Position numbers and translations under genes: made by a program | In this document: in pieces, positions 1 to 61,637 of the stretch | Position numbering within the stretch: position 1 is the first letter of the stretch | Layout: each line of letters opens with the position of its first letter | Notes under the pieces: generated by a model | What the model was told of the DNA's origin: nothing | The model's input: the letters and a program-made list of their open reading frames with translations, nothing else | The model's database searches: none | Origin: Candidatus Mediterraneibacter merdipullorum | GTDB taxonomy: Bacteria; Bacillota; Clostridia; Lachnospirales; Lachnospiraceae | DNA: 61,637 bases | Direction: 5' to 3' | Assembly: GCA_019117125.1 (NCBI GenBank) | Contig: DXAL01000042.1 | Location: 1 to 61,637 of the forward strand

Positions 1-1992
1 TGGGACAACCCGAGAGCAAACGTATACCGTCGTGACAACGACATCCCGTATTCCTGGGGAACCGCTGTCAACGTACAGATGATGGCGTTCGGCAACATGG
101 GTGATGACTGCGGTACAGGCGTTGCGTTCACACGTGACCCGGCTACAGGAGCAAACGGACTTTTCGGCGAGTTCCTGACAAACGCACAGGGCGAGGACGT
201 TGTTGCCGGCGTTCGTACACCGATGCACATCTCCGAGATGGAGCAGAAGTTCCCGGAAGCTTTCGCACAGTTCAAAGATGTGTGCAAGACTCTGGAGACA
301 CACTACAGAGATATGCAGGACATGGAGTTTACGGTAGAGCACGGTAAACTGTACATGCTTCAGACACGTAACGGTAAGAGAACAGCTCAGGCTGCTCTGA
401 AGATTGCATGCGACCTTGTTGACGAGGGCATGAGAACAGAGGAAGAGGCTGTAGCTATGATCGATCCGCGTAACCTTGATACACTGCTTCACCCGCAGTT
501 CGACGCTGCTGCACTGAAAGCTGCAACACCGATCGGAAAGGCACTCGGCGCTTCACCGGGAGCTGCATGCGGTAAGATCGTCTTCACGGCAGACGACGCG
601 GTAGAGTGGGCTGCAAGAGGCGAGAAAGTCGTTCTCGTCCGTCTTGAGACATCACCGGAAGATATCACAGGTATGAAGTCTGCTCAGGGTATCCTGACGG
701 TACGCGGCGGTATGACTTCACACGCAGCCGTTGTCGCACGTGGTATGGGTACATGCTGTGTATCCGGATGCGGCGACATCGCTATGGACGAAGCAAACAA
801 GAAATTCACACTGGCAGGAAAAGAGTTCCACGAGGGAGACCCGATCTCCATCGACGGTTCCACAGGAAATATCTACGACGGCATCATCCCGACTGTAGAC
901 GCTACCATCGCAGGCGAGTTCGGACGCATCATGGGCTGGGCTGACAAGTACAGAACAATGAAAGTCCGCACAAACGCTGATACTCCGGCTGACGCGAAGA
1001 AAGCACGCGAGCTGGGCGCGGAAGGAATCGGTCTGTGCCGTACAGAGCACATGTTCTTCGAGGGCAACAGAATCGACGCATTCCGTGAGATGATCTGCTC
1101 TGAGACAGAGGAAGAGAGAGAGGCAGCTCTCGACAAGATTCTTCCGGAGCAGCAGGGAGACTTCGAGAAGCTGTACGAGGCTCTTGAGGGCAACCCGGTT
1201 ACAATCCGTTTCCTTGACCCGCCGCTTCATGAGTTCGTTCCGACAGAGGAAGAGGACATCAAGAAACTGGCTGACGCCCAGGGCAAGACGGTAGAGCAGA
1301 TTAAGACGATCATCGACAGCCTGCACGAGTTCAACCCGATGATGGGTCACCGTGGATGCCGTCTGGCAGTAACATATCCGGAAATCGCGAAGATGCAGAC
1401 AAAGGCTGTCATCCGCGCGGCTATCAATGTAAAGAAAGCTCATCCGGACTGGAATGTAAAACCGGAAATCATGATCCCGCTCGTAGGCGATATCAAAGAG
1501 CTGAAATACGTGAAGAAATTCGTTGTTGAGACAGCGGACGCTGAGATCGCGGCAGCAGGCAGCGACCTCGAGTACGAAGTTGGTACGATGATTGAGATTC
1601 CGAGAGCTGCTCTTACAGCTGACGAGATTGCAAAAGAGGCTGACTTCTTCTGCTTCGGTACGAACGACCTGACACAGATGACATACGGATTCTCCCGTGA
1701 CGACGCTGGTAAGTTCCTTGACGCTTACTATGATGCGAAGATTTTCGAGAACGACCCGTTTGCAAAACTGGACCAGACAGGCGTCGGCAAACTGATGAAG
1801 ATGGCGATCGACCTTGGCAAGCCGGTAAATCCGAGCCTGCACGTAGGTATCTGCGGCGAGCATGGCGGAGACCCGAGCTCTGTAGAATTCTGCAACAGCA
1901 TCGGTCTTGACTATGTATCCTGCTCACCGTTCCGTGTGCCGATTGCAAGACTGGCAGCGGCTCAGGCAGCAATCGCTCAGAAGAACGCTTAA
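1..1992 (+). CDS. ppdK: pyruvate, phosphate dikinase (3' portion)
   Basis: Interconverts pyruvate, ATP and phosphate with PEP, AMP and pyrophosphate in the cytoplasm; in fermentative anaerobes it often works in the glycolytic direction. The frame is open from base 1, so the gene starts outside the window; 663 codons of a family usually near 875 residues are present, lacking most of the N-terminal ATP-grasp domain. The phosphohistidine domain is visible (GGMTSHAAVVARGMG, His codon at 721-723), followed by the PEP-utilising TIM barrel with the catalytic Cys in HVGICGEHGG (codon 1852-1854). A strong hairpin terminator follows the stop, so it ends its own transcript. Family identity is certain. 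Confidence 0.97.
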   Translation, partial: WDNPRANVYRRDNDIPYSWGTAVNVQMMAFGNMGDDCGTGVAFTRDPATGANGLFGEFLTNAQGEDVVAGVRTPMHISEMEQKFPEAFAQFKDVCKTLETHYRDMQDMEFTVEHGKLYMLQTRNGKRTAQAALKIACDLVDEGMRTEEEAVAMIDPRNLDTLLHPQFDAAALKAATPIGKALGASPGAACGKIVFTADDAVEWAARGEKVVLVRLETSPEDITGMKSAQGILTVRGGMTSHAAVVARGMGTCCVSGCGDIAMDEANKKFTLAGKEFHEGDPISIDGSTGNIYDGIIPTVDATIAGEFGRIMGWADKYRTMKVRTNADTPADAKKARELGAEGIGLCRTEHMFFEGNRIDAFREMICSETEEEREAALDKILPEQQGDFEKLYEALEGNPVTIRFLDPPLHEFVPTEEEDIKKLADAQGKTVEQIKTIIDSLHEFNPMMGHRGCRLAVTYPEIAKMQTKAVIRAAINVKKAHPDWNVKPEIMIPLVGDIKELKYVKKFVVETADAEIAAAGSDLEYEVGTMIEIPRAALTADEIAKEADFFCFGTNDLTQMTYGFSRDDAGKFLDAYYDAKIFENDPFAKLDQTGVGKLMKMAIDLGKPVNPSLHVGICGEHGGDPSSVEFCNSIGLDYVSCSPFRVPIARLAAAQAAIAQKNA

Positions 1993-2020
1993 TCACACAG
2001 GCATAAAGCGAAATGAAGAT

Positions 2021-2056
2021 AAGCGTATCACCAGAGATGGTGATACGCTTATTTAA
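2021..2056 (+). terminator. intrinsic terminator of ppdK
   Basis: A perfect 13-bp stem (arms AAGCGTATCACCA at 2021-2033 and TGGTGATACGCTT at 2038-2050) with a GAGA tetraloop, followed by ATTTAAT. It lies 29 bases after the ppdK stop. The U-tract is short, but the stem is strong. Confidence 0.85.
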
Positions 2057-2112
2057 TACCCGCCGTAACGATTACAGCCGGCTGATGAAATAATAGCAGA
2101 ATATCAGAAACA

Positions 2113-2364
2113 TTATTCTTTCTTCCCGTCGATGAGTTCGTCATATGTCACTTCCAGTACTTCGCAGAGCGCTTTCAGCTCGATATCCGTGACATATCGC
2201 TTGTTTGTCTCAATGCGTGTGATGACATTTTTATCCATGTCATATCCTTTCAGCTGGAGCTGGTAGGCGAGCAGCCGCTGGGAATACCCGTGGGCTTTCC
2301 TGAGCTCCAGGAGGTTTTTGCTTATCAGGTTCTTTTCTCCGGTCTTGGTCCTTGGCTTTGGCAT
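2113..2364 (-). CDS. small XRE-family helix-turn-helix regulator
   Basis: An 83-residue DNA-binding protein consisting of little more than an XRE/Cro-like HTH domain (roughly residues 18-76: ELRKAHGYSQ...QLQLKGYD...VITRIETNKRYVTDIELKALCEVL). The HTH core has an unusual Q-rich, basic N-terminal side and an NKRY recognition-turn region seen in small Clostridia repressors. The frame is open further upstream, but the ATG at 2364 is chosen because an AAGGA ribosome binding site lies about 10 bases before it and the upstream extension is hydrophobic and unlike the family. It is transcribed divergently from the secreted protein at 2469, so it may control that gene; this is inference. Confidence 0.75.
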   Translation of the reverse strand: MPKPRTKTGEKNLISKNLLELRKAHGYSQRLLAYQLQLKGYDMDKNVITRIETNKRYVTDIELKALCEVLEVTYDELIDGKKE

Positions 2365-2407
2365 GTCTTTCTGTTCCTTTCCTGTCTCATAATCTGCACC
2401 ATTTTCG

Positions 2408-2436
2408 TTGATTTTATATAAATTCGCGGGTATAAT
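2408..2436 (+). promoter_or_regulatory. sigma-A type promoter for the 2469 gene
   Basis: TTGATT (2408-2413), a 17-base spacer and a perfect TATAAT (2431-2436), 33 bases upstream of the ATG. It lies in the divergent intergenic region with the XRE regulator, a natural place for autoregulation. Confidence 0.75.
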
Positions 2437-2468
2437 CGGTTGTAAAAGTGAGACAAAAGGGAGCAGAT

Positions 2469-3002
2469 ATGTTAAAACGCAACAAAATGAAGAACAAAGC
2501 AATCCTCCTTGTCAGCCTTCTGACAGTATCCGCTCTGATATTTTTCCTTATCTGTCATGGCAGCCCGCCGGGGTCGGAAGGCGCATCAGCAGGAGGGAGT
2601 CCGCCGGGGCTGGAGAGCGCATCATCCGCCGGGAATCCGTCGGAGCAGGGAGTGCCGGATGCCGTGAGCTCAGACAGCGACGGCTCTGTCTGCCGCCTGA
2701 CTGTGGTGGCAAACGCCCCTTCCATCGAGGACAGAGATGAGTTCGCCTGCAGGGTGGCGCGCATGTACGCGGAAAATGATTTCCGCACCATACGGTTTTC
2801 CACAGATGCCGGAGAGCTGCCTGGGGAGATAGACATCCGCGTGTATCTGAGCAGGGACAGGATACGGGGGTGCGAGCCGGTGATGCGCATCCTTCTGGAG
2901 CGCGTGCCTGAACAGGCGGATGAAGCGGCATGCTACTGCATCTTCGTGGACGGCAGGGACATCGGACGGGTAGGCACTCTGTATCCGGCAGACGGAGGAT
3001 GA
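2469..3002 (+). CDS. membrane-anchored or secreted protein of unknown function
   Basis: A 177-residue protein not recognised as any named family. Residues 1-9 are basic (MLKRNKMKN), 10-29 form one hydrophobic segment (signal peptide or anchor), and about 30-65 are a Gly/Ser/Pro/Ala-rich linker with an imperfect repeat (GSPPGSEGASAG / GSPPGLESASSAG). The rest is a compact domain with several Cys residues (positions about 71, 82, 139, 158, 160), consistent with an extracytoplasmic domain. The start at 2469 is preferred over an upstream GTG (2448) because AAGGGAG lies just before it. A gap of 138 bases separates it from htrA. Function unknown. Confidence 0.7.
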   Translation: MLKRNKMKNKAILLVSLLTVSALIFFLICHGSPPGSEGASAGGSPPGLESASSAGNPSEQGVPDAVSSDSDGSVCRLTVVANAPSIEDRDEFACRVARMYAENDFRTIRFSTDAGELPGEIDIRVYLSRDRIRGCEPVMRILLERVPEQADEAACYCIFVDGRDIGRVGTLYPADGG

Positions 3003-3140
3003 ACAGCAGGGCTTTTTCAGGAGAATCACATTTTTTTATCAGCTTTTTCATAATTCTGTCACAAATATCTTTTATCTTATGAAGTGTAAACAGAAAACCA
3101 GGTCCAAACGGGCCCTAGACAAAGAAAGAGGAAGAGTATC

Positions 3141-4586
3141 ATGAGTGAACAGATTTATAATAAAGAGAATAAGAACCAGAATAGCGAATATCATTATACA
3201 GGAAATGAACTGAACCATCCAAGGGAGACTGCACATGACGCATCACAGCAGGGCAGTGCGCAGGGCGCATACGGGAATACCTCCCAGAGCGGCGGTTATA
3301 ACGCCGGGTACTATGGCGCATCCGGGCATTACGGCAGGAAGCCAAAGGAGAAGAAGCCGATGACGATGGGAAAGAAATGGGCGGTCGTTGTGTCCATGGC
3401 GCTTGTCTTCGGACTGATTGCGGGCGGTACCATGTTCGGCGTCAATGCAGTGGGAAATCTTCTCACAGGCGGAACCGCCAGGACGTATACCCAGCTCTCC
3501 CAGACGGAGACCACAGGGGAATCCGGTTCCGGCTCCGGTTCGGAAAGCGCCGGGACAGGGACTGTGGCGAGCGTGGCGGAAAATGCGATGCCCTCTCTCG
3601 TGACGATTTCCACCATGTCAGTAGAAGAGATGCGCAGCTTCTTCGGGGCGACCCAGCAGTATGAAGTCCAGGGCGCAGGCACCGGCGTCATCGTCGGCGA
3701 GAATGATAAGGAACTGCTCATCGCTACAAACTACCATGTCGTGGAAGGCGCGACCAGCCTTTCCGTCGGCTTTATCGATGAGCAGAGCGTAGAGGCGGAA
3801 GTCAAGGGTACCGACGTCACAAATGACCTTGCGGTCGTATCGGTACAGCTTTCGGATATCCCGGATGAGACGATGAACCAGATTAAAATTGCGACCATCG
3901 GCGACTCCGATGAACTCCAGCTCGGCGACCAGGTCGTGGCTATCGGAAATGCACTGGGATATGGTCAGTCCGTGACGAGCGGCTATGTCAGCGCTCTGGA
4001 CCGTGACCTTTCCCTCACTGATGCAAACGGTACGGCAATCGAATCCACCGGTCTTATCCAGACGGACGCTGCCATCAACTCCGGAAACAGCGGCGGCGCG
4101 CTCCTGAACATGAAGGGGGAACTGGTGGGCATCAACGAGGCAAAGAGCTCTTCCAGCGCCAGCGGAGCATCTGTGGATAATGTGGGATTTGCCATCCCCA
4201 TCAACAAGGCGCAGGACAGCCTTCAGGAGATGATGAACCTTGAGACACGCTCAAAAGTCGATGAGAACAAAGCCTCCTATATGGGCATCACCGGACAGGA
4301 TGTGTCCGCGGAAGTCAGCGAGCTCTATGGAGTGCCCTCGGGCGTGGTCGTAGCGGACGTGGTGGAAAACGGACCGGCTGACAAAGCCGGCATCCGCCAG
4401 GGCGATATCATCACGAAGCTGGACGGCAGGTCCATCAGCGGCATGACCCAGCTCCAGGACGTCCTCCAGTACTATGCCGCAGGCGAGAAAGTGGACGTGG
4501 AGATACAGCGCACAGGCGACAACGGATATGAAGCGCAGACTGTGAATATCACGCTTGGGTCGGCGAAAGAGATGCAGGGAAGATAA
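3141..4586 (+). CDS. HtrA/DegP-like membrane-anchored serine protease with PDZ domain
   Basis: Surface quality-control protease of the trypsin-fold HtrA family, 481 residues. Order: a Gln/Asn/Gly/Tyr-rich disordered cytoplasmic N-terminus (1-70), one membrane segment (about 79-100), a Gly/Ser linker (125-140), the protease domain and one C-terminal PDZ domain (about 385-475). The catalytic triad is visible: His199 in ATNYHVVEG, Asp229 in TNDLAVV and Ser317 in GNSGGALL, so it should be active. The ATG at 3141 follows GAGGAAGAG. A strong terminator follows. In Firmicutes such genes are often induced by envelope stress; no CssR-like site was identified here. Confidence 0.93.
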   Translation: MSEQIYNKENKNQNSEYHYTGNELNHPRETAHDASQQGSAQGAYGNTSQSGGYNAGYYGASGHYGRKPKEKKPMTMGKKWAVVVSMALVFGLIAGGTMFGVNAVGNLLTGGTARTYTQLSQTETTGESGSGSGSESAGTGTVASVAENAMPSLVTISTMSVEEMRSFFGATQQYEVQGAGTGVIVGENDKELLIATNYHVVEGATSLSVGFIDEQSVEAEVKGTDVTNDLAVVSVQLSDIPDETMNQIKIATIGDSDELQLGDQVVAIGNALGYGQSVTSGYVSALDRDLSLTDANGTAIESTGLIQTDAAINSGNSGGALLNMKGELVGINEAKSSSSASGASVDNVGFAIPINKAQDSLQEMMNLETRSKVDENKASYMGITGQDVSAEVSELYGVPSGVVVADVVENGPADKAGIRQGDIITKLDGRSISGMTQLQDVLQYYAAGEKVDVEIQRTGDNGYEAQTVNITLGSAKEMQGR

Positions 4587-4677
4587 GGAGACGCTGCCGG
4601 TGCAGTCCTGACCGGTACCTGTGCGTATCGGAGAAGAAATCGCTGAAAAACAGAAAATAAAACAGGAATCAGGGAAT

Positions 4678-4710
4678 AAAAAAGAATCCTGCGTGGCAGG
4701 ATTCTTTTTT
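4678..4710 (+). terminator. intrinsic terminator after htrA
   Basis: A perfect 15-bp stem (4678-4692 with 4696-4710) and a 3-base loop. The outer A6/T6 pairs make it usable from both strands, so it can also stop the minus-strand permease transcript ending at 4739. Confidence 0.9.
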
Positions 4711-4738
4711 ATGTCCGATGGACTGTCAGCCGGTCCGG

Positions 4739-6913
4739 TCAGAATGCATATCCGAATCCCGTACCGTCTTTATACTGGATGTCCACGTAGTTTTTCGGAG
4801 TGCCGTCTTCCATCAGGAGACCCACGGTATAGTCCGGGACAAAGTCCAGTATCCGGGAGATGTCATCCGGGTCGGATGAGCTGATATAGATTTGTTCATC
4901 GTAGTCTTCCGTGACTGCGCTGTCCGACAGGGAAGCGGCGAGCTTCTGATAACCGGCGTCCTGTACGGTCTCCGGCAGGAGATTCACGGAAATGGAGCTT
5001 ACGTCTTCCGCCGGTATCCGGTTCTCAGGGACGCATCCGTATTCTTTCAGGAGCGCCATTGTATTTGTGTACTCCGGATAGAGGTAGAACTGGTTCACGC
5101 AGTAGGACGGGGTGTCGCTGCGGCGGGCTTCCTGTCCGGATGAGAGGACCGCGGTGTCGGCGGCATCCTGTGCGTAGGAGCTGTCTGCATCCTGTTCATA
5201 GGGGTCCGGTATGTCGATGTAGAGTTCCCCGCACGGCGCGCCTTTCAGAAAGAGACCGGCGTCTGCGGCGAGGACGTCTTTTTCATACGCGTCCAGCAGC
5301 GCATCCTGCTGTGCTTTTGTGAGCGTTCCTTCTCTGCCGGAGGCGGTCAGCTGCCCGTAGATGTTATATACGGAGACATCCAGCACTTCCTCCCGGTTTA
5401 TCTGGAAGATGGGGAAGAGGTCTCTCCGGTAATCTTTGTTTTCCAGGAGCTTTGTCAGAGCCTGCTCCGCCTGTCCGGCGGATACGGCGTACTGGCGCAT
5501 GACGGTCCGTCCGCCTGAGAGGCGGTAGCGGAAGAGCACGCTGACATAGCCTTCGGAGTTCACATCGCCGCTGTACAGGTTGGCTGTATTGACGCCGTTT
5601 TTCAGATTTTCGATGCCGTTTTCGGCAAGCGCATAGAGGGCATCCGTATCCTCCGGAGGAGCGAAATGCCCCAGGTCGGATTCGGACGGATAGGTGTCCG
5701 AGACCGTCCGGTCTGACGGGTACGAGAAGTATCCGGTAAAGGAGTCCGGGCGGATGCTGATGCTCTCAATCTTGTCCCGGTCCGGCAGATAGGTGTCATA
5801 CCCGGTCACGTCGAACTGGAAGACGCAGACAAAAGCAGCGGCGGCAGCCACGGCGATGAGGGAGGACTTCCAGTTCTTGAAGAGCATCCGGATGTCCGGG
5901 TGGCAGATGAATTCAATCACAGCGCACAGGATGACCGCGAAGAGCACGCTCAGGGGCAGCAGCCACAGCGCTTCTTCGACGGCCATCATCTGTACGAACA
6001 ACAGTCCGGCGAAGACAGAGAGCGGGATGCAGAGCAGTATTTTGATGACCGGCGCTGTCACCGGGAAGGCAAGGGGATTCCCTGCCGCCTCGGACGGGTA
6101 GAGCCGGTACAGGATGAGGGCTCCTGCAGCGAAAAGCGCGGAGAGGACCAGCGTGCACCCAAGGAACGTGGGACTGATGCTTCCGAATGAACTGCTCCGC
6201 ACCAGGGATGCGAACAGTCCGGCAGGAGAGATGCGCATGGCCAGCCGCAGTGCAAAAGAGCCGGACGGTTCAAAGCAGGTCTTGAAAAAGGTATCCTGCA
6301 GGGAAGAAAATACGCCGAGCAGGAGGTAGGGATAGACGATGACCGCGCCGGACGCCAGCACGCCGGTGACCGCCCGCCCTGTCAGCATGACGGCGAAGAC
6401 GCAGGCATTGTAGAGGACGAACATGGCGAGGATGCCGCCGGCAGCGGCAAGGGCGCAGTCCGGTGCGCTTCCCGCTGTCAGGACGCCGTCTGCGGCTCCA
6501 ATGGCGCATGTCAGAAGGGCGCAGACCAGATAGGGCGCCAGCAGGAGGACCAGTCCGGAGACATAGGAGACTGCGAACCATTTCTCCCGTTTTACGGGAA
6601 ATGAGTGATAGAAGTCCAGCTTCTCCCGGGAGTGGATGAAGTCAAAACCGGTCAGCGCGGCGAGCACCGAGAGGCCGGCGGGGACCGCGACGAAATACCG
6701 GGAGGTCCAGCCGTTAAAAATGCCCGCGAACTGCCACTGTATGGATGCGAGAGAATCCAGGTATGCATTTGTGCTGTCGCGCATGCTGCTTAAGAAGAGC
6801 AGCCCGTAGACCGGCATCATGAGGAAGAAGGCTCCCGTGCTCAGCAGAAGGAACCATCCCCGCCGGCGGATGCTGCCTGCGGTCAGTTTAGTGAAGGAAA
6901 TCTTTGATGTCAT
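4739..6913 (-). CDS. ABC transporter permease with large C-terminal soluble domain (DUF6449-like)
   Basis: A 724-residue membrane subunit encoded with the ATPase and GntR regulator upstream. The N-terminal half (to about residue 360) has repeated hydrophobic segments consistent with an ABC-2-type permease. The C-terminal half is soluble and acidic, with no membrane segments, resembling the DUF6449 region of Lachnospiraceae permeases; that assignment is from memory. The ATG at 6913 has GGAGGT eight bases upstream and overlaps the ATPase stop by 26 bases, implying translational coupling. The frame extends 13 codons further upstream, but without a ribosome binding site. Substrate unknown; the YtrA-type context suggests envelope stress or antibiotic response. 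Confidence 0.8.
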   Translation of the reverse strand: MTSKISFTKLTAGSIRRRGWFLLLSTGAFFLMMPVYGLLFLSSMRDSTNAYLDSLASIQWQFAGIFNGWTSRYFVAVPAGLSVLAALTGFDFIHSREKLDFYHSFPVKREKWFAVSYVSGLVLLLAPYLVCALLTCAIGAADGVLTAGSAPDCALAAAGGILAMFVLYNACVFAVMLTGRAVTGVLASGAVIVYPYLLLGVFSSLQDTFFKTCFEPSGSFALRLAMRISPAGLFASLVRSSSFGSISPTFLGCTLVLSALFAAGALILYRLYPSEAAGNPLAFPVTAPVIKILLCIPLSVFAGLLFVQMMAVEEALWLLPLSVLFAVILCAVIEFICHPDIRMLFKNWKSSLIAVAAAAAFVCVFQFDVTGYDTYLPDRDKIESISIRPDSFTGYFSYPSDRTVSDTYPSESDLGHFAPPEDTDALYALAENGIENLKNGVNTANLYSGDVNSEGYVSVLFRYRLSGGRTVMRQYAVSAGQAEQALTKLLENKDYRRDLFPIFQINREEVLDVSVYNIYGQLTASGREGTLTKAQQDALLDAYEKDVLAADAGLFLKGAPCGELYIDIPDPYEQDADSSYAQDAADTAVLSSGQEARRSDTPSYCVNQFYLYPEYTNTMALLKEYGCVPENRIPAEDVSSISVNLLPETVQDAGYQKLAASLSDSAVTEDYDEQIYISSSDPDDISRILDFVPDYTVGLLMEDGTPKNYVDIQYKDGTGFGYAF

Positions 6914-7790
6914 AGCCAGCCACCTCCGTTTCGCTGATAAATATTTCTTCAAGACTCAATGGGAGTATCTCCAGGAAGAGAGGCTCCTGTGCCTGGGCAA
7001 GACGCAGAACCTCCCCGCGCTCTCCGCGCACGGTGAGCGTCAGGAGGGAACCGGTGCGCTCCATTTTCAGGACATGCATGCTGCGGATGAGCTCCTGCTC
7101 CCGGTAGGCGTCTTTTATCACGCACTGCAGTTTGCAGATATTGCATTTGATGTGGTCCAGGTCCTCGGTGAGGAGGAGCTTCCCTTCATGGAGGAGCCCC
7201 ACGCTGTCACAGATATCCTCCAGCTCCCGCAGGTTGTGGGAGGAGATGACGGGAGTAAAATCCCGGTTCAGTATCTCGGAGGCGATGAGGCTTTTGACTG
7301 CCTGCCGGACGACCGGGTCCAGCCCGTCGAATGTCTCGTCGCAGAGGAGGTATTTCGTGCCGGCGCACAGCCCCAGCAGGATGGATACCTGTTTTTTCAT
7401 GCCCTTGGAAAAGCTGCTGATTTTCCGTTTCGCATCCAGCTTAAACTTTCCGGTCAGGGCGTCGAACTGTTTCCGGTCAAAGCCCGGATAGACCAGCTGG
7501 AAATAGTCTGCCATCTGGCTGATATCCGCGTTCGGGAAGAAATAAGGAGAATCCGACAGGAAGCAGACCAAAGACTTGATGTCCGGGTTTTCATATACGG
7601 TCCCGCCGTCTATGAGGACTTCTCCCCTGTCCGGTCTTATGATGCCGCTTATCATGCGCAGGATGGTGCTCTTGCCCGCCCCGTTGGAACCGATGAGACC
7701 AAATACCATGCCTTCCCGGATGACGCCGTTTACATGGTCCACCGCATGGATGCCGGAAAATGTCTTGTCAAGGTCTTTCAGCTCAATCAT
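6888..7790 (-). CDS. ABC transporter ATP-binding protein
   Basis: A 300-residue ATPase that energises the permease encoded downstream. Visible motifs: Walker A GSNGAGKST near residue 37, a signature region SSFSKGMKKQ and Walker B YLLCDETFDGLDP. The C-terminal 80 residues form the extension typical of ABC-2 export ATPases. The ATG at 7790 overlaps the GntR gene by eight bases and is preceded by GAGGAGGA; a longer upstream frame that reads through the GntR gene is not real. Part of the GntR-ATPase-permease operon. Confidence 0.9.
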   Translation of the reverse strand: MIELKDLDKTFSGIHAVDHVNGVIREGMVFGLIGSNGAGKSTILRMISGIIRPDRGEVLIDGGTVYENPDIKSLVCFLSDSPYFFPNADISQMADYFQLVYPGFDRKQFDALTGKFKLDAKRKISSFSKGMKKQVSILLGLCAGTKYLLCDETFDGLDPVVRQAVKSLIASEILNRDFTPVISSHNLRELEDICDSVGLLHEGKLLLTEDLDHIKCNICKLQCVIKDAYREQELIRSMHVLKMERTGSLLTLTVRGERGEVLRLAQAQEPLFLEILPLSLEEIFISETEVAGYDIKDFLH

Positions 7791-8163
7791 CTGTTGTGTC
7801 CTCCTCTCCGTACAGCCGGTCCACGACTGTGATAAAATCTGTTCTTGTAAGCCCCAGGTCCCTCCCGCTTTCGAGGAGACGCCGGATTTCTTCCAGAAGA
7901 GCCTCTTTCTTCCTTTTTGCCAGTTCCGTGCAGTCCGCCACGAAATTGCCCCTGCCCCGGACCGGATAGATGTACCCCTGCTGCTCGAGGAGAGAGTACG
8001 CCTTCTGGATGGTGTTCGGGTTGATGGAGAGCTCCATGGCAAGGGAGCGCACAGAGGGCATCTGCGTGTCGGAAGAAAGCACGCCGCGCAGGATGAGCGT
8101 CTGGAAGCGCTCCGCTATCTGCTCATAGAAGGGCAGCCCGCTCTGATAATCAATGGTAATCAT
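7783..8163 (-). CDS. GntR-family (YtrA-type) transcriptional regulator
   Basis: A 126-residue repressor-type protein: winged-helix domain at residues 5-75 (PFYEQIAERF...GVLSSDTQMPSVRSLAMELSINPNTIQKAYSLLEQQGYI) and a short C-terminal helical tail lacking a large effector domain, which is the YtrA subfamily plan. It heads the ABC operon. A 9-bp inverted repeat sits directly downstream of the -10 box of its promoter (8193-8217), so autorepression with release on envelope stress is likely. The ATG at 8163 follows GAGAGGG. Confidence 0.92.
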   Translation of the reverse strand: MITIDYQSGLPFYEQIAERFQTLILRGVLSSDTQMPSVRSLAMELSINPNTIQKAYSLLEQQGYIYPVRGRGNFVADCTELAKRKKEALLEEIRRLLESGRDLGLTRTDFITVVDRLYGEEDTTDD

Positions 8164-8192
8164 GATATCCCTCTCTTTGCATTACTGTTTGA

Positions 8193-8247
8193 AGTGTACT
8201 AGTTGTATTAGTACACTAAAGATAGCATATCCTGCGGAAGGTGTCAA
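8193..8247 (-). promoter_or_regulatory. promoter and GntR operator of the ABC operon
   Basis: On the minus strand, TTGACA (8247-8242), a 17-base spacer and TATCTT (8224-8219), followed at once by a perfect inverted repeat AGTGTACTA-N7-TAGTACACT (8193-8217) that covers the start point. This is the expected place for a GntR/YtrA-type repressor site. Confidence 0.85.
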
Positions 8248-8405
8248 GATGGGAAAAGATGAAAAAAGAAATGACCGGTCCGGAGGAAATCGCGCCTCCG
8301 CGCTTGTGCATCCCGCCAATTAGTGATATGATATCACTGTTTGGACGGGGCGGGATGACAAGCCCCGCCCGCATACAGCCGGATAAGGAAAGGAAACGAA
8401 AGAAC

Positions 8406-9737
8406 GTGACCTATAGAGAAGCAAGGGTATATTTGGACGAAATGTCGAAATACGGAAGTGTACTTGGCTTGGATGCGATTCGCGGTCTGTTGCGTGAACT
8501 CGGGAACCCTCAGGACGACCTGAAGTTCATACATATTGCAGGAACGAACGGCAAGGGATCTGTGCTTGCATACACTTCGACGATATTAAGTGAGGCAGGA
8601 TACAGAACCGGGCGATACGTTTCACCGACCGTGGTTTCCTATCTGGAGCGCATCCAGGTGGATTCGGACTGGATACCGGAAGAGCGGTTTGCCGCGCTGA
8701 CCGGGAGAGTGAGAGATGCTATCGCCGCGCTTGAGGCCCGTGGGGAACCGCGCCCCACCGTCTTCGAGGCAGAGACTGCGATAGCTTTTTTATATTTTCA
8801 GGAGCGGGACTGCGACCTGGTCGTGCTGGAAGCCGGGCTTGGAGGCGCGCTGGACGCTACGAATATCATCAGGAATACCGTCTGCGCCGTGTTTTCCTCC
8901 ATCAGCCGGGACCATATCGGCGTGATAGGAGATACGCTTGCGGAAATCGCGGAGAATAAGGCGGGCATCATCAAGCCTGGGTGCGCCGTTGTCTCGGCGG
9001 AGCAGAAAGAAGTCGTGGGGAACATCTTAAGAGAACGGGCGCAGAGTATGGGCTGCAGTTATACCGAGGCAGAGGAGAGCCTTGTCTGCATCAGCCGGGA
9101 GGACTGCCGGGGCATCTCCTTTTCCTATAAAGAAGAGACGGACCTGCACACGGGGATGGCGGGAAGGAACCAGGCGGGAAACCTGTGCACCGCGCTGGAA
9201 GTGATACAGGTGCTCCGGGGGCTCGGGTATGACATCCCGAAAGACGCGGTGAGACGGGGATTGGAGCGGACCGTGTGGAAGGGCAGGTTCACCGTGCTCG
9301 GAGAGCGCCCTCTGTTCATCCTGGACGGAGCGCACAACGAGGATGCGGCGAAAAAGCTGCGGGAGACGATGGAACAGTATTTCCCGGGAAGGCGGATGCT
9401 CTTTCTTATGGGTGTGTTCCGGGATAAGGAGTATGACCGCATCGCCCGCATCATGGGACCGCTGGCGTCTGCGGCATATCCGGTGGAGCTTCCGGACCGG
9501 AAACGGGGGCTCCCCCGGGAAGAGCTGGCAGAGGTGCTGAAAAGATACTGCCCCTGCGTGAAGCTGCCGGATGCAGAGCCGGAGAAGAGTGTGGAGGCGG
9601 CGGTCCTGCTGGCGCTGGAGGAAGCGGGGGCGGACGACGTCATCCTGGCGTTCGGCTCGCTGTCCTATCTGCAGCAGGCGGCGGATGCATATGAGAAAGC
9701 ACAGGCACATGACAGAGCAGAGGAGACGGGGAAATGA
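8406..9737 (+). CDS. folC: folylpolyglutamate synthase / dihydrofolate synthase
   Basis: Adds glutamate to dihydropteroate and to folates, using ATP, in the cytoplasm. The P-loop [10 protein letters not shown] lies near residue 45, and the Mur-ligase-like central and C-terminal domains are complete ([15 protein letters not shown] near residue 310). A GTG start at 8406 gives 443 residues, the usual family size, and has AAGGAAAGG 12 bases upstream; the longer in-frame extension to 8241 runs into the promoter of the divergent operon and is rejected. It is the first gene of a folate operon and overlaps folE by four bases (ATGA). Confidence 0.93.
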
Positions 9738-10318
9738 TAGACCATGAAAAAATCGAACAGGCAGTGAGACTCTTCCTTGAGGGCATCGGGGAGGACATAT
9801 CCAGAGAGGGGCTTGCCGAGACGCCCGGACGGATCGCGCGGATGTGCGGGGAACTGTACGGGGGGATGGAGGAAGACGCCTCCGTGCATCTGAAAAAGAC
9901 ATTCCATGTGGACAGCAGCGAGATGGTAATCGAGCGTGACATCACGTTTTATTCCACATGTGAGCACCACATCCTGCCCTTTTACGGGAAGGCGCACATC
10001 GCCTATATCCCGGACGGCAAGGTGGTCGGGCTGAGCAAGCTGGCGCGGACGGTGGAAGTCTATGCCAGGAGGCTCCAGCTCCAGGAGCAGCTCACCGGGC
10101 AGATTGCCGATGCGCTGATGGAATATATGCAGCCAAAGGGCGCTCTGGTCCTCATTGAGGCGGAGCACATGTGCATGACCATGCGCGGCATCAAAAAGCC
10201 GGGCAGCAGGACCGTGACGCTGGCAAAGCGGGGCGTGTTTGAGACGGACGCCTCTCTGGAGGAGCGCTTCTTCCGGATGCTGGAGATGGGAAGCGGGCCG
10301 GAAAGGACCGGGCGATGA
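9734..10318 (+). CDS. folE: GTP cyclohydrolase I
   Basis: Converts GTP to 7,8-dihydroneopterin triphosphate, the first step of folate synthesis. It has 194 residues, the normal length. The zinc and active-site region [33 protein letters not shown] motif is present (about residues 73-102), as is the C-terminal [17 protein letters not shown] motif with the second zinc Cys. Translationally coupled to folC upstream and to the HD-domain gene downstream by ATGA overlaps. Confidence 0.96.
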
Positions 10319-10860
10319 GAGAAAGAGACTGCGGGAGGGCAGGAGACGGGGACGGCAGATGCTCCGGGATGGAGCGGGTCCATGCGGTCTTTCACCATCC
10401 TCTGTACCGGAAGTGCTATTGCAGGCTGGAGGAGCTGGAACAGGGTCGGAAGTTCTGCCGCCATCAGATGCCCCATCTGCTCGACGTGGCGCGCATCGCC
10501 TATATCCTGGACCTGGAACAGGGAGCCGGGATACCCCGGGATGTAGTTTATGCTGCCGCCATCCTGCACGATATCGGGAAATATGCCCAGTATGAGGACG
10601 GGACGCCCCACGAACTGGCGGGGCGGGACATCGCGGCAGAAATCCTGGAAAGCCTGCCAAAAGACCGGCGGTTTTCCCCGGAGGAGCGGGAGATGATTCT
10701 TACGGCGGTGCAGGGACACCGAAGGCAGAGAGCAGGCGCGCAGGTGCTGGAGCGCCTGCTGTACCGGGCGGACAAAGCCTCCCGGATGTGCTTTTCCTGC
10801 CCGGCGGAGCAGGAATGTGACTGGAGCGCGGAACAGAAAAACATGGAACCGGAGATATGA
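10315..10860 (+). CDS. HD-domain phosphohydrolase in the folate operon
   Basis: A 181-residue HD-superfamily metal-dependent hydrolase. The metal ligands are visible: His54 in [10 protein letters not shown], His85-Asp86 in [10 protein letters not shown] and Asp153 in LYRADKAS. The C-terminus carries a Cys cluster ([10 protein letters not shown]) that may bind a metal. Its ATG overlaps the folE stop, and folP follows. The operon has no recognisable Nudix-type dihydroneopterin triphosphate pyrophosphatase, so this protein could dephosphorylate the FolE product; that is inference from context. A later ATG (10369) would shorten it by 18 residues. It could instead be a nucleotide phosphatase of the YfbR/YpgQ kind. 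Confidence 0.85.
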
Positions 10861-10956
10861 GAAGGCGGCAGGAAGGGCAGCAGGCAAGGCAGCAGGAAAT
10901 ACAGCAGACAGGAAAACGGAAAAGGCAGCAGGCAGGACAGAAGAAGAGGTGGCAGG
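10861..10956 (+). repeat. purine-rich GGCAGCAGG repeats between HD gene and folP
   Basis: This 96-base spacer is almost all purine plus C, with three exact copies of GGCAGCAGG (10876-10884, 10888-10896, 10924-10932) and further imperfect ones. No convincing start codon with a ribosome binding site was found in it. It looks like low-complexity expansion of Shine-Dalgarno-like sequence. Confidence 0.55.
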
Positions 10957-11784
10957 ATGCGGATTGGCAGCAGGGAATTTGACACAGAACATCAGACGTA
11001 CATCATGGGGATACTGAACGTGACTCCGGATTCTTTTTCGGACGGCGGGAGGTATGACCGGCTGGATGCGGCGCTCTTCCACGCGCAGCAGATGGTGGAC
11101 GAAGGCGCGGACATCATTGATGTGGGCGGGGAATCCACCCGTCCCGGTCACGTGCAGATTTCCGACGGGGAGGAGATTGAGCGGATATCCCCGGTCATCG
11201 AAGGGCTGAAGGCGAGATTTGACATTCCGGTCTCGGCGGATACTTACAAGAGCGCGGTGGCGCGGGCTGCCATCCAGGCGGGCGCCGACCTGGTGAATGA
11301 CATCTGGGGGCTCAAATACGACGGGGAGATGGCAGGCGTCATCGCCGGAAGCGGCGTGGCGTGCTGCCTGATGCACAACCGGGAGCAGCCGGATTATACG
11401 CACTTCCTGCCGGAATTTCTGGAGGATGTGGAGGAGAGCATCCGCCTTGCGAAAGCGGCGGGCATCCCCGACGGGGCGGTCATCCTGGACCCGGGAGTTG
11501 GATTCGGGAAAACGTATGAGATGAACCTGGAAATCATCAGCCGCCTGGAGGTGATGCAGCGGTTCGGTTATCCGGTCCTGCTTGGGACGTCCCGCAAGTC
11601 CGTCATCGGACTGACGCTCTCCGTGCCGCCGGATGAACGGGAAGAGGGGACCCTTGTCACAACGGTCCTGGGCGTGCAGAAGGGATGCGCCTTTGTGCGG
11701 GTGCACGATGTGAAGAAGAACCGGCGCGCAGTGCAGATGACCCGGGCGCTCATGCGGACGCATGACACGGATGCAGGGGTGTGA
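10957..11784 (+). CDS. folP: dihydropteroate synthase
   Basis: Joins 6-hydroxymethyl-dihydropterin diphosphate to p-aminobenzoate, the target step of sulfonamides. 275 residues, complete. Motifs in order: ILNVTPDSFSDGG (residues about 19-31), DVGGESTRPG, LVNDIWG, LDPGVGFGK and GTSRKSVIG, covering both substrate sites. The ATG at 10957 follows AGAGGTGGCAGG. It sits between the HD-domain gene and the folB-folK fusion. No resistance-type insertion was noticed in the conserved loops. Confidence 0.96.
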   Translation: MRIGSREFDTEHQTYIMGILNVTPDSFSDGGRYDRLDAALFHAQQMVDEGADIIDVGGESTRPGHVQISDGEEIERISPVIEGLKARFDIPVSADTYKSAVARAAIQAGADLVNDIWGLKYDGEMAGVIAGSGVACCLMHNREQPDYTHFLPEFLEDVEESIRLAKAAGIPDGAVILDPGVGFGKTYEMNLEIISRLEVMQRFGYPVLLGTSRKSVIGLTLSVPPDEREEGTLVTTVLGVQKGCAFVRVHDVKKNRRAVQMTRALMRTHDTDAGV

Positions 11785-11866
11785 GACGGCAGCGCGTGAT
11801 ACAGATGCGGGCGCATGACATAGGGCGGTACAGGATGCAGACAGAAGAGGAAAAGGAGGAAGGAAG

Positions 11867-12691
11867 ATGGACGTCATCCGGATAGAAGGACTGGAAATCT
11901 TTGCATACCACGGGGTGTTCCCGGAAGAAAATACGCTGGGACAGAAGTTCGTGGTATCGGCAGAACTTTATACAGATACGAGGAAGGCAGGGCAGAAGGA
12001 CGACCTTGCGGAATCCATCCATTACGGCGAAGTGTGCGTGTTCATCGAGCTGTATCTGAAGAAGCACACATATAAGCTCCTGGAGAGCGCAGCAGAACAT
12101 CTGGCGGAAGAACTCCTTTTAAAATATGACAGCCTCCGGCGCATCCGCCTTGAGATAAAGAAGCCGTGGGCGCCAATCCGCCTGCCCCTGGAGGCGGTGA
12201 GCGTGGAGATTGAGCGCGCAAAGCACACGGCATATATCGCCCTGGGCTCCAACATGGGAGAGCGGAAAAGCTATATCGCGGGCGCCGTGGATGCGCTGGC
12301 GGGGCTGCGCGGATGCAGGGTGCGGACAGTTTCCGACCTGATTGAGACGCCGCCCTACGGAGTGACGGACCAGGCGGACTTCTTAAACGGATGCCTGGAG
12401 CTGGAAACGCTCCTGACGCCCGGGGAACTGCTCCGGGAGCTGCACCGGATCGAGGCTGCGGCGGGGAGAGAGCGGACAGTGCACTGGGGGCCGAGGACAC
12501 TGGACCTGGACATCATCTATTATGACGACTGTGTCATCCAGGAGAAAGACCTGTGCATCCCCCATGTGGATATGCACCGGCGGGAGTTCGTGCTCCGGCC
12601 GCTGGCGCAGATCGCGCCTTACAGGAGACATCCGGTATACGGGAAGACGACCGTGGAAATGCTGGAAGACGTCAGAAAAGCCGGGGCATAG
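11867..12691 (+). CDS. folK: bifunctional dihydroneopterin aldolase / HPPK (FolB-FolK fusion)
   Basis: A 274-residue fusion of two consecutive folate enzymes. Residues 1-118 are dihydroneopterin aldolase (IEGLEIFAYHGVFPEE, with the catalytic Lys in LEIKKPWAP). Residues 122-274 are 6-hydroxymethyl-7,8-dihydropterin pyrophosphokinase (AYIALGSNMGER, ETPPYGVTDQADFLN, GPRTLDLDIIYYD). Fusion would channel 6-hydroxymethyl-dihydropterin. The ATG at 11867 follows AGGAGGAAGG. Its stop codon lies inside the loop of the operon terminator. Confidence 0.95.
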   Translation: MDVIRIEGLEIFAYHGVFPEENTLGQKFVVSAELYTDTRKAGQKDDLAESIHYGEVCVFIELYLKKHTYKLLESAAEHLAEELLLKYDSLRRIRLEIKKPWAPIRLPLEAVSVEIERAKHTAYIALGSNMGERKSYIAGAVDALAGLRGCRVRTVSDLIETPPYGVTDQADFLNGCLELETLLTPGELLRELHRIEAAAGRERTVHWGPRTLDLDIIYYDDCVIQEKDLCIPHVDMHRREFVLRPLAQIAPYRRHPVYGKTTVEMLEDVRKAGA

Positions 12692-12706
12692 CGCCCCGGC
12701 TTTTCT
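12674..12706 (+). terminator. bidirectional terminator of the folate operon
   Basis: A perfect 14-bp stem (12674-12687 with 12693-12706) with loop ATAGC that contains the folK TAG stop. AGAAAA/TTTTCT outer arms let it serve both the folate operon and the convergent membrane-protein gene ending at 12726. Confidence 0.9.
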
Positions 12707-12725
12707 GTATGATTCTGCAGGAAGT

Positions 12726-13097
12726 TTAGTTTTTCCCGTTCTTTACATTCAGCGCGAAGATGAAGTACAGAAGCGGAATCACGCATCCAAGCGCACTTGA
12801 GAGGCTGAAGTCCAGGAACAGTGAGATCACTGCCAGCACCAGTGCGATGATGCCGAGGACGAAAGCCGGACCTGCTTTTGACGGGTCGTTGGAAGCGCGG
12901 ATGCCGAAGATGCCGCTGATGATGTCAAACACGCTGCCCAGGATGACAAATACGACAGTCAGTCCGATGAGACCTGCAACGACTGCGGTCGATCCGCCGC
13001 TCGCGGCAAACAGTCCGGATGCAAGAAGACCGAGCAGGAGCGACAGGGCTCCGAAGATAATGAGTAAGATAGAAACTACTTTTAAACCTGTTTTCAT
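12726..13097 (-). CDS. small four-helix membrane protein of unknown function
   Basis: 123 residues with four hydrophobic segments (about 7-29, 37-60, 75-92 and 97-114) separated by short loops; the loop after helix 2 reads GIRASNDPSKAG. The overall plan recalls DUF4064/DUF308-like Firmicute membrane proteins, but I cannot assign a family with certainty. The ATG at 13097 has a strong GGAGGAGGG site. It is a single gene convergent with the folate operon and divergent from the hydrogenase-like gene. No catalytic residues are apparent. Confidence 0.75.
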   Translation of the reverse strand: MKTGLKVVSILLIIFGALSLLLGLLASGLFAASGGSTAVVAGLIGLTVVFVILGSVFDIISGIFGIRASNDPSKAGPAFVLGIIALVLAVISLFLDFSLSSALGCVIPLLYFIFALNVKNGKN

Positions 13098-13203
13098 GGT
13101 ATTCCCTCCTCCTTTTGGAAAACAAGCCGCCGCCTGTACGCCTTTTCGGGCACAGGCGTTTTACGACTTTAACATAGTAGCATTTCCCGGTTTAAAAAGC
13201 AAG

Positions 13204-13233
13204 TAGATATCAATATGTGTAGATATCGATATG
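13204..13233. promoter_or_regulatory. tandem TAGATATC(A/G)ATATG repeat upstream of the hydrogenase-like gene
   Basis: Two 14-base copies, TAGATATCAATATG (13204-13217) and TAGATATCGATATG (13220-13233), with a 16-base period; each holds a GATATC palindrome and the second also ATATCGATAT. They lie 74 bases upstream of the hydrogenase-like start in a 209-base divergent region. The repeat looks like a pair of regulator sites; the factor is unknown. Confidence 0.45.
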
Positions 13234-13306
13234 CGCATCTGGTAGAATGAAAGAATAAAGGAACGATAGCGTCGAAACAAAAGGACGATAAGGAGGGAAT
13301 CAGAAT

Positions 13307-15016
13307 ATGCAGGTCATCAACTTCAGGGACGCCAGATGCCGCCACTGTTACAAATGTGTCCGGCACTGTGCGGTCAAAGCAATCTCGGTAAAAGACGAGC
13401 AGGCGCGCATCATGGTGGACCACTGCATCAACTGCGGGCGGTGTCTGGAAGTCTGTCCCCAGAATGCCAAGACATTTGCCAGCGACCTGGAACGGGTGAA
13501 AGGCTACCTCTCACAGGGCTGCAGGGTTGTTATATCCATCGCGCCGTCCTATGCGGGCGTGCTCGATTTCGACCGCCCGGGGCAGGTCGTGGACGCGCTT
13601 TTAAAGCTCGGATTTTACGAAGTGCGGGAGACGGCGGAGGGGGCTGCCCTCGTGACGGCGGAATACAAGAAGCTGGTCCGGGAGGGAGCGATGAAAAACA
13701 TCGTCACAACCTGCTGTCCCAGCTTAAACGATCTGGTAGAGAAATATTATCCGGAGTGCGCGCCCTTCCTGGCGCCGGTGGTCTCTCCGATGATCGCCCA
13801 CGGCAGATATATCCGCAAAGTGTACGGGGATGATGTCAAAGTCGTCTTTCTCGGTCCCTGCATCGCGAAGAAGCAGGAAGCCATCGGAGATGAGCGGGTG
13901 CAGGGCGCCATCGACGCCATCCTCACATTTGAAGAGCTGGCAGTCTGGCTGGAGGAATCCGGCATCCGGCTCGGCGACTGTGAGGACAAGCCCATGGGGA
14001 ACCCGGACCCGGAGATTAACCGGCTCTATCCGGTGAGCGGCGGCGTCATCCAGTCCGTTGTCACAGAGGAGGAGGCGGACGGCTACCATAAGGTCTTTGT
14101 GGACGGTCTGGAAAACTGTATGGAAATGCTGGAATGCCTCCGAAAAGGGGAACTGGACCACTGCTTCATCGAGGCGAACATCTGCGAGGGCGGATGCGCC
14201 AAAGGACCGGCTTCCGCGCACTGGGACACCTCTTATGTAAAGACGAAGGTGAAGATTGAGAACGGCGTCTCTTACCGGGCGGCAAGGGACCTCCCGCAGA
14301 TGAGCGGGGAAGAGCTGTACAAGAAGTTTGGGGACCGGGGCATCCGGGATGCGCTCCCAACGGAAGAACAGCTCCGGGATATCCTGCGCTCCACCGGGAA
14401 ATACACAAAAGAGGACGAGCTCAACTGCGGCGCATGCGGATACCCGACCTGCCGGGAAAAGGCGGTCGCCGTCTTCCAGGGAAAGGCGGAAGGCTCCATG
14501 TGCATGCCGTATGCGGTGGCGCAGGCGGAATCCATGTCCAATGTGGTGCTGGACGTGACGCCGAATATGATTTTTGTCGTCGGGAGCGACATGAAGATAC
14601 TGGACTGCAACCGGAAAGGACAGAAGCTCCTGGGCGTCGGGAAAGAGGAGGCGCTGGAGCGCTATCTCTTCGAGTTCCTGGAGACAGAGGATGTGGAGAC
14701 GGTCCTGCTGACGCGGGAACCGGTCCTGCACAGGAAAGTCCGGCTGGAAAACGGGAAGATGACTGCCGAGGAGACCATCGTCTACATCGAGAACCTGGAT
14801 GCAGTCCTTGTGATGTTCCGGGATATCACCCGGGAGGAAAAGATACGGGAACAGCATTACGAGCTGAAGATGGGCACCGTGGAGATGGCGCAGAAAGTCA
14901 TCGAAAAGCAGATGATGGTCGCCCAGGAGATTGCGGGGCTTTTAGGGGAGACGACGGCGGAGACGAAAGTGACCCTCACCCGTCTCCGGGATTCCATCTT
15001 AAATGAAGAAGAATAG
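13307..15016 (+). CDS. [FeFe]-hydrogenase-like iron-sulfur protein with PAS domain (putative sensory, HydS-type)
   Basis: 569 residues. Order: two [4Fe-4S] ferredoxin motifs (Cys11/14/17/21 and Cys40/43/46/50); [FeFe]-hydrogenase catalytic region (about 70-330) with variant H-cluster motifs TTCCPS (Cys136, Cys137), LGPCIAKKQE (Cys185) and NICEGGCAKG (Cys293, Cys297); an additional Fe-S domain C-x2-C-x4-C-x16-C (374-399); a PAS domain (about 410-525); and a C-terminal coiled coil. All four H-cluster cysteines are kept, but the flanking residues differ from catalytic hydrogenases (no Trp after CCP, no GGGQP). That matches the putative sensory group C enzymes. The SpoIIE-type phosphatase downstream is the typical partner of one subgroup. 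Redox or H2 sensing is inferred. Confidence 0.9.
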   Translation: MQVINFRDARCRHCYKCVRHCAVKAISVKDEQARIMVDHCINCGRCLEVCPQNAKTFASDLERVKGYLSQGCRVVISIAPSYAGVLDFDRPGQVVDALLKLGFYEVRETAEGAALVTAEYKKLVREGAMKNIVTTCCPSLNDLVEKYYPECAPFLAPVVSPMIAHGRYIRKVYGDDVKVVFLGPCIAKKQEAIGDERVQGAIDAILTFEELAVWLEESGIRLGDCEDKPMGNPDPEINRLYPVSGGVIQSVVTEEEADGYHKVFVDGLENCMEMLECLRKGELDHCFIEANICEGGCAKGPASAHWDTSYVKTKVKIENGVSYRAARDLPQMSGEELYKKFGDRGIRDALPTEEQLRDILRSTGKYTKEDELNCGACGYPTCREKAVAVFQGKAEGSMCMPYAVAQAESMSNVVLDVTPNMIFVVGSDMKILDCNRKGQKLLGVGKEEALERYLFEFLETEDVETVLLTREPVLHRKVRLENGKMTAEETIVYIENLDAVLVMFRDITREEKIREQHYELKMGTVEMAQKVIEKQMMVAQEIAGLLGETTAETKVTLTRLRDSILNEEE

Positions 15017-15030
15017 GGGGTGGAGCGGAT

Positions 15031-16206
15031 ATGAGCGTGAGCATCGATGTGGCATGGAAGAGCCTGAACAAGCAGGACGAAGAGCTGTGCGGGGATAAAG
15101 TCGAGGTCATCAAGACCGCGGACTCGGACATCCTGATTCTGGCGGACGGGATGGGGAGCGGTGTCAAGGCGAATATCCTGGCAACGCTCACATCAAAGAT
15201 ACTCGGGACCATGCTCTACGAGGGCGCCCGGATAGAATCCTGCGTGGAGACCATCGCGAAGACGCTCCCCATATGTAGCGTGCGGAAAGTGGCGTACGCG
15301 ACGTTTTCCGTCCTCCAGATATTCCACAGCGGAAGCGCCTATCTGGCGGAATTTGACAACCCGTCCTGCGTGTTCATCCGGGACGGCAGGCTGGTGGATT
15401 ATCCCTATGAAGTCCGGGAAATCAGCGGAAAAAAGATACACGAATACCGGTTCCAGGTGAAGAAGAATGACTGCTTCGTGCTTATGAGCGACGGCGTCAT
15501 CTACGCCGGCGCAGGCTCCATCCTGGACCTGGACGGCTGGACCTGGGAAGCGATGGCGGATTACACTCTGAAGTGCACCCGGCAGACCCTGTCCGCATCC
15601 AGGCTGGCAGTGATGCTCTCCCAGGCGTGCGACGACCTGTATGAGAAGAAGCCGGGAGACGACACGACGGTGGCAGTCGCCCGGGTCATTGAGCGCCGTG
15701 TGGTCAATCTCTTTACCGGACCGCCCAGGGAGAAGGCGGATGATGAACGGTTGATGCATGACTTCATGCACTCGGAGGGAAAGAAAGTCGTATCCGGCGG
15801 CACCAGCGCCAATATCGCGGCGCGCTGCCTGGGGCAGGAAATCATCACGAAAGCCGATAGCAGCAGACCGGACGTGCCGCCGATGGCGGAGATTGCAGGA
15901 ATCGACCTTGTGACCGAGGGCGTCCTCACCCTGGGAAAATGCCTGAAGCTGTTGAAAAAATACGCGGCGGATGAGTTTGACGAGGAATTCTTCGCCGAGC
16001 TGGATGCAGAGAACGGGGCCTCCAGGCTCGCCAGGCTTCTCATCGAAGAATGTACGGAACTGCGGCTGTTCGTGGGGACAGCGCTCAATGAGGCGCACCA
16101 GGAGTCGGACTTGAGCTTCGAGCTGAGCATGCGGCAGAACCTGGTCGACCAGCTCATCCGCACGGTAAAAGAGATGGGGAAGCATGTGGAGGCGGCCTAC
16201 TACTAA
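15031..16206 (+). CDS. SpoIIE-family PP2C-type serine/threonine phosphatase
   Basis: 391-residue soluble phosphatase. Residues about 1-220 form the PP2C/SpoIIE fold, with metal-binding motifs ADGMGSG (38-44), LMSDGV and PGDDTTVAVARV. The C-terminal 170 residues hold an additional domain of unknown role (EGKKVVSGGTSANIAARCLG...). It lies 14 bases after the hydrogenase-like gene with GGGGGTGGAG upstream, so the two are probably cotranscribed. The pair suggests that redox state at the H-cluster/PAS protein sets phosphatase activity; its phosphoprotein substrate is unknown. Confidence 0.9.
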   Translation: MSVSIDVAWKSLNKQDEELCGDKVEVIKTADSDILILADGMGSGVKANILATLTSKILGTMLYEGARIESCVETIAKTLPICSVRKVAYATFSVLQIFHSGSAYLAEFDNPSCVFIRDGRLVDYPYEVREISGKKIHEYRFQVKKNDCFVLMSDGVIYAGAGSILDLDGWTWEAMADYTLKCTRQTLSASRLAVMLSQACDDLYEKKPGDDTTVAVARVIERRVVNLFTGPPREKADDERLMHDFMHSEGKKVVSGGTSANIAARCLGQEIITKADSSRPDVPPMAEIAGIDLVTEGVLTLGKCLKLLKKYAADEFDEEFFAELDAENGASRLARLLIEECTELRLFVGTALNEAHQESDLSFELSMRQNLVDQLIRTVKEMGKHVEAAYY

Positions 16207-16213
16207 AAGGCGG

Positions 16214-16257
16214 AAGACCTGCTGCCGGGAGGTGAAAGACCTGTTGTCAGGAGGTGA
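16214..16257 (+). repeat. 22-bp tandem repeat containing GGAGGTGA
   Basis: Two 22-base units (16214-16235 and 16236-16257) with three mismatches, both ending in GGAGGTGA, directly after the phosphatase stop. Each copy offers a strong Shine-Dalgarno, but no start codon with a meaningful frame follows. Confidence 0.6.
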
Positions 16258-16346
16258 AAGTTCCCTCTGGACGCGGTCCGGGTTCCGAGGTAAAATCATA
16301 CTATACGGATGCAGCAGGACCTGCTGCAGGAAGACGGAGGAGAAAA

Positions 16347-16700
16347 ATGGATAAATTCAGTGAAAACATGAAAAAAGTCATACTGGCAGGCATCGGAGCA
16401 GCGGCGTCCACAGCGGAGAAGTCAAAGGACTTTCTGGAGGAGATGGTGGAGAAAGGCGAGCTGACGGTAGAGCAGGGGAAAGTGCTCAACGAGGAGCTCA
16501 AGCACAATATCCGGCAGAAAGTCCGGGAAGTGACCGGAAGAAAGGACGAGGGAGAGGGCATATCCGATGAAGACCTTTCCGGCATCCTGGAGAAGCTGAC
16601 GCCGGAGCAGCTCCGCGCGCTGAAGGAAAAACTTGCCGCAGAAGAGCCAGCGGAAGAGCAGGCAGAGGCGGAAGAAGCAGAGGAAGCAAAAGACGAATGA
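16347..16700 (+). CDS. phasin-like small helical protein
   Basis: 117 residues, almost all charged amphipathic helix: MDKFSENMKKVILAGIGAAASTAEKSKDFLEEMVEKGELTVEQGK-type N-terminus like phasin/poly(3-hydroxyalkanoate) regulator-like proteins of Firmicutes, and a highly acidic Glu/Ala tail (EEPAEEQAEAEEAEEAKDE). The ATG at 16347 follows GGAGGAG; the frame extends upstream but without a site. It overlaps the UbiB-family gene by ATGA, so the two proteins are probably made together. Biochemical role unknown; no PHA genes are in the window. Confidence 0.75.
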   Translation: MDKFSENMKKVILAGIGAAASTAEKSKDFLEEMVEKGELTVEQGKVLNEELKHNIRQKVREVTGRKDEGEGISDEDLSGILEKLTPEQLRALKEKLAAEEPAEEQAEAEEAEEAKDE

Positions 16701-18283
16701 GCATGACAGAGTCAACCGGATATCATTCCAGGCTGCGGGAAATCACCGCGGTCCTGCGAAAACACAATATCACGCGGGGAGTCACGCCGAAGAAGCTCCG
16801 GGAGATACTGGAGGACCTGGGACCGACGTTTATCAAACTCGGACAGATTATGTCCATGCACTCGGACATCCTCCCGAAGCGGTACTGCGATGAGCTGATG
16901 CTGCTCCGGTCCGAAGTGACGCCCATGCCGTTTGAGGAAGTGATTTCCGTAATAGAAGAGTCCTACGGACGCTCCTGGAAGAGAGTGTTTTCTTCCATCG
17001 AGGCGGCGCCCCGGGGCTCTGCTTCGATTGCCCAGGTACACCGGGCGGTCTTAAGAAGCGGCGAGGAAGTCGTGGTGAAAGTCCAGCGCAGAGGCATCTA
17101 TGAGAAGATGGCGCGGGACATCGACCTGCTCCACAAGGCGGTGAAGCTGATGCCGCCTGTCAGCATCAAAGGCATGGCGGACCTGGACATGGTGCTGGAT
17201 GAGATGTGGTCCGTGACGAGGGACGAGATGAATTTCCTGACCGAGGCTGCCAATATGGAGGAGTTCGCGCGCAGGAACAAAGACGTGGCATTTGTCGGGA
17301 CGCCGGTTTTGTACCAGCAGTATACGGCGGTGAACGTGCTCGTGATGGAATACATCGACGGAATCGGCATCGACGACAAAGAGCGCCTGATTGAAAACGG
17401 ATACGACCTTAAGGAAATCGGCAGCAAGCTGGTGGACAACTATATCAAGCAGGTCATGGACGACGGATTTTTCCATGCAGACCCTCATTCCGGCAATGTG
17501 AAGATACGGGACGGAAAGATTATCTGGATTGACATGGGCATGATGGGGCGTCTGACGGAACATGACCGGGAGATGATTGGAAAGGCAGTCCAGGGCGTCG
17601 CTTTAAATGACGTGGGACTGATACAGCAGGCGGTGCTGGCGCTGGGCGAGTTCCGGGAGCGCCCGGACCAGAGGAAGCTGTATGAGGACATCGAAGGGCT
17701 GCTCATGAAATACGGAAATACAGAGATGGGGCAGATTCAGGTGGCGGCGGTGATGACCGACCTGATGGACGTCATGAAGAACAACCGCATCAAGATGCCC
17801 CACGGACTGACGATGCTGGCAAGAGGGCTGACGCACATGGAAGGCGTGCTGGCGGACATCTCCCCGGACATCAATATGGTGGAGATTGCCACAGCCCATA
17901 TGTCAGGAGAGTTTTTTCGGAATTTTGATATTAAGAAGGAATTAAAGAGCAGCGGCAGGAGCGTGCTCAAGTCCATGCGCAAAGCGCTGGATATCCCTTC
18001 CATGATATCCGACATGATGAGCGGCTATCTGAAAGGGCAGGCGAAAGTCAATCTGGACCTCCAGGTCACGAACGAGCTGGCGCAGCTTCTGCGCAGGCTG
18101 GTGCGCAATATCGTCATGGGACTGTGGGTGATGGCGCTTCTGATTAGTTCGAGCATCATCTGTACGACGGATATGACGCCGAAGATACTGGGAATACCGG
18201 CGCTTGGCGCCTTCGGCTATATGCTGGCGTTCCTCATCGTGATGTATGTGTTTGTCAAACACATGCTCACCCGCAAAAAGTAA
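16697..18283 (+). CDS. UbiB/ABC1/AarF-family atypical kinase, membrane-anchored
   Basis: 528 residues. KxGQ motif KLGQ (47-50), Ala/Gly-rich nucleotide loop in a modified form (PRGSASIAQVH, 105-115), Lys128 in VVVKVQ, FFHADPHSGN (258-267) and metal-binding WIDMGMMG (277-284), followed by two C-terminal membrane helices (about 475-520). These are the hallmarks of the UbiB family, atypical kinases or ATPases tied in other bacteria to coenzyme Q synthesis. No quinone genes are seen here, so its client is unknown; the acidic phasin-like protein immediately upstream may be a partner. Confidence 0.92.
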   Translation: MSMTESTGYHSRLREITAVLRKHNITRGVTPKKLREILEDLGPTFIKLGQIMSMHSDILPKRYCDELMLLRSEVTPMPFEEVISVIEESYGRSWKRVFSSIEAAPRGSASIAQVHRAVLRSGEEVVVKVQRRGIYEKMARDIDLLHKAVKLMPPVSIKGMADLDMVLDEMWSVTRDEMNFLTEAANMEEFARRNKDVAFVGTPVLYQQYTAVNVLVMEYIDGIGIDDKERLIENGYDLKEIGSKLVDNYIKQVMDDGFFHADPHSGNVKIRDGKIIWIDMGMMGRLTEHDREMIGKAVQGVALNDVGLIQQAVLALGEFRERPDQRKLYEDIEGLLMKYGNTEMGQIQVAAVMTDLMDVMKNNRIKMPHGLTMLARGLTHMEGVLADISPDINMVEIATAHMSGEFFRNFDIKKELKSSGRSVLKSMRKALDIPSMISDMMSGYLKGQAKVNLDLQVTNELAQLLRRLVRNIVMGLWVMALLISSSIICTTDMTPKILGIPALGAFGYMLAFLIVMYVFVKHMLTRKK

Positions 18284-18380
18284 GAGCAGCTGTCCGGAGG
18301 GACGGCTGCCCGGAGGAAAAGCGCTCCGGCGGCAGAGGAACGGGACGGAAAACAGGACAGAGAACAGGAGGGAACATCCG

Positions 18381-18761
18381 GTGGAGAAGAACAGAAAGAA
18401 TCCGCTCATCCGGAGCTTCGGCTATGCTTTCGAGGGGATATGGACCGGAATCCGAAATGAACGGAATATGCGGATACACTGCCTTGCAGTCATCGCTGTC
18501 ACCTGCGCGGGGACGCTGTTCCATATCACGGCGGCGCAGTGGTGCATCTGCCTGCTGCTGTTCGCCCTCGTCATCTCGCTGGAACTGGTGAACACGGCGG
18601 TGGAGGCGGTGGTCGACCTGGTCACGGAGGAAAAGAAGCCCCTCGCCAAGATAGCGAAGGATACGGCAGCGGGAGCGGTGCTCTTTGCCGCCCTCATCTC
18701 CGCAGTCGTGGGGCTCATCATCTTTGTGCCGTACATCGTGGAACTGCTGCGGGAGTTGTGA
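18381..18761 (+). CDS. dgkA: undecaprenol/diacylglycerol kinase, DgkA family
   Basis: Small integral-membrane lipid kinase, 126 residues from a GTG start with GGAGGG eight bases upstream. Three membrane helices are predicted (about 29-50, 53-72, 97-122). The conserved motif ELVNTAVEAVVDL (63-75) with its Glu/Asn/Glu residues is intact, followed by KIAKDTAAGAV. In Gram-positive bacteria this family mainly phosphorylates undecaprenol for recycling the wall lipid carrier. It lies 97 bases after ubiB-like and 54 before the SseB-like gene, so it may be in the same operon. Confidence 0.92.
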   Translation: MEKNRKNPLIRSFGYAFEGIWTGIRNERNMRIHCLAVIAVTCAGTLFHITAAQWCICLLLFALVISLELVNTAVEAVVDLVTEEKKPLAKIAKDTAAGAVLFAALISAVVGLIIFVPYIVELLREL

Positions 18762-18815
18762 TACAATGGGAACGGCAGGAGAAGGAAAGACAGACGGAAA
18801 GGAAAACAGGAAAAC

Positions 18816-19595
18816 ATGAGTGAGAAACATACGGCAGTTACGAAGCAGGAGACGCTGGAGGCGCTGAGAAACCCGGGCGAACTCTATGTAGTGATGTCAG
18901 GGGTGACAAAGCTCCCCTTTGTAAAATGCGACGAAGAGACGTTTGATGATGAGATATTCCTCTACTACAGGGAAGAGGATGCAAACGAAAAAGTAAAAGA
19001 ACTAAGGGAACAGAACTATCTGACAGCGGCGGTCCGGCTTGCGCCGAAGATGCTGCTCTCCTTTTACACGAGCCTGTATACGATGGATGTGAACTGCCTG
19101 GCAGTCAATCACGGGACGGATATGCAGATATCCATCCAGCTTCCGGACCTGGTCGTGCGAAAGGACCCGTCCAGGCTTCCGGACGGGAAGAAGATTGTGG
19201 AGAATCCGGCGCTGCACCTGACGGCGATGTATTTCATGCAGGAGATGCGCAGGCAGGAGCGTCCCCAGCCCACGGAAGAGTTAAGGGAACTCCAGGAGGA
19301 GCTTCTGGCGCATTACGGGAAAGGGAATTTCATCATCGCGATGCAGGAGGATAAGCAGATACCGGTGCTAAAGCTCAAAAACGGCGATATCTACCAGCCC
19401 ATCTTCACCGATGTCCTGGAACTCGGGAAATTCACGAAAGGGAAGAAGATGCGCACGGCGGTGGTACCGGCGGCAAAGATACCGGACATCCTGGTGGGCG
19501 CGTCCAAAGGCGTTGTGATAAACCCGCTGGGAGTCAATGTACAGCTCAATGTGGCGAGAAAGAAGAAGCCGGCAGATACCGGGGCGCAGAAGTAG
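18816..19595 (+). CDS. SseB-family protein
   Basis: 259 residues, cytoplasmic, no membrane segment. The N-terminal 130 residues and the part from about 165 to 250 resemble SseB N-terminal-like domains found as single genes in many Firmicutes (ELYVVMSGVTKLPFVKC; GNFIIAMQEDKQIPVLKLKNGDIYQPIFTDVLELGKF). The C-terminus ends in a basic tail. The family has no defined biochemical role in this group. ATG at 18816; GGAAAACAGGAAAAC upstream is only a moderate site. Followed 50 bases later by the GNAT gene. Confidence 0.75.
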   Translation: MSEKHTAVTKQETLEALRNPGELYVVMSGVTKLPFVKCDEETFDDEIFLYYREEDANEKVKELREQNYLTAAVRLAPKMLLSFYTSLYTMDVNCLAVNHGTDMQISIQLPDLVVRKDPSRLPDGKKIVENPALHLTAMYFMQEMRRQERPQPTEELRELQEELLAHYGKGNFIIAMQEDKQIPVLKLKNGDIYQPIFTDVLELGKFTKGKKMRTAVVPAAKIPDILVGASKGVVINPLGVNVQLNVARKKKPADTGAQK

Positions 19596-19645
19596 CGGAT
19601 GCCCCGGACGGGCAGCCGGAAGGGGGAAAAGGACAGGAGGGAAAT

Positions 19646-20071
19646 ATGTCCATCGCAGTATACGTAAGAAAAGATTATTTCCGCGCCGTGACCATCGCGG
19701 ACAAGAGCGCCCATATCCTGGAATTCCAGTACCGTCCCCAGAGAGTGGATGTGTTTGAAGCGGGATACCAGGTGTTCCATCTGGAATATATCCTGGAGAG
19801 CAAGGCGAAGGCGGAAATCATGGAGTACTATATCACGGATTTCCGGCTCAGGGGGCAGGGATACGGAACGGTATGCATGAATGAGATCGCGGACCAGCTC
19901 TCAAAGAAGGGCGTTACGCTCATCACCGCGCCGACCGGCTATGAGCTTGCGCCGCTGGGCTACACCGGACCGGACCAGTACCAGGAACTGATGGCGGGAT
20001 TTTACAGGAAGATTGGCTATTCGGTCAGCGGGGACGGGGACCTGGCGATGAAAATCATGGAATCGGAGTGA
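19646..20071 (+). CDS. GNAT-family acetyltransferase
   Basis: 141 residues with a GNAT fold signature: RLRGQGYGTVCMNEI (acetyl-CoA pyrophosphate loop, about residues 68-82) and a C-terminal GFYRKIGYSV strand. The N-terminal half is divergent and aromatic-rich. The ATG at 19646 follows AGGAGGGAAAT. It precedes the two-component genes by six bases, so it is probably cotranscribed with them. Substrate unknown. Confidence 0.75.
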   Translation: MSIAVYVRKDYFRAVTIADKSAHILEFQYRPQRVDVFEAGYQVFHLEYILESKAKAEIMEYYITDFRLRGQGYGTVCMNEIADQLSKKGVTLITAPTGYELAPLGYTGPDQYQELMAGFYRKIGYSVSGDGDLAMKIMESE

Positions 20072-20077
20072 GCGTTT

Positions 20078-20770
20078 ATGTACCGGATACTCATTGTGGA
20101 AGACGACCTGCCCATGGCGCAGGCGATACAGAAAGAGATGGGGATGTGGGGAAATGAAGCGGAATATGTGAAAGATTTCCGCAGCGTGCTCACGGAGTTC
20201 ACCGCTTACGACCCCCATCTGGTCCTCATGGACATCACGCTGCCCTTTTTCAACGGCTATCACTGGTGCGGCGAGATACGGAAAATATCGGATGTGCCGG
20301 TTATCTTTATCTCCTCCGCGTCCGATAATATGAACATCATTATGGCGGTTAACATGGGCGGCGATGATTTTGTGGCAAAGCCCTTTGACTTAAATGTGCT
20401 CACGGCAAAGGTGCAGGCAGTTCTTCGGAGGAGCTATGACCTGGCGGGGCGGATTCCCGTGCTGGAGCACCGGGGCGCGATCCTGAACCTCCATGATATG
20501 ACGCTGACATACGAGGGGGAGAAGATTGACCTGACGAAGAATGAATTCCGCATCCTTCAGACGCTGATGGAAAACAAAGGAAGGCTCGTGAGCAGGGATA
20601 CGCTGATGACAAAACTGTGGGAGACGGACAGCTATATCGAAGAAAACACCCTGACCGTCAATATCGCCCGCCTCAGAAAGAAGCTGGACAGAGCGGGGCT
20701 TACGGATTTTATCACGACGAAAGTGGGGGAAGGCTATCTCATCCTGCAGGCAGGAGGAGCGGAAAAATGA
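20078..20770 (+). CDS. OmpR/PhoB-family response regulator of a Bce-type system
   Basis: 230 residues: receiver domain (1-115; acidic pocket ED at 8-9, phospho-acceptor Asp52 in LMDITLP, conserved Lys in AKPFDLN) and a winged-helix DNA-binding domain (about 130-226). Together with the small histidine kinase, ATPase and large FtsX-like permease that follow, it forms a BceRSAB-type module, which in Firmicutes senses and resists bacitracin-like peptide antibiotics. Its probable targets are the inverted repeats upstream of the ATPase gene (21849-21925). Confidence 0.94.
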   Translation: MYRILIVEDDLPMAQAIQKEMGMWGNEAEYVKDFRSVLTEFTAYDPHLVLMDITLPFFNGYHWCGEIRKISDVPVIFISSASDNMNIIMAVNMGGDDFVAKPFDLNVLTAKVQAVLRRSYDLAGRIPVLEHRGAILNLHDMTLTYEGEKIDLTKNEFRILQTLMENKGRLVSRDTLMTKLWETDSYIEENTLTVNIARLRKKLDRAGLTDFITTKVGEGYLILQAGGAEK

Positions 20771-20789
20771 GAGGAGAACGGGAAGGCTT

Positions 20790-21782
20790 ATGCGCGGTTT
20801 TCTGAGATATCTTTATGACTGTCGTTTTATATGGCTGTGGGCAGCGCTCAGCGCGGCGCTGTTTGCAGTCATATTTGCGCTTTACGGGATCCGTCTGGAT
20901 GCCGTGTGGTATCCGTGCCTTCTGTCTGCCCTGGCAGGCACTGCATTTCTGGCGGCAGGGTACGTGAGATACCGGAAGAAACACCGGGAGCTGGAGATGC
21001 TGGACCCGGAGGCGGGTCCCTGCGGGGATTACCTTCCCCGGGCGGACTCGGCGGCAGAAGCGGACTATCAGGCGCTCATACGCCGGACGGAGGCAGCGGG
21101 GCGCAGGAAGCGGGAAGAGTGGGAAAACGCGCGAAAAGACATGAATGATTACTATGCGGTCTGGGTGCATCAGATCAAAGCGCCCATCGCGGTCATGCGG
21201 GTGATGCTCCAGCAGCAGGATTCCCGGGAAAACCGGGAGCTTTCCGCAGAGCTGTTCCGGGTGGAGCAGTATGCGGAGATGGCGCTCTCCTACATCCGTC
21301 TCGGGGAAGGGGCGTCGGACCTCGTCATACGGGAGTACGCGCTGGATGACATCGTGCGAAAGGCAGTGCGCAAGTACGCGGGGCAGTTCATCCGCCGGAA
21401 GATACGGCTGGACTACCGGGGGACGGACCTGCGCGTGCTGACCGATGAAAAGTGGCTTGGCTTCCTCATCGAGCAGCTCCTTTCCAATGCCGTGAAATAT
21501 ACGCCCCAGGGCGGCACGGTCACCATATGGACGGAGGGGAAGAGCCGCCTGGTCCTGGAAGACAACGGCATCGGCATCTCGCCGGAAGACCTGCCCCGCA
21601 TCTTTGAGAAGGGCTACACCGGGTACAACGGGCGGCTGGATAAAAAGTCCACGGGCATCGGGCTGTATCTGTGCCGCAGGACAGCGGACATGCTCTGCCA
21701 CAAGCTCATGGCAGAGTCGGAGCCGGGGAAAGGCAGCCGGTTTACAGTGGACCTGGAGAGATATCCCTTTCAGGGAGAGTAA
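20790..21782 (+). CDS. intramembrane-sensing histidine kinase (BceS-like)
   Basis: 330 residues. Two membrane helices (about 13-31 and 37-58) with almost no extracellular loop, which is the intramembrane-sensing plan of BceS; these kinases read signals through their partner ABC permease. His127 in VWVHQIKAPIAVMR is the phosphorylation site. The ATPase domain has LLSNAVKYTP, EDNGIGI and STGIGLYLC motifs. ATG at 20790 follows GGAAGG. Complete and probably functional. Confidence 0.93.
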   Translation: MRGFLRYLYDCRFIWLWAALSAALFAVIFALYGIRLDAVWYPCLLSALAGTAFLAAGYVRYRKKHRELEMLDPEAGPCGDYLPRADSAAEADYQALIRRTEAAGRRKREEWENARKDMNDYYAVWVHQIKAPIAVMRVMLQQQDSRENRELSAELFRVEQYAEMALSYIRLGEGASDLVIREYALDDIVRKAVRKYAGQFIRRKIRLDYRGTDLRVLTDEKWLGFLIEQLLSNAVKYTPQGGTVTIWTEGKSRLVLEDNGIGISPEDLPRIFEKGYTGYNGRLDKKSTGIGLYLCRRTADMLCHKLMAESEPGKGSRFTVDLERYPFQGE

Positions 21783-21848
21783 AAACGGGAGCAAAAAAGG
21801 GAAGCAAAGCGGGGGAGACAAAGCGGGAGAAGCAGAGGAGGAACGCAG

Positions 21849-21925
21849 TGTGACAAAAGCGTCACATGAGCCGGCCGGAATGTCACGGCAATCGATGTCG
21901 TCGTTCCGGCCGGTCCTGTTATACT
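21849..21925 (+). promoter_or_regulatory. candidate promoter and response-regulator sites before bceA-like gene
   Basis: Three signals are stacked: a perfect inverted repeat TGTGAC-N6-GTCACA (21849-21866), a second repeat CCGGCCGGAA (21871-21880) with TTCCGGCCGG (21904-21913), and a TATACT -10 box (21920-21925) without a good -35. A weak -35 with upstream repeats suggests an activated promoter, plausibly by the response regulator at 20078. Confidence 0.6.
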
Positions 21926-21957
21926 GAGCCCAGAAATCGTGAAGGAGGTCTGTTTTT

Positions 21958-22722
21958 ATGACTGTTTTGGAAGTAAAGCATCTGAAAAAAGTCTACCGCC
22001 CGAGATTCGGCGGGACTCAGGTACAGGCGCTCTCCTGCGTGGATTTTTCCGTGGAAGAGGGCGAATATGTGGCAATCATGGGAGAGAGCGGGAGCGGGAA
22101 GACGACTCTGTTAAATCTCCTTGCCGCGCTGGATAAGCCGACGGAGGGCGAGGTCTACCTGGACGGAAAGCCCCTCTCCTCCATAAAGGATAAGAAGATT
22201 GCCCAGTTCCGCAGGGACAATCTGGGATTTGTCTTTCAGGAGTTTAATCTGCTCGATACATTTAATGTGAAGGACAACATCCTCCTGCCGCTTGTCTTAA
22301 GAGGCGAGGATTACCGGACGATGATGCAGAAGCTGATGCCTGTGGCAAAAGAGCTGGGCATCGATGCGCTTCTGGAGAAATATCCCTATGAGATATCCGG
22401 AGGACAGAAGCAGCGGACCGCCGCCGCAAGGGCGCTGATTGCTGACCCGCGCATCCTTCTGGCGGATGAGCCCACGGGAGCGCTGGATTCCCGGTCCACC
22501 GACGAGCTGCTCTCACTCTTTGCAAAAATCAATCAGAAAGGGCAGACCATCCTGATGGTAACGCACTCGGTGAAGGCGGCGAGCAAGGCGGGGAGAGTGC
22601 TCTTTATCCGCGACGGGGAAGTGTATCATCAGGTATACAGGGGGAATCTGTCGGATGAACAGCTCTATCAGAAGATATCCGACACCCTGACCATCCTGGC
22701 GACGGGCGGTGATGCGCGATGA
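21958..22722 (+). CDS. ABC transporter ATP-binding protein (BceA-like)
   Basis: 254-residue ATPase of the MacB/LolD-like class: Walker A GESGSGKTT (42-50), Q-loop FVFQEFNLLD, signature ISGGQKQR, Walker B ILLADEPTGALD and switch His in VTHSVK. AGGAGG lies nine bases before the ATG. It has its own promoter region downstream of the kinase gene and overlaps the permease gene by four bases. It powers the BceAB-type detoxification complex. Confidence 0.95.
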   Translation: MTVLEVKHLKKVYRPRFGGTQVQALSCVDFSVEEGEYVAIMGESGSGKTTLLNLLAALDKPTEGEVYLDGKPLSSIKDKKIAQFRRDNLGFVFQEFNLLDTFNVKDNILLPLVLRGEDYRTMMQKLMPVAKELGIDALLEKYPYEISGGQKQRTAAARALIADPRILLADEPTGALDSRSTDELLSLFAKINQKGQTILMVTHSVKAASKAGRVLFIRDGEVYHQVYRGNLSDEQLYQKISDTLTILATGGDAR

Positions 22723-24797
22723 AGGGCGGATTCTATATCAGGCTGGCAAAAGACGGCATCGTCAAGAACCGGAAACTCTACTTCCCCTATATCCTGACGT
22801 GCATCTGCATGGTGATGATATTTTATATCGTGTACTATCTGGGATTCTGCGCGGACTTGAAGCGTCAGTACGGAGGCGACATGCTGCAGACGCTCCTCGG
22901 CATCGGCGTGTATATCGTGGCTGTCTTTGCGCTGATCTTCCTGTATTATACGAATTCCTTCCTCATACGCAGGCGGCAGAAGGAGTTCGGCCTCTATAAT
23001 ATCCTCGGGATGGGGAAGCGGAATCTCGTGAAGATACTCGTCTGGGAGAACCTGCTGACAGCGGCGGTATCCATTGCGGCGGGGATTGCCCTCGGCATCC
23101 TGTTTTCCAAGCTGGCAGAGCTGGCCGCGCTGAAACTGCTGAACGGCAGCCCCGGTTTTTCCATCTATCTGGGAGCAAGACCGGTCATCGTGACCGTGGT
23201 CCTCTTCCTGGCGGTGTTCCTGCTTATCATGCTTCGGGCGGTCTTTTCCATCTTCCGGCTGCGCCCGGTGGAGCTATTAAAGAGTGAAAATGTGGGAGAG
23301 AAGCCGCCGAAAGCCAACTGGGTCCTGGCGCTGATCGGGGCGGTGCTGCTTGCCGGGGCATATTATCTGGCGGTGGCGGTCATCGACCCCATGTCGGCTC
23401 TGGTCCTGTTTTTCCTTGCCGTCATCCTGGTCATCATCGCCACATACCTGTTGTTCATCGCAGGTTCGGTGGTGCTGTGCCGGATTTTGCAGAAGCGGAA
23501 GAGGTATTATTATCAGATGAAGCATTTCGTGTCGCTCTCTTCCATGGTGTACCGGATGAAGCGCAACGGGGCGGGACTCGCCTCCATCTGCATCCTATCC
23601 ACCATGGTGCTGGTGACAGTGTCATCCACGGTGTGCCTGTTTGCCCAGACCGGGGAATTCGTGGAACGCCGGTATCCGCATGACATTACAGCGCTTTTTG
23701 GCTCGGATTTCGGAACCGACGACTATGCTGAGACACAGGCGTACCGGGATGCGGTGGCGGCGGTCCTGGATGAGCAGGGCGTCTCTGCGGAGCATGTGGA
23801 GGATTTCCACTACTACAGTACGGCGGGATATCTCGTCCGGGATGAGCTGAGCTTTCGCCCGGACCGGCTTTCCGAAGTAGGGCTGGGAGAAGTGGAGTCG
23901 ATACGCAGCGTCTATATGATTCCGCTGGATGATTACAACCGGCTCTCCGGAGCGGACCGAAGCCTCCGGGACGGCGAAGTCCTGCTCTATCCGTACAAGA
24001 TGGACTATGGGTATGACACCTTCTCCATTGAGGGCTGCGGAAGCTGGGAAGTGGAAGTGCTGGATGAGCAGCCCTTCCCTGTGGGGAGCGCCCAGGCGGA
24101 TGTGATGGGTTCAATGTTCCTCGTCGTCAGGGACCTGGATGTGATGCGCCAGGTGGAGACGGTGAACAATCAGGCTTCAGAAGAGTGGAATACCGTGGGA
24201 ATCAGCTTTATCCGGGAAAGCTACGGATTCGACCTGCCCTGCAGCGACCAGGAGCAGAGAAAAATCTATGATGCCATCCTGGAGCGTTTTTCCGTGGTTG
24301 TGAACGGAGACGGGGAGGTCAGCGAGACCGGCAGTGGTTCCGGATTCCCGAGCTATTATGTGGATTCCAAAGCATACGGCAGAGCGGACAGCACTGCCTT
24401 ATACGGAGGGCTGTTCTTCCTCGGGGTCATGATGGGAGCTGTCTTCCTGTTCGGAACCGTGCTTATCATGTACTACAAACAGATATCGGAAGGATATGAA
24501 GACCAGGACCGGTTCGACATCCTGATGAAAGTGGGCATGAGCCGCCGGGAAATCCGGCAGAGCATCAGCTCCCAGGTCCTCACCGTGTTCTTCCTGCCGC
24601 TGGTTACCGCAGGCATCCACCTGGCGTTTGCCTTCCCGTTGATATCGAAGATACTCATGCTGATGTCGGGGACGAACGAAACGCTCCTGCTGGCAGTGAC
24701 GGCATCCTGCTACCTTGTCTTTGCACTGTTCTATATCATCCTGTATGTAGTCACATCCAGGAGTTATTACGGCATCGTCAGCGGAGGGAAACGCTGA
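22719..24797 (+). CDS. FtsX-like ABC permease (BceB-like)
   Basis: 692 residues with the BceB plan: ten membrane helices in a 1+3 / 2 / 1+3-like arrangement, conserved GIGVYIVAVFALIF and RRRQKEFGLYNILGMGKRNL region near residues 45-105, and a large extracellular domain (about residues 315-545) between later helices. Such permeases bind lipid II-cycle intermediates with antimicrobial peptides and signal through the cognate kinase. ATGA overlap with the ATPase gene. The specific inducer cannot be read from sequence. Confidence 0.93.
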   Translation: MKGGFYIRLAKDGIVKNRKLYFPYILTCICMVMIFYIVYYLGFCADLKRQYGGDMLQTLLGIGVYIVAVFALIFLYYTNSFLIRRRQKEFGLYNILGMGKRNLVKILVWENLLTAAVSIAAGIALGILFSKLAELAALKLLNGSPGFSIYLGARPVIVTVVLFLAVFLLIMLRAVFSIFRLRPVELLKSENVGEKPPKANWVLALIGAVLLAGAYYLAVAVIDPMSALVLFFLAVILVIIATYLLFIAGSVVLCRILQKRKRYYYQMKHFVSLSSMVYRMKRNGAGLASICILSTMVLVTVSSTVCLFAQTGEFVERRYPHDITALFGSDFGTDDYAETQAYRDAVAAVLDEQGVSAEHVEDFHYYSTAGYLVRDELSFRPDRLSEVGLGEVESIRSVYMIPLDDYNRLSGADRSLRDGEVLLYPYKMDYGYDTFSIEGCGSWEVEVLDEQPFPVGSAQADVMGSMFLVVRDLDVMRQVETVNNQASEEWNTVGISFIRESYGFDLPCSDQEQRKIYDAILERFSVVVNGDGEVSETGSGSGFPSYYVDSKAYGRADSTALYGGLFFLGVMMGAVFLFGTVLIMYYKQISEGYEDQDRFDILMKVGMSRREIRQSISSQVLTVFFLPLVTAGIHLAFAFPLISKILMLMSGTNETLLLAVTASCYLVFALFYIILYVVTSRSYYGIVSGGKR

Positions 24798-24820
24798 AGG
24801 AAGGAAGATGGCTGCTGACT

Positions 24821-24850
24821 GCGGAGATACCCTCCGCTGCGCTTCTTTTT
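24821..24850 (+). terminator. probable terminator after the Bce-type operon
   Basis: GCGGAG (24821-24826) pairs with CTCCGC (24832-24837), followed by TGCGCTTC and a T5 tract ending at 24850. The stem is short and the T-tract is offset, so efficiency is uncertain. Confidence 0.5.
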
Positions 24851-24885
24851 GGTAAAATTGTCTGTAAAAATAAGCTGTATGATGG

Positions 24886-24891
24886 TATAAT
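24886..24891 (+). promoter_or_regulatory. extended -10 promoter for the structured leader and kinase-like gene
   Basis: TGGTATAAT, an extended -10 with perfect TATAAT (24886-24891); the best -35 at 17 bases (TGTAAA, 24863) is weak. The inferred start is near 24898, leaving a leader of about 155 bases before the ATG at 25055. Confidence 0.6.
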
Positions 24892-24897
24892 AATGCC

Positions 24898-25040
24898 AGG
24901 ATGAAAAGGTCTGACCCTACATGAGCTTGCTCATAAGCGGGGGGATTGCGGGAGTGCGTAACATGCAGCAATCTGCAGGCATCATGATTGTTTTTTTACC
25001 CCGGCATCATATGATCAGACTATAAAGAAATGTTGCAGAG
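24898..25040 (+). ncRNA. candidate structured 5' leader of unknown class
   Basis: Long-range pairing GTCTGA (24909-24914) with TCAGAC (25015-25020) closes a domain containing the hairpin ATGAGC/GCTCAT (24921-24934), CGGGG/CCCCG (24938-24942 with 24999-25003) and GATTGC/GCAATC (24944-24949 with 24968-24973). A T7 tract (24990-24997) lies inside. I could not match it to a riboswitch or T-box consensus I know. It precedes the cytidylate-kinase-like gene and could be a cis-regulator or an independent small RNA. Confidence 0.4.
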
Positions 25041-25054
25041 AGGAGTGAGGCTTT

Positions 25055-25687
25055 ATGATGCAGCATACGATTATTACCATCGGAAGGCAGTTCGGAAGCG
25101 GAGGACATGAGATCGGGAATCGGCTCGCAGAACGGCTGGATATTCCCCTTTACGACCACAACCTGATACGCATGGCAGCGCAGGAACTGCGCATCAGCAA
25201 TGAGGACGCGACGAAGGTTGACGAGACGGTCCTCGGGCGCTTTCTTTCCGCGTATGCATCCGGCAGTATCGAGTACCGGGTGTTCATGAACAGTGATGAA
25301 TCCGGAAAGACGCTGACGGACCGGGTATTTGAGCGGCAGTGCGCAATCATACGGAAGCTGGCAGAGGAGGGACCGGGAATCTTTGTGGGCAGGTGCGCGG
25401 ATTATGTTCTCGGCGACTATACGAACTGCATCAATACATTTATCTATGCATATAAGGACGACCGGGTCCGCCGTATCGCAAAGCTCTATAAGCTGACGGA
25501 GAAACAGGCGGCAGACCGCATCCGGAAGACGGACCGGGAGAGAAAGACCTATTACGAGAGCCGCACCGGACGGGAGTGGGGCGGCATCGAGGCGAACGGC
25601 ATGATGTTCAATGCGAGCCTTCTCGGTATCGACGGCGTGGTGGACGCCCTTGAGGCAATCTATCGCAGGTGGGAAAGCCGGGAATAA
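25055..25687 (+). CDS. cytidylate kinase-like family protein (copy 1)
   Basis: 210 residues. The P-loop-like motif ITIGRQFGSGGHEIG starts at about residue 6, followed by a nucleoside-kinase fold with FVGRCADYVLGDY and a lid RIRKTDRERKTYYESRTG. This is the Cytidylate_kin_2-like family, distinct from classical Cmk; the true substrate is not established. The start may be ATG 25055 or 25058; AGAGGAGTGAGG lies just upstream. A paralogue follows the liv genes at 29453, sharing the GRQ(F/Y)GSGG and GRCADYVL motifs. Confidence 0.85.
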   Translation: MMQHTIITIGRQFGSGGHEIGNRLAERLDIPLYDHNLIRMAAQELRISNEDATKVDETVLGRFLSAYASGSIEYRVFMNSDESGKTLTDRVFERQCAIIRKLAEEGPGIFVGRCADYVLGDYTNCINTFIYAYKDDRVRRIAKLYKLTEKQAADRIRKTDRERKTYYESRTGREWGGIEANGMMFNASLLGIDGVVDALEAIYRRWESRE

Positions 25688-25715
25688 TCTTGAATCTTGA
25701 GTTTACAACGTACAA

Positions 25716-25752
25716 CGCCGCGGGGGCATATGGGCTTCCGCGGCGGTTTGTA
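25716..25752 (+). terminator. GC-rich hairpin after the kinase-like gene
   Basis: CGCCGCGG (25716-25723) pairs perfectly with CCGCGGCG (25738-25745), followed by GTTTGTATTAT. Probably an intrinsic terminator, though the T-tract is interrupted. Confidence 0.6.
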
Positions 25753-25763
25753 TTATATCAACA

Positions 25764-25816
25764 CAGCGTCAGTGTACAAGTGGACAATACATGTTGCCCC
25801 TCGTACACTGACGCTG
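25764..25816. repeat. dispersed palindromic element, copy 1
   Basis: Perfect 14-base arms CAGCGTCAGTGTAC (25764-25777) and GTACACTGACGCTG (25803-25816) around a 25-base centre that itself pairs in part (GTGGACAA with TTGCCCC). A related copy is at 60373-60420 and a half copy at 56966-56980. It is not obviously a terminator since no T-tract follows. It lies between a gene end and the liv promoter. Confidence 0.75.
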
Positions 25817-25860
25817 GATTCGGGCAAAAATATAAAAACCGAGTGTGCTCGATTTTGATG

Positions 25861-25890
25861 TTGATTCCTGTCGTATATATGTGGTATAAT
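25861..25890 (+). promoter_or_regulatory. promoter of the liv operon
   Basis: TTGATT (25861-25866), an 18-base spacer and TATAAT (25885-25890) with an extended TGG just before it. It lies 45 bases upstream of the livH ATG. A TGATATCTGATATAT direct repeat follows immediately and may be an operator. Confidence 0.7.
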
Positions 25891-25934
25891 CAGTTGATAT
25901 CTGATATATACAGAAGGAATGGAAGGGAATAGAT

Positions 25935-26819
25935 ATGAGTTTTATATCGTATTTGATTAATGGTCTGAGCCTCGGAAGCGTTTACGCCATTATCGCGCTC
26001 GGCTATACCATGGTGTACGGTATCGCGAAGATGCTGAATTTTGCTCACGGCGACGTCATCATGATAGGAGCCTATATGGCGCTCATCGCGATGACGCAGG
26101 CAGGGCTCTCCCCGGTCATCGCCGTACTCATCGCGGTCGTGATATGTACGCTGCTGGGAGTCGTGATAGAGAGGATTGCATATAAACCGCTGAGAAATGC
26201 ATCCTCTTCGCTTGCTGTGCTCATCACCGCCATCGGCGTGAGCTATCTGCTGCAGAATACGGCGCTGCTCGTGTTCGGACCGAACGCACAGACATTTCCG
26301 TCGGTAATCAAGTGGAGCGGCATCACATTTGCGGACGGACAGCTGAGCATCTCGGGAGTGACGATCGTGACGATTGCAGCCTGCATCATCATCATGGCAG
26401 TGCTTGTCACATTCGTGCAGAAATCAAAACCGGGACAGGCAATGCGCGCTGTCTCCGAGGACAAAGGCGCGGCACAGCTGATGGGCATCAATGTAAACGG
26501 AACTATCGCGCTGACCTTTGCGATTGGTTCTGCACTGGCGGCAGTGGCAGGCGTCCTTTACTGCTCCGCCTATCCGAGCCTGACACCGTACACAGGCGCG
26601 ATGCCCGGCATCAAGGCGTTCGTTGCGGCGGTCTTCGGCGGCATCGGATCCATACAGGGCGCGTTTATCGGCGGGATACTTCTTGGAATCATTGAGATAT
26701 TCGGCAGGGCGTACATCACGTCCCAGATGGCGGACGCCCTCGTGTTTGCAGTGCTCATTATCGTGCTGTTAGTGAAACCTACAGGACTCTTAGGCAGAAA
26801 GATTCAGGAGAAAGTGTAG
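25935..26819 (+). CDS. livH: branched-chain amino acid ABC transporter permease LivH
   Basis: 294-residue inner-membrane subunit of a LIV-type importer. Typical N-terminus (LINGLSLGSVYAIIALGYTMVYGIAKMLNFAHGD) and C-terminal GGIGSIQGAFIGGILLGIIE motif that contacts the ATPase. About eight hydrophobic segments. The ATG at 25935 follows GGAAGGGAATAG. First gene of livHMGF; no livJ binding-protein gene lies upstream as is usual. Confidence 0.95.
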   Translation: MSFISYLINGLSLGSVYAIIALGYTMVYGIAKMLNFAHGDVIMIGAYMALIAMTQAGLSPVIAVLIAVVICTLLGVVIERIAYKPLRNASSSLAVLITAIGVSYLLQNTALLVFGPNAQTFPSVIKWSGITFADGQLSISGVTIVTIAACIIIMAVLVTFVQKSKPGQAMRAVSEDKGAAQLMGINVNGTIALTFAIGSALAAVAGVLYCSAYPSLTPYTGAMPGIKAFVAAVFGGIGSIQGAFIGGILLGIIEIFGRAYITSQMADALVFAVLIIVLLVKPTGLLGRKIQEKV

Positions 26820-26828
26820 GTGGACGGC

Positions 26829-27887
26829 ATGTTAAAGAAAATGAACAAAACAACAAAAAGTAATTTCATTACATACGGCATTGTCATCGCGGCATTTATC
26901 GTCATGCAGGTCCTCATCAGCACCGGGAGCGTCTCAAGCCTTCTGGAAGGTCTGATGGTGCCGCTGTGCATTTATGTCATCCTGGCGGTGTCCTTAAACC
27001 TTGTGGTCGGTATCCTGGGCGAACTCAGCCTTGGACATGCGGGCTTCATGTGCGTGGGGGCATTTTCCAGCGCATTCTTTTCAAAATGCATGAAGGATGT
27101 TATTGAGAACGGAGCGCTGCGGTTTTTCCTGGCGATGCTCATCGGCATCGCTGTGGCGGCAGTCTTCGGAATCCTCATCGGCATTCCCGTCCTGCGCCTG
27201 AAGGGAGACTATCTGGCAATCGTTACGCTGGCGTTTGGCGAGATTATCAAGAACCTTGTAAACGTCCTGTTTATCGGAAAAGATTCCAATGGATTTCATT
27301 TCTCCACAAAGGATGTGATGGGACTGAACATGGAGCCGGACGGGACGGTCATTGTAAACGGTCCCCAGGGAATCACCGGGACTCCGCAGGATTCTACGTT
27401 CCTGATTGGGTTCATCATGATTCTCATCACGCTGTTCATCGTGCTGAACCTGATACACTCCAGAGACGGGCGCGCGATTATGTCCATCCGGGACAACCGC
27501 ATCGCGGCAGAGTCTGTGGGAATCAATATCACGAAATATAAACTGATGGCGTTCACGGTCTCCGCTGCCCTTGCGGGAAGCGCGGGCGTGCTCTACGCGC
27601 ACAACCTGTCCACGCTGACGGCGAACACAAACAACTTCGGATACAACCAGTCCATCATGATCCTGGTCTATGTCGTGCTGGGTGGCATCGGAAATATCCG
27701 CGGTTCCATCATCGCGGCTGTCGTGCTGACGCTCCTGCCGGAGATGCTCAGAGGACTCCAGGATTACCGCATGCTGATTTACGCGGTCGTGCTTATCGCG
27801 ATGATGCTCTTTAACTGGGCGCCGAAAGCCATCGAGTGGAGAGAGAAGCATCTCCGCTTCGGGAAAAAGAAGGAGGCTGTAAAATAA
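26829..27887 (+). CDS. livM: branched-chain amino acid ABC transporter permease LivM
   Basis: 352-residue second permease subunit of the importer. Conserved LSLNLVVGILGELSLGHAGFMCVGAF near residue 60 and GGIGNIRGSIIAAVVLTLLPE near 290. The ATG at 26829 is favoured over an upstream GTG at 26820 because AGGTGG lies at the right distance. The stop overlaps the livG start by one base (TAATG). Confidence 0.95.
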   Translation: MLKKMNKTTKSNFITYGIVIAAFIVMQVLISTGSVSSLLEGLMVPLCIYVILAVSLNLVVGILGELSLGHAGFMCVGAFSSAFFSKCMKDVIENGALRFFLAMLIGIAVAAVFGILIGIPVLRLKGDYLAIVTLAFGEIIKNLVNVLFIGKDSNGFHFSTKDVMGLNMEPDGTVIVNGPQGITGTPQDSTFLIGFIMILITLFIVLNLIHSRDGRAIMSIRDNRIAAESVGINITKYKLMAFTVSAALAGSAGVLYAHNLSTLTANTNNFGYNQSIMILVYVVLGGIGNIRGSIIAAVVLTLLPEMLRGLQDYRMLIYAVVLIAMMLFNWAPKAIEWREKHLRFGKKKEAVK

Positions 27888-28645
27888 TGGCATTGCTGGA
27901 AGTGAAAAATCTGGGGATATCATTCGGCGGTCTCCGCGCGGTAAACGCATTTGATATTTCCATTGAAAAAGAAGAACTTTACGGTCTGATCGGACCGAAC
28001 GGCGCGGGAAAAACGACCGTGTTCAATCTGCTGACCGGAGTGTACCGCCCGGATGCGGGGAAGGTCATCCTGGACGGGGAGGATATCACAGGGAAGAAGA
28101 CGATTGAAATCAGCAAGGCGGGCATTGCCAGGACATTCCAGAATATCCGCCTGTTCAAGGAACTGAGCGTGCTGGACAATGTAAAAGTGGGGCTTCACAA
28201 CAAGCATCACTATTCTACCATCGAAGGCATCCTGCGGCTGCCGGGATACCGCAGGGTAGAGAAAGAGATGGATGAGCAGGCGATGGAGCTTTTAAAAGTG
28301 TTCAATCTTGACGGGGCGGCGCACCGGAAGGCGTCAAACCTGCCGTACGGACAGCAGAGAAGGCTGGAGATTGCGAGAGCCCTGGCGACGGAGCCGAAAC
28401 TGCTCCTGCTCGACGAGCCTGCAGCGGGCATGAACCCGAACGAGACAGGCGAACTGATGGATATGATACGTTTTGTCCGTGAGAAATTCCACATGACGAT
28501 ACTCCTTATCGAGCATGATATGAAACTGGTAAGCGGCATCTGCGAACGGCTGACCGTGCTCAACTTTGGCGAGGTCCTCAGCCAGGGCACTACGTCGGAT
28601 GTGCTGAACGACCCGCAGGTCATCACGGCATATCTTGGAGAATAG
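27887..28645 (+). CDS. livG: branched-chain amino acid ABC transporter ATPase LivG
   Basis: 252-residue ATP-binding subunit. Walker A GPNGAGKTT, LIV-specific insertion (TARTFQNIRLFKELSVLDNVKVGLH), signature LPYGQQRRLEIA, Walker B LLLLDEPAAGMNP and IEHDM switch are all in place. AAGGAGG ends ten bases before the ATG. Followed 13 bases later by livF. Confidence 0.96.
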   Translation: MALLEVKNLGISFGGLRAVNAFDISIEKEELYGLIGPNGAGKTTVFNLLTGVYRPDAGKVILDGEDITGKKTIEISKAGIARTFQNIRLFKELSVLDNVKVGLHNKHHYSTIEGILRLPGYRRVEKEMDEQAMELLKVFNLDGAAHRKASNLPYGQQRRLEIARALATEPKLLLLDEPAAGMNPNETGELMDMIRFVREKFHMTILLIEHDMKLVSGICERLTVLNFGEVLSQGTTSDVLNDPQVITAYLGE

Positions 28646-28658
28646 GAGGGAACTTTTC

Positions 28659-29369
28659 ATGGCAATGCTTGAAGTAAAAGACCTGGAAGTGTATTACGGA
28701 GTCATTCAGGCAATCAAGGGGATTTCCTTTGAGGTAAACAAAGGCGAGGTCATCGCCCTGATCGGAGCCAACGGCGCGGGAAAGACGACGACGCTCCACA
28801 CAGTCACCGGACTTCTTGCACCGAAGAACGGGCATGTCTTTTTTGAGGGGCAGGACATCACGAAAGTGCCGGCGCATAAGATTGTGTCCATGGGGATGGC
28901 CCACGTCCCGGAAGGCCGCCGTGTGTTTGCGGAACTCAGCGTATATGAGAACCTGAAGATGGGCGCCTACACGAGAAAGGACAAGGCGGAGATTGAGGAC
29001 AGTCTTGCCAATGTATACAAGCGCTTCCCCCGTCTGGAAGAGAGGAAGAACCAGATGGCGGGGACATTAAGCGGCGGCGAACAGCAGATGCTGGCGATGG
29101 GGCGTGCGCTCATGTCGAGACCGAAACTGATTCTCATGGATGAACCGTCCATGGGACTTTCCCCGATCCTGGTCAACGAGATTTTTGATATCATCCGCTC
29201 GGTGAGCGAGAGCGGGACGACGGTCCTCCTCGTGGAGCAGAATGCGAAGAAAGCGCTGTCCATCGCAGACCGGGCGTATGTGCTCGAGACAGGGAAGATC
29301 GTCCTTTCGGGAAATGCGAAGGAGCTGCTTGAGGATGAAGCCATCAAGAAGGCTTACCTCGGAGAATAA
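28659..29369 (+). CDS. livF: branched-chain amino acid ABC transporter ATPase LivF
   Basis: 236-residue second ATPase of the importer. Walker A GANGAGKTT, signature LSGGEQQMLAMGRALM, Walker B LILMDEPSMGLSP and VEQNAKKAL motif, the LivF pattern. The ATG at 28659 is chosen for the AGGAGGG site at 28644-28650. It ends the transporter block; the second cytidylate-kinase-like gene starts 83 bases later. Confidence 0.96.
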   Translation: MAMLEVKDLEVYYGVIQAIKGISFEVNKGEVIALIGANGAGKTTTLHTVTGLLAPKNGHVFFEGQDITKVPAHKIVSMGMAHVPEGRRVFAELSVYENLKMGAYTRKDKAEIEDSLANVYKRFPRLEERKNQMAGTLSGGEQQMLAMGRALMSRPKLILMDEPSMGLSPILVNEIFDIIRSVSESGTTVLLVEQNAKKALSIADRAYVLETGKIVLSGNAKELLEDEAIKKAYLGE

Positions 29370-29452
29370 GACCCGGCAGCGGATAACCGGAAAGCGGTAT
29401 CTGAAACAGAAGCCGGGAACAGAAACCGGAGAAAGAAAGGGAGGCGCGGCTT

Positions 29453-30076
29453 ATGAAAAACATTGTAGTCACAATCGCGAGACAGTACGGGAGCGGAGGC
29501 AAGACGATAGGAGCGATGCTGGCGCAGGAGCTCGGGATTAACTGTTACAGCAGGGAAATCCTCCGGATGGCGTCAGAGGACAGCGGCATCAATGAGCGGC
29601 TTTTCGGCATGTCCGATGAGAAAATACGCCGGGCCGGCTGGTTCCGGATACTGAGCCGTCCCTATGATGGAGAACTGCTCCCGCCGGAAGACAGGGAATT
29701 TACATCGGATGACAATCTCTTCAATTATCAGGCAAAAGTGATAAAAGACCTGGCGTCGAAGGAGTCCTGTGTCATCGTGGGGCGGTGCGCGGATTATGTC
29801 CTTCGGGATTATCCGAATGTGGTGAGCGTCTTCATCCACGCGGACCGGAAATTCTGTCTGGAACGTTCGATGGAACGCCACAGCATGACAGAAAAAGAGA
29901 TGCAGAGATACATCGAGAAAACGGATGAATACCGGGGCGCATTTTACCGGTACCATACCGGACATGAGTGGGTGGACGCGAGGAATTATGACCTGTGCCT
30001 GAACAGCGGGAAGCTCGGCTTCCAGAAATGTGTGGATGAGATACGGTCTTATATGAAGATTCGTTTTGAAGAATAG
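29453..30076 (+). CDS. cytidylate kinase-like family protein (copy 2)
   Basis: 207 residues, paralogous to the gene at 25055: VTIARQYGSGGKTIG nucleotide loop, an insert SDEKIRRAGWFRILSRPYDG, VIVGRCADYVLRDY and lid IEKTDEYRGAFYRYHTGHEW. The ATG at 29453 follows AGGGAGGCG. It is probably in the liv transcript and ends at a strong terminator. The physiological substrate of this family is not known; a link to amino acid transport would be guesswork. Confidence 0.85.
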   Translation: MKNIVVTIARQYGSGGKTIGAMLAQELGINCYSREILRMASEDSGINERLFGMSDEKIRRAGWFRILSRPYDGELLPPEDREFTSDDNLFNYQAKVIKDLASKESCVIVGRCADYVLRDYPNVVSVFIHADRKFCLERSMERHSMTEKEMQRYIEKTDEYRGAFYRYHTGHEWVDARNYDLCLNSGKLGFQKCVDEIRSYMKIRFEE

Positions 30077-30094
30077 GGACTGCTGAAGCAGGGG

Positions 30095-30137
30095 ATTGTA
30101 ACAGTCTGGCGTATGGTTGGACTGTTACAATTTTTTT
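30095..30137 (+). terminator. intrinsic terminator of the liv block
   Basis: A perfect 12-bp stem ATTGTAACAGTC (30095-30106) with GACTGTTACAAT (30120-30131), a 13-base loop and a run of seven T residues. Confidence 0.92.
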
Positions 30138-30222
30138 CGCTTTTTTACCGGTTTTTACTGGAAATCCCGGATGGAGATATGATACTGTTTATAGGAGAAA
30201 ATATCGTTATGAGGTTGGGGAC

Positions 30223-31755
30223 ATGGAAAGCGAAGTAAAAAAAGAAGAACAGAATACAGCGCAGCAGGAGTGCGACGCGGAAGAGAAGCCGGCGGAAGGC
30301 TCAGGCTGTGCAGGAGAAAAAACGGCAGAAGACTCAGGCTCCGCAGAAGAGAAGCCGCGCAGAAAGAGAAAAGCGCTCTGTATCCTAGCGGGGTGCGCGG
30401 CGGCTGTCCTTCTGGCATATCTCGGGGCAGGGCTTTATTTTGACAGCCATTATTTTTTCCGGACAGAGATAAACGGACATGACATGTCCGGAAAGACGGC
30501 GGCGCAGGCAGAAGCAATCCTGAAGGAAGATGTGGCGGAGTACAGGCTTACGCTCCTTGAGATTGACGGCGGCAGGGAGACCATTGCAGGTGCGGATGTG
30601 GGACTTGTCTTTGAAGGCGCAGAGGGACTGCAGGACATCCTGGACGCACAGGACAGCCTGCTGTGGGTCCGCTCCCTGTCCGAAGAGCGAAAGGAAGAAG
30701 TGGACATCCGGGTATCCTGTGACAGCGCGAAGCTCAAAGAATGCATCGGCTCCCTTCAGGCGGTCACAGGCGAACAGAAGCCGGGAACCTCGGCGTATCC
30801 GAAGTTCGACGGCGCAAAGTTCGTCGTGGAGCCGGAGAAATACGGTACGGCAGTGGAAAGAGAGGCACTGGAGCAGAGAATAGAAGAAGCGCTCCTCTGC
30901 CTGGAGGAACGTCTGGATTTGGAAGAAGCCGGATGTTATGAGGCTCCGCCCTACACATCCGAATCAGAAGAAGTAAAAGCCGCATGTGAAAAGATGAATC
31001 AGTACTGCAGTGCAAAAGTCGTCTATCCCATGGACGAGGATGTGGTCGTGGATGCCTCCGTCATCTCCGGCTGGCTCAAAGTGAATAAAAAGATGAAAGT
31101 ATCCATTGATGAGGACGCCATCCGGCTGTGGCTGGAGGATTTCGGCAATCGATACGACACCCAGGGGACGACCCGGACCTTTACCACGCCGGAAGGGCGG
31201 GAGACAACGGTAAAGGGCGGTACTTACGGCTGGTCGGTCAATGAAAAAGCGGAGTTCGACATCCTGCTCGATGCAGTGAAGAAAGGAAAGACGCTGGAAA
31301 AAGACCCGGAATACTATATTGGCGGCACAGCGGCGGCGCATGCGATGCCGGACTGGGGCAATACCTATGTGGATGTGGACCTGAGCAGGCAGCATATCTG
31401 GTATATCAAGGACGGAGAGACCGCGCTTGAGACGGATGTGGTGACCGGGCACCCGAATACCATCACGCCGGAGGGAACTTATTCCATCCTGGAAAAAGCG
31501 CGGGACCAGGTCCTCATCGGTTCGGAAGACCCTGCCACCGGGGAGCCGTCCTACCGGACGCCGGTCAGCTACTGGATGCGGGTGACCTGGTCGGGCATCG
31601 GATTCCATGATGCGACCTGGCAGCCGGATTTCGGCGGTTCTCTGAACGAGATTGCCGGGAGAGGGTCCCACGGGTGCATCAACATGCCGCTGGACCAGGC
31701 GGCAGCCCTGTATGAGATGCTGGAAGTAGGGACGCCGGTAGTGATACATTACTGA
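30223..31755 (+). CDS. L,D-transpeptidase (YkuD) with N-terminal membrane anchor
   Basis: 510 residues. A charged, Glu-rich cytoplasmic N-terminus (1-50), one membrane helix (51-72), peptidoglycan-binding-like repeats (about 80-360, PG_binding_4-like) and a C-terminal YkuD catalytic domain (about 375-510) with the active-site motif SHGCINM, catalytic Cys485 and His483. Such enzymes form 3-3 cross-links in peptidoglycan or attach proteins to it, outside the membrane. ATG at 30223 with a modest GAGGTTGGGGAC site. Apparently a single gene. Confidence 0.94.
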   Translation: MESEVKKEEQNTAQQECDAEEKPAEGSGCAGEKTAEDSGSAEEKPRRKRKALCILAGCAAAVLLAYLGAGLYFDSHYFFRTEINGHDMSGKTAAQAEAILKEDVAEYRLTLLEIDGGRETIAGADVGLVFEGAEGLQDILDAQDSLLWVRSLSEERKEEVDIRVSCDSAKLKECIGSLQAVTGEQKPGTSAYPKFDGAKFVVEPEKYGTAVEREALEQRIEEALLCLEERLDLEEAGCYEAPPYTSESEEVKAACEKMNQYCSAKVVYPMDEDVVVDASVISGWLKVNKKMKVSIDEDAIRLWLEDFGNRYDTQGTTRTFTTPEGRETTVKGGTYGWSVNEKAEFDILLDAVKKGKTLEKDPEYYIGGTAAAHAMPDWGNTYVDVDLSRQHIWYIKDGETALETDVVTGHPNTITPEGTYSILEKARDQVLIGSEDPATGEPSYRTPVSYWMRVTWSGIGFHDATWQPDFGGSLNEIAGRGSHGCINMPLDQAAALYEMLEVGTPVVIHY

Positions 31756-31812
31756 AAATCCGGTACAATGGCATTATTTGGCATTATTTGAGAATGAATA
31801 TCAAAAACGGTA

Positions 31813-31841
31813 TTGCCTTTTCAGAATCCGGATGCTATACT
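31813..31841 (+). promoter_or_regulatory. promoter of pflBA
   Basis: TTGCCT (31813-31818), a 17-base spacer and TATACT (31836-31841). Just upstream is an exact tandem repeat GGCATTATTT (31770-31779 and 31780-31789). The leader to the pflB ATG is about 80 bases. Confidence 0.7.
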
Positions 31842-31929
31842 AGCGCATGTAAGTGATTCGGATCAAACATCCGGTGGAAGATAAATGGTTTCAAAGAAAC
31901 AATGGAATCGGACAAAAGGAGGAAATGGT

Positions 31930-34188
31930 ATGGCAGGAGTTAATTTTGACCAGTGGGACGGCTTTGGCGGACATCTCTGGAAAGAGGAAGTCAATGTGCG
32001 CGATTTCGTCCAGCATAACTACAGACAGTATGAAGGAGACGAGTCCTTCCTTGAGGGACCGACAGAAGCCACAAATAAGCTCTGGGGCGAGCTCTCCAGG
32101 CTCCAGAAAGAGGAGCGCGCAAAGGGCGGCGTCCTCGACATGGAGACAGAAGTCGTATCCGGTCTGACCGCGTACGGTCCGGGGTATATCAATGAGGAGA
32201 TGAAAGACCTGGAGCAGGTCGTGGGACTCCAGACAGACAAGCCGTTAAAGCGCGCGTTCATGCCCTACGGCGGCATCAAGATGGCGGAGCAGGCGTGCAC
32301 GACTTACGGCTATACGCCGAGTGCAAAGCTCCACGAGATATTTACCAAATATCACAAGACACACAATCAGGCGGTGTTTGACATCTACACGCCGGAGATG
32401 AAAAAAGCGCGCCACAATAAAATCATCACAGGACTCCCGGACACATACGGGAGAGGACGCATCGTGGGTGACTACCGCCGGGTGGCGCTTTACGGCATCG
32501 ACTATCTGATAGAGAAGAAACAGTCCGACTTCGTCGAGTACGAACGGCACGGCATGAAGGGGACCGATTTCCGCCTCCGGGAGGAGATTGCAGACCAGAT
32601 ACGCGCGCTGAACGGCATGAAAGAGATGGCGGCTGCCTACGGCTATGACATCTCAGAGCCGGCGAAAAATGCAAAAGAAGCAGTCCAGTGGCTGTACTTT
32701 GGATACCTCGCCGCGATCAAGACCCAGAACGGCGCTGCGATGAGCGTGGGACGCGTGTCCACCTTCCTGGATATCTATATCGAGAGGGACCTTGAGAAAG
32801 GCATCCTGACAGAGGCGCAGGCACAGGAACTCATCGACCACATGGTCATGAAATTCCGGATGGTGAAATTCGCGAGAATCCCGAGCTACAACGAACTCTT
32901 CTCAGGCGACCCGGTATGGGCGACGCTGGAGGTGGCAGGCATCGGCATGGACGGGCGCCACATGGTGACAAAGAATGATTACCGTTTCCTCCATACACTG
33001 GAGAACATGGGACCGTCGCCGGAACCGAACCTGACCGTACTCTACTCCTCCCATCTGCCAGAGAACTTCAAGAAATACGCCGCATATATTTCGGTCAGGA
33101 CAAGTTCCATCCAGTACGAAAACGACGATGTGATGCGTCCGGTCTGGGGCGATGACTATTCCATCTGCTGCTGCGTATCCGCCACAGAGACCGGAAAGGA
33201 AATCCAGTTCTTCGGGGCAAGGGCAAACCTGGCAAAGTGCCTCCTGTATGCCATCAACGGCGGTGTGGATGAGAAGACGAAAGAGCAGGTAGCTCCGCTG
33301 TACCGTCCCATCACGTCCGAATATCTTGACTACGACGAAGTCATGGAAAAATACGACCAGATGATGGAGTGGCTGTCCAAGCTGTATGTGGATACCCTGA
33401 ACATGATTCACTACATGCACGACAAATATTACTATGAAGCTGCGGAGATGGCGCTCATCGATACGAATGTGAGACGTACTTTTGCCACCGGCATCGCAGG
33501 ATTTTCCCATGTGGTGGACTCCCTGAGCGCCATTAAGTATGCGAAGGTAAGAGTCATCCGCGATGAAGACGGACTTGCCGTGGACTACGAGACAGAGGGA
33601 GACTTCCCGAGATACGGAAATGACGACGAGCGCGCCGATGAGATTGCGGTATGGCTGCTGCGCACCTTTATGAGCAAGCTGAAAAAATGCCACACTTACA
33701 GAAATTCCGAGCCCACAACCTCCATCCTTACCATCACGTCCAACGTGGTGTACGGCAAGGCGACCGGCTCCCTTCCGGACGGAAGAAAAGCAGGCGAGCC
33801 GCTGGCTCCGGGTGCGAACCCGTCCTACGGCGCGGAAAAGAACGGTCTTCTCGCTTCCCTGAACTCCGTGGCAAAACTGCCGTACGAGCAGGCGCTGGAC
33901 GGCATCTCCAACACCCAGACCATCAGCCCGGGAGCCCTGGGGCATGACGACAGCGAGCGGAAGAACAATCTGGTCCACGTGCTGGACGGATATTTCGACC
34001 AGGGAGCGCATCACCTGAATGTAAACGTATTCGGTACAGAGAAGCTCATCGACGCCATGGAGCATCCGGAGAAAGAAGAGTACGCAAACTTTACCATCCG
34101 TGTATCCGGATACGCCGTGAAGTTCATCGACCTGACAAGAGAGCAGCAGCTTGACGTGATTGCAAGGACCTGCCACGATCACATGTAA
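31930..34188 (+). CDS. pflB: pyruvate formate-lyase (formate C-acetyltransferase)
   Basis: Oxygen-sensitive glycyl-radical enzyme that splits pyruvate with CoA into acetyl-CoA and formate. 752 residues from the ATG at 31930, which has AGGAGG nearby; the frame extends 15 codons upstream. Catalytic cysteines Cys414-Cys415 in [10 protein letters not shown] and the radical Gly727 in RVSGYAVKF near the C-terminus are present. The activase gene follows six bases later. A main fermentation enzyme of this organism. Confidence 0.97.
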
Positions 34189-34194
34189 GAGATT

Positions 34195-34929
34195 ATGGAC
34201 GGATTCATTCACTCGACAGAGAGCTTCGGCTCGGTGGACGGTCCCGGTGTGCGCTTTGTGATATTCACTGCCGGATGCCCGATGCGCTGCCGGTTCTGCC
34301 ACAATCCGGACACCTGGAACATGCAGGTGGGAGAGCGGCGGAGCGCGGACAGCCTGCTGGAACAGGCGCTGCGGTACCGGACCTACTGGAAGGACGGCGG
34401 CGGGATCACCGTCAGCGGCGGAGAACCGCTGATGCAGATGGACTTCCTTCTGGAGCTTTTTCAGAAGGCAAAGGAGAAGGGCGTCCATACGACGATCGAC
34501 ACGAGCGGGGCGCCGTTTACACGGGAGGAGCCCTTCTTTGGGAAATTCAATGAACTGATGAGATATACAGACCTGCTGCTGCTGGACATCAAGCACATGG
34601 ATGAGGAGCAGCACAGGCTGCTGACCGGACATACCAACCGGAATATCCTGGACATGGCGGGATATCTCTCGGAAATCGGGAAGCCGGTGTGGATACGCCA
34701 TGTGCTTGTGCCGGGGATAAGTGATAAAGATGAATACCTGGAGAAACTTTACAGTTTCATCAGTAAACTGGATAATGTACAGAAAGTGGAAGTCCTTCCA
34801 TACCATACCTTTGGTGAGTATAAATGGAAGGAACTGGGCTATGCGTATCCCCTGGCAGGAGTCGAGCCGCCGTCAAAGGAGCGGATTGAAAATGCCCGGC
34901 GGATACTGCATGCGGGGGAACCGATATGA
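34195..34929 (+). CDS. pflA: pyruvate formate-lyase activating enzyme
   Basis: Radical-SAM activase that installs the glycyl radical on PflB. 244 residues with the cluster motif GCPMRCRFCHNPDTW (Cys28, Cys32, Cys35) and the GGGITVSGGEPL SAM-binding motif. Adjacent to pflB with a weak ribosome binding site, so translation probably depends on coupling. Its stop overlaps the DUF4317 start. Confidence 0.97.
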   Translation: MDGFIHSTESFGSVDGPGVRFVIFTAGCPMRCRFCHNPDTWNMQVGERRSADSLLEQALRYRTYWKDGGGITVSGGEPLMQMDFLLELFQKAKEKGVHTTIDTSGAPFTREEPFFGKFNELMRYTDLLLLDIKHMDEEQHRLLTGHTNRNILDMAGYLSEIGKPVWIRHVLVPGISDKDEYLEKLYSFISKLDNVQKVEVLPYHTFGEYKWKELGYAYPLAGVEPPSKERIENARRILHAGEPI

Positions 34930-36077
34930 ACAAAAAAGAAATCCTGGAAATCCGCAAACAGTTCACGCCCGCCAACTGCGCCATTACGCGCATCTGCGGC
35001 TGTTATGTGGACCATGAAAAGAACAAGAAACTGGAATCAAAAGACGCTTTCCTCTCTCTTCCGGAGGAGGAAGCGTTCAAATATTTCGACATATTTAAAA
35101 AGACTCTTTCCGGCACGGTGGGCAGGAATATGCTGAACCTGGAGTTCCCCATCGAGGCGGAAATGCCGGGCGGCACACAGGAATTCCTGCTGAAGTTGCG
35201 CGCAAGCAGGCTGGAAGATGACATGCTGCTGGAAGAGTTCTACGACAAGGTCATTGCGACTTACGATTACGGGGAGAACTACTACATCATCCTCATCCAC
35301 GGGATGTATGATATCCCCGGAAAGACGACGGATGACCTGGAGATGTTCGACGCATCGGACGAAGTCTATGAGTTCCTGCTCATGAGCATCTGCCCGGTGG
35401 CGCTGTCCAAGGCAGGGCTCTGCTACAACGCCCAGGACAACCGCATCGAAGACCGGGTGCGGGACTGGCTGGTGGATATGCCGGACAAGGGCTTCCTCTT
35501 CCCTGCGTTCAACGACCGGGGAACAGACCTGCACAGCATGCTCTACTACACGAAGAAATCATCGGAGCTGCAGCCGGAGATGATAAGCCAGCTCCTGGGC
35601 GCGCACATGCCCATGTCCGCGGACGACCAGAAAGAGTCGTTCCAGATGCTCATCGAGGATACTCTGGGTGACGACAGCGACTATGAGACTGTCCGCAATA
35701 TCCATGAGACTCTCAACGGACTCATCGAGGAGCACAAAGAGGAGCCGGAACCGCTGGCGCTGGATAAGACGGAGATGCGCAAAGTCTTTGAGCAGAGCGG
35801 CGTGGAAGCGGAGAAGATGGAAGACTTTGACCGCAGCTTTGAGGAGAACGCCGGGGAGAAAGCGTCCCTGCTGGCGTCCAACATCGCGGAGACAAGGAAA
35901 TTCTCCATCGAGACGCCGGATATCCTCATCAAAGTCAGCCCGGACCGGGCGGACCTGGTGGAGACGCGCATCATCGACGGACGTCAGTGCATCGTGATAC
36001 CGGTGGACGACCATATCGAAGTCAACGGCATCCAGGTGAAGACCATAGGAGATAAAAAAGACGGAGGCGTCCTCTGA
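34926..36077 (+). CDS. DUF4317 family protein
   Basis: 383-residue soluble acidic protein of the Clostridia-restricted DUF4317 family (N-terminus MNKKEILEIRKQFTPANCAITRICGCYVDHEK). No membrane segments or catalytic motif that I can name; conserved Cys pair in RICGCY near residue 25. Its ATGA overlap with pflA couples its translation to the glycyl-radical activase, which may hint at a role linked to PFL or may be accidental. Function not established. Confidence 0.85.
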   Translation: MNKKEILEIRKQFTPANCAITRICGCYVDHEKNKKLESKDAFLSLPEEEAFKYFDIFKKTLSGTVGRNMLNLEFPIEAEMPGGTQEFLLKLRASRLEDDMLLEEFYDKVIATYDYGENYYIILIHGMYDIPGKTTDDLEMFDASDEVYEFLLMSICPVALSKAGLCYNAQDNRIEDRVRDWLVDMPDKGFLFPAFNDRGTDLHSMLYYTKKSSELQPEMISQLLGAHMPMSADDQKESFQMLIEDTLGDDSDYETVRNIHETLNGLIEEHKEEPEPLALDKTEMRKVFEQSGVEAEKMEDFDRSFEENAGEKASLLASNIAETRKFSIETPDILIKVSPDRADLVETRIIDGRQCIVIPVDDHIEVNGIQVKTIGDKKDGGVL

Positions 36078-36081
36078 AGAT

Positions 36082-36552
36082 TCAGAGGATGACCTCCATT
36101 CCTACTTTCTGGGGTTTCAGCCCGCATTTCTGATAGAATTTCATCGCGCTTTCGTTGCAGCTCCACACATTGAGCGTCACATTGTAACACCCCTGTTCCC
36201 GGGCAAAGGCGAGCACCGCGTCATAGATGGCGCTCCCGATGTGCCTGCCGCGCAGCGTCTCATCCACGCAGAGGTCGTCGATATACAGCGTTTTGATGTC
36301 CGTCAGGATGTTGTCGTCCGTGTGCTGCTGAAAGATGCAGAATGCATAGCCGAGCAGGCGGTCATCTTCGTCTGCGGCTGCAAAGATGGGGCGCTTCGGG
36401 TCCTGCAGGATTTCCCTTAACTGGTCATCCGTATATTTCCGCTGCCCGCATTTAAAAAGGTCCGGACGTCCTCTGTGGTGCACCATCGCCACCTGAGAGA
36501 GCAGTTCATGGATGCGCGGGATGTCTTTTTCTTCTGCCATTCGTATGTTCAT
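36082..36552 (-). CDS. GNAT-family N-acetyltransferase
   Basis: 156 residues with a full GNAT domain: N-terminus MNIRMAEEKDIPRIHELL, a LYIDDLCVDETLRGRHIGSAIYDAVLAFAREQGC stretch holding the acetyl-CoA loop (about 90-125), and NVWSCNESAMKFYQKCGLKPQ. AGGAGG lies nine bases before the ATG. Single gene, convergent with the pfl block and divergent from the MATE gene. Substrate unknown. Confidence 0.88.
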   Translation of the reverse strand: MNIRMAEEKDIPRIHELLSQVAMVHHRGRPDLFKCGQRKYTDDQLREILQDPKRPIFAAADEDDRLLGYAFCIFQQHTDDNILTDIKTLYIDDLCVDETLRGRHIGSAIYDAVLAFAREQGCYNVTLNVWSCNESAMKFYQKCGLKPQKVGMEVIL

Positions 36553-36678
36553 CTGTCATTTCCTCCTGTCTGAAATCTGTGATGTCCGGTCCGTTTCCGG
36601 ATATTCTGTCCGGACGGGCTCTGTAATTAAGTATAGTAGAGGATCCGAAAAGATACAAGCGTTCTGCGCCGGATACAG

Positions 36679-36707
36679 TTGACCGGCGGGAGAGAAAGCA
36701 GTAAGAT
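36679..36707 (+). promoter_or_regulatory. promoter of the MATE transporter gene
   Basis: TTGACC (36679-36684), a 17-base spacer and TAAGAT (36702-36707), 27 bases upstream of the ATG at 36734. Confidence 0.65.
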
Positions 36708-36733
36708 AGGCATTGGCAAAGGAGGCGCCGGTC

Positions 36734-38098
36734 ATGAAAACAAATAAATACGAAATAGATATGTGCAACGGTTCCATTATGGACAAACTGATTTCTTTCT
36801 CTCTTCCGCTGATGCTCTCAAGCGTGCTGCAACTGATGTTCAACGCAGTGGATATCATCGTAGTCGGGCATTTCAACGGGAGCGACGCGCTGGCTGCGGT
36901 AGGTTCCACAACTGCCCTTATCAGCCTGCTGACGAACCTCTTCATCGGCATTTCTCTTGGCGCTAATGTACTGGCGGCTCGGTATCAGGCGTCCGGGCGT
37001 GACCGGGAAATGTCGGAGGCAGTACATACATCCATCGCCCTCGCTCTGGTCAGCGGCATTGCCATGGCGTTTATCGGCGTGGCGGTATCCGCCCTTGCCC
37101 TGGGTCTGATGGACACGCCGGCGAATGTCATTGGGCAGGCGACGGTCTACATGCGCATCTATTTCTGCGGCATGCCGTTTTTCATGCTCTACAATTACGG
37201 GGCGGCAATCCTGCGGGCAGTGGGGGACACGAAGCGTCCGCTCGTCTTCCTGATGGCTGCGGGACTGGCAAATGTCATTCTGGACCTGCTGCTGGTCATT
37301 GTCATCCCGCTGGGCGTGGCAGGTGTGGCAATCGGCACGGTGACCTCCCAGATGATTTCCAGCCTTCTGGTGCTCCGGTGTCTGTGGAAGTCGGAAGGGA
37401 GTTATCAGTTCCGGTTCTCCAGACTCACTCTGAAATGGTCCTATATGAAACGGATATTCGGTGTCGGCATTCCTGCAGGCATCCAGAGCACGGTCATCAA
37501 TTTCTCCAACGTGCTGCTCCAGTCTTCGGTCAATTCCTTCGGCTCCACGGCGATGGCGGGCTACACGGCGGCAAATAATATCCTGAGCTTCCTCTACGTC
37601 TCCATCAATGCGGTCACCCAGGCGTGCATGAGCTTTACGAGCCAGAACTACAGCGTAGGGAAGCAGAAGCGGATGGACCGGGTGCTGGCGGACTGCGCCC
37701 TGCTCTCTGCGGGCGTGTCCGTGGTGCTGGGCGTGGGAGCCTATGTGTTCGGAGGACAGGTGCTCCGGATTTACACGACAGACGCAGAAGTCATCCAGTG
37801 CGGCATCGAGATACTCTCCATCACCACCGTGCCCTACTTCCTGTGCGGCATCATGGACCTGTTCCCGGGAGCGCTCCGGGGGATGGGGCACTCTGCAGTG
37901 CCCATGCTCCTGTCCGTCATCGGGACCGTCGGGACGCGGATTATCTGGATATACGGCTTCTTCCCGCAGCACCGGTCTTTGTTCTTCCTCTTTATCTCCT
38001 ATCCCGGCTCGTGGCTTGTGACGATACTGATGCAGGGCGTCTGTTTCTGGTTCGTGCGAAAAAAATGCATCCGCCAGCTGAACATGCGGAGGGTGTGA
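36734..38098 (+). CDS. MATE family efflux transporter
   Basis: 454-residue multidrug/toxin extrusion antiporter with twelve predicted helices in two homologous halves. Family hallmarks: MLSSVLQLMFNAVDIIVVGHF near the N-terminus, NVILDLLLVIVIPLGVAGVAIGTVTSQ in the middle and MAGYTAANNILSF in the second half. The ATG at 36734 is taken because AAAGGAGG ends nine bases upstream; the frame is open seven codons further. Exports cations against Na+ or H+; substrate not predictable. Confidence 0.94.
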   Translation: MKTNKYEIDMCNGSIMDKLISFSLPLMLSSVLQLMFNAVDIIVVGHFNGSDALAAVGSTTALISLLTNLFIGISLGANVLAARYQASGRDREMSEAVHTSIALALVSGIAMAFIGVAVSALALGLMDTPANVIGQATVYMRIYFCGMPFFMLYNYGAAILRAVGDTKRPLVFLMAAGLANVILDLLLVIVIPLGVAGVAIGTVTSQMISSLLVLRCLWKSEGSYQFRFSRLTLKWSYMKRIFGVGIPAGIQSTVINFSNVLLQSSVNSFGSTAMAGYTAANNILSFLYVSINAVTQACMSFTSQNYSVGKQKRMDRVLADCALLSAGVSVVLGVGAYVFGGQVLRIYTTDAEVIQCGIEILSITTVPYFLCGIMDLFPGALRGMGHSAVPMLLSVIGTVGTRIIWIYGFFPQHRSLFFLFISYPGSWLVTILMQGVCFWFVRKKCIRQLNMRRV

Positions 38099-38114
38099 GG
38101 GCGGTACAAATCAG

Positions 38115-38143
38115 TTGAAAGACAGATGAATCTGCATTATAAT
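38115..38143 (+). promoter_or_regulatory. strong promoter of the moa operon
   Basis: TTGAAA (38115-38120), a 17-base spacer and perfect TATAAT (38138-38143). The leader before moaC is only about 50 bases, so there is no room for a Moco riboswitch. Confidence 0.8.
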
Positions 38144-38199
38144 AAGACAAATTGCTGGAATGGGCGCGGAAAGACATACCGGCAGAAAGGAAGCACAGC

Positions 38200-38697
38200 A
38201 TGGGACTTACGCATTTTGATGAAAACGGGAAGGCGGTCATGGTGGATGTGACTGAAAAGCCCGAGACCATAAGGGAAGCCACGGCAGCAGGCAGGATACT
38301 GGTAAACCGCCGGGTCTTCCGTGCAATCAGGGAAGGGACCGCAGCCAAAGGCGATGTGCTCGGCGTGGCGGCGACTGCCGGCATCATGGGGGCAAAGAGG
38401 ACGTCGGAACTCATCCCCATGTGCCACATCCTTCCCATCACGAACTGTAAGATTCGCTTCCACATGAATGAGGAAGCCTGCGCCGTGCACTGTGAATGTA
38501 CGGTGAAGGTGACCGGGAAGACCGGGGTGGAGATGGAGGCGCTGACCGGGGTGAGTACAGCGCTCCTGACGATATACGACATGTGCAAAGCCATGGATAA
38601 GGCGATGGAAATCAGCGGAATCTGTCTTGTGAAGAAGACCGGAGGGAAGAGCGGAGATGTATACATGGAAGGCAGCGGTGCTCACACTGAGCGATAA
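38200..38697 (+). CDS. moaC: cyclic pyranopterin monophosphate synthase
   Basis: Makes cyclic pyranopterin monophosphate from the MoaA product, the first committed step to molybdenum cofactor. 165 residues, full length. Motifs: [43 protein letters not shown] core, and [17 protein letters not shown]. The ATG at 38200 has an AAAGGA site; the upstream extension lacks one. It overlaps the next gene by 41 bases, unusually long. Confidence 0.95.
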
Positions 38698-39151
38698 AGG
38701 ATATGCAAAAGAGCGGGAGGACAAAAGCGGTCCCCTTATCCGGGACATCCTTACCCGGGCGGGGTACGATGTGACGGAGATGCTCCTTCTCCCGGATGAC
38801 CGGGGAGCGATTGAACAGTGCCTGCGCAGCCTGTGCGACGAAGGACGGGCAGACGTGGTATTTACGACCGGCGGTACCGGATTCGCCCCCAGGGACTGTA
38901 CGCCGGAGGCGACCCTTGCGGTGGCGGAGCGGCAGGCGCCGGGCATTGCGGAAGCCATGCGGGCAGCCTCCCTTTCCATCACGCCGCGGGCAATGCTGAG
39001 CCGCGGCGTATCTGTGATACGCAAAGGGACGCTCATCGTCAACCTCCCGGGGAGCCCGAAGGCGGCGAAGGAAAACCTGGAGGCAGTTCTGCCGGCTCTG
39101 GGACACGGGCTGGCGATATTGACCGGAAGGGACGGGGAGTGTGCACGATGA
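38657..39151 (+). CDS. molybdopterin adenylyltransferase (MogA/MoaB family)
   Basis: Activates molybdopterin by adenylylation before metal insertion. 164 residues with the conserved [11 protein letters not shown] motif (about residues 69-79) and the C-terminal [13 protein letters not shown] motif. The ATG at 38657 lies inside the end of moaC and is preceded by GGAGGGAAGAGCGGAG. It overlaps moaA by ATGA. Whether it should be called MogA or MoaB cannot be told by eye. Confidence 0.93.
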
Positions 39152-40131
39152 CAGACCAGTATGGAAGAGATATCCGGTATCTGCGGATTTCCGTGACGGA
39201 CCGGTGCAATCTGCGGTGCATTTACTGTATGCCGGAGGAAGGCGTGCCCTGCGTCAGCCACAGCGACATCCTCACCTATGATGAGATTACGCGGATATGC
39301 CGCATCGGGACAGAACTTGGCATCAGCCGCATCAAACTGACCGGGGGCGAGCCCCTCGTGCGCAGAGGACTTCCGGACCTGCTCCGGATGCTCAAAGCGC
39401 TCCCGGGCATCGAGCAGGTGACGCTGACGACCAACGGCACCCTCCTGAAAGAAAACCTGGGCGCGCTGACCGACGCCGGGCTCGACGGCGTCAATATCAG
39501 CATCGACACGCCGGATGCAGCCCGGTATGAGCAGGTGACAAGAGGCGGGAAGCTGTCGGATGCGCTGGTAGGGCTCGAGGCAGCCCTCACGTATCCGGCG
39601 CTCACGGTCCGGCTCAACTGCGTCCCCATGCAGGAGATGCCGGAGGAAGATTACATCCGGCTGGCAGAGCTTTCCAGAGAGAAGGTGATGGATGTGCGCT
39701 TCATCGAGATGATGCCGCTCGGTCAGGGAAAGGCATTTCCGGCAGTCAGGGGAGAGAGGGTCTACCGTCTGCTCAAGGAGCGCTTCGGCGAAGCCGGGAA
39801 ATGCGAGGGGACGTTTGGAAACGGTCCGGCAGTGTACGTCCGGTTCCCGGGCTTTGCAGGGAAGACCGGGTTTATCGACGCCCTGTCCCATCAGTTCTGT
39901 TCCGCCTGCAACCGGGTGCGCCTGACATCCGAAGGGATTCTGAAACCATGCCTGCAGTACGGGACGGGAACGGACTTAAGGCTGCTTCTGCGCTCCGGGG
40001 CAGGGGACGATGAGATAAAAGCAGCGATGGAACAGACCATCTATGAGAAGCCGGCGTGCCATCAGTTCGCAAAAGACCGGCAGGAAGCAGCCATATTTGA
40101 GACAAGGGATATGTCTCAGATCGGAGGATAG
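39148..40131 (+). CDS. moaA: GTP 3',8-cyclase
   Basis: Radical-SAM enzyme that starts molybdenum cofactor synthesis from GTP. 327 residues. N-terminal cluster DRCNLRCIYCMPEEG (Cys20, Cys24, Cys27), SAM motif TGGEPLVR, and the C-terminal [4Fe-4S] site FCSACNRVRLTSEG...CL. The C-terminal GG dipeptide (QIGG) that stimulates catalysis in MoaA is also present. Start chosen at the ATGA overlap with the previous gene. Confidence 0.96.
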   Translation: MTDQYGRDIRYLRISVTDRCNLRCIYCMPEEGVPCVSHSDILTYDEITRICRIGTELGISRIKLTGGEPLVRRGLPDLLRMLKALPGIEQVTLTTNGTLLKENLGALTDAGLDGVNISIDTPDAARYEQVTRGGKLSDALVGLEAALTYPALTVRLNCVPMQEMPEEDYIRLAELSREKVMDVRFIEMMPLGQGKAFPAVRGERVYRLLKERFGEAGKCEGTFGNGPAVYVRFPGFAGKTGFIDALSHQFCSACNRVRLTSEGILKPCLQYGTGTDLRLLLRSGAGDDEIKAAMEQTIYEKPACHQFAKDRQEAAIFETRDMSQIGG

Positions 40132-40140
40132 GAAACGAGC

Positions 40141-40572
40141 ATGGGAACAGTGAGAGCAGTCTGCACGAGCCAGGAAAAGGGCACGGAGAAGAAAAACAGA
40201 AATGAAGCTCTTTTTATCGAAGAGTACGGGATAGAGGGGGATGCCCATGCGGGCAGGTGGCACCGGCAGGTGAGCCTCCTCTCCTATGAGAAGATACAGG
40301 AGTTCCGCGCAAAGGGCGCGGAAGTCGAAGATGGCGCTTTCGGGGAGAACCTGGTGGTGGAAGGCATTGATTTCCGCAGCCTTCCGGTGGGCACGAGGCT
40401 GTCCTGCGGCAATGTGGTGCTGGAGATGACGCAGATTGGGAAGGAGTGCCATCACGGCTGCCGGATATTTCAGAAGATGGGTGACTGCATCATGCCGCGG
40501 GAGGGCGTGTTCGCCCGGGTGATACGCGGCGGCGTCATCCGCGTCGGAGATGAGATGAGGGCAGAGATATGA
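40141..40572 (+). CDS. MOSC domain protein
   Basis: 143-residue stand-alone MOSC (Mo cofactor sulfurase C-terminal) domain: GIEGDAHAGRWHRQVSLLS, GAFGENLVVEGID and the conserved Cys in GKECHHGCRIFQ. Such proteins are thought to handle sulfur for molybdenum enzymes. It sits directly after moaA and overlaps the lysozyme gene. Enzyme partner not in this window. Confidence 0.93.
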   Translation: MGTVRAVCTSQEKGTEKKNRNEALFIEEYGIEGDAHAGRWHRQVSLLSYEKIQEFRAKGAEVEDGAFGENLVVEGIDFRSLPVGTRLSCGNVVLEMTQIGKECHHGCRIFQKMGDCIMPREGVFARVIRGGVIRVGDEMRAEI

Positions 40573-41480
40573 GGAAGTCAGACCGGAGGCGGCAGTTTGC
40601 CGCTCTTGTCCTTTTTGCCGTCCTGACGGCGGGATGCGCATCGCAGGTGGAAGAGACGTCCGCCGGGGGCGGCGAGGATATCCATGTGACGGAAGAAGGC
40701 AGTTACTATACATTTGAAGATGTGGAGGGCAACGCATACGAAGCACCCCTCCTGAACGATGTCCCTCCGTGCACGTATGATTTCAGCCATCTCGTGACAG
40801 AGGAAGAGACGGGATATAAGCGCTTCCACGATGAGGAAAACGGCGTGAGCGCCCGCTTCGGCATCGACGTCTCGGAGTTCCAGGGCGAGGAGATTGACTG
40901 GGAGCAGGTGAAAGAAAGCGGTGTGGAATTCGTCATCATCCGTCTGGGATACCGGGCATACGGGGACAGCGGAGCTCTTGTCCCGGACGCCATGTATGAG
41001 GAAAATATTAAAGGCGCCCTTGCCGCCGGGCTGGATGTGGGGGTCTACTTTTTCTCCCAGGCGGTCAGCGAAGAGGAGGCGGCGGAGGAAGCGGCGTTTG
41101 TTCTGGAGCAGCTTGCGCCCTATGATATCACGGGACCGGTGGTGTATGATACCGAGGAAATCAAGTGGGATGAAGCCCGCACAGACGGCAATACAAAAGA
41201 GGAGTTCACCAGGTTCTGCCGGGTGTTCTGCGATGCGGTGCAGAAGGCGGGGTACTCTCCCATGATATATTCCAATCTGAAGTGGATGGCATTTACGCTT
41301 GATATGGAAGCGCTTTCGGAGTATGATTTCTGGTATGCGGATTATCATGATATCCCCCAGTGCCCGTATGATTACGAGATATGGCAGTACAGTGAATCCG
41401 GCACAGTGCCGGGCATCCATGCAAATGTAGATTTGAATCTCTGGTTCCAGAAAGGAGAACAAAACGATGAAATGGAATAA
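40569..41480 (+). CDS. GH25-family lysozyme lipoprotein
   Basis: 303 residues. A lipoprotein signal with lipobox LTAGC (Cys23) is followed by a linker and a glycoside hydrolase family 25 domain (about 95-300): FGIDVSEFQGEEIDWEQVK, FVIIRLGYRAYGDSG, VYFFSQAVSEEEA, VYDTEEIKWDEA and EIWQYSESGTVPGI...VDLNLW. The catalytic acids (Asp of GIDVSEFQG and the DTEE acids) are in place, so it should cut muramidic bonds in peptidoglycan outside the cell. It is coupled by ATGA to the MOSC gene and overlaps prmA by 14 bases, an odd setting for a wall enzyme. Confidence 0.93.
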   Translation: MRKSDRRRQFAALVLFAVLTAGCASQVEETSAGGGEDIHVTEEGSYYTFEDVEGNAYEAPLLNDVPPCTYDFSHLVTEEETGYKRFHDEENGVSARFGIDVSEFQGEEIDWEQVKESGVEFVIIRLGYRAYGDSGALVPDAMYEENIKGALAAGLDVGVYFFSQAVSEEEAAEEAAFVLEQLAPYDITGPVVYDTEEIKWDEARTDGNTKEEFTRFCRVFCDAVQKAGYSPMIYSNLKWMAFTLDMEALSEYDFWYADYHDIPQCPYDYEIWQYSESGTVPGIHANVDLNLWFQKGEQNDEME

Positions 41481-42417
41481 ATTCCGGTTAAAGACGACGA
41501 CGCAGGCAGAAGACATTGTCAGCAGCATGCTCATGGACCTTGGCATCCAGGGCGTGGAGATTGAGGACAAAGTGCCTCTCACCCAGTCTGACAAGGAGCA
41601 GATGTTCGTGGACATCCTGCCGGAAATCGAGGCGGACGACGGTGTGGCGTACTTAAGCTTCTACCTGGAGCCGGAGGATGACAGTGAGAAGATGCTCGCG
41701 GATATCCGCAGGGAGCTGCAGGAGATGTCCGCTTACGTGGATGTGGGCGAATGCCTCATCGAGGAATCCCAGACAGAGGACGTGGACTGGGTGAACAACT
41801 GGAAGCAGTATTTCCATCAGTTCTATGTGGACGATATCCTCATCATCCCTTCCTGGGAGAAAGTAGAGGCAAAGGACAGCGACAAGATGGTGATACACAT
41901 CGACCCGGGTACCGCATTCGGCACAGGCATGCATGAGACGACCCAGCTCTGCATCCGCCAGATACGGAAGTATGTGACAGAGACGGCCAGGATACTGGAC
42001 GTGGGATGCGGAAGCGGCATCCTCGGCATGCTGGCGCTCAAGTTCGGAGCCGCTTATTCGGTGGGCACGGACCTGGATGTCTGCGCCATCGAGGCGACGA
42101 AAGAGAATATGGAAGGAAACGGCATCCCGGAAGACCGGTACGAAGTGATGATTGGAAATATCATCGACGATAAGGAGATACAGGACCGGGTCGGGTACGG
42201 ATGCTATGACATCGTGGCTGCCAACATCCTGGCGGACGTGCTCGTGGAGCTCACTCCGGTCATCACAGCCCAGTTGAAGCCGGGCGGCGTCTATATCACC
42301 AGCGGCATCATCGACGACAAGGAGCAGACGGTGGTGGATGCCGTGAAGGCGGCAGGGCTGGAAGTGCTGGATGTGACCTACCAGGGCGAATGGGTGTGCG
42401 TGACAGCCAGGAAATGA
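41467..42417 (+). CDS. prmA: ribosomal protein L11 methyltransferase
   Basis: SAM-dependent enzyme that methylates ribosomal protein L11. 316 residues: N-terminal recognition domain (1-100) and Rossmann methyltransferase domain with DPGTAFGTGMHETTQLC, LDVGCGSGILGM and DIVAANILADVL. The start lies inside the end of the lysozyme gene with AAAGGAGAACA upstream. Followed by rsmE, the common prmA-rsmE arrangement of Firmicutes. Confidence 0.96.
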   Translation: MKWNKFRLKTTTQAEDIVSSMLMDLGIQGVEIEDKVPLTQSDKEQMFVDILPEIEADDGVAYLSFYLEPEDDSEKMLADIRRELQEMSAYVDVGECLIEESQTEDVDWVNNWKQYFHQFYVDDILIIPSWEKVEAKDSDKMVIHIDPGTAFGTGMHETTQLCIRQIRKYVTETARILDVGCGSGILGMLALKFGAAYSVGTDLDVCAIEATKENMEGNGIPEDRYEVMIGNIIDDKEIQDRVGYGCYDIVAANILADVLVELTPVITAQLKPGGVYITSGIIDDKEQTVVDAVKAAGLEVLDVTYQGEWVCVTARK

Positions 42418-42460
42418 CGAAGTCCCAAAGAAAGAGGAGAGGGAAGGCAGGAGAGAAAAG

Positions 42461-43228
42461 ATGCAGCAGTTTTTTGCAGGAGCCGGACAAATCAGCGGCG
42501 GCAGAGTGCGTCTGGAGGGACCGGACGTCAATCATATCCGGAATGTCCTCCGCATGAAGCCGGGCGAGGATGTACGAATCAGCGACGGAGCGGGGAAGAC
42601 GTATCTGTGCTGCATCAGCGCCTACGAGGGAGATGCGGCAGAGCTGGACATCTTAAAAGAACTGGAGCGGGATGCGGAACTTTCCTCGAAAATCTGGCTG
42701 TTCCAGGGTCTCCCCAAAGGGGATAAGATGGACCTCATCGTCCAGAAAGCCGTGGAACTGGGCGCGTACGGCATAGTCCCCTTTGCGGCGGCGCGTTCAG
42801 TGGTAAAGCTCGATGAGAAGAAGGCGAAGAAGAAGCGGGAACGCTGGCAGGCGATTGCAAAGAGCGCGGCAGAGCAGTCCGGAAGGAGCATCATCCCAGA
42901 GGTCGGACGCGTGCAGAGCTTTCCGGAGGCGCTCCGGGAGGCAGCCGGTCTCGACGTGGTGCTCATCCCCTACGAGATGGCAGAGGACATGGGGGAGACT
43001 GCGCGCATCATCGAAAGTATACGGCCCGGACAATCTGTGGGCGTCTTCATCGGTCCGGAAGGCGGGTTCGAGGAATCGGAAATCGCCCGGGCAGGGGAGG
43101 CGGGAGCGCGGGCCGTCACGCTGGGCGGACGCATCCTGCGCACGGAGACCGCGGGACTTGCGGCACTTGCCATCCTGATGTATCATCTGGAGAGCAGGAG
43201 TCATAGTTTAGAAGTAAGAGAAGTGTAA
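42461..43228 (+). CDS. rsmE: 16S rRNA m3U1498 methyltransferase
   Basis: 255-residue SPOUT-class RNA methyltransferase modifying U1498 in the decoding centre. N-terminal PUA-like domain (VNHIRNVLRMKPGED), then knot-forming motifs IGPEGGFEESE and VTLGGRILRTETA. Shares an operon with prmA. Complete. Confidence 0.95.
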   Translation: MQQFFAGAGQISGGRVRLEGPDVNHIRNVLRMKPGEDVRISDGAGKTYLCCISAYEGDAAELDILKELERDAELSSKIWLFQGLPKGDKMDLIVQKAVELGAYGIVPFAAARSVVKLDEKKAKKKRERWQAIAKSAAEQSGRSIIPEVGRVQSFPEALREAAGLDVVLIPYEMAEDMGETARIIESIRPGQSVGVFIGPEGGFEESEIARAGEAGARAVTLGGRILRTETAGLAALAILMYHLESRSHSLEVREV

Positions 43229-43240
43229 AGGAAGAAAGCA

Positions 43241-44398
43241 ATGGAAGTATATCTGGACAATTCCGCCACGACTATGTGTTACCCGGAAGTGGGGGAACTC
43301 GTATATAAAGTCATGTGCCAGGATTACGGCAATCCGTCTTCCATGCACAGGAAGGGCGTGCAGGCGGAGCATTATATCAGGGAGTCAAAGGAGACGATCG
43401 CAAAGATTCTGAAAGTCACTCCGAAGGAAATCTTTTTCACATCCGGCGGCACGGAGAGCGACAACCTGGCGCTCATCGGTTGCGCCCGGGCGAACAGGCG
43501 CAGCGGTAATCACCTCATCACATCCTCCATCGAGCACCCGGCCATCCTCAACACCATGCGGTATCTGGAGGAGGAAGAAGGCTTCCGGGTGACCTATCTT
43601 CCGGTGGATGAACACGGGAAGATACGGCTGGATGCCCTGGCAGACGCGCTCTGCCCGGAGACCATCCTTGTCTCCATAATGTATGTCAACAATGAGGTCG
43701 GCACAGTCCAGCCCATCCAGGAGGCGGTGCAGATGGTCCGCCGGTATAAGCCCTCCATCCTGTTCCATACGGATGCCGTGCAGGGGTACGGGAAGTACCG
43801 CATCTATCCGAAGCGCATGGGAATCGACCTTCTGACTGCGAGCGGGCACAAGATACACGGACCAAAGGGGATCGGCTTCCTCTACATCGACAGCAGGGTC
43901 AGGATCACGCCCATCCTGTTCGGCGGAGAGCAGCAGAAGAATATCCGCTCCGGTACGGAAAACGTGCCGGGCATCGCCGGGCTCGGGCTGGCGTCCAGGC
44001 TCATCTATCAGGACCTGGAGATGAAGAACGCCCTGATGCGGGAGTTAAAGGAGCATTTTATCGAAGGCGCGCTGAAGATAGAAAATACCGTTGTACACGG
44101 ATTTACGGACGAGGGGGGCGCTCCCCACATTATAAGCCTGGGCGTCGCCGGCGTGCGCAGTGAGGTGCTGCTGCATGCCCTGGAGGACAAAGGCATCTAT
44201 GTGTCTTCCGGTTCGGCGTGCTCGTCCAATCATCCGGCGGTCAGCGGTGTGCTCAAAGGCATCGGAGCCCCGCAGGAGTATCTGGATGCGACGTTGCGCT
44301 TCAGCATGTCCGAGTTCACGACGAAAGAAGAAATTGACTATACGCTGGAAACACTATATAATTGTATACCGATGCTCAGAAAGTTTACCAGGCGCTGA
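43241..44398 (+). CDS. cysteine desulfurase, NifS/IscS family
   Basis: PLP enzyme that takes sulfur from cysteine. 385 residues; PLP Lys204 in SGHKIHGPKG and catalytic Cys327 in VSSGSACSSN. Twelve bases after rsmE and followed by thiI, so it most likely supplies persulfide sulfur to ThiI for 4-thiouridine in tRNA, as in the NifZ-ThiI pair of Bacillus. An Fe-S role is less likely because no IscU/SufU gene is adjacent. Confidence 0.94.
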   Translation: MEVYLDNSATTMCYPEVGELVYKVMCQDYGNPSSMHRKGVQAEHYIRESKETIAKILKVTPKEIFFTSGGTESDNLALIGCARANRRSGNHLITSSIEHPAILNTMRYLEEEEGFRVTYLPVDEHGKIRLDALADALCPETILVSIMYVNNEVGTVQPIQEAVQMVRRYKPSILFHTDAVQGYGKYRIYPKRMGIDLLTASGHKIHGPKGIGFLYIDSRVRITPILFGGEQQKNIRSGTENVPGIAGLGLASRLIYQDLEMKNALMRELKEHFIEGALKIENTVVHGFTDEGGAPHIISLGVAGVRSEVLLHALEDKGIYVSSGSACSSNHPAVSGVLKGIGAPQEYLDATLRFSMSEFTTKEEIDYTLETLYNCIPMLRKFTRR

Positions 44399-44460
44399 AC
44401 CGGCAGGAGAGGCGCCGCCGGGGACACCCGCAGGACCTGCGGGAGATAAAGGAGAGAAGC

Positions 44461-45642
44461 ATGAGATTTCATTCATTTCTGATTAAATACGGTGAGATAG
44501 GGATTAAGGGGAAGAACCGTTATCTGTTCGAGGACGCTCTTGTGCGCCAGATACGGCACGCTCTGAAGGATGTGGACGGGGAATTCCTGGTGCACAAATG
44601 CCACGGCAGGGTCTATGTGGACTGCGAGGGCGAATATGACTACGAGGATACGGTGGAACGCCTGAAAAAAGTGTTCGGCATCGTCGGCATCTGCCCGGTC
44701 GTGCGGAGAAAAGTGCAGGAAATCGAAGGTCTGAAGAAGGACGTCGTCGCCTATGTCGGCGAGATGTATCCGGAGGGAAATCAGACGTTCAAGGTCGATG
44801 CAAGGCGCGCTGACAAGCGCTATCCCCTGAATTCCATGGAAATCAACTGCGAACTGGGCGAAGCGGTGCTGGACGCTTACCCGGGGATGAAAGTCGATGT
44901 CCATCATCCGGACATCCGGCTGAACGTGGAGATTCGGGAGGAAGTCTATATCTATTCGGAGATCATCCCCGGTCCGGGCGGCATGCCGGTGGGGACGAAC
45001 GGCAGCGCCATGCTGCTCTTATCCGGCGGTATCGACAGCCCGGTGGCGGGATATATGATAGCCAAGAGAGGGGTGGAGATCGAGGCGGTCTATTTCCATG
45101 CGCCGCCGTACACGAGCGAACGGGCGAAGGAAAAAGTGGTGGACCTTGCCAGGCTCGTATCTGCCTACGCAGGTCCCATCCGTCTTCATATCGTGAACTT
45201 TACGGATATCCAGCTCTATATCTATGAGAAATGCCCCCATGACGAGCTGACCATCATTATGCGCAGGTACATGATGCGCATTGCGGAGCATTTCGCGGAA
45301 AAGGACGGCTGCCTCGGACTCATCACCGGGGAGAGTATCGGACAGGTGGCGAGCCAGACGATGCAGAGCCTGGCGGCGACAAATGCCGTGTGTACGATGC
45401 CGGTCTACCGTCCGCTCATCGGATTTGACAAGAAAGAAATCGTGGAGATATCAGAGAAGATAGACACTTATGAGACTTCCATACTGCCCTACGAGGACTG
45501 CTGCACCATATTTGTCGCAAAACACCCGGTGACAAAGCCGGATACCGCCCGCATCGCAAAATCGGAGCTGAACCTGGCGGAGAAGATTGACGGGCTGATG
45601 CAGGCTGCGATTGACACGGCGGAAGTCGTGACGGTTTCCTGA
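44461..45642 (+). CDS. thiI: tRNA 4-thiouridine synthase ThiI (no rhodanese domain)
   Basis: Adenylates U8 of tRNA and inserts sulfur. 393 residues: N-terminal ferredoxin-like and THUMP domain (1-165) and PP-loop ATPase domain with LLLSGGIDSPVAGYMIAKRG. The C-terminal rhodanese domain of the E. coli protein is absent, as usual in Firmicutes, which fits delivery of sulfur directly by the desulfurase next door. The ATG at 44461 follows AAAGGAGAG; the frame is open 33 codons upstream. Confidence 0.95.
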   Translation: MRFHSFLIKYGEIGIKGKNRYLFEDALVRQIRHALKDVDGEFLVHKCHGRVYVDCEGEYDYEDTVERLKKVFGIVGICPVVRRKVQEIEGLKKDVVAYVGEMYPEGNQTFKVDARRADKRYPLNSMEINCELGEAVLDAYPGMKVDVHHPDIRLNVEIREEVYIYSEIIPGPGGMPVGTNGSAMLLLSGGIDSPVAGYMIAKRGVEIEAVYFHAPPYTSERAKEKVVDLARLVSAYAGPIRLHIVNFTDIQLYIYEKCPHDELTIIMRRYMMRIAEHFAEKDGCLGLITGESIGQVASQTMQSLAATNAVCTMPVYRPLIGFDKKEIVEISEKIDTYETSILPYEDCCTIFVAKHPVTKPDTARIAKSELNLAEKIDGLMQAAIDTAEVVTVS

Positions 45643-45663
45643 GTCAGGCTGCAGGAGCGTTTT

Positions 45664-45695
45664 TATATCACAGGAAAGTGATTTCCTGTGATATA
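45664..45695. repeat. perfect 14-bp hairpin after thiI
   Basis: TATATCACAGGAAA (45664-45677), loop GTGA, and its exact complement (45682-45695). It sits between the thiI stop and the terminator. On the plus strand it is followed by A residues rather than T, so it is not itself a terminator; it may protect the mRNA 3' end. Confidence 0.6.
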
Positions 45696-45696
45696 A

Positions 45697-45728
45697 AAAA
45701 AGCTGCCTCAGAAATGAGACAGCTTTTT
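45697..45728. terminator. bidirectional terminator between thiI and the HPr-like gene
   Basis: AAAAAGCTG-C-CTCA (45697-45710) pairs with TGAG-A-CAGCTTTTT (45715-45728) across a GAAA tetraloop, with one C-A mismatch. T-runs are present for both strands and both genes converge on it. Confidence 0.85.
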
Positions 45729-45739
45729 ATGTGCGTTGA

Positions 45740-45973
45740 TTATTTGATGATGTAAGCGTCAAGAGCCGCAAGGATGTCGTCTACATCTCCGTCAGCGTGG
45801 ATGTTCAGGTCAATCGGTTTGGAGAGGTCCAGGCTGAAAATCCCCATGATTGATTTGGCATCTATCACATATCTTCCGGATACTAAATCGAAGTCGTTGT
45901 CATACTTTGTAATCTCGTTTACAAACGATTTTACTTTGTCGATTGAGTTTAATGAAATCTGTACGGTTTTCAT
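45740..45973 (-). CDS. HPr-like protein lacking the PTS active-site histidine
   Basis: 77 residues with an HPr fold. The region around regulatory Ser46 of HPr is well kept (DAKSIMGIFSLDLS, Ser41 here), but the His15 region (normally GLHARPA) reads IDKVKSFVNEI with no histidine. It therefore could not carry phosphate for sugar uptake. It resembles Crh of Bacillus, an HPr-like protein that works only through Ser46 phosphorylation in carbon catabolite control; equivalence is inferred. The ATG at 45973 has AAGGAGGGAC upstream; an open frame of 28 codons before it lacks a site. Single gene. Confidence 0.85.
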   Translation of the reverse strand: MKTVQISLNSIDKVKSFVNEITKYDNDFDLVSGRYVIDAKSIMGIFSLDLSKPIDLNIHADGDVDDILAALDAYIIK

Positions 45974-46086
45974 TTTAATAGTCCCTCCTTGAATCATACA
46001 ATAAAGTAAGGCTTTCTGCCTCACGTATATTCTACGGGATGCTTTTGTAAAAGTCAAGGAACAAGAGGAAAAAAGAGGTAAGAATT

Positions 46087-47391
46087 ATGAAAAAAGCAGC
46101 GCTCCACAACCTGGGCTGCAAGGTAAATGCATATGAGACGGAAGCCATGCAGGAAATGCTGGAAAATGCGGGATATGAGATTGTCCCGTTCAGCGAGGAG
46201 GCGGATGTATATCTCATCAATACCTGCACCGTCACCAACATCGCTGACCGCAAATCCAGACAGATGCTCCACCGCGCCAGAAAGAAAAATCCGGACGCCA
46301 TTGTCGTGGCGGCGGGGTGCTATGTGCAGGCGCAGGATGGGAAGGAACTGGGCGCGGATATCGACATTGTCATCGGGAACAACCACAAGAAAGACCTTAT
46401 CCGGCTTCTGGAGGAGTATGAGAAGAAGCGGGAGAAAGACCGGACGGAGCGGGAAGAGGAAGTGGAAGATATCGCTCATACGGGAGAATATGAAGCGCTG
46501 CACCTGACGAGACCGGGCGACCACACGCGGGCGTACATCAAAGTCCAGGACGGATGCAATCAGTTCTGCACTTACTGCATCATCCCCTATGCGCGGGGGC
46601 GCGTGCGCAGCAGGAGCCTGGAAGAGACGGTAAAAGAAGTGGAAACGCTGGCGGCGAACGGATACAAAGAGGTCGTGCTCACAGGCATCCACCTGAGTTC
46701 CTACGGCATTGACTTTGACGGGAAGAGGCATCTCCTGGAACTGATGCGCGCCGTCCATGAGGTGGACGGCATCGAACGCATCCGGCTCGGCTCCCTGGAA
46801 CCGGGCATCATCACGGAGGAGTTCGCAGAGGCGCTGGCCGGGATGCCGAAGATATGCCCCCATTTCCACCTGTCTCTCCAGAGCGGGAGCGATACGGTGT
46901 TAAAGCGGATGAACCGCCGCTACACCAGCGGGGAATATCTTGAGAAATGCCGTCTGCTCCGGAAACATTTCGACAAGCCCGCTCTGACGACAGACGTCAT
47001 CGTCGGATTCCCCGGCGAGACGGAGGAAGAGTTTGAAGAGACGGTGCGCTTCCTGGAGAAAGTGGAGTTCTATGAGACCCATATCTTCCGGTATTCCAGG
47101 CGTGAGGGGACGAAGGCGGCCCGGATGGCGGACCAGGTCAGTGAGAGCGTCAAAGCGCAGAGGAGCGAAAGGCTCATCCGCCTCGGGGAAGAAAACCGCA
47201 GCGCATACGAGCAGAGCTTCATCGGAAAGACGGTGGAAGTCCTCGTGGAAGAGGAGGCGGAGATTGCCGGAAAACGCGTGCAGACGGGGCATACGAGGGA
47301 ATATATGAAAATTGCACTGGAAACAGGAGAAAATCTGAAAAACACTGTCGTAAAAGTACAAATTGAAAATGATTCACAAATTATCCGTTGA
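46087..47391 (+). CDS. mtaB: tRNA t6A37 methylthiotransferase MtaB
   Basis: Radical-SAM enzyme that converts t6A to ms2t6A at position 37 of tRNA. 434 residues: N-terminal UPF0004 cluster cysteines Cys11, Cys47 and Cys78; radical-SAM cluster CNQFCTYC (Cys157, Cys161, Cys164); C-terminal TRAM domain (about 375-430). The order and short NLGCKVN start distinguish MtaB from MiaB and RimO. AGAGGTAAG precedes the ATG at 46087. Divergent from the HPr-like gene. Confidence 0.95.
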   Translation: MKKAALHNLGCKVNAYETEAMQEMLENAGYEIVPFSEEADVYLINTCTVTNIADRKSRQMLHRARKKNPDAIVVAAGCYVQAQDGKELGADIDIVIGNNHKKDLIRLLEEYEKKREKDRTEREEEVEDIAHTGEYEALHLTRPGDHTRAYIKVQDGCNQFCTYCIIPYARGRVRSRSLEETVKEVETLAANGYKEVVLTGIHLSSYGIDFDGKRHLLELMRAVHEVDGIERIRLGSLEPGIITEEFAEALAGMPKICPHFHLSLQSGSDTVLKRMNRRYTSGEYLEKCRLLRKHFDKPALTTDVIVGFPGETEEEFEETVRFLEKVEFYETHIFRYSRREGTKAARMADQVSESVKAQRSERLIRLGEENRSAYEQSFIGKTVEVLVEEEAEIAGKRVQTGHTREYMKIALETGENLKNTVVKVQIENDSQIIR

Positions 47392-47416
47392 ATTTTAGGG
47401 GATATTATATTAGAAT
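47388..47416 (+). promoter_or_regulatory. promoter of the ireB-ruvX operon
   Basis: TTGAAT (47388-47393), a 17-base spacer and TAGAAT (47411-47416), overlapping the mtaB stop. The leader to ireB is about 100 bases. Confidence 0.7.
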
Positions 47417-47520
47417 TGTAAATAGGGATTTCAGGCGTTTTCCTGAAAACAGAGGGGGAAGAAGCGTACCCGGACGGACCCGGGACGCATGGAAATCTTA
47501 CAGCAAAGGAGGAGTTCAGG

Positions 47521-47784
47521 ATGAGTGATTTAAGCAACACACAATTCTTTCAGGTAGAGCCCGGACCGCAGATATCGGCAAAGGATATCCTCGAGATTGT
47601 ATTTAAGGCTCTCAAGGAAAAAGGATACAACCCGGTCAATCAGATCGTCGGATATATCATGTCCGGCGACCCTACATATATCACCAGCTACAACGGCGCA
47701 AGGAGCCTTGTGATGAAAGTGGAGAGGGATGAACTGGTCGAGGAGCTTTTAAAAGCGTATATCGAGCATAATTCCTGGGAATAA
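47521..47784 (+). CDS. ireB: IreB family regulatory phosphoprotein
   Basis: 87 residues of the DUF965/YrzL family ([47 protein letters not shown]). In Enterococcus, IreB is a substrate of the PASTA kinase IreK and affects cephalosporin tolerance; the N-terminal Ser/Thr residues (SDLSNTQ) could be the phosphosites here. AAAGGAGG precedes the ATG. Five bases before ruvX, the same neighbour as in Bacillus. Confidence 0.95.
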
Positions 47785-47789
47785 TCACC

Positions 47790-48245
47790 ATGAGGATACT
47801 GGGACTTGATTACGGGACGAAGACAGTCGGGGTCGCGGTGTGCGACGCCCTCGGACTGACTGCCCAGGCGGTCGAGACAATCACGAGAAAAGAAGAGAAC
47901 AAATTGAGGCGCACCTGCGCGCGCATCGAGGAGCTTATCCGGGAATACGGCGTGGAGCGCATCGTGCTCGGTTTCCCGAAGCACATGAACAACGATGTCG
48001 GAGAACGCGCCGAAAAGTCGCTGGAATTCCGGGACATGCTCCACAGGCGGACCGGACTGGAGGTCATCATGTGGGATGAGAGGCTCACCACCGTGGAAGC
48101 GGAGCGCACCCTCATCGAGAGCGGCGTCCGGCGGGAAAACCGGAAAAAACATATTGACCAGATCGCGGCGGTCTTCATCCTGCAGGGGTATCTGGACATG
48201 CTGCGGATGAAAGAAAAGGACACGCCGGACAACAAGGAGTCATGA
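47790..48245 (+). CDS. ruvX: YqgF/RuvX family putative Holliday junction resolvase / pre-16S rRNA nuclease
   Basis: 151 residues, RNase H fold: [16 protein letters not shown] with the first catalytic Asp, [20 protein letters not shown], and [12 protein letters not shown] with the second acidic pair; C-terminal [14 protein letters not shown]. The family is linked to Holliday junction processing and to 5' maturation of 16S rRNA. Follows ireB. Confidence 0.94.
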
Positions 48246-48258
48246 TAAGGGGTATCAT

Positions 48259-48519
48259 ATGGAAAAAGTAAAGTTCGCATTTGCAGACGGAGACGGAGAA
48301 GACGAATTCTTTGTGCTTGAGGAGACGATGATAAACGGGAATACATATCTCCTCGTCGCAGACTCTGAGGAGGATGACGCGGAGTGCCTCATCTTAAAAG
48401 AAGCGGCAGGACAGGCGCCTGGGGAGGGTGTCTACGAGGTGGTCGAAGATGAGACGGAACTGCTGGCAGTCTCCAAAGTATTTGAAGAACTTTTGGAAGA
48501 TGTGGATATCGAAATGTAA
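48259..48519 (+). CDS. DUF1292 (YrzB-like) acidic protein
   Basis: 86 residues, strongly acidic (many Asp/Glu), predicted beta-rich. MEKVKFAFADGDGEDEFFVLEETMINGNTYLLVADSEEDDAECLILKE fits the DUF1292 family that follows ruvX across Firmicutes. AGGGGTATC precedes the ATG. Biochemical function unknown. Confidence 0.9.
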   Translation: MEKVKFAFADGDGEDEFFVLEETMINGNTYLLVADSEEDDAECLILKEAAGQAPGEGVYEVVEDETELLAVSKVFEELLEDVDIEM

Positions 48520-48574
48520 AGCCCCACGGCTTTTACAATAAATCTGCTTTACTGCGGGAAACGGATGGACGCGG

Positions 48575-49036
48575 ATGGAACAGAAAAAGACAGAAGAACT
48601 GCTCAGGGAGAAACTGCGGGAAAAAGGGCTGAAAATAACGCATCAGCGCCTGCTGATACTTTCCGTGCTCGAGCAGAACGGCGGCAGGCATATGACGGCG
48701 GAAGATATCTACGAGCTGGTGTCGGAGGATTATCCGGAGATTGGGCTGGCTACGGTATACCGTACGCTCCAGCTCCTCTGGGAGATGCAGCTCGTGGACA
48801 GACTGTGCCTTGATGACGGATGTGTGCGGTACGAGATCGGACACCTGGTGCAGGGTGGTTCGGGCCACAGTCATCATCATCTCATATGCAGGGCATGCAA
48901 TCGGGTGATTCCCTTCGGAGACGACCTCCTGGATGACCTGGAGCGTTATATCGAGGAAGCCACCGGATTCCATGTCATGGACCATGAGCTGAAGTTCTAC
49001 GGACTTTGCAGGGAATGCAGGAAGAAAACAGAGTAA
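48575..49036 (+). CDS. Fur-family metal- or peroxide-responsive repressor
   Basis: 153 residues: winged-helix DNA-binding domain (1-85, KITHQRLLILSVLEQNGGRHMTAEDIYELV) and a metal-binding dimer domain (GSGHSHHHLICRACNRVIPF; C-terminal CRECRK supplying the second structural zinc pair). The His cluster and both CxxC pairs are intact. Whether it is Fur, PerR or Zur cannot be settled by eye. Lies between DUF1292 and RNase J genes, a spot taken by mltG in Bacillus. Confidence 0.92.
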   Translation: MEQKKTEELLREKLREKGLKITHQRLLILSVLEQNGGRHMTAEDIYELVSEDYPEIGLATVYRTLQLLWEMQLVDRLCLDDGCVRYEIGHLVQGGSGHSHHHLICRACNRVIPFGDDLLDDLERYIEEATGFHVMDHELKFYGLCRECRKKTE

Positions 49037-49064
49037 CTGTTTCTATAATGGAGGTGTTTATTGT

Positions 49065-50735
49065 TTGAAAAAAGAGAAAAACGGAAAACTGAGAATCATA
49101 CCGCTGGGCGGGCTCGAACAGATTGGTATGAACATCACTGCCTTTGAGTACGAGGACAGTATCGTCGTGGTGGACTGCGGACTGGCGTTCCCGGAAGACG
49201 ATATGCTCGGCATCGACCTCGTGATACCGGATGTGACTTACCTCAAGGACAATGCGTCCAAGCTGAAGGGATTTGTCATCACCCACGGACATGAGGACCA
49301 TATCGGAGCGCTTCCCTATGTGCTCAAGGAAGTGAACCTGCCAATCTATACGACGAAGCTCACGATGGGAATCATTGAGAATAAATTAAAGGAGCACAAC
49401 CTGCTGCGCAGCACGAGAAGGAAAGTCGTGCAGCACGGACAGTCCATCAATCTGGGGAAATTCCGCATCGAGTTCATCAAGACGAACCACAGCATCCAGG
49501 ATGCGTCGGCACTGGCAATCTATTCCCCGGCGGGCGTGGTCGTCCACACAGGAGACTTCAAGGTGGACTATACGCCGGTGTTCGGAGACGCCATCGACCT
49601 TCAGCGGTTTGCGGAAATCGGAAAGAAGGGCGTACTCGCGCTGATGTCCGACAGTACGAATGCCGAGCGCCGCGGATTTACGCAGTCGGAGCGCACGGTG
49701 GGCATCACATTTGACCATATCTTTGCGGAGCATCAGAGTACAAGGCTCATCATCGCGACCTTTGCCTCCAATGTGGACCGCGTGCAGCAGATTATCAATT
49801 CGGCTTACAAATACAGACGGAAAGTCGTTGTGGAGGGGCGGAGCATGGTAAACATCATCTCCACGGCTTCCGAGCTTGGCTATCTCAATGTCCCGGAAAA
49901 CACACTGATTGAGATTGACGAGATGAAGAATTATCCGCCGGAGAAAATGGTGCTCATCACCACCGGCAGCCAGGGAGAGTCCATGGCGGCGCTCTCCAGG
50001 ATGGCGGCGGACGTACACCGCAAGGTGACCATCCAGCCGAACGATACAATCATCTTCAGCTCCAACCCCATCCCGGGAAATGAGAAATCGGTTTCCCGCG
50101 TGATAAACGAGCTTTCGGCAAAGGGCGCGGAAGTCATCTTCCAGGATACCCACGTATCCGGACATGCCTGTCAGGAAGAGCTGAAACTCATCTATTCGCT
50201 TGTAAAGCCGAAATACGCGATTCCGGTGCACGGCGAGTACCGTCACCTGAAAGCCAACGCGGAAGTGGCGAAGTCCCTCGGCATCCCGAAGGAAAATGTA
50301 TTCATCATCCAGTCCGGAGACGTGCTGGAGATGGATGAGAACTCCGCGAAGATTGTGGACAAGGTGCACACAGGCGCGGTCCTTGTAGACGGACTGGGCG
50401 TCGGGGACGTTGGAAATATCGTGCTCCGGGACAGACAGCATCTTGCGGAAGACGGCATCATCATCGTCGTCCTCACACTGGAGCGGCGCACGAACCGCCT
50501 GCTGGCAGGACCGGACATCGTATCGCGGGGATTCGTCTATGTCCGGGAGTCAGAGCAGCTCATGGAGGACGCCAGAAAAGCGGTGTCCGATGCCCTGGAC
50601 AAGTGCCTGGGCGGACGCCATACGGACTGGAACCGCATCAAGCTCACGATAAGGGACGCTATGAACGACTATATCTGGAAAAAGACAAAAAGGAGACCCA
50701 TGGTCATCCCCATCATCATGGATGTGGATGCATAG
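49065..50735 (+). CDS. rnj: ribonuclease J
   Basis: Central mRNA decay and rRNA-processing nuclease (5'-3' exonuclease and endonuclease), metallo-beta-lactamase fold. 556 residues with zinc motif THGHEDHIGALPY, beta-CASP domain and the C-terminal domain (VLVDGLGVGDVGNIVLRDRQHLAEDG). Start is a TTG at 49065 supported by GGAGGTG eight bases upstream; no better ATG is nearby, so initiation may be weak on purpose. Only one RNase J is in the window. Confidence 0.94.
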   Translation: MKKEKNGKLRIIPLGGLEQIGMNITAFEYEDSIVVVDCGLAFPEDDMLGIDLVIPDVTYLKDNASKLKGFVITHGHEDHIGALPYVLKEVNLPIYTTKLTMGIIENKLKEHNLLRSTRRKVVQHGQSINLGKFRIEFIKTNHSIQDASALAIYSPAGVVVHTGDFKVDYTPVFGDAIDLQRFAEIGKKGVLALMSDSTNAERRGFTQSERTVGITFDHIFAEHQSTRLIIATFASNVDRVQQIINSAYKYRRKVVVEGRSMVNIISTASELGYLNVPENTLIEIDEMKNYPPEKMVLITTGSQGESMAALSRMAADVHRKVTIQPNDTIIFSSNPIPGNEKSVSRVINELSAKGAEVIFQDTHVSGHACQEELKLIYSLVKPKYAIPVHGEYRHLKANAEVAKSLGIPKENVFIIQSGDVLEMDENSAKIVDKVHTGAVLVDGLGVGDVGNIVLRDRQHLAEDGIIIVVLTLERRTNRLLAGPDIVSRGFVYVRESEQLMEDARKAVSDALDKCLGGRHTDWNRIKLTIRDAMNDYIWKKTKRRPMVIPIIMDVDA

Positions 50736-50864
50736 GAACAGCCGGGGACCGGACTGCGGAAACCGGGACAGTTACAGGAAAGATATCACAGGTGCACAGG
50801 GCGGATGCTCTGTGCACCTGTGCTGAACAGGAGATATCAAACAGGAGATAAAGGAGCTTCGGGC

Positions 50865-51524
50865 ATGATTGTAAACGAACGGATCGTAACATACATCAAT
50901 TCTCTGGATACCGGGAACAGCGCCCTGCTGGAAGAGATTGAGAAGGAGGCAAGGGCGGCGGAGGTGCCCGTTATCCGGCGGGAGATGCAGAGCTTCTTAA
51001 AAGTCCTCCTTATGCTCGCACAGCCCGGGCGCATCCTGGAAGTCGGGACAGCGGTGGGATTCTCCGCCCTCCTGATGAGCGAGTATGCGCCGGAAGGGAG
51101 CCGCATCACGACGATAGAGAACTATGCGAAGCGCATTCCCATTGCCCGGGAGAATTTCCGGCGCGCAGGGAAAGAGAACCAGATTACCCTGGTGGAGGGA
51201 GATGCCGCCGACGTCTTAAAAGAGATGGACGGCGTCTACGACTTCATCTTCATGGACGCGGCGAAGGGACAGTACATCCATTATCTCCCGGACATCCTGC
51301 GCCTTCTCGGCGAGGGCGGCTGCCTCGTATCCGACAATGTGATGCAGGACGGGGACGTAACAGAGTCCCGGTTCGCGGTGGAGCGCCGGGACCGCACGAT
51401 ACATGCCCGCATGAGAGAATATCTCTGGGAAATCAAACATCACCCGCAGCTTGTCACATCCATCCTCCCTCTGGGAGACGGCGTGGCAGTGAGCGTGAAG
51501 AACAGCAGAAAGGGGAAGCTATGA
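50865..51524 (+). CDS. trmR: O-methyltransferase, probable tRNA 5-hydroxyuridine methyltransferase
   Basis: 219 residues, class I SAM methyltransferase of the COMT-like family: ILEVGTAVGFSALLMSEY (motif I), ITTIENYAKRIPIA and DFIFMDAAKGQY. In Bacillus the homologue (YrrM/TrmR) methylates ho5U34 of tRNA and sits beside U32 proteins YrrN-YrrO, just as here; the assignment leans on that synteny. ATG at 50865 with AAAGGAG upstream; stop overlaps the U32 gene by four bases. Confidence 0.88.
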   Translation: MIVNERIVTYINSLDTGNSALLEEIEKEARAAEVPVIRREMQSFLKVLLMLAQPGRILEVGTAVGFSALLMSEYAPEGSRITTIENYAKRIPIARENFRRAGKENQITLVEGDAADVLKEMDGVYDFIFMDAAKGQYIHYLPDILRLLGEGGCLVSDNVMQDGDVTESRFAVERRDRTIHARMREYLWEIKHHPQLVTSILPLGDGVAVSVKNSRKGKL

Positions 51525-52744
51525 GCAGACATCCGGAACTACTGATCCCGGCGAGCAGCCTGGAAGTATTAAAGACAGCCGTGGTATTCGGCGCAGACGC
51601 CGTCTACATCGGAGGCGAAGCGTTCGGGCTGAGGGCAAAGGCGAAGAATTTCACCATGGAAGAGATGAAAGAGGGCATCGCCTTCGCTCATGCCCGAGGC
51701 GTGAAAGTATACGTGACGGCGAATATCCTCGCGCACAATGCGGACCTGGCAGGCGTCCGGGAGTATTTTGAGGAATTAAGGGAGATACGGCCGGATGCCC
51801 TGATTATCGCAGACCCCGGTGTGTTCGACATCGCAAAGGAAGTCTGTCCGGAGATTGACCGGCATATCAGCACCCAGGCAAATAATACCAATTACGGCAC
51901 CTATCTCTTCTGGCACCGCCAGGGCGCCAGCCGCGTCGTCTCGGCGAGGGAGCTCTCCCTGGAAGAGATAAAGGAGCTGCACGCCCATATCCCTGAGGAA
52001 CTGGAAATCGAGACATTCGTCCACGGGGCGATGTGCATCTCCTATTCCGGGCGCTGCCTTCTGAGCAGCTACTTCACCGGGCGCGATGCCAACCGGGGGA
52101 CGTGCACCCACCCGTGCCGGTGGAAATATGCGGTGGTGGAAGAGACGAGACCGGGCGAGTACCTGCCGGTTTATGAAAATGAGCGGGGGACCTATATCTT
52201 CAACTCGAAAGACCTGTGCATGATCGAACATATCCCGGAACTGCTCGATGCGGGGATCGACAGCTTTAAGATTGAAGGGCGCATGAAGACGGCGCTCTAC
52301 GTGGCGACAGTGGCGAGGACCTATCGGAAAGCAATCGACGACTGTCTGGAAGACGAGGCTCTTTACCGGAAAAATATGCCCTGGTATCTGGACCAGATAT
52401 CAAACTGCACCTACCGGCAGTTTACCACCGGTTTCTTTTTCGGGAAACCGGATGAGACCAGCCAGATTTACGACAGCAACACATATCAGAAAGAGTATAC
52501 GTATCTGGGAAGCGTTGAAGAGGTCAGGGACGGCATGTGCCGCATCACGCAGAAAAACAAATTCTCTGTCGGCGAGAAGATAGAAATCATGAAGCCCGAC
52601 GGGCGGAATGAAGAGGCGCTTGTGAAGCGCATCCTCAATGAAGACGGGGAGGAGCAGGAGAGCGCGCCCCACTCAAAACAGGTAATCCTGGTGGAGTTGA
52701 GCGGGGCGGCAGAGCAGTACGATATCCTCAGAAGAGAAGAGTGA
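51521..52744 (+). CDS. U32 family protein (tRNA ho5U34 hydroxylation, TrhP-like)
   Basis: 407 residues; U32 peptidase-like TIM-barrel (LLIPASSLEVLKTAVVFGADAVYIGGEAFGLRAKAKNF) with the four-Cys cluster MCISYSGRCL...GTCTHPC (Cys172, Cys179, Cys195, Cys199) and the downstream IEGRMKTALYVATV motif. Members such as TrhP form 5-hydroxyuridine at tRNA position 34 from prephenate. Direct coupling to trmR supports this role over protease activity. The 3' end carries one copy of a 17-base repeat that continues past the stop. Confidence 0.9.
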   Translation: MSRHPELLIPASSLEVLKTAVVFGADAVYIGGEAFGLRAKAKNFTMEEMKEGIAFAHARGVKVYVTANILAHNADLAGVREYFEELREIRPDALIIADPGVFDIAKEVCPEIDRHISTQANNTNYGTYLFWHRQGASRVVSARELSLEEIKELHAHIPEELEIETFVHGAMCISYSGRCLLSSYFTGRDANRGTCTHPCRWKYAVVEETRPGEYLPVYENERGTYIFNSKDLCMIEHIPELLDAGIDSFKIEGRMKTALYVATVARTYRKAIDDCLEDEALYRKNMPWYLDQISNCTYRQFTTGFFFGKPDETSQIYDSNTYQKEYTYLGSVEEVRDGMCRITQKNKFSVGEKIEIMKPDGRNEEALVKRILNEDGEEQESAPHSKQVILVELSGAAEQYDILRREE

Positions 52745-52776
52745 TATCCTCAAAAGAGTGATATCCTCAGAAGAGT
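52721..52776 (+). repeat. triplicated GATATCCTCA(G/A)AAGAGT repeat
   Basis: One copy (52721-52736) forms the last codons of the U32 gene; two more stand in tandem just after its stop (52743-52759 and 52760-52776), each exactly 17 bases long. Each later copy carries a TGA. The pattern suggests slippage expansion of the 3' end of the gene. Confidence 0.75.
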
Positions 52777-52786
52777 GATGTCTGTC

Positions 52787-53569
52787 TTACAGAAAGAGAT
52801 CCGCTGCCTTATCGCTCTTGCATACTTTTTTCAGTTTGCTTTCCGTCATTTTCATTTTCAGAGCGTTGACGCTCCTTGCATGCTGTCTGCAGACGCGCAC
52901 GCATTTCATGCAGCCGATGCATCTGGCGGTGTCGGTCTTTTTCGGTTCCTTTACCGGTATCGCGCCGGCGGGACAGGCTTTGGCACAGGAACCGCACAGG
53001 GTGCACATGTTGGCGTCGGCTTTCGGGAAGAGGGCGTTCTTTCCGTACTTCCGGTAAGGAGTATTGCCGGGGAGCGCAAGGTCGGTCTGGTCGAATGTCT
53101 CCGCCTTCCTCAGTTTCCGGTTCAGTTCGATGCCGAATTCGGAAATGGTCTTTAAGTCCGCCCTGTTCGGTCTCCGGGCGCCGATTTCCGGCACGATGGA
53201 GTGTTCTGCCGGGAATGCGGCGGCTCCGATGACTTTGAAGCCGCGGCTTTCGACTTCGTTTTTCAGTTCGAGGAGCGCGTCCTCATATTCGCGGCAGCCG
53301 TAGGTCGCGATGAGTGCGGCTGGCGTGCCGTTTCCGGAGATGTTGTTCAGATATTCCAGAAAGAGCGCAGGGACCCGTCCGTAATAGACAGGAATGCCGA
53401 AGATTGCGAAATCATCGTGGGAGAATTTCAGCGACGGTTTCTTTTCTTTGTATATGGAAAAGTCAAATGAGACAGACTTCAGGTCAATGCTGCGTGCCGT
53501 TTCCATGACAGCTTTCCTTGTAGCGCCTGTAGGGCTGAAATAGACAAGTTTTAATTCATTCATTTTCAT
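52787..53569 (-). CDS. EFR1 family ferredoxin-flavodoxin protein
   Basis: 260 residues: flavodoxin-like N-terminal domain (KLVYFSPTGATRKAV phosphate loop; IFGIPVYYGRVPALFLEYL) and two C-terminal [4Fe-4S] motifs (CTLCGSCAKACP and CIGCMKCVRVCR). This EFR1 arrangement is common in gut anaerobes and presumably moves electrons between FMN and clusters; partners are unknown. The ATG at 53569 is favoured by AAGGAG ten bases before; the frame is open 11 codons further. Confidence 0.92.
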   Translation of the reverse strand: MKMNELKLVYFSPTGATRKAVMETARSIDLKSVSFDFSIYKEKKPSLKFSHDDFAIFGIPVYYGRVPALFLEYLNNISGNGTPAALIATYGCREYEDALLELKNEVESRGFKVIGAAAFPAEHSIVPEIGARRPNRADLKTISEFGIELNRKLRKAETFDQTDLALPGNTPYRKYGKNALFPKADANMCTLCGSCAKACPAGAIPVKEPKKTDTARCIGCMKCVRVCRQHARSVNALKMKMTESKLKKVCKSDKAADLFL

Positions 53570-53726
53570 AAGATGCTGGCTCCTTTGTATGTATTTGGAC
53601 ATCCGGTCCGATGCGCCGGACTCCCTGTCCTGACAAAGACTATGATAGCATACTATATGGAAAAATGCACGATAATACCGAAAGTGTCCGCTGTACAGCC
53701 TGGAAGAAATTAATCAAATGATGCGG

Positions 53727-53755
53727 TTGTAAAAACAGTGTAAGAGGAGTATAAT
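53727..53755 (+). promoter_or_regulatory. promoter of the 6S RNA gene
   Basis: TTGTAA (53727-53732), a 17-base spacer and perfect TATAAT (53750-53755), giving a start near 53762, exactly where the RNA structure begins. Confidence 0.8.
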
Positions 53756-53761
53756 ATCTGT

Positions 53762-53962
53762 AGAGTGAACGAAGAAGTTAACCTGGGATGTGCGACAACC
53801 CTGTAATTTTGAACCTACATTTGTTTAAACGGGATTCCTATATTTCTGCGCAATATGTCAGGCCTCCGATATGCAGTGGACGACAGAAAAGCAGATGCGG
53901 TTGCCCACCTGGCTGCGGCTAGGACTCAAAATACAGGACCGGCATTTTGGGTGAACTGCTAA
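53762..53962 (+). ncRNA. ssrS: 6S RNA (SsrS)
   Basis: About 200 nt. A terminal helix pairs AGTTAACC (about 53776-53783) with GGGTGAACT (53949-53957) with one mismatch; the interior arms carry Clostridia 6S-like blocks (GCGACAACCCTGTAATTTTGA near 53792; GGACTCAAAATACAGGACC near 53922). 6S RNA mimics an open promoter and binds the housekeeping RNA polymerase holoenzyme in stationary phase. It has its own promoter and terminator and no open frame. The call rests on remembered family features; exact ends are approximate. Confidence 0.78.
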
Positions 53963-53970
53963 AGATAAAG

Positions 53971-53996
53971 GCGGTCGTCTTGTACGACCGCTTTTT
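53971..53996 (+). terminator. terminator of the 6S RNA gene
   Basis: GCGGTCGT (53971-53978) with ACGACCGC (53984-53991), loop CTTGT, followed by TTTTT. Perfect 8-bp stem. Confidence 0.9.
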
Positions 53997-54032
53997 CCAC
54001 ATAAGGACCGAAAAGCGGGGAGAAGGAACGTC

Positions 54033-54932
54033 ATGGAAAAGAAAACCCGTATGAAAAAACAGATACTGCGGATTATCGTGATTATCAATTCACACCATAC
54101 AGGCGCTTATGCGGCGCAGGCTGCATATTTTTTTGTGCTGTCTTTAATCCCCATTTTCCTGCTGCTCCTCACGATGCTGACACGAATCAGTATCGCCACC
54201 ATCACGACTGCCGATGTGTTAAATGCAGTCCTCCGGGTGTTCCCGTCCTCGGTTGCGCCTCTGATACGGAGCATTGTGAACCAGGTCTATATCAATTCGG
54301 ACCTCATCATCCCGGTGACGGTCGTCGTCGCACTCTGGTCCGCAGGAAAAGGAGTGCTCTCTGTCACATCGGGATTAAATGAAGCCTATTCCAATATCGA
54401 GACGAGGAATTATTTTTATCTGAGGATACGGGCGTCTGCGTACACGGTCCTGTTCCTGCTCGCCATCGTATTTTCGCTGGTCCTCTCCGTGTTCGGAAAC
54501 AGCATCAGCGCCATCCTGTATCAGCATCTGCCGTTTCTGAGCAGGGTCGTGGATTTCGTCATGCGGATACGCACGCTCGTGACGCTTGTCCTGCTGACGG
54601 TCTTCTGGGACCTGGTGTATAAATTCCTGCCGAACCGGAGGCACCGGGCGAAGACGACGCTGAGGAAGCAGCTCCCGGGCGCCGTGTTCACCGCGTGCGG
54701 ATGGCTGCTCGTCTCGTTCGTCTTCTCCATCTATCTGGATGTGTTTGCCGGATTTTCCAGTATGTACGGGACTCTTGCCACGACGGTGGTGCTGATGCTC
54801 TGGCTCTATGCATGTATGTACATTATCCTGCTTGGCGGAGAATTAAACGCGCTGCTGGAAAAGTTTTTCCGCAGAAAGAAAAATGTCCCGGATAAAAAGA
54901 AAGAGGATGCGGGGGAATCCACTGTGGGATGA
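54033..54932 (+). CDS. YihY/BrkB family integral membrane protein
   Basis: 299 residues with six predicted helices and the family hallmarks AAQAAYFFVLSLIPIFLLLLT near the start, LWSAGKGVLSVTSGLNEAY in the middle and YGTLATTVVLMLWLYACMYIILLGGELNALLE at the end. Once annotated as ribonuclease BN, the family is now regarded as membrane proteins of unknown transport role. GGGGAGAAGG precedes the ATG at 54033. The Lys-rich tail is cytoplasmic. Confidence 0.93.
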   Translation: MEKKTRMKKQILRIIVIINSHHTGAYAAQAAYFFVLSLIPIFLLLLTMLTRISIATITTADVLNAVLRVFPSSVAPLIRSIVNQVYINSDLIIPVTVVVALWSAGKGVLSVTSGLNEAYSNIETRNYFYLRIRASAYTVLFLLAIVFSLVLSVFGNSISAILYQHLPFLSRVVDFVMRIRTLVTLVLLTVFWDLVYKFLPNRRHRAKTTLRKQLPGAVFTACGWLLVSFVFSIYLDVFAGFSSMYGTLATTVVLMLWLYACMYIILLGGELNALLEKFFRRKKNVPDKKKEDAGESTVG

Positions 54933-55000
54933 CGGGGAAATCTGCTTCGGGATGACGGGGGGACGGACCGGATGCGGGTCCTGTCCGCACCGCAGAAGCC

Positions 55001-55498
55001 CTATACTTTTCTACCTTCCAGTTCCAGCAGTTTCCGCTTCTTTTCTGTGCCGCCGGCGTATCCGGTCAGGCTGCCGTCTGAGCCGACGACGCGGTGGCAG
55101 GGGATGATGAGGGAGACGGGATTGTGCCCGACGGCGTTTCCCACTGCCTGGGCAGACATGCGGGACAGCCCGCGCTCTGCCGCAATCCGTTCCGCAATCT
55201 CACCGTAGGACATGGTCTGTCCGTAGGGAATCGTACGGAGGATGTCCCATACCTGTTTCTGGAACTCCGTTCCCAAGAGGTGAAGAGGGACGGTGAAATC
55301 CGGCTCCTTCCCCGAAAAGTAGATATCCAGCCAGCGTTTTGCTTCCGCAAAGACCGGAAGCTTTTTTTCTTTGTGCGGCTGTTCCAGCGTGCGGGCGAAG
55401 TATTTCTGTCCCTGGAACCACAGTCCGGTCAGTCCGGCGTCGTCTGCGGCAAGGAGCATGTCCCCCAGAGGGGAATGATAGTGGTCGATATACTGCAT
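55001..55498 (-). CDS. ogt: methylated-DNA--protein-cysteine methyltransferase
   Basis: Suicide repair protein that removes alkyl groups from O6-methylguanine. 165 residues: N-terminal ribonuclease-like domain and active-site domain with the acceptor Cys134 in NPVSLIIPCHRVVGSDGSLTGYAGG; GQTMSYGEIAERI recognition helix. The ATG at 55498 follows GGAGGCATACCG; a 55-codon upstream extension has no site and overlaps the divergent gene. Confidence 0.95.
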   Translation of the reverse strand: MQYIDHYHSPLGDMLLAADDAGLTGLWFQGQKYFARTLEQPHKEKKLPVFAEAKRWLDIYFSGKEPDFTVPLHLLGTEFQKQVWDILRTIPYGQTMSYGEIAERIAAERGLSRMSAQAVGNAVGHNPVSLIIPCHRVVGSDGSLTGYAGGTEKKRKLLELEGRKV

Positions 55499-55595
55499 CG
55501 GTATGCCTCCTGTCTGCTTGACTTTCCCGTGTGGGATGCGTATGATTAATTTTAACATAAATACCGGAAAAGATAAAACGGGAGAAGGCAGGACT

Positions 55596-56276
55596 ATGAA
55601 AGTTGTGTTCATTCGGCATCTGCAGACGCCGGGAAACGAGAAGAGACAGTATATCGGGCGCACGGATGAAGAACTGTCCGCGCGGGCTGTGGCGGCATTC
55701 CGGCAGAAAGTGCCGCAGGATGCCCATCAGAAAGTACCGCAGAATGACCCGCAGGCGGGGCGGATGTATCCGCCGGTGCAGTATGTGGTCGCAAGCCCCA
55801 TGCGCCGCTGTATCGGGACAGCCCGGCTTATCTATCCCGGTCAGGAGGTCATCACCGAGCCGCTGCTTCGGGAATGTGATTTCGGAGCGTATGAGGGAAA
55901 GACCTACGAAGAACTGAAAGACGAGCCCGCCTATATCCGCTGGCTTGCATCCGGCGGGATGAGCCCCTTTCCGGACGGGGAGGACCCGGCGGCATTTCGC
56001 AGGAGATGTGTGGAGGGCGTGAAGCAGCGGGTACTCTGGCTGCTGGATAAAGGGGCGGACAGCGCGGCGTTCGTCGTGCATGGCGGTACGGTCATGGCGG
56101 CGCTCTCGGAACTGGCAGAGACGGACCGTCCGGCGGGCGGCGCGGAAAACTTTTACCGGTGGCAGGTGGAAAATGGCTGCGGGTATGCGGGGGAAGTGCG
56201 CAGGGAGGACTGGCAGAACGGGCGGACGGTGATAAGAAATATCAGGGAGATTGGAAGAAGCTGCATTGAATATTGA
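55596..56276 (+). CDS. histidine phosphatase family protein
   Basis: 226 residues, phosphoglycerate-mutase-like fold. Catalytic RHLQTPGNE motif (Arg7, His8), VASPMRRCIGTARLIY, LRECDFGAYEGKTYEELKDEPAY and the second catalytic His in FVVHGGTVMAAL. The RHG motif has Leu in place of Gly. Such proteins include CobC-like alpha-ribazole phosphatases and small-molecule phosphatases; no cobalamin genes are near, so the substrate is open. ATG at 55596 with GGGAGAAGG upstream. Confidence 0.9.
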   Translation: MKVVFIRHLQTPGNEKRQYIGRTDEELSARAVAAFRQKVPQDAHQKVPQNDPQAGRMYPPVQYVVASPMRRCIGTARLIYPGQEVITEPLLRECDFGAYEGKTYEELKDEPAYIRWLASGGMSPFPDGEDPAAFRRRCVEGVKQRVLWLLDKGADSAAFVVHGGTVMAALSELAETDRPAGGAENFYRWQVENGCGYAGEVRREDWQNGRTVIRNIREIGRSCIEY

Positions 56277-56302
56277 CATGCTTATTTATTTTACGGTATT
56301 AT
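56273..56302 (+). promoter_or_regulatory. promoter of the higBA islet
   Basis: TTGACA (56273-56278), an 18-base spacer and TATTAT (56297-56302), overlapping the phosphatase stop. It would still drive the antitoxin gene although higB is broken. Confidence 0.65.
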
Positions 56303-56318
56303 AACGCATATACGATAC

Positions 56319-56650
56319 GTGTCGGAAAAACCAATGAAAAACAATAAACATATTGTAAAAACAACAAATGTGTTGTATCATAAAGGAGGAAGCGATAAGG
56401 AACTACATTTTTATGAATCAAAATCTGGAAAAAATCTGATTTTGGAGTATATAGATTCGCTTTCTGTAAATGAGCAGATTGACGGATATTCGGTGTTGCA
56501 ATGCCTTGAAGAGGGGCGGATGGATGAGATAATATATATTTATTGCATGCCTGCAGAAAACAGAAAAATAAAACAGAAAAACGAGACAAAAAGATTGTGG
56601 AGGAAAGAGCAAAAGAATTGGAAAGAGAATTAGGAAAGAGTTTTATCTGA
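56319..56650 (+). pseudogene. disrupted HigB/RelE-type toxin
   Basis: The first frame gives a HigB-like start (LHFYESKSGKNLILEYIDSL) up to about 56523. The conserved C-terminal part (DNIYLLHACRKQKNKTEKRD...EERAKELERELGKSF) is in a different frame, from about 56528 to the TGA at 56648-56650. The middle of the domain, some 40 residues in normal HigB, is missing. So the toxin has lost an internal segment and is frameshifted. The intact HTH antitoxin gene follows 15 bases after the original stop. Read straight through, the first frame would make a 104-residue product with an unrelated Lys-rich tail. Confidence 0.8.
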
Positions 56651-56665
56651 TTGGAGGAATCAAAC

Positions 56666-56968
56666 ATGGCTTACTCAAAAGCAAACATTGCAAGTATAAT
56701 AGAAAAGAAAAGAAAAAACGATAAAGAATTTAAAAAAGCATGGGATGACAGTCGGGAAGAATATCGATTGATTGGAGAAATGACAGCCCTCAGGAAAGCA
56801 GAAAAGATAACACAAAGCAGTCTGGCTGAAATGACGGGAAGCAGACAGCAGGTAATCTCGAGAATTGAAAAAAGGGAAAACAGCCCGTCTCTTGGATGCT
56901 TTTGCAATATCCTGAATGCGCTTGGATATGAACTGCAGATTGTAAAAAAAGGAAATACATCAAGATAG
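56666..56968 (+). CDS. HigA-type XRE antitoxin
   Basis: 100 residues with a C-terminal XRE HTH (ALRKAEKITQSSLAEMTGSRQQVISRIEKRENSPSLGCFCNILNALGYELQI), the form usual for antitoxins paired with HigB/RelE toxins. The ATG at 56666 has GGAGG nine bases before. The matching toxin upstream is broken, so this is an orphan antitoxin that may still repress the local promoter. Its TAG stop is the first triplet of a half palindromic element. Confidence 0.88.
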   Translation: MAYSKANIASIIEKKRKNDKEFKKAWDDSREEYRLIGEMTALRKAEKITQSSLAEMTGSRQQVISRIEKRENSPSLGCFCNILNALGYELQIVKKGNTSR

Positions 56969-56980
56969 CGTCAGTGCAAA
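56966..56980. repeat. half copy of the dispersed palindromic element
   Basis: TAGCGTCAGTGCAAA matches the left arm of the elements at 25764 and 60373 except for a 2-base deletion; no right arm follows. The TAG is the higA stop codon. Confidence 0.6.
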
Positions 56981-56996
56981 TCTGTCATAAGGTGAG

Positions 56997-57470
56997 ATGA
57001 AAATGGAACTCAGGAAATACAGCGGCAGTGAGATGAAAGATATCACGGAACTTTTTTATCAGACTGTGCATACAGTCAATGCGGCGGATTATAACAGGGA
57101 GCAGCTTGATGCATGGGCATCCGGAGACGTGGATGCGGCAGAGTGGGACAGGTCCTTTCGGGAACATGTGACCTATGTGGCAGTGGACCAAACTTTGGGC
57201 GCAGAAGTGATTACAGGATTTGCAGATATGGACTGGTCGGGGTATCTGGACCGGCTTTACGTCCACAGAGATTATCTGCGGCAGGGGATTGCATCTGCGT
57301 TGTGCAGCAGACTGGAAGAAGAGGTGGATTCAGACAGATATATCACACATGCATCGATTACGGCGAGAACTTTTTTTGAAAAGAGGGGATATAGAGTGGT
57401 AAAGGAACAACAGGTGGAGCGAAACGGTGTCTGGCTGAAAAACTATGTGATGGAGAAAAGAAAATGCTGA
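56997..57470 (+). CDS. GNAT-family N-acetyltransferase (YafP-like)
   Basis: 157 residues; MELRKYSGSEMKDITELFYQTVHTVNAADYNREQLDAWASGD start typical of YafP-like GNATs, acetyl-CoA loop HRDYLRQGIASALCSRLE and ITARTFFEKRGYRVVKEQ. ATG at 56997 or, better spaced from AAGGTGAG, 57003. AT-richer than flanking core genes, consistent with acquired DNA. Overlaps the HTH gene by seven bases. Substrate unknown. Confidence 0.85.
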   Translation: MKMELRKYSGSEMKDITELFYQTVHTVNAADYNREQLDAWASGDVDAAEWDRSFREHVTYVAVDQTLGAEVITGFADMDWSGYLDRLYVHRDYLRQGIASALCSRLEEEVDSDRYITHASITARTFFEKRGYRVVKEQQVERNGVWLKNYVMEKRKC

Positions 57471-57862
57471 TTAGTGAACGGATTTATAAATATCTTGATG
57501 AAAAGGGAATTTCACAGAACGAATTTGCGAAGCGGACAGGCATCTCTCAAAGTACGGTCAGTGACTGGAAAAGGAAAGGGACCAATCCTTCTGCCGATAA
57601 GATTTTGATTATATGTGAGGTGCTTGGAATCTCACCTTATGAACTGCTGTTGGATACGGAAAGTAAAAATCCGCGCGGGCGCAGAACGACGGAATTTATC
57701 ATGATAGATAGAAACTCCAGAGAATACGCTTTAATCGAAATGTATGAGAAGCTGGACTGTAATGCACAGAAAAGGCTGGAAGGCTATCTGCAGGCGCTGC
57801 AGGATATATCAGAAGAGACGGGACTGTCAGTCTGCGGTTCGCTTCGTGCAGCGGACAGGTAA
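57464..57862 (+). CDS. XRE-family transcriptional regulator
   Basis: 132 residues: N-terminal HTH (residues 5-63, ISQNEFAKRTGISQSTVSDWKRKGTNPSADKILIICEVLGISPYELL) and a C-terminal helical part (EYALIEMYEKLDCNAQKRLEGYLQALQDI) common to many Lachnospiraceae HTH proteins. Coupled to the GNAT gene; it may regulate it. Target unknown. Confidence 0.88.
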   Translation: MLISERIYKYLDEKGISQNEFAKRTGISQSTVSDWKRKGTNPSADKILIICEVLGISPYELLLDTESKNPRGRRTTEFIMIDRNSREYALIEMYEKLDCNAQKRLEGYLQALQDISEETGLSVCGSLRAADR

Positions 57863-57935
57863 GGAGAGCGCTCCGGTTTCGGGCAGACAGAGAAAATGAG
57901 GCGGCGGTTCACTTCGGACTCAAAGGAGGAAGCGT

Positions 57936-58175
57936 ATGATATTCCGAAAAGAAATTTATTTTACGAGGGACATGGATGAGTTTTACCGGGCAAAAAATGC
58001 ACTGGATGACGCGCATATCCGTTACACGTGGAAGTCAAATCCGATGACGAATCCCGGCAGGCAGCACGGAGTGCCGTTTATTGATGCATCTGCAGCATAT
58101 GAATATCATCTGTATGTTGCGTCAAAGGAGAAAGAACATGCGGAGTATGTACTGAGAAACGCAGGGCTGAGGTAG
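57936..58175 (+). CDS. small conserved hypothetical protein
   Basis: 79 residues, cytoplasmic, rich in aromatic residues: IFRKEIYFTRDMDEFYRAKNALDDAHIRYTWKSNP, then YHLYVASKEKEHAEYVLRNAGLR. The plan recalls DUF2007-like signal-transducing domains (a ferredoxin-like beta-alpha-beta), but this is a guess. AAAGGAGGAAGCG just before the ATG argues strongly that it is translated. Confidence 0.7.
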   Translation: MIFRKEIYFTRDMDEFYRAKNALDDAHIRYTWKSNPMTNPGRQHGVPFIDASAAYEYHLYVASKEKEHAEYVLRNAGLR

Positions 58176-58187
58176 TTTTACCAAACA

Positions 58188-58682
58188 CTACATTCTGCGC
58201 GCCTTTCCGGTGAAGTGCCGCACGTCGATGCGGCAGACATCGGTTCTATCCAGCATTTCCGGGGAAAACGCGATGTGCGCATCGGGAGCCATATGCTCCA
58301 TGATGCGTGTCAGGGCATACCGTTTCTCATCGTCTCCTGTCAGTCTTTGTATCATGCCTGTTCCCATGATGCTGCGGTAAGCGCAGGAATAGCTGCACGT
58401 ATAATCGCCGGTGATGATGCCGTCCATGCAGTCCATTTCGATGGCAATCTCCGGATTCCCGGAAATGGCGTCCGCCTTTCTCCCGGCTTTTGCACCGTGG
58501 ATGTAAAGTGTGAGCTTCAGGTCTTTCCCGTCCTGTTCCAGGTCATAACCGAAACTGACCGGGACGATGAACATGCCTTCATCATCTGTCATTCCAAGCC
58601 TTAAAACGCGGCAGGTTCCGATGATGTCCTGCAGGGTCTGCGGGTCTTTTATCTCTCGTTTTTCCAGACGCATTGTCTTCAT
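58188..58682 (-). CDS. pyridoxamine 5'-phosphate oxidase family protein (NimA-like)
   Basis: 164 residues, split-barrel FMN-binding fold of the NimA-like type: MRLEKREIKDPQTLQDIIGTCRVLRLGMTDDEGMFIVPVSFGYDL, YIHGAKAGRKADAI, and YRSIMGTGMIQRL. Some relatives reduce nitroimidazoles, but most members are of unknown function, so no drug phenotype can be read from it. GGAGGAATCAGA precedes the ATG. Single gene on the minus strand. Confidence 0.88.
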   Translation of the reverse strand: MKTMRLEKREIKDPQTLQDIIGTCRVLRLGMTDDEGMFIVPVSFGYDLEQDGKDLKLTLYIHGAKAGRKADAISGNPEIAIEMDCMDGIITGDYTCSYSCAYRSIMGTGMIQRLTGDDEKRYALTRIMEHMAPDAHIAFSPEMLDRTDVCRIDVRHFTGKARRM

Positions 58683-58732
58683 TCTGATTCCTCCGTATGC
58701 AAGAGCTTTTGTTTGTCTGCCTGTTGTAAGGG

Positions 58733-59353
58733 TCAGCGCAGCATGCTGAGTATCATGAGTATCAGGACAACGATGAAAATGATTTGTCCGACTCTTTCCG
58801 TACCGATGTGGACTTCTTCAAATTCCCGCGGATAGTTGAAGATGTCGGGGTCGCTGCGGTGCTGCTTCCAGTGAAAATCCTCCAGATAGTGCTTCCAGCC
58901 GCTCTGGTCAGTATATACTTTGACCTGGGCAGCCCCCAGATACCGGTGGATGGGACGGCGGTAGCCCTGGCTCTGGATTTCCGAAGTCATCCCGGTAGCC
59001 GGGTCTGTGATTTCCACATTCAGATGATAATATCTTCTGTATCTCAGACGTCTGTGGTCGCCGGATGTATAGTAGGGGACATCCTGGCGCGTCACACCGG
59101 TAATCCTTCCGTAAGAGACGTTGCCCAGGGCGATGGCATTCGCCCGTTCCCTGCGGTAAAACAGGGCGCGGCGGATGCTGGTGACAGTCTGATATACCGG
59201 CATCAGACCACCTGCGAGAAAGATGAGCAGAGGAATCTGGAAACCGTTCTTTGCAATGATGCCTCCGATGGCGGAGTACCACAGGATGCAAAACAGTATG
59301 ACAGGCAGGATATTGCCGATTTCTTCTTCTGCCGGTCGTATCCGGGATTTCAT
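58733..59353 (-). CDS. membrane protein of unknown function with central soluble domain
   Basis: 206 residues: two N-terminal helices (about 13-33 and 37-56), a cytoplasmic or external domain rich in Tyr/Arg (GDHRRLRYRRYYHLNVEITDPATG...SQGYRRPIHRYLGAAQVKVYTDQSGW) and one C-terminal helix (about 186-204). The middle resembles DUF3592-like domains that carry Tyr-rich beta strands; weak call. ATG at 59353 with AAGGAGA upstream. The far side of its promoter faces the cloverleaf repeats. Confidence 0.7.
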   Translation of the reverse strand: MKSRIRPAEEEIGNILPVILFCILWYSAIGGIIAKNGFQIPLLIFLAGGLMPVYQTVTSIRRALFYRRERANAIALGNVSYGRITGVTRQDVPYYTSGDHRRLRYRRYYHLNVEITDPATGMTSEIQSQGYRRPIHRYLGAAQVKVYTDQSGWKHYLEDFHWKQHRSDPDIFNYPREFEEVHIGTERVGQIIFIVVLILMILSMLR

Positions 59354-59468
59354 AAGACAGGTCTCCTTTCCGTTGCGCGTGAGCAGCTTTTCTCTATCGT
59401 ACCCCTGTAAAAGCATAAAATCAAGAAAAAACGGATGACCGGAAACAGGGGGAGAGAAAGAGGGTTGT

Positions 59469-59496
59469 CAAATGAACATACACAAATGAACATACA
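59469..59496. repeat. 14-bp perfect tandem repeat
   Basis: CAAATGAACATACA occurs twice in direct succession (59469-59482 and 59483-59496), just upstream of the cloverleaf repeats and downstream (in reverse) of the 59353 gene start. AT-rich; may be a regulator site or slippage product. Confidence 0.7.
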
Positions 59497-59520
59497 TGCT
59501 CGCCTGGTTCTCCGCTTTGT

Positions 59521-59592
59521 GGTATAATGATTGCGCTGACGCGCAATCCAGACCGATCATATCGGTCTGCCCGGCGGTGCCGGGATTATACC
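59521..59592 (+). ncRNA. candidate cloverleaf element, copy 1 (RNA or DNA structure)
   Basis: Perfect four-way cloverleaf of 72 nt: closing stem GGTATAAT/ATTATACC (59521-59528, 59585-59592); hairpin 1 GATTGCGC-TGAC-GCGCAATC (59529-59548); hairpin 2 AGACCGAT-CAT-ATCGGTCT (59550-59568); hairpin 3 CCCGGC-GGT-GCCGGG (59570-59584). Only two bases (59549, 59569) are unpaired at the junction. It has no tRNA features such as a T-loop consensus or CCA. Function unknown. Confidence 0.6.
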
Positions 59593-59651
59593 GGAAAGCC
59601 ACGGCTTGGAAAGAAAATGGCGCAGAGCGCCGCTTCTTTTCCTGCGCACGT

Positions 59652-59723
59652 GGTATAATGATTGCGCTGACGCGCAATCCAGACCGATATGCTCGGTCTG
59701 CCCGGCGGTGCCGGGATTATACC
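59652..59723 (+). ncRNA. candidate cloverleaf element, copy 2
   Basis: Same fold as copy 1 at 131 bases distance: closing stem 59652-59659 with 59716-59723, hairpin 1 at 59660-59679, hairpin 2 AGACCGA-TATGC-TCGGTCT at 59681-59699, hairpin 3 at 59701-59715. Only the loop of hairpin 2 differs (TATGC against TCATA), so all stems are conserved. A transcript from the -10 of copy 1 would contain this copy in full. Confidence 0.6.
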
Positions 59724-59785
59724 GGAAAGCCACGGCTCGGAAAGAAAATGGCGCCTGAGCGCCGCTTCCTTTCCTGCGCATGTGG

Positions 59786-59791
59786 TATAAT
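59786..59791 (+). promoter_or_regulatory. extended -10 of the third partial repeat, promoter of the GNAT gene
   Basis: TGGTATAAT with TATAAT at 59786-59791, about 68 bases before the ATG at 59860. It is the last of three identical extended -10 boxes spaced 131 and 132 bases apart, so the GNAT gene may have three stacked promoters. Confidence 0.6.
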
Positions 59792-59859
59792 GTATGCGGA
59801 CACAAAGAAGCAGGCGCGCACAGGAATCTGGCGCACAGAAATCTGATAAATGAGAGAAT

Positions 59860-60375
59860 ATGGACAGAGAGAAAATACAGGCTTATCTGAAAGAAAGAAA
59901 TATGCATTTGATTACGGAAGATGACGACGCGGCAATCGCGGCAATCATCCGCGCGAATCTGGAACGATATCATCTGGACATCCCCGGAACAGCGTATTTT
60001 GACCCGGAGCTGGACCACCTGAGCAGATATTATAATGGTGAGCCGGATGAGAGGGCGTACTTCATCCTGACAGACGGGAGCGGACAGGTGATTGGGGGAG
60101 TGGGCATTGCAGATTTCCCCGGGTTTGAACGGTGCGCAGAGATTCAGAAGCTCTATGTGGCAGACGGATGGAAAGGCCGGGGATACGGGAGAATGCTAAT
60201 GAAGACAATAGAGGAATATGCCCGGGAAGCAGGCTTCCAGAGATTGTATCTTGAGACACATTCCAATCTGGATGTGGCCATGCACATGTATGAGAAGTAT
60301 GGATTTCATCTGATCGGGCGGCCGGAGACAGTTGTGCACAGTACCATGGACCGGTTTTATATGAAAGAACTGTAG
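59860..60375 (+). CDS. GNAT-family N-acetyltransferase
   Basis: 171 residues: N-terminal helical part, GNAT core with GQVIGGVGIADFPG, EIQKLYVADGWKGRGYGRMLMKTIEEYAREAG (acetyl-CoA loop RGYG) and LETHSNLDVAMHMYEKYGFHLIGRP. Complete and probably active; substrate unknown. The ribosome binding site is weak (GAGAGAAT). It follows the cloverleaf repeats and its TAG stop is the first triplet of the palindromic element at 60373. Confidence 0.9.
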   Translation: MDREKIQAYLKERNMHLITEDDDAAIAAIIRANLERYHLDIPGTAYFDPELDHLSRYYNGEPDERAYFILTDGSGQVIGGVGIADFPGFERCAEIQKLYVADGWKGRGYGRMLMKTIEEYAREAGFQRLYLETHSNLDVAMHMYEKYGFHLIGRPETVVHSTMDRFYMKEL

Positions 60376-60420
60376 CATCAGTGTACAACGACCGTATTGT
60401 CCCCTTGCACACTGATGCTA
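60373..60420. repeat. dispersed palindromic element, copy 2
   Basis: Arms TAGCATCAGTGTACAA (60373-60388) and TTGCACACTGATGCTA (60405-60420) pair at 15 of 16 positions around CGACCGTATTGTCCCC. Same motif as at 25764-25816, with G-to-A and C-to-T changes in both arms that keep the pairing. The TAG at 60373-60375 is the stop codon of the GNAT gene. Confidence 0.75.
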
Positions 60421-60441
60421 GAGCCGGAAGGAGGAACGATT

Positions 60442-61266
60442 GTGATCGAGATCATGTTCGGAGAAAGTGAAGCCGGTTCCATGAAAATGGCAAAGCGATG
60501 TAAAGATGAGAACGATGAGGAAGTGATCTGTCTCGGATTTCTTCTGGATATCGGTGATATCAGGGAGCCTGTCGACAGCATTTACCGCAAAGAACTGATT
60601 TATTCTATGTATGCTCAGGAACAATGGGGCAGAGATGAAGAAATGGACAGAGAACTGCGGGAGACAGGGAATATGTACTGCCGGGAAATGGAACGGCTGC
60701 TGGCATATTTGCAGGCTGGAAAGCCGGTCAGGATATGGTACAGTGATGCGCCGTATTCAGCCTGTGGATTTTATCATATCTGCGATGAACTGCAGAAATA
60801 TGAAAATGATGTGTTTGCTGTAAAACTACCGGATTATATAGAGAAGGAAGACGATACAGTCATTTACAGCAACTGGGGTGAAGTACCGGTAGAAGAACTG
60901 ATGGGATTTACATCAGAAGAGAGAACACTGAAGAAAAGAGATCTGCTGTATTATGCATCATTATGGCAGGAACTTCGGGAAGACAACAGTTCGCTTCGGG
61001 CAGTGGTTAATGGACGGCTGACAGGCGTGCCGGAAGATTTCTATGATTTCCTGATTAAGAAGGAAATCACAGATCAACCGCAGAAAGAAGCCGTTGTCAT
61101 TGGAAATATACTTGGAAAACATCCGGGCGGAGTAAGAGACTGGTGGTATGCGAAGCGGATTGATGTGATGATTGAACATGGTTATATAAAAGTAGATGAG
61201 GAATCAGAGAATAAATATGCAAGGATGATATCCAGGAGGAGTAATATTGGACCTGACAAAATTTAG
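60442..61266 (+). CDS. DUF1835 domain-containing protein
   Basis: 274 residues from a GTG start at 60442 with AGGAGG seven bases upstream. The N-terminus VIEIMFGESEAGSMKMA matches the DUF1835 family opening, and the DUF3658-like C-terminal region follows (WQELREDNSSLRAVVNGRLTGVPEDFYDFLI). Soluble, acidic. A region YSDAPYSACGFYHICDEL resembles the conserved WYSxxPxExCGF part of the family. Function unknown. Overlaps the next gene by 20 bases. Confidence 0.82.
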   Translation: MIEIMFGESEAGSMKMAKRCKDENDEEVICLGFLLDIGDIREPVDSIYRKELIYSMYAQEQWGRDEEMDRELRETGNMYCREMERLLAYLQAGKPVRIWYSDAPYSACGFYHICDELQKYENDVFAVKLPDYIEKEDDTVIYSNWGEVPVEELMGFTSEERTLKKRDLLYYASLWQELREDNSSLRAVVNGRLTGVPEDFYDFLIKKEITDQPQKEAVVIGNILGKHPGGVRDWWYAKRIDVMIEHGYIKVDEESENKYARMISRRSNIGPDKI

Positions 61267-61637
61267 CTGGACAAGACAGCCGGAGTGTTTCCGGATCACA
61301 GCCGGCACAGTGGAGATCGTCACGAAACCGCACACGGATCTGTGGCAGCGCACGTATTATCATTTCCGCAATGACAATGCACCGGTTTTTCAGATGGAGA
61401 CGGAGGAACAGTATTTCAGTTTTGTCGTGAAAACGGAGTTCGCAGACAGCCACCACCGTTTCGACCAGTGCGGGATCGTGATGTATCTGGACAGCGAGAA
61501 CTGGCTGAAAGGTTCCATCGAGTATGAGAATGACGAGTATCAGCATCTGGGCAGCGTGGTCACGAATGAGGGCTGGTCGGACTGGGCGACAACGGTCATA
61601 CCGGCGGACGTGAAGTCCATGTGGTACCGGTTCAGCC
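61247..61637 (+). CDS. DUF1349 family protein (5' portion)
   Basis: The gene runs off the right edge; 130 codons are present. It starts at a TTG (61247) with AGGAGG seven bases upstream, inside the end of the previous gene. The product (TKFSWTRQPECFRIT...RTYYHFRNDNAPVFQM...CGIVMYLDSENWLKGSIEYEN...MWYRFS) fits the DUF1349/regulation-of-enolase-1 family, a concanavalin-like beta sandwich thought to bind carbohydrate. No signal peptide. Biological role unknown. Confidence 0.85.
   Translation, partial: MDLTKFSWTRQPECFRITAGTVEIVTKPHTDLWQRTYYHFRNDNAPVFQMETEEQYFSFVVKTEFADSHHRFDQCGIVMYLDSENWLKGSIEYENDEYQHLGSVVTNEGWSDWATTVIPADVKSMWYRFS

Follow-up and report, generated by a model that had tools for sequence, protein, structure and literature searches.

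A tandem cloverleaf repeat at extended -10 promoters of Mediterraneibacter and other Lachnospiraceae, probably a miniature mobile element able to split and rebuild them

The window analyzed here is a stretch of 61,637 nucleotides from Candidatus Mediterraneibacter merdipullorum (assembly GCA_019117125.1, contig DXAL01000042.1, forward strand). Near its right end, an array of two repeat units and three TGGTATAAT boxes (59520-59791) lies upstream of a gene for a GNAT acetyltransferase. The features of this locus are as follows:

59520..59528, plus strand: left extended -10 TGGTATAAT, its TG probably native and its TATAAT probably the 5' end of unit 1
59523..59653, plus strand: unit 1, TATAATGATTGC...GCACGTGG, 131 nt, delimited by copy spacing and by junctions at the LysM-linked locus (see below), with boundaries uncertain by 1-3 nt
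59521..59592, plus strand: cloverleaf domain of unit 1, 72 nt, from RNA and DNA folding and per-helix covariation
59521-59528 and 59585-59592, plus strand: stem P1 of unit 1, GGTATAAT pairing with ATTATACC in the predicted fold
59529-59548, 59549-59569 and 59570-59584, plus strand: hairpins of the unit 1 cloverleaf in the predicted fold (8, 9 and 6 bp)
59599..59653, plus strand: tail domain of unit 1, a CCACG/CGTGG stem around a long hairpin, from the RNAalifold consensus and covariation
59599-59603 and 59649-59653, plus strand: tail stem arms of unit 1, CCACG and CGTGG, respectively
59654..59785, plus strand: unit 2, 132 nt, from repeat comparison and a covariance-model match
59652..59723, plus strand: cloverleaf domain of unit 2, the copy at +131, read directly from the sequence
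59783..59791, plus strand: right extended -10 TGGTATAAT, its TGG probably from unit 2 and its TATAAT probably native; presumed promoter of the GNAT gene
59860..60375, plus strand: GNAT acetyltransferase gene downstream of the array (PF00583, 3.8e-22)

The tandem cloverleaf is real and strongly non-random, and the tandem 131-bp repeat with a 72-nt cloverleaf reported in a preliminary description of this DNA was borne out. The two units are 131 bp apart and 95% identical over 105 nt, and they match the covariance model described below with 153 bits (59519-59659) and 149.6 bits (59650-59791). Folding of positions 59519-59649 gave -64.2 kcal/mol as RNA (z, -5.6) and -41.6 as DNA (z, -6.8), and in neither case did any of 200 shuffled sequences fold as well. 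Some details of the preliminary description need revision. It gave hairpins of 8, 8 and 6 bp with two unpaired bases at the junction; the cloverleaf itself stands, but these two bases add a ninth base pair to hairpin 2, and the predicted fold of unit 1 has no unpaired junction base. It also confined the differences between the units to a loop, which holds inside the cloverleaf (the tip of hairpin 2) but not in the tail. This conserved tail is a second domain that had been overlooked. In its hairpin, AAATG and CGCTT face each other as the sides of an internal loop, and its CGTGG overlaps the TGG of the following TGGTATAAT box. Every unit of the array contains a terminator-like hairpin. The window contains 10 occurrences of the motif TGNTATAMT (1.2 expected), 3 of them inside the array. 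Directly upstream of the array, a 14-bp sequence is perfectly repeated in tandem (CAAATGAACATACA x2; 59469-59496), and an ordinary housekeeping RNA, 6S RNA, lies at 53777-53957 on the plus strand (Rfam RF00013, 58.2 bits).

To characterize the fold, we used a MAFFT alignment of copies of the element; one antisense match (L051:681-816) was left out before alignment. For a structure derived from that same alignment, 97.5% of 2,344 cells were paired (88.4% in shuffles), and 252 cells were doubly changed, compared with 72 in shuffles and 6 to 24 in slid-structure controls. Each of the seven helices was at least 95.6% paired. One of the five covariation measures, the number of further pair types, showed no excess (51 versus 51.5 in shuffles). 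A set of 116 distinct full copies was collected from loci gathered in several ways; these copies are neither a random sample nor independent. In the right stem, they carry CCA/TGG (75 copies), CTA/TAG (9 copies), CTG/CAG (8 copies), CCG/CGG (1 copy) and CTC/GAG (1 copy), with 13 copies not fully paired and 9 unreadable. The copies ending in TAG or CAG mostly keep this pairing despite the lost TG, and the fold thus seems to outweigh that half of the promoter. P1 covaries solely at the N of TGN, since TATAAT itself hardly varies; the pairs at this position are G-C (110 copies), A-T (4 copies, perhaps 2 of them independent), C-G (1 copy), G-T (1 copy) and the mismatched A-C (2 copies), and 23 further matches, which were not deduplicated, had no readable partner. 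Compensatory stem changes, which the preliminary description proposed to look for, are therefore present, and this heavy covariation at the sequence level indicates that the fold of the element is under selection.

The preliminary description also proposed that the element could fire in both directions. In a promoter scan of positions 59350-59900, the sole sigma-70-like site lay on the minus strand, TTTCCA-16-TATAAT in unit 1 (59585-59612; score, 10/12; 0.7 expected by chance), whose TATAAT is the right arm of P1. At least four of the six bases of TTGACA are found 16 to 18 nt before this box in 65 of 101 readable copies, and the TG of an extended -10 is absent from 93 of the 101 (present in 8). 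The -35-like hexamer is thus often kept and the TG is mostly missing, and backward firing from the minus-strand box may occur.

The element is widespread in the genus. In its own genome, blastn identified nine matches on nine contigs, and the unit was present in 24 of 61 genomes (its own and 60 relatives), a count that includes its own genome and a weak match outside the genus (G043). A covariance model, for which 50 full units served as the input, had matches in 42 of 58 Mediterraneibacter genomes (weak and antisense matches counted) and in 9 of the 150 genomes sampled from the family, its own included; the matches of at least 4 of these 9 (i.e., G089, G177, G187 and G193) are to divergent elements that share the hairpin. 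Outside the genus, its distribution is patchy among other Lachnospiraceae. A 27-base end pattern identified 86 stretches in genomes of named species (80 of these loci were included in a further covariance-model search), of which many are from Mediterraneibacter and others carry the names Blautia, Eisenbergiella, Acetatifactor, Anaerobutyricum, Dorea, Merdimonas, Mordavella and Claveliimonas, among others. In Lachnoclostridium sp. An76 (L244), the end-pattern matches are 78 bp apart, in an array composed partly of shortened units. The presence of the element in other genomes and its variable copy number, both raised in the preliminary description, were thus confirmed. Mean identity between copies was 0.856 within genomes (126 pairs) and 0.729 between genomes (3,097 pairs), a difference that none of 500 shuffles reached (same-locus pairs excluded; genome labels assigned by hand for part of the loci). 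This is as expected of lineage-specific amplification. An origin from plasmids or phages was rejected, as blastn yielded no match to the element in either and one 27-base end pattern had no match in viral contigs. A known structured RNA family was likewise rejected, because no family of Rfam 15 reached its gathering score; the sole weak match was ftsZ-DE (E value, 0.94; 16.6 bits against a cutoff of 72.2). A description of such a family was not found in open-licence papers, which is a weak negative.

Copies of the element occupy promoters. The left hexamer is TATAAT in all 115 readable full copies, as matched with a search model that itself contains TATAAT, and the right hexamer is TATAAT in 107 of 116. 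The right end reads TGG in 85 of 113 readable copies and CAG or TAG in 23, so that some copies lack a restored TG in the right extended -10. A start codon with a ribosome-binding site and an open reading frame follows on the same strand within 250 nt in 111 of the 116 full copies, compared with 831 of 2,000 positions drawn at random from these loci and judged by the same criterion (P = 5e-36, with copies not independent); the criterion is a loose one, which 985 of 2,000 random window positions pass with a 60-aa cut. On the other side, 43 of the 116 copies have a divergent gene. Clustering by shared words sorted the downstream genes into 62 groups, and 20 of these were scanned with Pfam. These 20 include genes for DNA polymerase I (polA), AddB (addB), a ParA/Soj-type ATPase, NFACT, MTHFR, TetR, four response regulators and two AAA/DUF4143 ATPases, among others. 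With most of the scanned functions unrelated, a regulon of like-functioning genes is unsupported.

These positions bear on a reading in which the element is not itself mobile and instead constitutes a cis-acting regulatory RNA or promoter module, selected by the host and spread by ordinary recombination. Its location at promoters in the same orientation as the gene, its folded RNA with a terminator-like hairpin in each unit, and the 4 response regulators among the 20 scanned downstream genes would all suit such a module. However, the remaining downstream genes have no evident common function, the element is patchily present at orthologous promoters, it occurs in tandem arrays and as truncated remnants, and the left arm of P1 would lie outside an RNA begun at the left -10. 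We regard this reading as very unlikely.

Orthologous promoters with and without the element were compared at three loci, in all cases between species and with one genome per species, so that excision or recombination is possible at any single site. The GNAT orthologs of three sister species (G025, G031 and G032; loci L338, L339 and L340) share 87% amino acid identity with the GNAT protein of the window, and a single TGGTATAAT directly precedes the gene at each of these loci, compared with three at the GNAT locus of the window. This comparison supports the proposal of the preliminary description that the third -10 drives the GNAT gene. The second locus is the promoter of a gene downstream of a LysM protein (here, the LysM-linked locus), for which sequences were retrieved from 50 of 55 listed places; 48 of them were readable (those of G075 and G008 were not parsed). 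Of these 48 promoters, 6 contain a full element, 2 contain a partial one (its own genome and G065), 3 contain different inserts at the same -10, and 37 have the native -10 alone or a short remnant; among the promoters classed as empty, those of G029, G064 and perhaps G033 resemble 5' remnants. The empty state is the commoner and a widespread one. A quick tree of 30 adjacent proteins, in which gain is not distinguishable from loss and G029, G064 and G033 are labeled empty, requires at least four changes for the full insert and three for the other inserts. These other inserts, which look unrelated, lie between two -10 sequences at L143 (G026), L138 (G080) and L133 (G012). At the third locus, the promoter of a DUF5685 gene, full, partial and empty states are all seen.

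Junctions at the LysM-linked locus point to the sequences that the element brings with it. In G078, the left junction has TATAAT and the right one has TATACT, the hexamer also found in the element-free G010, G014 and G068. In G007, TGG is present at both junctions, and its three closest relatives (G063, G079 and G071) have TGC; in G067 and G002, the left junction has TGG, in contrast to TGA in their nearest relatives (G004 and G064). The N of TGN is G in all 8 full or partial copies at this locus, as it is at 5 of the other 37 promoters. These comparisons suggest that (G)TATAAT on the left and CGTGG on the right most likely belong to the element, and entry was most likely between TG and TATAAT, with 1-3 nt ambiguous from microhomology. 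Although GTATAAT is present at both element ends, the TATAAT/TATACT pair of G078 and the TGG of G007 against a native TGC oppose a target duplication, and the junctions at this one locus are compatible, within the same 1-3 nt, with an insertion next to a fixed short target that is not duplicated. A plain target-site duplication with inverted ends was rejected from the comparison of the ends and is doubtful from the junctions.

The same junctions are open to an explanation that involves no dedicated enzyme, in which gene conversion or template switching between the direct repeats of TGGTATAAT that flank the element spreads it. The motif is present at both ends of the element and at many promoters, filled sites have G as the N of TGN, and no mobilizer was found, all of which fit this explanation. 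It leaves unexplained the strongly kept fold and, above all, a right stem that covaries even where TG is destroyed. We consider template switching or gene conversion a serious rival, if an unlikely one.

Our preferred interpretation is that the array consists of copies of a miniature non-coding mobile element of approximately 130 nt, which probably splits and rebuilds extended -10 promoters. Among the four options listed in the preliminary description (i.e., a promoter-array switch, a non-coding RNA, a folded single-strand recombination substrate and a miniature mobile element), the last is the best fit, given the dispersed copies, the lineage-specific amplification and the filled and empty sites. 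The location of the element at -10 boxes, the filled and empty sites, the covarying fold and the lineage-specific amplification are observed; mobility as their cause, the exact breakpoints and the activity of both rebuilt -10 boxes are what we infer from them. The element would insert into an extended -10 promoter between TGN and TATAAT and would supply the missing half-sites, with a 5'-terminal TATAAT and a 3'-terminal (C)GTGG. At the left junction, the native TG and the TATAAT of the element would form a promoter that reads into the element and keeps any native -35; at the right junction, the TGG of the element and the native TATAAT would drive the gene from the old start region. Because both junctions recreate the TGGTATAAT target, re-insertion would account for the tandem arrays, and loss of the last unit by deletion would leave the 5' remnants seen at several loci. 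Most likely, a trans-acting recombinase would act on the folded single strand, with the internal ATTATACC as a putative guide that pairs with the left end and CCACG as one that pairs with the right end.

Internal complements of both ends recall the guides of IS200/IS605 elements and the tags of REP sequences, as set out in the sections of PMC6006769 on these elements, and Y1 (HUH) transposases were therefore examined as the mobilizing enzyme. On this explanation, a Y1 transposase of the RAYT or IS200 type would move the element, which would be REP-like or an IS200-derived miniature element. Its structured ends without a terminal inverted repeat, the fixed short sequence beside the insertion and the tandem arrays agree with such an origin. 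In most copies, moreover, the right end is GTGG or GTAG and pairs with CCAC or CTAC, in the manner of the GT[AG]G tags that PMC6006769 describes in its passages on REP sequences. RAYT genes were identified in 38 of the 58 genomes of the genus; they fall into two RAYT-like classes (L170-L195; approximately 260 to 310 aa, mostly one copy of each per genome), one located near the LysM-linked locus, approximately 2 kb upstream of the LysM-linked gene, and the other often on the contig of the DUF5685 gene.

The distribution of these genes tracks that of the element weakly, however. RAYT genes occur in 31 of the 42 element-bearing genomes of the genus and in 7 of the 16 element-free ones (Fisher's exact test, P = 0.06, uncorrected for kinship), and no RAYT gene was found in the genome of the window. 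Across the family sample, 34 of 150 genomes have RAYT, and among the 9 with a covariance-model match, G226 is the only one. Five of 19 carriers under other names have RAYT, and An76, which is among these five, is apparently the genus genome G062, given identical coordinates. A Y1 protein of any kind is absent from 8 of the 42 element-bearing genus genomes and from 11 of 18 carriers under other names (present in 7; genome completeness unstated), although such a protein may have been there in the past. One carrier without a detected Y1 protein, Blautia sp. Marseille-P3201, nevertheless contains copies up to 98.6% identical. In the limited flanks of 50 Y1-gene loci, elements were found solely at the LysM-linked promoter of two genomes (L189 and L191). 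A mobilizing enzyme was thus not found among the Y1/RAYT proteins of the carriers, and RAYT/IS200 as an obligatory partner was rejected, since it is missing from many carriers in the genus, in the 150 family genomes and in the 18 or 19 carriers under other names. We therefore judge mobilization by a Y1 transposase to be improbable, and the absences from carrier genomes, together with a GTTRRRY core in just 4 of 116 units, weaken the proposal that the element is a Y1- or attC-type recombination substrate.

A bolder extension of the mobile-element reading, which we offer tentatively and consider rather unlikely, is that the melting region of the promoter is itself the target. The element would enter at the upstream edge of the -10, perhaps via the RNA polymerase bubble, with internal guides pairing with GGTATAAT and CGTGG and with no need of a Y1 or other known transposase partner, and it would form, together with a divergent family in G177 (L322-L329), a broad class of promoter-bubble elements. 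The repeats of the G177 family often begin with TATAATGTGAACA on the promoter strand, and their AAATG/CGCTT hairpin is opposite in orientation to nearby -10-like boxes; as read by eye, two of eight loci (L323 and L326) are clearly boxed on both sides and the others on one side.

If the mobile-element reading is correct, the element would represent a clear case of mobile DNA that spares its host, because the promoter it splits is restored on both sides. Such restoration would allow the element to sit before essential genes such as polA, and in gut Lachnospiraceae, dozens of genes would need a new reading of their promoters and 5' leaders. Which enzyme moves the element is an answerable question, as a named carrier without a detected Y1 transposase is at hand.

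Among known systems, integron attC sites also act as folded single strands and occur in tandem arrays, but the element has no cassette gene, and an attC site was rejected because the GTTRRRY core is so rare among the units. The structured RNAs of Rfam share a conserved, covarying fold with the element, and no family reaches its score. The miniature elements of IS200/IS605 resemble it in lacking terminal inverted repeats and in having folded ends and internal complements of the ends that are reminiscent of guides (in the part of PMC6006769 that deals with them); they differ in that the would-be left guide of the element lies behind three hairpins and that Y1 is absent from many carriers. REP sequences and REPINs with their RAYT (TnpA-REP) are likewise small, dispersed, structured intergenic repeats with a GTGG/GTAG-like end tag and genome-specific amplification. 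REP hairpins are 21 to 65 nt in size (PMC6006769, in its account of REP), whereas the element is approximately 130 nt, has two domains and a four-way junction, and sits in the -10 of promoters, and RAYT is neither required for the element nor flanked by it. REP sequences have GT[AG]G at the foot of a hairpin; the GTGG/GTAG right end of the element stands before the next P1 stem instead of a simple hairpin, a position that may or may not correspond. Classical miniature inverted-repeat transposable elements (MITEs) and other small repeats of bacteria (BOX, RUP and Correia elements, among others) are similar in being short, non-coding and dispersed and in being able to carry promoter sequence. 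A MITE of a DDE transposase was rejected, as terminal inverted repeats were not seen in the 115 units compared (0 to 4 of 12 end positions match). In contrast to MITEs and these small repeats, the element has no terminal inverted repeats, and its target is the -10 box itself.
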